Source of the DNA: a virus
IMG/VR virus record: IMGVR_UViG_3300005732_000030
Coordinates: 1-24,876 of that record
Reading direction: 5' to 3' (one strand)
Length of the DNA: 24,876 bases
Shown here: positions 1 through 24,876 of the stretch, in pieces
Layout of the letters: the number at the start of each line of letters is the position of its first letter
How positions within the stretch are numbered: position 1 is the stretch's first letter
Notes under the pieces: model-generated
Database searches by the model: none
What the model was told of the DNA's origin: nothing
The model's input: only the letters and a program-made list of their open reading frames with translations
Program-made: the position numbers and the translations under genes

Positions 1-1
1 C

Positions 2-496
2 CCGCCGCAAAGTTCTCTGGAACGCTTTATTGCGGCGGGTTACGATCACTGGAAACGCTCAGAGCTTGCCAAACGTCGGTGGGTGTTCGCAACCGAAGCT
101 CACTATGCCTTGGCGAAAGTCGAGATGTTGGAGGGCGTTGACCGCCCCCACAAATATTCGCTTCCCGTAGACTGTCTGCGCCCTGTAAGGTTGAAGCGGA
201 CAGAGTGGCAGCAACGCCGTCGCTACATCTATAGCGCCGAAGACAATCTCAAAATTTCGTATATTGCAAATGTGGACGAGACCGAGTTTGACCCGCTGTT
301 CGTGGAGGTGTTTGCGAGCCGCGTTGCTCTTGAAGCAGTCGAGTACGCTACGCAATCCAACACCAAGAAGTCCGACATCAAAGCGCTGTATGACATGGCT
401 GTAGCGGACGCAGCCAAGGCGAACGCGTTTGTGATAGGTCCAGAAGACGTTGTATCTGACGACGAGGATTTTGACTTTATAACCGCGAGATACTGA
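2..496 (+). CDS. Tail tubular protein A (T7 gp11-like), 5' truncated by window
   Basis: The reading frame is open from base 2, so the gene begins upstream of the window; 164 codons plus stop are visible. A GTG at 83 is in frame but is internal to a continuous domain. The visible part fits the podovirus gp11-type ring protein: a Trp-rich segment after ELAKRRW, a LPVDCLRPVRL strand motif, a YIYSAEDNLKISYIANV hairpin, then an FDPLFVEVFASRVALE helix and a final acidic tail. In T7 this protein forms the ring between portal and nozzle. The next gene starts two bases after the stop and is the gp12-type nozzle, which matches T7 order. What is seen is the motif pattern and synteny; the ring role is inferred from the family. 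Confidence 0.75.
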   Translation, partial: PPQSSLERFIAAGYDHWKRSELAKRRWVFATEAHYALAKVEMLEGVDRPHKYSLPVDCLRPVRLKRTEWQQRRRYIYSAEDNLKISYIANVDETEFDPLFVEVFASRVALEAVEYATQSNTKKSDIKALYDMAVADAAKANAFVIGPEDVVSDDEDFDFITARY

Positions 497-497
497 C

Positions 498-3284
498 ATG
501 CCTAAAGCCTCTCCGATGATCCGCTCGTTCAACGCGGGCGAGTTTTCCGAACTGCTAGAAGGGCGTGTCGATCTTGACCGATACCCTTCGTCGCTTCATT
601 CTCTTAAAGACTACATCGCCGCACCCCAAGGCCCGGCTATCGGCAGGTCAGGTACCGCGTTTGTTGCACCCGTGGCCGACGAGACTGAGCAAAGCGCGCT
701 GTTGCCTTTCGTGTTCTCAAACGAGCAGGCCAAGGTGTTGGAGTTTTCGGCGGATCGTATTAGGTTCTTTGACGAAGAAGGGGTGCAGGTTTACGCCGCC
801 GTCTCTGGAACAGTCACTTCGTCGCCGGGGGCGGTCATGACCGTAGTTGCGCCCGGACTGGACGCGGAAGTAGGCGATCAGGTCGTGTTGTCGGGGTTTC
901 CGTCGAACTATAACTTAAACGGTGAGGTAGCAAAAGTAACGTCGAAGACAAACGATACGTATGTTCTTGACGTAGATTACCCTAACTTGACAGTCGTGCA
1001 CGGAAGTGTAGCGCGAGTGTATCATGTAGCGTGTACGTACAGTGCTTCGCAGCGCTCGACGTTACGGTACGTACAGTCGGTAGATGTCGTTTATCTTTTA
1101 TCGCTGTCCGCTAGGCCGAGGAAACTTTCTCGATACGGTGACTACGACTGGCGGCTCGAAGATGTAGAGTTCGTTGACGGTCCTTTCCTGCCGACAAACA
1201 CTAGCTCCACAGTCTTAGTTCCGTCAGCCACGGGCAATGCGATACCCAATATGACGTCGGATACGGCTCCGGCGGGCGTGTGCAGCGGCAGCAGTAAGCG
1301 CGCGGCTATAAACGGAACCACATCAAACCCGGTGGAGTTTCTAGGCCGTAACATAACATACGATCTTGACGCAAGTGAGTTTTACTACGCGTTTGACGAC
1401 AGTGACGACACGTATTGGGCGTCTAATGCCGAACAGTCCGGGTACATACAGTACACTCCTTCTGCACCTTTTGTGTGCGACGGATACACTATATATGCGG
1501 CAAAAGACAACCAAGACACCTCGTACACTTTAAAAGACTTCGCACCGTCTTCGTTTACTCTGGAAGGATACGACGGGACGACGTGGACTGTTCTCGACGA
1601 ACAAGAAGACTACGTTCTGTACGACGGCAGTAAATCGGTTTTTATAGAGATCGACAACGAGACCTCCTACCAAGCGTATAGACTTAACATAAACGCGCTG
1701 ACTAGGAACGGGCTTATTGAGCCTAGAGTACGGCGGTTAGTGTTGCGGGAGCGAAACGAAGCGTCTTTCATTCTTACGGCCAGTTCTACCGACGAAATAA
1801 ACGACGGTGACGGTTTCCAAAGTACCGATGTTGGGCGGCTTCTGCGCCTGAAAGGGAGCGACGGGGCGTGGAGGTCTTGTGAGATAACCACCGTGGCCGA
1901 CACTACGACGGTAACAGTTAAGCTACTTGGAGAACCGTTATTGGACCTTAAACCTGTGAAACAGTGGCGGCTTGGGTATTGGTCGGACACGACAGGCTGG
2001 CCGTCCGCAGGGGACTTTTTCGAGGACCGACTGTGGCTTGCCGGAAGCGAGAACTTTCCCGACGTGTTCGCAGGGTCCGTGACCGGAGCGTACGAGACGT
2101 TTAGTCAGACAGATACGTTTGGCGAGGTATTGGATGACAGCGCGGTGGTGGGGCGTCTTAACTCTCGACGGCTGTCTCGCATACGGTGGCTGTCTTCCGA
2201 CGCCCGTGGACTGCTACTCGGCACGGGATCAGAAGAGTACACGTTGGCGTCACCGTCTGACGAGGCTCTGACCGCTCGAAACATCCGGGCGCGTCCGGCG
2301 ACCCGAAGAGGAAGCGCTGACGTGGAACCTGTCAGGATCGACAACCAAGCTCTGTACGTGCAACGTAGCGGGCGGGCGATACGAGAGTTCGCTTTCGTGT
2401 TCGAGGCGGACGGGTACCGCTCCCCGTCTATGTCACAGCTTGCCAGCCACCTCGGAGCCGTGCCTTTTGTAGAGATGGAGTATGCGGCAGAGCCTCACAG
2501 CCTTGTATGGGTTCGCCGCAGTGACGGCTCGCTCGTCGGGCTGACATACAACCGCGACGAGAACGTAGTGGGGTGGCACCGGCACAACCTATCTGGGGCA
2601 GAGATCGAGAGCTTGGCCGTCGTGCCACAGTCCGATCAGCTACAAGATGCGCTGTGGGTGGTGGCGAAGCGCACGATCAACGGACAGACCCGTCGCTACA
2701 TAGAACGGCTCACTCGGTTTTGGGACTTTGATACCGAGCTTGAAGACGCCCACTTTGTAGATAGCGGGCTTCGCTACCGGGGCGACGAAACCGACACGGT
2801 GTACGGACTACAACATCTTGAGGGTGAAGAAGTGTACGGTTTAGCCGACGCTAAACCTGTCGGTCCTTTCACCGTAACTAACGGCGCGGTGACGTTAGCG
2901 TTTGCTGCCGAGAACATAGTCATGGGTTTGGGCTTCGATAGCGAAGGTATCATACCCCGGCTAGAAAACGGAGCCGCAGACGGTACTGCGCAGGGCAAAG
3001 CGAAGCGAATACACAGTCTCGTTGTCAGCGTGTGGCGCAGTTTCAACGGCGAAGTAGGTGTGTGGAACGAGCAAGAAGAGCGTTACATATACGAACCTCT
3101 AGAGTACCCCGGAAACTTTGACGAGTTCGAAGACGTCGAACTGTACACCGGACTTATCGGACCATTCGTACCCTCTCCGGGTTATGACATGGACGGACGT
3201 ATAGCGTTTCGCCGTCCCAAAAGTAGCCCGCTCCCGTTCAACATCGTGGCCATAATGCCGCAATTACATACGCAAGACCGATGA
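498..3284 (+). CDS. Tail nozzle / tail tubular protein B (T7 gp12-like), 928 aa
   Basis: The N-terminus carries the hallmark of podovirus tail-nozzle proteins: a RSFNAGEFS start, GRVDLDRY, then APQGPAIGRSGTAFVA, followed by a LPFVFSNEQAKVLEF strand. This family builds the nozzle below the portal ring. Residues about 110-175 form a small beta insert (VGDQVVLSGF ... VARVYHV) often seen in these proteins. Residues about 270-415 look like a discoidin/F5-8C-type carbohydrate-binding domain (AFDDSDDTYW, SFTLEGYDGTTWTVL, YQAYRLNINA). The C-terminal half has the usual beta-rich body (LWLAGSENFPDVFAGS, VEMEYAAEPHSLVWVRR). The ATG at 498 follows the gp11-like stop by one base, and the 3' end overlaps the next gene by ATGA. 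Length is near that of homologues in BPP-1- and HMO-2011-type phages, longer than T7 gp12. Confidence 0.8.
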   Translation: MPKASPMIRSFNAGEFSELLEGRVDLDRYPSSLHSLKDYIAAPQGPAIGRSGTAFVAPVADETEQSALLPFVFSNEQAKVLEFSADRIRFFDEEGVQVYAAVSGTVTSSPGAVMTVVAPGLDAEVGDQVVLSGFPSNYNLNGEVAKVTSKTNDTYVLDVDYPNLTVVHGSVARVYHVACTYSASQRSTLRYVQSVDVVYLLSLSARPRKLSRYGDYDWRLEDVEFVDGPFLPTNTSSTVLVPSATGNAIPNMTSDTAPAGVCSGSSKRAAINGTTSNPVEFLGRNITYDLDASEFYYAFDDSDDTYWASNAEQSGYIQYTPSAPFVCDGYTIYAAKDNQDTSYTLKDFAPSSFTLEGYDGTTWTVLDEQEDYVLYDGSKSVFIEIDNETSYQAYRLNINALTRNGLIEPRVRRLVLRERNEASFILTASSTDEINDGDGFQSTDVGRLLRLKGSDGAWRSCEITTVADTTTVTVKLLGEPLLDLKPVKQWRLGYWSDTTGWPSAGDFFEDRLWLAGSENFPDVFAGSVTGAYETFSQTDTFGEVLDDSAVVGRLNSRRLSRIRWLSSDARGLLLGTGSEEYTLASPSDEALTARNIRARPATRRGSADVEPVRIDNQALYVQRSGRAIREFAFVFEADGYRSPSMSQLASHLGAVPFVEMEYAAEPHSLVWVRRSDGSLVGLTYNRDENVVGWHRHNLSGAEIESLAVVPQSDQLQDALWVVAKRTINGQTRRYIERLTRFWDFDTELEDAHFVDSGLRYRGDETDTVYGLQHLEGEEVYGLADAKPVGPFTVTNGAVTLAFAAENIVMGLGFDSEGIIPRLENGAADGTAQGKAKRIHSLVVSVWRSFNGEVGVWNEQEERYIYEPLEYPGNFDEFEDVELYTGLIGPFVPSPGYDMDGRIAFRRPKSSPLPFNIVAIMPQLHTQDR

Positions 3285-3718
3285 TAGAGTTCAAACCTTT
3301 TCGCGCGGGCCATCTACAGTTCTTCAAACCTCAAGATGCGCAACGGGACGAGTACACCGCGTTGGTTCGGTCGGGTGAAGCGGCGGCGTTAGAGGGTCCG
3401 ATGTCTCTGTCAGGGTGGGCGAGCCACACGTGCGTAGGGGCGGCGGGGCTTATCCATGTCAGGCCGCACCGTGCGGTCGCGTGGATGATCTTGTCACGAG
3501 ACGCTGCCGAGTATATGCTGCCTATAGTCAAGAAGATACGGCGGGTAGCCAAAGCGGCTCCGTATAAGCGTATCGAACTGACAGTCGCCGAGGGTTTCGA
3601 CGAGGGGGAGCGGTTCGCTAGACTTTTAGGAGCGGTTTGCGAGACCCCCGATCCTATGAGATATTTCGGGGCCAACGAGAGACACGAGCGTATGTTCGCT
3701 CTGATAAAGGAGGTTTAA
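3281..3718 (+). CDS. GNAT-like protein in gp13 position, 145 aa
   Basis: The start overlaps the nozzle gene stop (ATGA). The protein has the strand-helix pattern of the GNAT N-acetyltransferase fold: a central GAAGLIHVRPHRAVAWMIL strand region, a helix (AAEYMLPIVKKIRRVAKA), a strand RIELTVAE, then a helix and a C-terminal strand. The usual acetyl-CoA P-loop (Q/R-x-x-G-x-G/A) is not apparent, so enzymatic activity is doubtful. In T7-like gene order this slot holds gp13, a small protein needed for virion assembly, and phage GNAT-like proteins often sit here. I infer a structural or assembly role; true acetylation of a virion or host protein is the alternative. Confidence 0.55.
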   Translation: MIEFKPFRAGHLQFFKPQDAQRDEYTALVRSGEAAALEGPMSLSGWASHTCVGAAGLIHVRPHRAVAWMILSRDAAEYMLPIVKKIRRVAKAAPYKRIELTVAEGFDEGERFARLLGAVCETPDPMRYFGANERHERMFALIKEV

Positions 3719-3719
3719 T

Positions 3720-4244
3720 ATGGCGTTTGTCGCACCCCTTGTAGCTGCGATCCCTGCCGGATTAGGCACCGCGCTTTCTATCGGCGGCACGGTTCTAGGT
3801 GCGGTTGGGGCTATACAGTCAGCTAACGCACAGGCCAGCGCTGCGAACTACAATGCCCAAGTCGCGGAACGAGACGCGGTGGTTGCCGACCAGAACCGTA
3901 AGCTCGCACTCGAACAGTCTCGTATAGACGCGGAAGACAAGCGTCGAGAAAACCGCAGGGTCATGGCGTCTATACGAACGCAGTACGGAGCGAGCGGACT
4001 GTCACTGGCAGGCTCGCCACTCGACGTTCTCGAAGACACCGCCGTCGAACAAGAACTTGACGCACAGCGCGTTGAGTTCGAAGGACGCGCCCGTGGCCGG
4101 GAAGGCGCGTTGCAGATGTTGGGTCTTCAAGAAGAAGCGACACTCTCTCGCATGGAAGCAAGGTCCGCACGCCAGAGCGGCTATTTGAGCGCGATAGGTA
4201 CCGGGCTGTCGGGCGCGGGAACAACACTTTCGAGGGTCGCATAA
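3720..4244 (+). CDS. Internal virion protein, gp14-like, 174 aa
   Basis: A strong Shine-Dalgarno (AAGGAGG, 3707-3713, spacing 6) sets the ATG at 3720. Residues 1-35 are Gly/Ala-rich and hydrophobic (PLVAAIPAGLGTALSIGG), a pattern expected of a membrane-active segment. Residues 36-130 form a charged alpha-helical region with a QYGASGLSLAGSPLDVL turn typical of the gp14-type family. In T7, gp14 is ejected into the outer membrane and helps form the trans-envelope DNA channel. The neighbours, gp13-like before and an SLT-domain internal protein after (1-base TAATG overlap), support this role. Identity is based on composition, the GSPLDVL motif and synteny. Confidence 0.7.
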   Translation: MAFVAPLVAAIPAGLGTALSIGGTVLGAVGAIQSANAQASAANYNAQVAERDAVVADQNRKLALEQSRIDAEDKRRENRRVMASIRTQYGASGLSLAGSPLDVLEDTAVEQELDAQRVEFEGRARGREGALQMLGLQEEATLSRMEARSARQSGYLSAIGTGLSGAGTTLSRVA

Positions 4245-7072
4245 TGGCACGTATACCGACAGTAACTAGTCAGGTAGCCGCGCGCAGCGGGCGTACCACG
4301 CAAGGCGTACCGTCACGTCGCGCTTCCGCCGAGGCATTTGGCGCAGGCGTCGGTCGTGGACTGCAAGCCATAGGCGCGGGGCTTGGCAGCGCGGCGCAAG
4401 GTCTGCAAGCGGTAGAAGACAGGCGGCGGGAAGAGAACCTTGCAAACGTCGTAGCGCAGTCTGACTTTACTAGACGTGAATTAGAGTTGCGCAACGAAGT
4501 AGGGGCGGACGCGGCGGGCTATCAAGAGCGTACACTGGAAGAGTACGACGCGTGGGTAGACGAACAGGCCGAAGGTATTGAAGACGACAGAACTCGTAAT
4601 CTGTTTCGTCAACGAATGTTGGCACAGCGCAACTCTATTTCTTCGCGCGCGGCGCAGTACGAGTTGGGGACTGCGGCCACTAACTCGCGCAACCAAGCCG
4701 ACGCGTCGCTTGTTGCTCTTGACAACAAGATACGCCTAACGCCCGACAGCTATGACGAGTACATAGATCAAGGCTTTGCTGTCATTGACGCGCGAGGCGA
4801 CATGCCCGCGCACGTTCGCGAACAAATGAAAGAGACGTGGCGCGAGAATGCCGCGCTGTCCCGTTTCGAAGGTATGCTTGAGGCAGCTACTTCGGTAGAA
4901 GAAGTGGAAGCGTTGCAAGCCGAGTTGGCGGGGGCGGACGGACGTGAGTGGTCTGCCGAACTGTCGTCTGCGGGGCTAGAGCGAGTGCAGGGTTTAGCGG
5001 ACGCTGCATCCCGCTCTATCCAAACTAAGGCGGACGCCGATGCGCGCGCTGCAATCGAGTTCTTAGAAGGCCGCGCGTCTGACGTTACGTCTTCTATACC
5101 GAGAGAAGAACTCATGGCCGTGCAGGAAGTTGTTGCTCGGTCGAACAACCCGGTCACGGCAGCACGTATGGCACGGATCGTACGAGACCAAGAGATCATT
5201 GCGCAAACTCGTAACCTCACTCCGGCACAGCAGCGTGACGTGTTGGAAACGCGATACAGTAACCCTTCATTGCCACCGCGTCTCAATACCGCGATCAACG
5301 CAGCGGCGCAGCGTTTCGGCGTCTCTCCTGCCTATCTCGCGGCGACCGCGCAACGAGAGTACGGAGTGTTTTTACAGGGCGACCCTGACGCCGTGGACTA
5401 CGGTCAAGGCAACATCGGTAACAACTCGTCGGCCACGGGGGTGATGCAGTTTATAGACGGGACGTGGTTAGGCGTAGTCCGTAACCCTACGTTTCAAGCC
5501 GCTGTAGGTTTGGACATATCTAACATGTCCGAGCAACAGTTGTTAGACTTGCGCAAAGACCCAGAGATGGCTCTTATGGGCGGCGCGTTCTTCACTGCGC
5601 AAAACTCACGTCTGGCGCGCGCAGCGCTCGGTCGAGAGCCTACAGACGCGGACCTGTACATAATGCACTTCATGGGCGCGGGCGGGGGGCCGCGTTTGTT
5701 TAGGCTTATGCAATCTAATCCGAACATGTCGGCGGTGCACTTGTTCCCGGAACAGGCGGCGGCGAACCGTTCTGTGTACTACAAGGCCGACGGCAGCGAA
5801 CGCACTGTACGTGAAGTTTACAACGAACTAGGACGTCTGCACGGAACCGATAGAGGGTCAGAAACGTACACTGAATACGGCGACCGTCAAACCCGCGCTC
5901 GTATTCTTGAAGAGACCGAACGCCGAGTGGCAGACGACCCTATGAGTTTCGCGATGCAAACCGGGACGGTCACGACAGGCGACATATTCGAACCGGGCGG
6001 TATGGCGGCGCGGGGCGAACATGCAAGAACCGTGGCCGATTACTACTCTATCCCGGTTAGTGAGATGCAGCCGTTCACCAACGACGAAGCGTCACAGATC
6101 GCCACTGCGTTCAAGGACGGTTCCGCTGACGACGTACTTGGTATCCTTACGTCTATACAACAGATGGGCGGACCTATGGCACGGGCGGGTATGGCGCAGA
6201 TCGCGGAGGTCAGCGATGTCTATGCTTACGCAGGAGGATTGCAGCTAGAGACCGGACAAGGGGCGGTAGCCGCCGAAGTTGTACGAGGTCAGAAACGTCT
6301 TGACGAGAACCCCGACATACTGCGCCAAGTCGGTGCGGCTCCGCGTGACATAAGCGACGCGTTTCTTAACGCAACAGGCGGCGCGCTCATGGACGCAGCG
6401 CCCAATCAACGTCAGGCCATAATGGACGCAGCGCTTGCACATTACGTAGATACACAAGTCGCGCGGGGGCGAGCGGGTTCGTTCGACACAGACGCGTTTT
6501 CGGCAAGCGTGCAGGCGGTGCTTGGCGGGAGACAAGGCGCTCCGGCCATGGATGACGTGAACGGGGCGCGCACTGTGCTACCTCCGGGGGTTACAGGCGA
6601 TGCGCTCGAAGAGGCGTTCGAGAATATGACCGTGGCCGATTGGACCGCGATGTCCGAACAGGGCGAACCCCCTCGCTATGTCACCGGAGCCGTGGCGGAC
6701 CCGGAAGACTTGGCAGACGAGGCGCAGTTGCGCGCTATCGGCGGCGGGCGTTATCGGGTTATGATGTCCGACGGTTCGTACCTCATAACAGGGCGTCCGT
6801 CCCCGAACGGTCAGTTGGAGCCTTACATCTTTATTCCCACAGCGGACGCGGTGGATCGGGTTAATGTGCAGGCCGAAGAGCGCCGGGTGCAACGCGAAGC
6901 TGAGTTCCTTGAAAGCGTGCAGCGCCCGGAAGTCCGTGAACAAGTAGCCGACGTGCTCGCGGCGCAAGAAGACGGAGTGTTGACGACCGAAGAGCAACAA
7001 GCGCTGTTCCAAAAGTACGGAGCCATGTGGGCGTACGACGCCGAGGGTAACAGGATTGTTCCGACGCAATGA
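4244..7072 (+). CDS. Internal virion protein with lytic transglycosylase domain, 942 aa
   Basis: This large virion protein combines an internal-virion-protein body with an SLT-type peptidoglycan transglycosylase. Residues 1-60 are a flexible, basic Gly-rich start, followed by long helices to about 330. The SLT domain spans about 345-500: catalytic Glu372 in AATAQREYG, the TGVMQF motif at 398-403, and HFMGAGGG at 475-482 in place of the usual AYNAG motif. The C-terminal 430 residues are helical and unassigned, ending in a short EEQQALFQKYG segment. The enzyme is expected to cut the murein glycan locally when the ejection channel crosses the periplasm. The start shares one base with the gp14-like stop (TAATG) and the end overlaps the next gene by ATGA. 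In T7 the SLT domain lies in gp16, so domain placement differs here. Confidence 0.8.
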   Translation: MARIPTVTSQVAARSGRTTQGVPSRRASAEAFGAGVGRGLQAIGAGLGSAAQGLQAVEDRRREENLANVVAQSDFTRRELELRNEVGADAAGYQERTLEEYDAWVDEQAEGIEDDRTRNLFRQRMLAQRNSISSRAAQYELGTAATNSRNQADASLVALDNKIRLTPDSYDEYIDQGFAVIDARGDMPAHVREQMKETWRENAALSRFEGMLEAATSVEEVEALQAELAGADGREWSAELSSAGLERVQGLADAASRSIQTKADADARAAIEFLEGRASDVTSSIPREELMAVQEVVARSNNPVTAARMARIVRDQEIIAQTRNLTPAQQRDVLETRYSNPSLPPRLNTAINAAAQRFGVSPAYLAATAQREYGVFLQGDPDAVDYGQGNIGNNSSATGVMQFIDGTWLGVVRNPTFQAAVGLDISNMSEQQLLDLRKDPEMALMGGAFFTAQNSRLARAALGREPTDADLYIMHFMGAGGGPRLFRLMQSNPNMSAVHLFPEQAAANRSVYYKADGSERTVREVYNELGRLHGTDRGSETYTEYGDRQTRARILEETERRVADDPMSFAMQTGTVTTGDIFEPGGMAARGEHARTVADYYSIPVSEMQPFTNDEASQIATAFKDGSADDVLGILTSIQQMGGPMARAGMAQIAEVSDVYAYAGGLQLETGQGAVAAEVVRGQKRLDENPDILRQVGAAPRDISDAFLNATGGALMDAAPNQRQAIMDAALAHYVDTQVARGRAGSFDTDAFSASVQAVLGGRQGAPAMDDVNGARTVLPPGVTGDALEEAFENMTVADWTAMSEQGEPPRYVTGAVADPEDLADEAQLRAIGGGRYRVMMSDGSYLITGRPSPNGQLEPYIFIPTADAVDRVNVQAEERRVQREAEFLESVQRPEVREQVADVLAAQEDGVLTTEEQQALFQKYGAMWAYDAEGNRIVPTQ

Positions 7073-9105
7073 CTTTTCTATCGAACAGTAACCGAGACGC
7101 CTATTCGATCTCGCCAGACACAGCGGCCACAGGGCCGCTGGTAGGCTTCTTTGACAGTTGGAACGCGGCAGTTGACGCGCAAATGCGTACGAGTTCGCAG
7201 TATGGCATCGAGTTCTTTATGCAAGAGCTTGACTGGCAACAGACGAGCGCGATGATTGACGCTGGGGTGGAAGCCCCTCCGCAGCTTATGCTCAGCTTGG
7301 AAGTCCGAGAGGCGGGCGAAGGCCCTATTGGCGACTTTAGCGTAGCGCAGTTGTTGCGGCGGGACAGTGGGTACTACGAAGACTTCATTCCGAACCGCAG
7401 TGAAGAGTACCTCCAAGTTGCGCGTCGGTACGCAGGTCAAGAGATAAGCCCGGAGTTCGAAGAACGGCTACAAGCGTACGATGCACGTGTCATTGCGATA
7501 CGCGAGCAGCACCCGGACCTTGAACTGCGCACTTCACGCGAGATGTTCGAGCGGGTTAGACGCGACGCCGTGGCCGCAGAGCAGCGTGAACAGACAGACC
7601 GCCGTACATGGGGCGGAGCTTTCGGTGGGTTCTTTGGCGGCGCACTGTCGTCTATGCACCCCGGTACCGACCCTCTCAACTTCTACACGTTAGGAGTGGG
7701 CGGGGCGGGTAAGACCGCCGTGCAGCGCATTCTGTTTCAGACAGGTGCACAAGGCGTTGTGGAGACGGTTAATCAAGTCACGGGGGTGCAAGAAGAGCGG
7801 GAACTTCTCGGCTTGTCTCACGGGTTCTCTGACGCGGCGCAGCGGGTAGCGGCCACCGCACTTGGTGCAGGCGCGCTACAAGGTGCAGGAGAGCTTGTAG
7901 CGGCGGGCGCACGGCGCTGGTTCCGCAACGCCCCCGAAGACCCCGCCCCGGCGCTGGACATGGCCGAAGTGCCTCAAGAACCTCTTGCGCTCCCCGCCCC
8001 GGACCGCCTGCGTGAAGAGGCTCAAGTAGCTCGCATAGAGCAAAACCCGCGTTCTTATGTAGACGTTCTGGCGGACCGCGCGCCTCTGTCTGGCATACGC
8101 GCGGGGCGCACGCGCAGCGTGTTGGACCTCGCCGACACCTCTCGTCAATTAGAAGATTGGGCAGGGGGCGACCCCGCGTTCGTTCGACCTCGTACCGCCA
8201 ACGCGGTGTACCCCGGTCAAACCGGACGAGTGGTTTTGGATACACGCGCGGCGACCGATAACGCGCGTCTGTACCAGATGGCGCGAGAAGCCGACCCTTC
8301 CACTTTCAACCAATACGACCGCCTGTTAGAGCGGCGCAACACGTATCGTCGGTGGGTGGAAGAGCTTGCTGAGAAGCGAGACGCAGACGTACAGTTCACG
8401 ATGGATAACATTGACGCTCGGATACACGCACTCGAAGCGCGTCTGCGCGCCTCGCAAGGCAAAGGTAACAAGGCAAAAATACGCGAGCAGATACGCGAAG
8501 CACGAGCGGATAGGGAAACGCTCGTAGAGGCGAGCCGTCAGCGTGAAACGCCTGACATAGCCGAAGTTCGACGCCAGCTAATCAAGACCGACGAAAAGAT
8601 GCGCGATCTTGCTCCGCTGATAGGGAGGGCATACGCCCGCGCCCGTGGCCGTTGGGGTGAGACCGTTGAAGAGTTAGACGCGGTGTGGAGTGCGTACCGT
8701 CAGGGCCGTGCCGAGGTGGACATGCCGCCATCTGACACTCTCCCTGACTTCGACACCGCACTCACTTTGACCGACCGAGCACCTATACTGCAAGGAGCTT
8801 CGCGGGTCGAAGCTGCCGCTACGTCCGCCGAAACTGCACAACGTATCGTCGCAGAGAACGCTAAGGCCATAGATGCCGCACTGGACGGATACAGAGAACA
8901 GGTCAAGCAGCTTGTGCAAGTATCCGACGAAGGACGACTGCGGGTTGACGGACGTGAGTACGAGTTTGACATAGACAAAGACACTATGTTCGTGCCACAC
9001 GAAGACGGAACAGGCGGGCGGGAAGTTACGTTACGCGAGTATCTGGCGGAGAACCGACGTGCAGAAGATGAATTGGAGGCGGTGAGTATATGTTCGATCC
9101 GGTAG
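7069..9105 (+). CDS. Putative internal virion protein, 678 aa
   Basis: The start is an ATGA overlap with the SLT protein. Residues about 185-300 are rich in Gly and hydrophobics (GGAFGGFFGGALSS, FYTLGVGGAGK, TALGAGALQGAGELV), suggesting a segment that inserts in or crosses a membrane during ejection. Residues about 405-550 are highly charged and predicted coiled coil (RLLERRNTYRRWVEELAEKR and following). I see no enzyme motif. The position between the SLT protein and another large protein matches the internal-core genes of T7-like phages (gp15/gp16 region). A core or pilot role is inferred. The last 16 bases overlap the next gene in another frame. Confidence 0.6.
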   Translation: MTFLSNSNRDAYSISPDTAATGPLVGFFDSWNAAVDAQMRTSSQYGIEFFMQELDWQQTSAMIDAGVEAPPQLMLSLEVREAGEGPIGDFSVAQLLRRDSGYYEDFIPNRSEEYLQVARRYAGQEISPEFEERLQAYDARVIAIREQHPDLELRTSREMFERVRRDAVAAEQREQTDRRTWGGAFGGFFGGALSSMHPGTDPLNFYTLGVGGAGKTAVQRILFQTGAQGVVETVNQVTGVQEERELLGLSHGFSDAAQRVAATALGAGALQGAGELVAAGARRWFRNAPEDPAPALDMAEVPQEPLALPAPDRLREEAQVARIEQNPRSYVDVLADRAPLSGIRAGRTRSVLDLADTSRQLEDWAGGDPAFVRPRTANAVYPGQTGRVVLDTRAATDNARLYQMAREADPSTFNQYDRLLERRNTYRRWVEELAEKRDADVQFTMDNIDARIHALEARLRASQGKGNKAKIREQIREARADRETLVEASRQRETPDIAEVRRQLIKTDEKMRDLAPLIGRAYARARGRWGETVEELDAVWSAYRQGRAEVDMPPSDTLPDFDTALTLTDRAPILQGASRVEAAATSAETAQRIVAENAKAIDAALDGYREQVKQLVQVSDEGRLRVDGREYEFDIDKDTMFVPHEDGTGGREVTLREYLAENRRAEDELEAVSICSIR

Positions 9106-11618
9106 GTTCCACCGCGTGCATACGCGACAATCTAAAACAGCGCGGCTTCGGAAAGCAGCGCATCGACGAAATTGTTTCAGACTACGAAGCGCGAGCAGCG
9201 GGCTACGAAGGACAGGGGCGTGACGCGTCCGCTGCTGCGCAACTCGCGATGCGCGACACTTTCGAAACCATGGCCGAAGCTGCGCGCGAGCGGGCACGTC
9301 GTAGCGCCAAAATGATCGGGGTGCAAGCATCGAACATAGAACGCATTCGACAAGGAGTGGACGCAAGCGTGTCCAAGTTCCTCATGGACGGCAAGAAAGG
9401 GTCTCGCGGTACTGCGATTGCACGCGCTGCCGTGTCGCTCGTAGAGGACGATCCGCGTTTTAACGGACTATCGTACAGCGCAAACAAAGAAACTACACGA
9501 GGACAGCTATATGCGATATTCGGCGACACGCTCGAAACCGTTGGTAAGGGTTTCATGGGTCGTCAAAAAGGCAAAGCACATTTGCCGAACATCGTTCGCG
9601 AGATCAAAGGCGTCGCTACAGGCGACGCCTCGGCAAAAGCGGTAGCACATGCGTGGTTGAAAGTGTCGGACCTTTCCGTCGATCTGTTCAACATGGCAGG
9701 GGGGTCTATGCGACGGCTGAGCAACTACCTGCCCCAATCGCCGAACGCCGTTAAGCTCACCAAGGCAGGCAAGGCTCGGTGGGTCGAAGCGCACATGGAC
9801 GCTCTTGACTGGAACGCAACTCGTTGGCCTGACGGCTCTCCCATACTGCCCGCAGATAGACAACGTGTTCTCGATACCGTGTTTGACACGTTGACTACCG
9901 ACGGCGCGAACAAGATAGACGAGACCGCGTTTCGAGGTAAAGGCCGCGCGGTGGGCAACATGCTCGACGATCACAGGTTCTTGCACTACAAGGACGCGCA
10001 GTCTTGGCTCGATATTCACGAAGAGTTCGGAGAAGGCAACGTGTTCGAGGTGCTGACGCAGCACATAGAGCACATGTCTCACAAGATCGCGACCGTAGAG
10101 ACGTTCGGGCCTAACCCGGACATGACGGCCATGAACCTGCACTCTATCGTGCGACGGGAAGCCGGACAGATCGGGGCCGAAGAACTGGCACACGCCGAAG
10201 CCGTCATGAAGAACAAGTTCGACCCGATGTTCGAGACTGTCATGCGCGAGAACCCGATGGACCCGCACAGCACGTTCGGCAACCTCGTGACCGGAGCGTC
10301 AAACATCTTGACGTCGGCGCAGTTGGGCAGCGCGTCGTTCCTTGCCATACCGGGCGACTTCATGCAGACCGCCGCTGTGCGCGCCTTGAACGGCATGGGC
10401 ATGTTCAACGGCGTCGGCACTTACATGCGCGCCCTTGCCACCGATCAGAAGTTCATGCGCGAGATCGCAACGCAGTCCGGGTTCGTGATGGACGAAGTGG
10501 TCATGTCCACGTACGCGCAGTCTCGGTTCACAGGCGTGGCCACTGTGGGTCCGGCGGCGAGCCGTCACTTGTCCGAGGCCACGATGCGCCTGTCTCTCCT
10601 GTCAGGTCACACTCGTGCTGCCCGGTGGGCCGCGCAGTCGGAGTTTATGGGCTTGATGCAACGGTCGCGTTCACAGGCGTTTGAAGAGCTTCCGTTTAGA
10701 CAGGTCATGGAGCGTTACGGTATCACCGCCGAAGAATGGAACGCGTTTCGTGACGCCGTACCTACGTGGACGCCGCGCAAGGGCGTCAACTTCATGCGGC
10801 CTATCGACATCTTGAAGACCGACATGCCGAACCGTCAAGCGTTGTACCGCAAGTTCCAAGGTATGATCTTCGACGAAGCGCGCAAGATGGTACCGGAGGC
10901 TACGGTCGAGGGGGCCACGGCGTTGAAAGGCACGACACGCCCTGACACCCTTGTCGGCGCGTTGCTGTATTCGTTCTCGATGTACAAGAACTTCCCGGTC
11001 TCGTTCATGATGATCTACGGACGTCTCGGCATGACGTCGCCGTCGGTCAAAGGCAGGCTCGGTTTTTACGCCGGGTTGGGCGCGGGTATGACCATGGTCG
11101 GCGCGCTCGGCACACAGTTGCGCGAGATCAGCAAGGGTCGCGACCCTTTGCCCATGGACAACGCGGCGTTCCTAGGCAAGGCGTTCCTGTCCGGGGGCGC
11201 GCTGTCTATATGGGGCGACTTTCTGTTCGCCGGAGTGAACGAGTACGGTCGCGGTCCCGCCGAGATGGTCGGCGGTCCGCTTGTAGGGCTGCTCGGCGAC
11301 ACTACGGACCTCGTGCTCGGCGACGCGTTCGCTTGGGCCGAGACTGTCGGGAGCTTGTCAAATGACGAGTTTGAGAGTACAACGGCAGCGAGGGCGGTTG
11401 AGTGGGCGCGTAGATATACGCCCGGATCGTCTATCTGGTGGGCGCGTTTGGCGTTGGAGCGTCAGGTGTTCGACCGCTTGCAAGAGCTGGCCGATCCGAG
11501 AGCATACCAGAAGCAGAGAAACAGAGTGCGTTCGCGGCAACGCGACCACGGGCAAGGGCATTGGTGGGCACCGGGGCAAGACGCTCCGTCTCGCGCGCCG
11601 CAGCTAGGAGGCAACTAA
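9090..11618 (+). CDS. Putative large internal virion protein, 842 aa
   Basis: The gene starts at ATG 9090 inside the 3' end of its upstream neighbour, with GGAGG at 9075-9079. Residues 1-110 are helical and charged. The middle (about 390-560) is Met/Ala/Gly-rich with mildly hydrophobic helices, and about 635-760 contains several hydrophobic stretches (LVGALLYSFSMYKNFPVSFMM, GFYAGLGAGMTMVGALG, FLSGGALSIWGDFLFAG). These could insert in a membrane during DNA ejection. The C-terminus (SSIWWARLALERQVFDRLQ, then an Arg-rich GQGHWWAPGQ tail) matches the ending I associate with podovirus large internal virion proteins. The place before the fibre adaptor corresponds to T7 gp16, but the SLT domain is absent here and lies two genes upstream. 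Confidence 0.6.
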   Translation: MFDPVGSTACIRDNLKQRGFGKQRIDEIVSDYEARAAGYEGQGRDASAAAQLAMRDTFETMAEAARERARRSAKMIGVQASNIERIRQGVDASVSKFLMDGKKGSRGTAIARAAVSLVEDDPRFNGLSYSANKETTRGQLYAIFGDTLETVGKGFMGRQKGKAHLPNIVREIKGVATGDASAKAVAHAWLKVSDLSVDLFNMAGGSMRRLSNYLPQSPNAVKLTKAGKARWVEAHMDALDWNATRWPDGSPILPADRQRVLDTVFDTLTTDGANKIDETAFRGKGRAVGNMLDDHRFLHYKDAQSWLDIHEEFGEGNVFEVLTQHIEHMSHKIATVETFGPNPDMTAMNLHSIVRREAGQIGAEELAHAEAVMKNKFDPMFETVMRENPMDPHSTFGNLVTGASNILTSAQLGSASFLAIPGDFMQTAAVRALNGMGMFNGVGTYMRALATDQKFMREIATQSGFVMDEVVMSTYAQSRFTGVATVGPAASRHLSEATMRLSLLSGHTRAARWAAQSEFMGLMQRSRSQAFEELPFRQVMERYGITAEEWNAFRDAVPTWTPRKGVNFMRPIDILKTDMPNRQALYRKFQGMIFDEARKMVPEATVEGATALKGTTRPDTLVGALLYSFSMYKNFPVSFMMIYGRLGMTSPSVKGRLGFYAGLGAGMTMVGALGTQLREISKGRDPLPMDNAAFLGKAFLSGGALSIWGDFLFAGVNEYGRGPAEMVGGPLVGLLGDTTDLVLGDAFAWAETVGSLSNDEFESTTAARAVEWARRYTPGSSIWWARLALERQVFDRLQELADPRAYQKQRNRVRSRQRDHGQGHWWAPGQDAPSRAPQLGGN
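11606..11611 (+). promoter_or_regulatory. Ribosome binding site fixing the fibre-adaptor start
   Basis: AGGAGG lies six bases before ATG 11618. It selects this start over in-frame codons as far upstream as 11438, which would place 180 bases inside the previous gene and encode a basic stretch unrelated to fibre adaptors. Confidence 0.7.
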
Positions 11619-12310
11619 TGGTCGTCAGCGTAGATCGAGTAGCTCGGCGCTACGAAGACATCGTTCAGAACCAACCTATAAGCGTGGACATGCCCGCGTT
11701 CGAAGCTTCGGACATAAAGGTCATATACGGCATCGCGGCTTTGGAGGCGGTTCAAGGTACCGATTACACCGTTGCGCTCGCCGAAGACTTTGACACGTTC
11801 ACGGTAACGCCGACAGCTACGTTGTACAATAAGATACAAGCGCTGATAACTGCCGACAGTGACGAAGAAGACGCTATAACGGTGCGGCGTGAGTTGGACA
11901 TGCTGACTGACGCCACTGCGGCGGGGGTGCGACACACCCCGTTCACCGCTAAAGAGTTTGACCGAAACGCTATGCGAGATCAACAGTTGAAAGATCGCAT
12001 GGAGCGCTCTGTCGGTCTGTCAGAAACCTTTGCGGAACCTTACTTCGATCTCACTGTGTACGAGACGCCCCCTGACACGTCGGACAGTCCTGTTATGGTG
12101 TTCCGTTCGAACGGGGGTTTGGGGCCGGGTCCGAGTAGTGACCAGATAGCGGACGCTCAAGAGAACGGGCAAGCGGTCAATGACTTCATCGAGACGTACG
12201 TGGACGACCCCCCGAACTACGAGCAACAGTATCGCGACGCGGTAGGGTCCACGTTAACAGGCGAAGGTGGGTCGGACTTCACGAGCATATATCTAGGAGC
12301 ATTACTATGA
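11618..12310 (+). CDS. Tail fibre N-terminal adaptor protein (T7 gp17 N-domain-like), 230 aa
   Basis: The ATG shares one base with the preceding stop (TAATG) and has AGGAGG six bases upstream. Residues 1-140 match the tail-attachment domain of T7 gp17-type fibres: RYEDIVQNQ, a strand ending IKVIYG, the YTVALAEDFDTFTVTPTA segment, then the diagnostic AITVRRELDMLTD, FTAKEFDRNAMRDQQLKDRMERS helix. In T7 this domain binds the tail, with a receptor-binding shaft following in the same chain. Here the protein stops after about 90 more residues of Asp/Pro-rich linker, so it probably works as a separate adaptor. Two downstream proteins supply the distal fibre and tailspike. The end overlaps the next gene by ATGA. 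Confidence 0.8.
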   Translation: MVVSVDRVARRYEDIVQNQPISVDMPAFEASDIKVIYGIAALEAVQGTDYTVALAEDFDTFTVTPTATLYNKIQALITADSDEEDAITVRRELDMLTDATAAGVRHTPFTAKEFDRNAMRDQQLKDRMERSVGLSETFAEPYFDLTVYETPPDTSDSPVMVFRSNGGLGPGPSSDQIADAQENGQAVNDFIETYVDDPPNYEQQYRDAVGSTLTGEGGSDFTSIYLGALL

Positions 12311-12792
12311 GTTTGGAAACCCGCGTAGCCGCTTTCGCCGCCGCTGTAGGCGCGGATATGAAAACCGTTTGGACGTTGTTGAACAATAAGCAGAGTGACC
12401 TCACCGCGCTTACAACCACGAACAAAACCAACCTCGTGGCCGCGCTTAACGAGATCAACTCCGCAATCGGCGCGCTGATAGACGACGCTTCGTCATCCTC
12501 TTCAACCTCGTGGTCAAGTGTAAAGATACAGGCGCAAATCAATGCGGCGGTTTCGGCGCTTGTGGACGGAGCGCCCGGAGCGCTTGACACGCTCAACGAG
12601 ATCGCTGCGGCGCTCAACGACAACCCGTCGGTCATCCAGAACATCATAAACGCGCAAGCCAAGCGCGTGGCGGTAGACCAAGTGCAGTCATTTACTACCG
12701 CAGAGAAGTTGCAAGGGTGCAGCAATCTTGGTATCGGCAACCCGGAGACTGACTTCACTGCCGCCTATACAACTGCGAGGGACGCCGCATGA
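12307..12792 (+). CDS. Short tail fibre protein, 161 aa
   Basis: The start overlaps the adaptor stop (ATGA) with AGGAG upstream. Residues 1-19 carry a docking-type motif, MSL-x-TR ... AVG-x-D, repeated at the start of the next gene product. Residues 20-70 form a helix with heptad-like spacing and a Ser-rich break (SSSSSTSW). Residues 75-130 contain DGAPGALDTLNEIAAAL, a repeat common in tail fibres and collar-type fibre proteins. The final 40 residues (VDQVQSFTTAEKLQGCSNLG) are also typical of fibre shafts. The protein is too short to be a full receptor-binding fibre, so it may be a linker or a branch subunit between adaptor and spike. It has no enzymatic motif. Confidence 0.65.
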   Translation: MSLETRVAAFAAAVGADMKTVWTLLNNKQSDLTALTTTNKTNLVAALNEINSAIGALIDDASSSSSTSWSSVKIQAQINAAVSALVDGAPGALDTLNEIAAALNDNPSVIQNIINAQAKRVAVDQVQSFTTAEKLQGCSNLGIGNPETDFTAAYTTARDAA

Positions 12793-15491
12793 GCCTTATA
12801 ACCCGTATAACCGAAGCGTTCCAAGCCGTAGGCGGCGACATCCGCGCGCTCATCTTGGACACCAACAAGAAGCTCGTGTTCTCGGACCGCGCCGCATTCG
12901 TAACGTGGGCGGGGTCAAACACTCCCGTGGCCGGAGCTATGGCACATGTAGCTGTCCCCGGACAAGCACGGTTGTTGAAGTATACGTACGACGGCACTTC
13001 AACCGACATGCCCGAAGCCAGCCTAAACGGTTGGCGTGCCGTAGCCCCTGTGTATCTCGAACACTACAGGATCGCGACTACGACGAAAGGTGATGGCAGC
13101 GGCGCGGACTATACTTCGCAGGTTCAAGCGGCCATGGACGCAACGGAAGGTGAACTCGTCTTTACGGGCTTTGTGAAGATCACCGACAAGGTTGTGTGCC
13201 CGAACAAGTGCTCGCCTGTGTGCCACGATGGGCGAGCCTATGGCGGCTTCAATGTGTTCTCCGACTTCAATATGTCGGCCACGTGTGTGTTTCAACCGGG
13301 TACGGGTGAGACGGCTTCAACGGTCGGCGACTTCGGCATGTGGTTCCAACAACCTTCGTCGCCTGCCAATCGCGCGGCGCTTACGCAATACCCACCTGCG
13401 ATTAACATCGGTGCGCCGGAAGGGGAGGACGCGCTGTTTGACGTTGCCGCCGCTGACATCGTTACCGGACGTACCTATGAGATCAAGACTGTAGGCACTA
13501 CCAACTTCACGACTATTGGTGCGGCGAACAACAACGTCGGTACTACATTTGTCGCTACAGGCGCGGGCACGGGTACAGGCACCGTGGACACCGACGTCAG
13601 CACCGCCCCGGCACTGGCGCGAGGGTTCCTGAAAGCTATTCGTATCGAGCAGGCATGGGACGGCATTATTGGGGTAGGCAACTGCGGCGGATACCGCATG
13701 GGCATCGTAGAGGTAGGAGCGTTCAACCGAAACGTAGACCTTTACGGGCCGCTAGACTTTCTGCACGTAGACAGTGTGCACGTATGGCCTTTCGGGTTTG
13801 CGGGTAACAGTGCGTTGGCGAATATCTACTATGACGGAGACACGATAGGGTTCCGGGCACGCCACGTTGACGGCTTGACCGTAGACAAGCTGTCCGTGTT
13901 CCGCTCGAAGGTGGTCATGGGTGAAGTGGGCCGAACCACCATACTGCCTATGGGCATCGACGTTCTAAATCTGGACGGTGACAAAGCCGTGCTGCGGCTG
14001 CAAGGCGAGAGCACAAAGATCGGCGAGTGCTACTCTAGCAAGTCTGCCGCAGCGGCAAACGCCAGCTATCAGGACGTGATCGCCAGCGGAGGCTTGCACC
14101 AAATCGGCTCGCTCAAAGCTACGTCTAACGCAGACGGAGTTGTTCTGACCAGCGGAACGGCAGACCTGCACGTAGACGACTATGAGGTACGGCAAGTGGC
14201 CGCAGATCGTCGTGCCGCGATTGCGCAAGGTTCGTCTCGTCTTAGCATTGGCATCGCGCGTCCACGCAGCGACTTGACGCGCACAGGCCACATGTTTGTT
14301 CAACAGTCTGGGGCGTCGCTACACATTGGCGGACTGGCACCAACAGACAGCGGGCAACCTGCCGTGGCGTATGTCAGCTTTGCGACAGACGACGAGTTGA
14401 ATTACGCAAACTGTCCTAACTACGATGTAGCTTCCCCTGCACATGCAGGTCGCGGTACGTACATTGGACGTAACCTAACGCAACGCTCGGCGTCGGTTAC
14501 GCGGCTTCGAAAAATTGGTACGGGTGAAGGCCCGGAGATTGCGATGTCTCTGGCGCGTGGCAGTGCCGGGTCTGAGACCGCGCCCGCCGATGGTGACGTG
14601 GTGGGCGACGTTGTGTGGAGCATCTGGGACGGTAACGGTTACAACCCCGGCGCGTACTTCCGGGGGTTGGTGAGCGGAACTCCTGCGGACGGTGTGACGC
14701 CTATGAAGATCCAATGCTTGATCGAGGACACAGCGGGCAACATCGCAGTGCCGTGGGCGGCGAGAGGAGATAGGTTTGACGTAAACGTGGACATGCGGCA
14801 CGTGTCGGATGCTTTCGACATATACCACAACGGCGTGTGGTATATGCGCCACCGCATTGCCGACACCGACATTAAGATCGGCGCGACGAATAGCACGAAC
14901 GGCCTGTTCTATCCGTTCACTATCGACGCCAGCACGGAGACCCTTATTCTCGGCACGGACGAAACCACTAACGTTGAAGTCAAATCGCCAGTCACTCTCG
15001 ACATGCAGGGTGCGGCCACGGATGCTATTCAGTTCCGCATGGCGGCTTTTCGACCGCATTTTGTTCTTGAGGACAAAAGCACAGGCGCAGTTGACTGGCA
15101 AATCTCCGCTGACAACGGCGATCTGTCGTTTTTGTACGGAGATGCGTCCACTGACGTAAAGCTGGCAAATACGGCGTTTGAAATCATTGACGCAGGGTCC
15201 CCAGAATTCCGCTTCCACGGTCCTATCGAGCTTCATGAGTACGGGTCAGAAGGTGGTGAGCTGCGGATTAAAGACGCCAGTGGCAACACCGATTTTTATA
15301 TTGACTGCGACAGCTCGAACAACCTTCGCATCCGTCTGAGTAACGGTACAGGTATCTATCTCACTTCGGGCGGTAACGTTGTCATGAACAGCCTGCCGAC
15401 TTATGCAGACGACGCGGCGGCGGGCACCGGAGGTTTGACCGCAAACATGGTTTACAAGACCAGCACAGGTGAACTGAGGATCAAGACATGA
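12789..15491 (+). CDS. Tailspike / receptor-binding protein with beta-helix body, 900 aa
   Basis: The ATG overlaps the previous stop (ATGA) with GAGGG upstream. Residues 1-19 repeat the docking motif of the preceding protein. Residues 25-95 resemble a spike head (FSDRAAFVTWAGSNTPVAG ... GWRAVAPV). From about 100 (DGSGADYTSQVQAAMDA) to about 590 the repeating short strands and Gly/Asn turns suggest a right-handed parallel beta-helix of pectate-lyase type, as in polysaccharide-degrading tailspikes. Residues 222-266 are a Thr/Gly-rich inserted module. The C-terminus ends with the GGLTANMVYKTSTGELRIK motif common in phage fibres, and no S74 chaperone is seen. It likely recognises and perhaps cleaves a host surface glycan; no catalytic pair can be assigned by eye. 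Confidence 0.75.
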   Translation: MSLITRITEAFQAVGGDIRALILDTNKKLVFSDRAAFVTWAGSNTPVAGAMAHVAVPGQARLLKYTYDGTSTDMPEASLNGWRAVAPVYLEHYRIATTTKGDGSGADYTSQVQAAMDATEGELVFTGFVKITDKVVCPNKCSPVCHDGRAYGGFNVFSDFNMSATCVFQPGTGETASTVGDFGMWFQQPSSPANRAALTQYPPAINIGAPEGEDALFDVAAADIVTGRTYEIKTVGTTNFTTIGAANNNVGTTFVATGAGTGTGTVDTDVSTAPALARGFLKAIRIEQAWDGIIGVGNCGGYRMGIVEVGAFNRNVDLYGPLDFLHVDSVHVWPFGFAGNSALANIYYDGDTIGFRARHVDGLTVDKLSVFRSKVVMGEVGRTTILPMGIDVLNLDGDKAVLRLQGESTKIGECYSSKSAAAANASYQDVIASGGLHQIGSLKATSNADGVVLTSGTADLHVDDYEVRQVAADRRAAIAQGSSRLSIGIARPRSDLTRTGHMFVQQSGASLHIGGLAPTDSGQPAVAYVSFATDDELNYANCPNYDVASPAHAGRGTYIGRNLTQRSASVTRLRKIGTGEGPEIAMSLARGSAGSETAPADGDVVGDVVWSIWDGNGYNPGAYFRGLVSGTPADGVTPMKIQCLIEDTAGNIAVPWAARGDRFDVNVDMRHVSDAFDIYHNGVWYMRHRIADTDIKIGATNSTNGLFYPFTIDASTETLILGTDETTNVEVKSPVTLDMQGAATDAIQFRMAAFRPHFVLEDKSTGAVDWQISADNGDLSFLYGDASTDVKLANTAFEIIDAGSPEFRFHGPIELHEYGSEGGELRIKDASGNTDFYIDCDSSNNLRIRLSNGTGIYLTSGGNVVMNSLPTYADDAAAGTGGLTANMVYKTSTGELRIKT

Positions 15492-15598
15492 CGAACTTCA
15501 CTCCTATGATGTACCCTCAACAGCCGCGCATTCTCACGAAGCGCGAAGTGGAAGCTATCAACAAGCAGTGCATAACGCACCGATACCCGGAGGACTAA
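15488..15598 (+). CDS. Small hypothetical protein, 36 aa
   Basis: The ATG overlaps the tailspike stop in an ATGA arrangement, the same coupling used by most genes of this operon. The stop (15596-15598) is five bases before the endolysin ATG. The product starts MTNFTPMMYP, is polar and slightly basic, and has no membrane segment or known motif. Its last codons contain the GGAGG that serves the endolysin gene, so translating this ORF may couple spike and lysis genes. I cannot name a function; it may be a short regulator or simply a coupling ORF. Confidence 0.5.
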   Translation: MTNFTPMMYPQQPRILTKREVEAINKQCITHRYPED

Positions 15599-15602
15599 TG
15601 AC

Positions 15603-16448
15603 ATGAAACTGGCCATAGTGGTAGGGCATAACAGCGCTTCGCAAGGCGCGGTGCGCAAGGACACAGGTGAAACAGAATTCGTATGGAACGGGCGTCTGGC
15701 GCGGCGCATGGAGCGGCTCGCCCCGGACTACGGTCTTGACGTGCGGGTGTTCCACCGAACTCCCGGCGGCGGATACCGCAATGAGATCGCCCGCGTGTAT
15801 GACGAGGTGGACGCGTGGGGTGCGGATGGTTCGGTGGAACTGCACTTCAACGGAGCGGCGTCCGCAGCGGCAACCGGGACCGAAACGTTAACGAGCGGCA
15901 CCGCCCTTTCGATGCGGCTTGCGGAAAGTGTGCAACGCGAAGTGGTGATTGCCCTCGGCCTGCGGGACCGAGGCATCCGCACCCGTGCACGTCAAGATCG
16001 CGGCGGGGGTTCGCTGCACGCAGGCCGCGCGCCCGCTATCCTCATCGAGCCGTTCTTCGGCAGTTCGCCCGAAGGCAACCGCGCGACCGACGAGGACAGC
16101 GAGCAAGAGCGCTTGGCCGATGCGGTGCTGCGAGGTTCCGCCGAAGCGTTTATGAGCTTCCCCCGCGCCGACCTGTCGAACAGCCGTACGCTGCGCGCTA
16201 CCGCCGAGCAGCGAAGCGCCAACCGCACGAGCGCCGTGTCGCAGGTAGCCGCCGCCGTATCCACTGCGGCCACGGGTGCGCGGGAACAGATCGAGCAAGT
16301 ACCTGCTATCGGCGGCGTGTCGGACTGGTTGCCTTACATCACCGTCGGGCTGATCGTCGTGGCGTTTATCGCGACGTCGGTGTCCAACGCCAAAGCCGAC
16401 GCCGTGGACGAGGCCCGCATCGACGACCACGAACGGGCCGTCCGGTGA
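15603..16448 (+). CDS. Endolysin: N-acetylmuramoyl-L-alanine amidase (Amidase_3) with C-terminal TM segment, 281 aa
   Basis: The catalytic domain (1-185) has the Amidase_3 zinc site: His9 (IVVGHN), Glu25 (ETEFVWN), His81 (SVELHFN), and the catalytic Glu149 (ILIEPFFG). This enzyme class cuts the amide bond between MurNAc and the stem peptide. Residues 190-235 form an Ala/Ser/Arg linker. Residues 242-260 (WLPYITVGLIVVAFIATSV) are a strong hydrophobic segment followed by a charged tail. No N-terminal signal or SAR segment is seen. The ATG at 15603 follows GGAGG (15589-15593); an ATG at 15598 hits a stop after two codons. The 3' end overlaps the i-spanin gene (GTGA). C-tail membrane anchoring of an endolysin is unusual, so timing of release may depend on membrane insertion. 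Confidence 0.85.
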   Translation: MKLAIVVGHNSASQGAVRKDTGETEFVWNGRLARRMERLAPDYGLDVRVFHRTPGGGYRNEIARVYDEVDAWGADGSVELHFNGAASAAATGTETLTSGTALSMRLAESVQREVVIALGLRDRGIRTRARQDRGGGSLHAGRAPAILIEPFFGSSPEGNRATDEDSEQERLADAVLRGSAEAFMSFPRADLSNSRTLRATAEQRSANRTSAVSQVAAAVSTAATGAREQIEQVPAIGGVSDWLPYITVGLIVVAFIATSVSNAKADAVDEARIDDHERAVR

Positions 16449-16663
16449 TCTGGGCGGCGCTGAGAAAGGCATGGCCGCTGATGCTAGGAGCGCTGGCGGT
16501 CGTCGCTCTCGTTCTGGTAGGTCGGCGTAACGGTCGCCTGAGTGAACGGGTTAAGAGCGCGGAAGGCCGTGCCGAACTTCAAGGGAGGATGCGAGATGCT
16601 GCGGCTACTACTCGTACTGATAGGACCAGCGTTGCTGAGCGCCTGCGCAACGGTCGTTTCTGA
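16445..16663 (+). CDS. i-spanin (Rz-like), 72 aa
   Basis: A GTG start overlaps the endolysin stop (GTGA). The product has an N-terminal membrane anchor at about residues 8-25 (AWPLMLGALAVVALVLVG) and a charged, helical periplasmic tail (LSERVKSAEGRAELQGRM). This is the layout of an inner-membrane spanin subunit, though short for Rz. The o-spanin gene begins inside it in the +1 frame, the classic Rz/Rz1 embedding. Together they would fuse inner and outer membranes in the last step of lysis. No later in-frame start leaves the membrane segment whole, which supports the GTG. Confidence 0.7.
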   Translation: MIWAALRKAWPLMLGALAVVALVLVGRRNGRLSERVKSAEGRAELQGRMRDAAATTRTDRTSVAERLRNGRF

Positions 16664-16814
16664 TACATGTCCGACACTGTTTGACTACTCCGAAGCGGAG
16701 CAAGCACGCGCCGCTGACGAACTGGACGCGCTGCCCGAAGGCTCGGTTATAGCGCGCCTCGTGGGGGACTACGGTGTTGTGCGCAACGAAATACGTGCTT
16801 GCCGGGGCGAGTAG
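16596..16814 (+). CDS. o-spanin lipoprotein (Rz1/LysC-like), 72 aa
   Basis: The ATG at 16596 has GGGAGG (16583-16588) seven bases upstream and lies within the i-spanin gene in another reading frame. Residues 1-16 form a lipoprotein signal (MLRLLLVLIGPALLSAC) with lipobox L-S-A-C and Cys17 as the expected lipidated residue. The mature part (DYSEAEQARAADELDALPEGS ... DYGVVRNEIRAC) matches small lipoproteins I recall from lysis cassettes of alphaproteobacterial phages and is not Pro-rich like lambda Rz1. The first 68 bases overlap the i-spanin gene. The role as the outer-membrane spanin partner is inferred from lipobox, embedding and position. Confidence 0.75.
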   Translation: MLRLLLVLIGPALLSACATVVSDTCPTLFDYSEAEQARAADELDALPEGSVIARLVGDYGVVRNEIRACRGE

Positions 16815-16817
16815 CTC

Positions 16818-16850
16818 TTGCACACTAACGTCGTACTCGCTATAGGAGAG
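16818..16850 (+). promoter_or_regulatory. Candidate promoter upstream of holin-like gene (T7-RNAP-like or sigma70-like)
   Basis: The 43-base gap between o-spanin and the next gene is the longest non-coding stretch on the + strand. It contains CTCGCTATAGG (16836-16846), which differs from the T7 promoter core CTCACTATAGG at one base and would start transcription at G16845. The upstream specificity region does not match T7. The same stretch can be read as a weak bacterial promoter: TTGCAC at 16818-16823, 17 bp, TATAGG at 16841-16846. Either way it sits where a separate supply of the lysis-timing gene would make sense. Confidence 0.35.
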
Positions 16851-16875
16851 TAAGGCAGTGAAGCGGAGAGGCGAC

Positions 16876-17139
16876 ATGGACGGCGATTTGAAGTGGGTGA
16901 TTGGTATCGCCGTATCAATGGTTATCTCTTTCGGCGGTATCATGATTACCACCTTCCGCAACATGTCAACCAAGATCGCAAAGACCCACGACCGCATCGA
17001 CGACGTAAAAGACAAGTACGTACGACGCGACGATCTCGACGGACACTTGACCCGGATAGACCGTACAGTACACGAGATCAGAGAAGAGATGCGCGAGAAC
17101 CACCGACAGGTTCTCGCGGCGTTATCCTCCAAAGACTAA
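16876..17139 (+). CDS. Holin-like membrane protein with coiled coil, 87 aa
   Basis: ATG 16876 has GGAG at 16865-16868 with seven-base spacing. A GTG at 16858 would add six residues and also has a weak SD. Residues 6-27 form one hydrophobic segment (WVIGIAVSMVISFGGIMITTF). The rest is a charged coiled coil (KTHDRIDDVKDKYVRRDDLDG ending in IREEMRENHRQVLAAL). This one-TM plus coiled-coil form is common next to endolysin and spanin genes in alphaproteobacterial phages. It is the only holin candidate in the cassette (T7 gp17.5 is also a one-TM holin), but function is inferred from position and topology. The gene overlaps the opposite-strand zinc-finger gene tail-to-tail by four bases. Confidence 0.6.
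   Translation: MDGDLKWVIGIAVSMVISFGGIMITTFRNMSTKIAKTHDRIDDVKDKYVRRDDLDGHLTRIDRTVHEIREEMRENHRQVLAALSSKD
17092..17118. terminator. Perfect hairpin at the convergent junction, possible bidirectional terminator
   Basis: CGCGAGAACC (17092-17101) and GGTTCTCGCG (17109-17118) are perfect inverted copies with a seven-base loop ACCGACA. The hairpin lies in the last codons of the + strand holin-like gene, 18 bases before the stop of the - strand gene. There is no clear U-tract on either side, although the - strand continues pyrimidine-rich (CTCTTCTCT). Its place where two operons meet suggests it blocks or pauses converging polymerases, or protects 3' ends. Confidence 0.4.
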
Positions 17140-17441
17140 CTTCTGTATAGGAACGTATCGACCTGCACGTCCGAGGCGCGCTTGTGCGACCGCTTCCGGC
17201 CCGCCTCTTCGTCTTCGCGTTTGAACACCTCGATCATGGCCGAAGCTCTGCCGTCTAGTCGCAAGCTCTCGAATTGGTCAGGATCGGTCGCTTCGATCAT
17301 AAGCAGATCGTACAGCGCTGCACCTCGTTGAGCGCGCCTATTGTTGAACGTGCGCCGACACGCGGCGCAACAGAAGTCCGAGGTGAACTGTCGGGACGTG
17401 AAGCTCCCTTTGCACTCTAGGCAGGTACGTTTGTAGGGCAT
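17136..17441 (-). CDS. CxxC zinc-finger protein, 101 aa
   Basis: The ATG at 17441 has AAAGGA eight bases upstream on the - strand. Residues 7-28 form a zinc-ribbon-like knuckle: C7-x2-C10, then C24/C25 and C28, followed by the basic patch RRTFNNRRAQRG. Residues 42-80 are helical with ALYDLLMIEA. I recall this family (CxxC pair, NNRR, then G-A-x-x-YDL) from alphaproteobacterial phage genomes, where its role is unknown. Zinc-dependent nucleic-acid binding is inferred. It is the last gene of the leftward unit and is separated from Prim-Pol by 89 bases holding a promoter-like sequence, so it may be expressed on its own. Confidence 0.65.
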   Translation of the reverse strand: MPYKRTCLECKGSFTSRQFTSDFCCAACRRTFNNRRAQRGAALYDLLMIEATDPDQFESLRLDGRASAMIEVFKREDEEAGRKRSHKRASDVQVDTFLYRS

Positions 17442-17492
17442 AGAAGATCCTTTCGAGCCGATTAGACAGGCGCGATCGCCAGCGTCTAGTTG

Positions 17493-17522
17493 ACTGTAGA
17501 GGATTCCTATCCGACTAGTCAA
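17493..17522 (-). promoter_or_regulatory. Candidate sigma70-type promoter for the zinc-finger gene
   Basis: On the - strand, TTGACT (17522-17517) is followed after 18 bases by TACAGT (17498-17493), matching the -35 at five of six and the -10 at four of six positions. The predicted start near 17486 lies about 45 bases before the zinc-finger ATG. The same stretch contains the palindrome GACTAGTC (17513-17520) over the -35 box, which could be an operator. This is the largest non-coding gap in the window. Confidence 0.4.
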
Positions 17523-17530
17523 GTCGTACT

Positions 17531-19495
17531 TTACGTCATGACTATGACGAGCGTAGAGCGCGCACCTTCCCCTTCGCGTTTAGCGTGCAGTGTGCGCCCC
17601 TTGATCTCCGTCGGCGTAGCGAACAGACCTTCTATGCGCTTCTTCACTTCGGTGTCCGACTTGTTGGCGTACAGCGGCTCTTCGGTCTTCACCACCGCTA
17701 CCGCCTGACCGACAGGCATGGACGCTTGACCGTTCGCCGTCAACGTGGCCATGATTATATCAGCGATGCGGGATCGAATGTTCATTGTGTTCTTTTTCAA
17801 CTCGGCGTGACGCAGTACCCCTACGACATCTCCGCTGGGTATCTTGCAACCTTCTTTGCGGAACCATGTTGCTTGCTCGGAGGACAGAGCGAGGTTCATC
17901 TTAGCGTCGTCGAGGCGCACCCACGTGTTGCGCTCTGCGTCTTGCAGACCGTAGTCCTCACAGTCTTGCGCCGAAGCGTTCATAAGAGTGAAGCTGATAC
18001 GAGACTTGTACACGATACCGGACGCGCCACGTGATATGTCCATGTTACCGATGCGCTCTTCTTGCCGAGACTGCCCCGCTTTGGTGGTGTGGTGCAGTAC
18101 GAGAGAAGCGACGTTCGCCTTTCGCGCTACCGCCTGCAAGGTCTTCATGACGAAGTTCATGTGAGGGTTGTCCCCCTCGTCCACGTCGTGAATGTCAACA
18201 AGAGGGTCGTACACCACAAGGCCCACGTCGTCGTCCGAGGCGAACTCGACAAGCTGGTTGACCACGGCGTCGTTTACTACAGGCACGCGGCCTTGTGCGG
18301 ATACGAGGCGAAGGTCTATGTCGCTCGACGAAAGCAACACGACTTGTTTCTTAACTTCGTTATAGTCGAGATTGTACGACTGACACACGGCGTACAGCCT
18401 GCGCGACTGCTCGGCCCGGTCATCTTCGCCATTGTACACGATAGCTTTGCACTTCACGTGACAGGTGTACGGGCCGAACGATCTGCCGAGCGCCATGTGC
18501 GCCACGATAGCGAGCGACAAAGACGACTTGCCCGCGCTGCCCGGAGCTAAGAGCAGGGTCGTCTCGTGCAGCATGAGCACCCGGTCGAGCATCCATGGCC
18601 GAGGTGGGATGGAAGTGGGATCGAGCGCATTGCCAAACTCTATCTGGTTCTGTGAGAATACAGACGGCGGGGGCGCGACCTCCACGTTGGCAAACAGGAC
18701 CGAAGGATCGAGACGGCCCATGTCTGCGGTGCCGTACTGCGCAGCGTTCTCGACCTTCCCACGAAGCTCGTCTAAACTCCACGGCGGTATGCAGCGCGGG
18801 TTCCAGTGCTCGGCAAGCAGAGCGTACGCAGTGTCCACCGACAGCGCCATCTCCCGCACAAGACGGGCTGCGGTGACGAACGTAGTCTCGTCACCTCGCT
18901 GTCCTTCAACGGCCACGGGTGCCGACTGCAAGAATCGGACGCCTGCCTCGATAGAAGCAGGGCTGTCTAGCGCGGATGTGACGGCGGTTTCGCGTCGTTC
19001 GTAGGGGTCACGCAGCCGTTGTGACACTCCGTCAGGAACGTAGCTCGGCTCGCGGTCAGTGACAACCGTGTACGCCACCCCGTCAATGGTGGAACCGGGT
19101 GCGACGACAAAACCGTTATGGGACCGTATGTCCACGTCGGCAGCGATGGGCGCATTAGAGCTATCAGGACCGACGAAATAGCAGTGGTACCCGTTAGTAG
19201 GTGTCTGTACTACCAGTGTTTCATAGTGCCCTCCTAGTTGCATGTACTGGTTGTGACCGTCTTTGCCGTCTTTAACATCGACGTCCACCACCACCATGTC
19301 GTTGCACAGTGTGCCGATGTTAAAGTCTTGCTCGACTTGCAACACGGGGTCGCGCCACAAACGGATGATGGTGTCGCGATCTGTCGTCGCTACCGCTGGC
19401 CAGTCTTGGTGCAGCGGCTCCTTTGTGTTCGGTGCTAGGGGGAAGACGGGGAAACCACGCTCAGCCCACGCCAGCGCAGCTTGTAGTTTACCCAT
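17531..19495 (-). CDS. Prim-Pol / RepA-like helicase fusion protein, 654 aa
   Basis: Residues 1-165 form a bifunctional primase-polymerase (AEP, Prim-Pol type) domain: FPVFPL near the N-terminus, catalytic Asp71 and Asp73 in VVVDVDV, His104 in NGYHCYF, and DIRSHNGFVVAPGS at 122-135. Residues 170-265 resemble the PriCT-type linker after such domains (GDETTFVTAARLVRE). Residues 290-570 are a RecA-like RepA/AAA_25 helicase: Walker A APGSAGKSS (317-325), Walker B LVVYD (Asp430), and LVLHHTTK (466-472). The C-terminal 80 residues look like a winged helix. One protein could thus prime and unwind, replacing T7 gp4. It starts directly after the stop of the winged-helix gene and lies downstream of the polymerase gene in one leftward unit. 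Confidence 0.85.
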   Translation of the reverse strand: MGKLQAALAWAERGFPVFPLAPNTKEPLHQDWPAVATTDRDTIIRLWRDPVLQVEQDFNIGTLCNDMVVVDVDVKDGKDGHNQYMQLGGHYETLVVQTPTNGYHCYFVGPDSSNAPIAADVDIRSHNGFVVAPGSTIDGVAYTVVTDREPSYVPDGVSQRLRDPYERRETAVTSALDSPASIEAGVRFLQSAPVAVEGQRGDETTFVTAARLVREMALSVDTAYALLAEHWNPRCIPPWSLDELRGKVENAAQYGTADMGRLDPSVLFANVEVAPPPSVFSQNQIEFGNALDPTSIPPRPWMLDRVLMLHETTLLLAPGSAGKSSLSLAIVAHMALGRSFGPYTCHVKCKAIVYNGEDDRAEQSRRLYAVCQSYNLDYNEVKKQVVLLSSSDIDLRLVSAQGRVPVVNDAVVNQLVEFASDDDVGLVVYDPLVDIHDVDEGDNPHMNFVMKTLQAVARKANVASLVLHHTTKAGQSRQEERIGNMDISRGASGIVYKSRISFTLMNASAQDCEDYGLQDAERNTWVRLDDAKMNLALSSEQATWFRKEGCKIPSGDVVGVLRHAELKKNTMNIRSRIADIIMATLTANGQASMPVGQAVAVVKTEEPLYANKSDTEVKKRIEGLFATPTEIKGRTLHAKREGEGARSTLVIVMT

Positions 19496-19741
19496 CTACT
19501 TCTTCCGTTCGATCTTCTCTAGCCGATACGTTTGCTTGATGACGCCGGGAACGATGCGCTTGTTCTTGAGCTTCTCGTTTATGCGCGCTATGACGCTGCC
19601 GAGACGTTGCTGCATGACGCGCACTTCGGTGTCTTCGCTGTGCGAAGCCGGGTACGCAGCTTTGTGCATGTCGGCTATGCGTATGTCCTCGTTAAGAACT
19701 AACGCGTCGTACACACGCTTCTGTAAGTGTGAAAGTCTCAT
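19496..19741 (-). CDS. Small winged-helix protein, 81 aa
   Basis: Starts at ATG 19741 with GAGGG upstream and ends exactly where the Prim-Pol gene begins. Residues 1-15 form a helix (LSHLQKRVYDALV). Residues 38-75 (DTEVRVMQQRLGSVIARINE, then VPGVIKQTYRLEK) resemble the recognition helix and wing of response-regulator-type winged-helix domains. No sensor or catalytic part is present. A role in DNA binding at the replication origin or in transcription control is inferred from fold and position between polymerase and primase genes. Confidence 0.6.
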   Translation of the reverse strand: MRLSHLQKRVYDALVLNEDIRIADMHKAAYPASHSEDTEVRVMQQRLGSVIARINEKLKNKRIVPGVIKQTYRLEKIERKK

Positions 19742-19753
19742 GCCTGTCGCCCT

Positions 19754-21940
19754 CTACTTTACGTACCGAGTATCTTCCCACGCACCGACCGACACGGGAA
19801 GCCCCGTGTACACTTCGTCTTTGCGTGCCATGATCTCGGCAAATTCGTTTTCGTTATGATGCGACCCGTCGGCCACCTCGGATAATATCTCGTCGTGCAC
19901 GGTCAGTATGATCGGATACCCTGCGGCTTCGACGTTGAACATGGCGTCCACCATGACGTCGCGTGCCGTGGCTTGCACGATGTTCTCACACTGTAACCCG
20001 CCGTACAAAGACTGCTTAGTCCACTGGCGGGTGCGGCTATCGGTGCCCCAGAACGTGACCTTGCGCTTCCAAGTTGTATACTCGCTGCCATCTGCGCGTG
20101 TAAAGGTGCGCTCTTCCTGCACGATCTCAGGGGACGAGTAGCACAACATCCGGCCCGAAGGCAGGACGCACCACAGCGCTCTTTGATCCGAGTAGTAAGC
20201 GACGCGCTGTGTGTGCTCCGGGTGCACGACGTTGCCGGGTGCGGCCACGGCTTCGATAGCTGCGTCCTGATAGTTCCACCACGACTGCACGATTGCGGGG
20301 TTCGCCTTGCGCCAGTTGTCAACAAGCACTTGCAGGGCGGTCCACTCTCGTTCGAACAGGCCCATTCTGTTTGTGCCCTTGCGGTGGTACTTCGCAGCGG
20401 TCTCGTTCCACTGTTGCGCAGGCGTGGCCTGCTCGACCGGAAGCGATAACTCGAACGGGTTGACCCCGTAGTTCGCACCCATCTGTAGGTACGCACCGAC
20501 CCCGCCTTGGTATCCGAGCGACAGTTCTTGCACCTTGCCGATCTGACGATTGGCCTTTGTCACGTCGTCCACTGCGATGTCGAACGACCGCGCGTAGCCG
20601 AGCTTGTACAGGTCCGGTCCTACCTTATCGTCGTAATCTTGGAACGCTTGCAGCTTCCACATCTCGTTTGCAAGCCACGCGTTGACCCGGCCCTCAATGT
20701 TCGAGAAGTCACCGCCGATAAACCGCTTGCCTTCGGGCGCTTTGATAGACGAGCGCAACGCCTTGGATAGTAGCTCCAAAGGTTCGAGCGGTCCGTGCAC
20801 GGACACGATAAGCTCGTATATGTCTTTCGGTTTCAGCGACGGGTCGGCGCACAGTTCGTGCAACCACTGTACCTTTTCGTGCAAGAAGTCATCATCGAAG
20901 TTCTCGTTGGGTCCGGCAGCGTTGCGCGGGTAGTTCTGGGGTTGCGTCAGTCGCCCCGCCCACCGTCCAGTAGACGCACCGTGATAGTTGACAAGTCCTC
21001 GGATACGACCGTCGCTCGACACACACTTCTGCTTAGACCGATACTTCGCAGTGCTTGTCTTCCACGCTGCCTGCCGCAGCTTGATCGCTTGAAACGCAGT
21101 GTCGTCTAGCGCGCACTGCGCAAGGAAGATCACGTCATCGACCTCCCCCTTGGCCAAGCTGGTACACTCTACGCCGCGCGCGTTCAACCACTCAATAATC
21201 TTCTTGTCGTTGCTGCACTTTGGCACGGCGCGGTCAGTGATCTCTCGCATAACGCGGTCGTTCTGCTTCTTGCTGTACTCGACGAGTTGCGCCGCACGTT
21301 CGACAAAGCCTTCGTCAATCGGCACGCCTCGCTCGTTGATAAGCTGATCGAACTCCCACACCTGCCGCTCGCGCTCTGTCAGCGGAGGCAGCATCTCGTC
21401 AGCCTGTGTCTCCACTTCGACGTCGCGTCCGCAATATAGCATGTTGCGATCTATGTCGGCAGGGTCGTCCCACCATGTGATGCTTCCGTCCTCGTTGAAG
21501 CGGCGCGGCTTCGCCATCTTCATCATGAGGCGGTTGCCCTCCATGTCTTTATCTAGCGCAGTGCCCAAAGCGATGCCGAGCTTGCCGAGCGCTTGCGGGT
21601 GTGCAATCGCGGCGGCGCGGGACATGGTGCAGTCTTGTTGTTGTATTGTCATGTACGGCCAGTGCGGGCACAGCCGACCGACGAGTATCCAGTTCCATAT
21701 AGTGCGTTCGAACGCAGCGTTGTGGCACCCTATCGTACCACCGTTGCGTACGTGATCGAGAAGCGCGACCGGATCGGGATAACCCGGTCGCCACTCGTAC
21801 CACGGTCCGGTGTTACCGATGCGATAGCAGAACCCCCACGGCCACGTGGTCGGGTCTTCGGCGTATCGGTACACCCCGGACTTAACAAGGTCCGTTGCAC
21901 TCCGCGTCTCGAAGTCGATATGTGCAGTCGGACCTTGCAT
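19754..21940 (-). CDS. Family A DNA polymerase with 3'-5' exonuclease, 728 aa
   Basis: The exonuclease domain (1-190) shows Exo I IDFET (Asp9, Glu11), Exo II HNAAFE (Asn74, with Glu78 where Asp is usual) and Exo III YCGRD (Tyr169, Asp173). The polymerase domain has TGRWAGR and QPQNYPR (324-339), motif A GGDFSNIEGR (Asp411, Glu416), the O-helix with Arg465, Lys469, Leu473 and Tyr477, and motif C VHDE (His682, Asp683, Glu684). Leu473 aligns with E. coli Pol I Phe762. There is no 5' nuclease domain and no DnaJ-like insert. It is expected to be the replicative phage polymerase, working with the DUF2815 ssDNA-binding protein and the Prim-Pol/helicase. The ATG at 21940 is three bases after the preceding gene's stop, with a weak SD. 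Confidence 0.9.
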   Translation of the reverse strand: MQGPTAHIDFETRSATDLVKSGVYRYAEDPTTWPWGFCYRIGNTGPWYEWRPGYPDPVALLDHVRNGGTIGCHNAAFERTIWNWILVGRLCPHWPYMTIQQQDCTMSRAAAIAHPQALGKLGIALGTALDKDMEGNRLMMKMAKPRRFNEDGSITWWDDPADIDRNMLYCGRDVEVETQADEMLPPLTERERQVWEFDQLINERGVPIDEGFVERAAQLVEYSKKQNDRVMREITDRAVPKCSNDKKIIEWLNARGVECTSLAKGEVDDVIFLAQCALDDTAFQAIKLRQAAWKTSTAKYRSKQKCVSSDGRIRGLVNYHGASTGRWAGRLTQPQNYPRNAAGPNENFDDDFLHEKVQWLHELCADPSLKPKDIYELIVSVHGPLEPLELLSKALRSSIKAPEGKRFIGGDFSNIEGRVNAWLANEMWKLQAFQDYDDKVGPDLYKLGYARSFDIAVDDVTKANRQIGKVQELSLGYQGGVGAYLQMGANYGVNPFELSLPVEQATPAQQWNETAAKYHRKGTNRMGLFEREWTALQVLVDNWRKANPAIVQSWWNYQDAAIEAVAAPGNVVHPEHTQRVAYYSDQRALWCVLPSGRMLCYSSPEIVQEERTFTRADGSEYTTWKRKVTFWGTDSRTRQWTKQSLYGGLQCENIVQATARDVMVDAMFNVEAAGYPIILTVHDEILSEVADGSHHNENEFAEIMARKDEVYTGLPVSVGAWEDTRYVK

Positions 21941-21943
21941 GTG

Positions 21944-22243
21944 TTACACCAACGGCGACTGTGCCGGGTCGGTAACAGGCACGACGAACCAATCGTCCGC
22001 CATGACGTCGCCCATGCTTGGTTGCCACACGCCCACGGTACCGGACACGTCACACAGGTCGATGTGCGGGCGGTACGTTACATCCGACCCTTCGCCGAGG
22101 ATAGATAGCAAAGGCTCGCGGTTCACCTTGAAGTTACTTCCGGGCACGAGGAACACGAACATGCCTTGTCCGTTCCACCCGCCACGGCACAGCCGTTTGC
22201 CCGCTTTGATCTCGTCGAGTGCTTGTGAGAAGTTCATACCCAT
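21944..22243 (-). CDS. tad2: Tad2-like anti-Thoeris protein (DUF2829 family), 99 aa
   Basis: The protein matches the DUF2829/Tad2 pattern nearly end to end: MNFSQALDEIKAGKRLCRGGW (two blocks), then NGQGMFVFLVPGS (24-36), a hydrophobic stretch with EPLLSIL, TYRPHIDL (56-63), GTVGVW (68-73) and a final MADDWFVV (81-88). Tad2 proteins bind and sequester the gcADPR signal made by Thoeris ThsB, preventing ThsA activation. Start: AAGGAG (22250-22255) gives six-base spacing to ATG 22243; ATGs at 22249 and 22237 are in the same frame. A GTG at 22321 overlapping the upstream stop (GTGA) could extend it by 26 residues. It sits between the ssDNA-binding protein and polymerase genes. Family assignment is by motif memory, so binding specificity is not shown. 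Confidence 0.75.
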   Translation of the reverse strand: MGMNFSQALDEIKAGKRLCRGGWNGQGMFVFLVPGSNFKVNREPLLSILGEGSDVTYRPHIDLCDVSGTVGVWQPSMGDVMADDWFVVPVTDPAQSPLV

Positions 22244-22249
22244 TGTCAT

Positions 22250-22255
22250 CTCCTT
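22250..22255 (-). promoter_or_regulatory. Ribosome binding site for the Tad2-like gene
   Basis: On the - strand AAGGAG ends six bases before ATG 22243 and directly abuts ATG 22249. It is the best SD in the leftward unit and argues that a short form starting at 22243 is made, whether or not the upstream GTG at 22321 is also used. Confidence 0.6.
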
Positions 22256-22317
22256 GGTTGCAGGGTTGTAGAGAGCGGCTCGGGTAAAGTCGCCGCTCCC
22301 GTAGTCAATCCCGATCT

Positions 22318-23223
22318 TCACAGATCGTTCATTGCTTGATCGTACTCCGCCCACGATCCGTAACCTTGAGGCACGGGACCGCGAGGGTCCGCCGCTGCCG
22401 GAGCGGGCTGACCGGGCATGGTGTACTGCGCGCCGCCTGCGGGCGGTGCAGCCGGAGCAGGAGCGGCGGCAGGCGGGGCCGCGTGAGTGCCCCCGGCAGG
22501 GGGAGGCGGCATAGCGCCCGGCGCAGGAGGTTGGCCCCCGGCAGGCATGTTGCCCGCCACCTGACCCGGCTGGATCGCAGGCGTTTGGATCGCGCCCTTG
22601 GCCGCAGCGAACGTCTTGTTCGGGTCGGGCGCACCGCCGCCGAACTTGGTGTCGTCGCCGATAATCATCACGCTCTGCAAGCCGAAGCCGACGCCCTTCT
22701 TGCGCGGGTCTTTGTAGCTGTACGCGTTGACCGCGCAGATAGCCCACACGCCGGGGTACACTTTGGACTGATCGACGATAGGGTTGCCACGTGCGTCAAC
22801 GACGGGCGGCTTGAACTTCGACGTGCACGTCATGAACACGCAGCCCGGAGTGAAGCCGCCGAACTTGGCCTTTTCGGCTTGATCTCGGAACGGGCTGTGC
22901 AGTCCGTAGTATTGACCCGACGCAGCGTCGTAGTGGTCGGCGAAGTCCTGAGCGCAGATGCGATGGTACTCTTCGTAGAACAGACCGAAGTCGGCCATGG
23001 GTGTGAACAACAACGCTGCTCCGTACTTCGGGTTCTCCATCTTTGCCGACGGCTGCGGCAGTTCGAACAGTGTGTCGAACGCCAGACGGACAGGTCCGGT
23101 CAGAATGTCGCCTGTCTCGTTGCCCGTCTCGGCGTCGATAACCTTTTGAATGGGTACGCTCTGTGCGGTTTGCTGTATCCAAGCATCGCCAACGATGCTG
23201 TCTCGTACGATAGTGGTTGTCAT
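22318..23223 (-). CDS. ssDNA-binding protein (DUF2815 family), 301 aa
   Basis: Residues 30-200 form the beta-rich DUF2815 domain: GPVRLAFDTLFEL, KYGAALLFTP, then GGFTPGCVFMTCTSKFKPPVV and VWAICAVNAYSYKDPRKKGVGFGLQSV, an OB-fold-like series. Residues about 205-280 are a flexible Pro/Ala/Gly linker. The protein ends with a short acidic/hydrophobic tip (EYDQAMNDL), as ssDNA-binding proteins use to recruit partners. DUF2815 proteins occur with DUF2800 nucleases and family A polymerases in phage replication modules, as here. The ATG at 23223 has a GAGAG-type SD. The stop overlaps a GTG of the Tad2-like frame (GTGA). Confidence 0.8.
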   Translation of the reverse strand: MTTTIVRDSIVGDAWIQQTAQSVPIQKVIDAETGNETGDILTGPVRLAFDTLFELPQPSAKMENPKYGAALLFTPMADFGLFYEEYHRICAQDFADHYDAASGQYYGLHSPFRDQAEKAKFGGFTPGCVFMTCTSKFKPPVVDARGNPIVDQSKVYPGVWAICAVNAYSYKDPRKKGVGFGLQSVMIIGDDTKFGGGAPDPNKTFAAAKGAIQTPAIQPGQVAGNMPAGGQPPAPGAMPPPPAGGTHAAPPAAAPAPAAPPAGGAQYTMPGQPAPAAADPRGPVPQGYGSWAEYDQAMNDL

Positions 23224-23271
23224 GAGGTTTGCTCTCTTTCTGCTTGTTAGCTTTTAGGTGTTGACCCTGCA

Positions 23272-23305
23272 CCGCCACCCGTCACGTCGAATTACCGGGT
23301 GGCGG
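23272..23305 (-). promoter_or_regulatory. Strong hairpin between nuclease and ssDNA-binding protein genes
   Basis: CCGCCACCCG (23272-23281) and CGGGTGGCGG (23296-23305) are perfect 10-base inverted copies with a 14-base loop. The stop codon of the nuclease gene lies in the loop. On the - strand no U-tract follows, so a classic terminator is unlikely; an attenuator, RNase barrier or 3'-end stabiliser that adjusts downstream expression is more likely. Confidence 0.45.
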
Positions 23306-24637
23306 AAGTGCGCCTGCGATCTGTCCAAATGTGTTCTGTGCTCTGTTTACTGCGGGGCGCGGGTCGTCCTCGTCCACCAACACGAGGTTGCCAGACGATT
23401 GCTTTAGTGTCAGGAACGCAAACGCTTGCTTAGCTTCTTCCGCTGCTTTCTTCTTGCGTCCACGCCCGACACGTCTCTTGTACTCTTCTACGACGAGCTT
23501 CTCAGCCGATGTAATAGGTATGATCTTCTGATTAAATATGCGTTGCAGCACGGGATACGCCTCCATGACCTCTTGATACGCGTCCATAGCGGCCACGGCG
23601 TTGCGCTCTCCCAACATAGCGGCGAGCTTCTGTGCGACTGCGGCGTCCTCTCCGTAATACTTACGCTTGGCTTGCGCCTCTACCAACTTAGCGCCGGGAA
23701 CGTGATGTCCGCCGCGTGCCAGTTCGTCGGCGTGCTTGTCAACGTCGTCAAGAAACTTGCGCAGCATCGGCGCGTGAAAGCGGATACGAGCAAGGCGCTC
23801 TATACCCATGGCCGCAGGGTTCGGCAGTGCCGGAGCGTTGACGTGCGCGATCTGCGTAAACGTGCTGCTTGCGACTTGCAAGGCCATGGCCTCGCGCGCA
23901 GGGCACAAAGTGCGTGCGTCGCAGAAGCGGCACTGATCCTCGCCGGGGGTTAGGGCTGCGTCCTCTTTTTCGCAGTCAAGCACAACGTCTTCGAGTTCTT
24001 CAAGATACTCCCACACCTCGTAGGGTGTGACCTCGTGTTCGCGTATGATGCCGTCCTCGTGAAACGCACGGGGCTGCACGATGCAAAGAACAACGGTGTC
24101 TATATCGGCGGGGTCTACGACGGCGTTGTCTTCGTACAAGAAGCCTGCCGCATACTGCATCGGTTGGTTGTTACCGCGCACCGCTTTGGCTACGCCAGCG
24201 CCGTGCTTATAGTCGATCACAAAGAGTGCCCGAAGGGAGGGGACGAGTATAGCCACGTCGCAATACCCGCCCGCCTCGCCCGGTGCCGCCGTGAGTGGAG
24301 GATCGACGAACCGTTCAACCCACATCGTAGCGTCAGGATGTGCGTCGAGAATAGAATAGATGTGGTCGAGTGCGATCTGTATCGACAGATAGAACTCGTT
24401 CTGCCCGTCGTCCAACGTGTGCGGCAGTGTCGTGAGAAAGTCGTGCGCTTCTTGTGCGTCTCGATAACCCGCGCTCAGCGCCGCTTCAAGAATGGTATGG
24501 GCGTCGGTCCCCTCCTGTGCGTAAGGGGACGAAGGGCGGACAGGAACGCGTTTGAGCAGGTTGTTCGACCCGCGACATGCGAAGAACCGATCTGCTTGTG
24601 ACGGTGAGTACCGTCTGTGCGCGCGCTCCTGCCCCAT
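23282..24637 (-). CDS. Cas4/RecB-like Fe-S nuclease (DUF2800 family), 451 aa
   Basis: The protein shows the PD-(D/E)XK nuclease motifs of the DUF2800/Cas4-like group: GTDAH (His47), GGYCD (Asp127), VIDYKHG (Asp142, Lys144) and a QYAAG motif at 161-165. Cys21 together with Cys236, Cys239 and Cys245 (CRFCDARTLC) would hold a 4Fe-4S cluster, as in AddB and Cas4. The C-terminal 200 residues are helical with a basic patch (RRVGRGRKKK) and no clear fold. The expected function is a 5' or ssDNA-directed exonuclease in phage recombination or end processing. It lies upstream of the DUF2815 protein gene, a frequent pairing. The ATG at 24637 is two bases after the previous gene's stop. Confidence 0.8.
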   Translation of the reverse strand: MGQERAHRRYSPSQADRFFACRGSNNLLKRVPVRPSSPYAQEGTDAHTILEAALSAGYRDAQEAHDFLTTLPHTLDDGQNEFYLSIQIALDHIYSILDAHPDATMWVERFVDPPLTAAPGEAGGYCDVAILVPSLRALFVIDYKHGAGVAKAVRGNNQPMQYAAGFLYEDNAVVDPADIDTVVLCIVQPRAFHEDGIIREHEVTPYEVWEYLEELEDVVLDCEKEDAALTPGEDQCRFCDARTLCPAREAMALQVASSTFTQIAHVNAPALPNPAAMGIERLARIRFHAPMLRKFLDDVDKHADELARGGHHVPGAKLVEAQAKRKYYGEDAAVAQKLAAMLGERNAVAAMDAYQEVMEAYPVLQRIFNQKIIPITSAEKLVVEEYKRRVGRGRKKKAAEEAKQAFAFLTLKQSSGNLVLVDEDDPRPAVNRAQNTFGQIAGALPPPGNST

Positions 24638-24639
24638 AG

Positions 24640-24876
24640 TTACACCGCCAAGTGTGCGGCGATCTCAGTGTAGCGCTCTGCGGGCACGTCGGCGGTCTTG
24701 CCGAAGCCGAACTCGGCGAGCTTTGCCTTGGCCGCTTTGGGACCATGCGCCTTAGCGTAGGCTTGCACCGCTGCGCCGAAGTCAGCCTGCGTCATCGCTG
24801 CCGGAGCAGGTGCAGGGGCCGGAGCGGGTGCAGGGGCCGGAGCGGGTGCAGGGGCCGGAGCGGGTGCAGGGGCCGG
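24640..24876 (-). CDS. Protein with (Pro-Ala)n linker and small C-terminal domain, 5' truncated by window
   Basis: The frame is open to the window end, so only the last 78 residues are visible. The part nearest the edge is an uninterrupted Pro-Ala repeat of about 25 residues encoded by tandem 18-base units. It is followed by a helical domain of about 50 residues (MTQADFGAAVQAYAKAHGPK, KAKLAEFGFG, ERYTEIAAHLAV). The KxHGxxAAKAxLxEFG pattern resembles small C-terminal domains on phage replication or recombination proteins, but I cannot name it. The missing N-terminal part lies upstream, and it is probably the gene preceding the nuclease in the same unit (two-base gap). Confidence 0.6.
   Translation of the reverse strand, partial: PAPAPAPAPAPAPAPAPAPAPAPAPAAMTQADFGAAVQAYAKAHGPKAAKAKLAEFGFGKTADVPAERYTEIAAHLAV
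24803..24876. repeat. Tandem 18-bp repeat, four copies, cut by window edge
   Basis: The unit GGAGCGGGTGCAGGGGCC is repeated at 24803, 24821, 24839 and 24857 and continues into the edge (GG at 24875). The first copy has A instead of G at 24808; the others are identical. Read on the - strand it encodes Pro-Ala-Pro-Ala-Pro-Ala per unit. Copy number may vary between related phages or be collapsed in assembly. Confidence 0.9.

Follow-up and report, generated by a model that had tools for sequence, protein, structure and literature searches.

What does a tad2-like gene do between the ssDNA-binding protein (SSB) and DNA polymerase genes of a phage replication operon, and which host signal might its product bind? 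SPO1 Tad2 is the founding anti-type I Thoeris member of the family. The gene studied here lies in a linear IMG/VR fragment of 24,876 bp, analysed over its whole length and referred to below as the window.

The gene between SSB and polA is a member of the Tad2 family

The studied interval holds a single ORF, which runs on the minus strand from 22243 to 21944 and encodes 99 aa; the initial annotation had placed it at the right coordinates, leaving the strand unstated. The product was matched over the full length of Pfam profile PF11195 'Tad2-like' (E 3.3e-23; profile 1-73/73), and its score of 82.4 bits, with a Pfam cut-off of 25 bits, is far beyond chance. This match and the predicted fold bear out the proposed Tad2/DUF2829 identity, the latter label still being attached to PF11195 in phage-collection records. 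All peptides quoted as its signature (NGQGMFVFLVPGS, TYRPHIDL, GTVGVW and ADDWFVV) are present in the product. In a PDB sequence search, every match was Tad2 or AcrIIA7/HgmTad2, with E-values of 8e-21 for ModTad2, 1e-14 for SptTad2, 5e-10 for HgmTad2 and 5e-9 for SPO1 Tad2, and a profile-based search recovered ModTad2 at E 2e-34. PHROGs 872, 1048 and 30130, all of unknown function, matched the window protein through their Tad2 part; PADLOC reported no match in the window. On the basis of sequence profiles and the structural model, the window gene is securely placed as a genuine member of the Tad2 family.

A ribosome-binding site (AAGGAG) stands 6 nt upstream of the ATG at 22243. The frame is open further upstream, up to a GTG at 22321 that overlaps the SSB stop (GTGA) and would give 125 aa. 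Because AAGGAG is found six bases before the ATG, the 99-aa reading is preferred and the ATG is the better-supported start. The 26-residue upstream peptide was considered as a family hallmark and rejected, L019 being the one locus examined in which it recurs. In L019, the ORF located between SSB and polA likewise starts at the SSB stop, and its peptide FFMGVDSATHGGDKTVV is similar to the window's upstream peptide KIGIDYGSGDFTRAAL.

tad2 is embedded in a replication operon

On the minus strand, a DUF2800 exonuclease gene is followed by those for an Enc34-type SSB, tad2, polA, an 81-aa ORF and a Prim-Pol/AAA helicase-primase (Table 1). Pfam matches of both neighbours confirmed the position of tad2 between the SSB and polymerase genes. 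A crude scan found no minus-strand promoter-like site within the operon, the sole minus-strand one being at 17522, beyond the primase gene. Since tad2 sits closely between SSB and polA with no such internal site, it is likely co-transcribed with the replication genes.

Table 1 Coordinates of tad2 and the surrounding operon in the window
Feature	Coordinates	Strand	Remarks
DUF2800 / PD-(D/E)XK exonuclease	23282..24637	-	First operon gene that is complete in the record
ssDNA-binding protein (Enc34_ssDNA-bd; Enc34 type / gp2.5-like)	22318..23223	-	301 aa; upstream neighbour of tad2
In-frame upstream stretch	22244..22321	-	Possible GTG start; 26-residue extension MKIGIDYGSGDFTRAALYNPATKEMT
tad2-like gene	21944..22243	-	99 aa, ATG start; Tad2-like/DUF2829 domain at residues 3-88
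DNA polymerase A (DNA_pol_A)	19754..21940	-	728 aa; downstream neighbour, starts 3 nt past the tad2 stop
81-aa ORF, polA-primase interval	19496..19741	-	Kept in relatives; no family match
Prim-Pol / AAA_25 helicase-primase	17531..19495	-	Pfam/PHROG matches

Several further features were observed in the record. Just beyond the end of the replication-side genes, a minus-strand terminator-like hairpin of 10 pairs (17092-17118) separates the two convergent blocks of genes. The record ends (24640-24876) within an ORF that carries 4.3 copies of an 18-nt Pro-Ala repeat unit, where the contig may have broken. In the tail region, the consecutive ORFs 12307-12792 and 12789-15491 have similar starts (MSLETRVAAFAAAVGADMK / MSLITRITEAFQAVGGDIR; weak BLASTP E 0.029), and the 900-aa putative tail protein encoded there matched neither PHROG nor Pfam profiles.

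The predicted fold and the family-invariant residues are those of Tad2

An AlphaFold2 model of the window protein, computed as a monomer from 78 aligned sequences of the window and the fetched loci for a family whose pocket forms across protomers, reached a pLDDT of 91 and a pTM of 0.77, with the C-terminal tail alone being poor. Compared with solved structures, as the initial annotation had suggested, the model resembled Tad2: all 24 PDB matches at E<=0.001 were Tad2 or AcrIIA7 chains, and the next unrelated match had an E of 0.85. The best match was 9eib (ModTad2 with His-ADPR), followed by SptTad2-cGG, HgmTad2/AcrIIA7 and SPO1 Tad2-gcADPR. Fold comparison with predicted viral structures gave the same Tad2 picture.

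Twelve residues that are nearly invariant across 165 family sequences (R20, G22, W23, N24, G25, M28, F29, W73, S76, D79, D84 and W85) are all kept in the window protein. The gcADPR pocket is framed by the loops β1-β2 and β3-β4, by β4 and by α3 (review PMC12043709), and judging from the alignment, the invariant residues of the window protein would fall in elements of this frame, namely the β1-β2 loop, β4 and α3.

The window protein belongs to a branch apart from the characterised Tad2 proteins

The closest solved relative is ModTad2 of a Myroides odoratus prophage (9eib with His-ADPR, 8v3e apo), with ~40% identity and a fold E of 1.8e-10 (TM 0.76/0.85) in addition to the sequence E-value given above. 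It reportedly counters type II Thoeris by way of His-ADPR (PMC13299392). ModTad2 differs from the window protein in its branch, in the absence of the FxVNRxPL...HxD residues described below and in a shorter β2-β3 connection. SPO1 Tad2 (gp34.65; 8smf with 1''-3' gcADPR) has family, fold, GWNG, W73, D79 and D84-W85 in common with the window protein, but differs in the middle region and was matched at an E of 5e-9 only. Fold and invariant residues are likewise common to HgmTad2/AcrIIA7 and SptTad2 (8kbi, 8kbk, 8wjd, 9kzr), whose longer insertion holds a cyclic dinucleotide site (PMC12043709); sequence alignments showed that the window protein is without this long insertion, the segment being shorter. 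By description, the window protein can also be likened to Tad2-like P015 of Sinorhizobium phage AP-20-A, a lytic podovirus of an alphaproteobacterium, which is 50.5% identical to MoTad2 (PMC13299392).

In a tree of 165 family members, the window protein fell inside a group of 98 members (support 0.85) whose hallmarks are F38, V40, N41, R42, P44, L45, Y57, H60 and D62 (F-V-N-R-x-P-L...H-x-D), with ModTad2, SPO1 Tad2 and SptTad2 outside. A 45-row tree separated 39 rows of this branch from the same three proteins (95/90), SPO1 and SptTad2 being on long branches. Of the solved or tested proteins, these placements cover ModTad2, SPO1 and SptTad2. We found no solved structure within the FxVNRxPL...HxD branch and know of no experimentally tested member, although literature beyond that surveyed might hold one.

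Reported ligands of the family comprise gcADPR (SPO1), His-ADPR (ModTad2) and, via a separate insertion, cyclic dinucleotides (HgmTad2, SptTad2) (PMC12043709, PMC13299392, PMC11722364; PDB). Because the branch of the window protein differs from those of ModTad2, SPO1 Tad2 and SptTad2, none of these ligands can be transferred to it, in agreement with the earlier view that the ligand is not readable from sequence. Its proposed role as a sponge of gcADPR holds as far as membership of the Tad2 family is concerned; gcADPR as the signal is not supported, the closest solved protein holding His-ADPR. Sequence and model suggest that the window protein likely sponges a TIR-made nucleotide, which may be His-ADPR, gcADPR or another.

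The SSB-polA junction is a variable cargo site

Among 43 related loci with both SSB and polA, some of them near-duplicates and hence not all independent (e.g. L020/L021, L209/L210, L213/L214, L022/L026), the SSB-polA gap as given by a simple ORF caller did not exceed 100 nt in 25 and was longer in the other 18. Junction content varied among relatives of the window phage: a NUMOD4/HNH endonuclease in L015 (polA 75% identical to that of the window), a Tad2 with a different N-terminal extension in L016 (68%), an unrelated 205-aa ORF in L019 (69%), and an empty junction in L017 (66%) and L028 (59%). HNH endonucleases were also found at this junction in L216 and L227, making three loci with L015. 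This variable content identifies tad2 as dispensable accessory cargo rather than a part of the replication machinery. The initial annotation was correct in stating that the gene is not in a typical anti-defence cluster; the slot is a variable cargo site. The L019 ORF (L019:8378-8995), which has no Pfam or PHROG match and starts on the SSB stop (ATGA), is possibly a cargo gene or a leader shared with the window tad2.

tad2 entered the junction independently in related phages

The Tad2 in the slot of L016 (IMGVR_UViG_3300034072_000110) occupies the same junction of a related phage and belongs to the same branch as the window protein, to which it is 57% identical; its different N-terminal extension places 37 aa before the core. 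Despite the similarity of their polymerases, grouping of the window and L016 Tad2 proteins together was rejected (p-AU 0.0026). Instead, the window Tad2 had its sister in L002 (100/87), a phage with only 34% polA identity. As the window and L016 proteins are not sisters, the slot took up tad2 on two or more occasions.

At other junctions of the exo-SSB-polA operon, Tad2 was found in L002, in L093 and in L075/L080, the last two being identical. In these DUF2800 exonuclease-SSB-polA operons (L002:8001-12455, L075:3705-5930, L080, L093:1882-8902), tad2 is placed either between exo and SSB or between SSB and polA. Mapped on the tree, which is based on ~90 columns and leaves many forks unresolved, operon location required at least four changes, three of them forced by well-supported branches, and a single origin was rejected (p-AU 6e-6). 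Of 173 Tad2 loci, 11 had an exo, SSB, polA or primase gene nearby; with so few loci and a count made without a null model, we do not claim enrichment of Tad2 in replication operons.

Thoeris signal in genomes with related prophage Tad2s

A search of bacterial genomes with virion proteins, aimed at the host, gave no match, a class sample of 385 genomes yielded three distant matches to polA, and the window contained no tRNA or Rfam features. The nearest prophage Tad2s are mostly in Alphaproteobacteria. ThsB_TIR matches, mostly weak, occurred in 8 of 28 genomes with a prophage Tad2 of the window's branch; in a sample of 385 genomes from the class of G001, 55 had one. Since the two sets are composed differently and contain many weak matches, we claim no enrichment. 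The genomes were also searched for type II ThsA_Macro, without a positive control. Thoeris signal in the genomes with the nearest prophage Tad2s is thus weak or absent, which counts against the sponge explanation. A host lineage with Thoeris or another nucleotide-signal defence, as implied in the initial annotation, is a possibility.

In a Pelagimonas genome that carries a prophage Tad2 (L111), locus L189 (G003:C13:57154-60432) has a 165-aa ThsB_TIR gene (E 3e-24) whose neighbours are a weak TIR match of 208 aa and a SLOG cluster3 gene (E 1e-73); a second ThsB_TIR is found ~3 kb away. In this one genome, L189 is plausible as a candidate TIR-SLOG defence locus with a role in TIR signalling.

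Discussion

Our analyses suggest that the window protein, the product of a cargo gene in a replication operon, most likely sponges an ADP-ribose signal made by a TIR enzyme. Inserted at the SSB-polA junction of the exo-SSB-polA operon, tad2 would be transcribed alongside the replication genes, and its product would be at hand as the host produces the signal. Presumably as a tetramer, the sponge would bind and hold, without degrading it, a small ADP-ribose-type alarm nucleotide from a host TIR enzyme of a Thoeris-type system, leaving the host suicide effector unactivated. We consider this explanation as a whole, a Tad2-family sponge serving as counter-defence cargo at the junction, to be probable.

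It is unlikely that such a sponge is aimed mainly at a CBASS cyclic dinucleotide instead of a TIR product. HgmTad2 and SptTad2 can bind cGG, SptTad2-cGG (8wjd) and HgmTad2/AcrIIA7-cGG (8kbk) ranked third and sixth in the fold comparison, and the dinucleotide site lies in the β2-β5 insertion (review PMC12043709), where the branch has the invariant polar residues R42, H60 and D62. However, this insertion is shorter in the window protein than in HgmTad2 and SptTad2, its conserved residues differ from those of SptTad2 at aligned positions, and SPO1 Tad2, which is also short, does not bind 3'3'-cGAMP (PMC11722364). Inhibition of Cas9 by an AcrIIA7-like anti-CRISPR, a function assigned by name to one family member, is the least probable reading: PDB entries named AcrIIA7 (8kbi, 9kzr) do match the window protein, yet AcrIIA7 itself has been crystallised in complex with cADPR and cGG and is more distant than ModTad2, and a Cas9 role of the window protein is unsupported here.

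The genomic position with tight spacing to both neighbours, and the way in which tad2 recurs in the exo-SSB-polA operons of several phages, would also fit a structural or auxiliary replication protein, such as a small protein that partners SSB or DNA polymerase and reuses the Tad2 fold. The variable junction content argues against such a role, since most close relatives have nothing, an HNH endonuclease or other ORFs in place of tad2, and most Tad2 loci lie away from replication genes (any nearby in the 11 of 173 noted above); we regard it as quite improbable. Still less probable is a decayed passenger, a Tad2 relic without ligand binding, to which departures from the branch consensus at C19, G21, Q26, L63, C64, M77 and G78 could point. 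The frame is intact and has a ribosome-binding site, the family-invariant residues are all kept and the fold is predicted with high confidence; moreover, some deviations (QPSMGD) are common to the nearest relatives L002, L001/L029 and L111, and therefore look lineage-specific rather than a result of decay.

For the preferred reading as a sponge of a TIR-made signal, the branch itself invites a wider, tentative and rather doubtful idea: the FxVNRxPL...HxD branch (~98 sequences, for the most part of proteobacterial phages and prophages) might be a functional Tad2 class in which R42, H60 and D62 determine a distinct ligand specificity, loaded repeatedly into early replication operons because the signal arises when replication starts. 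Tad2 is already established, and one further homologue changes little. The invariant residues specific to this large clade, in which we found no solved structure, name candidate specificity positions, and the evolutionary pattern of repeated loading into the replication operon is new, if modest. The SSB-polA junction works as a cargo slot that took up Tad2 at least twice and homing endonucleases as well; if real, such junctions would be places to seek counter-defence genes in small lytic phages without anti-defence islands.
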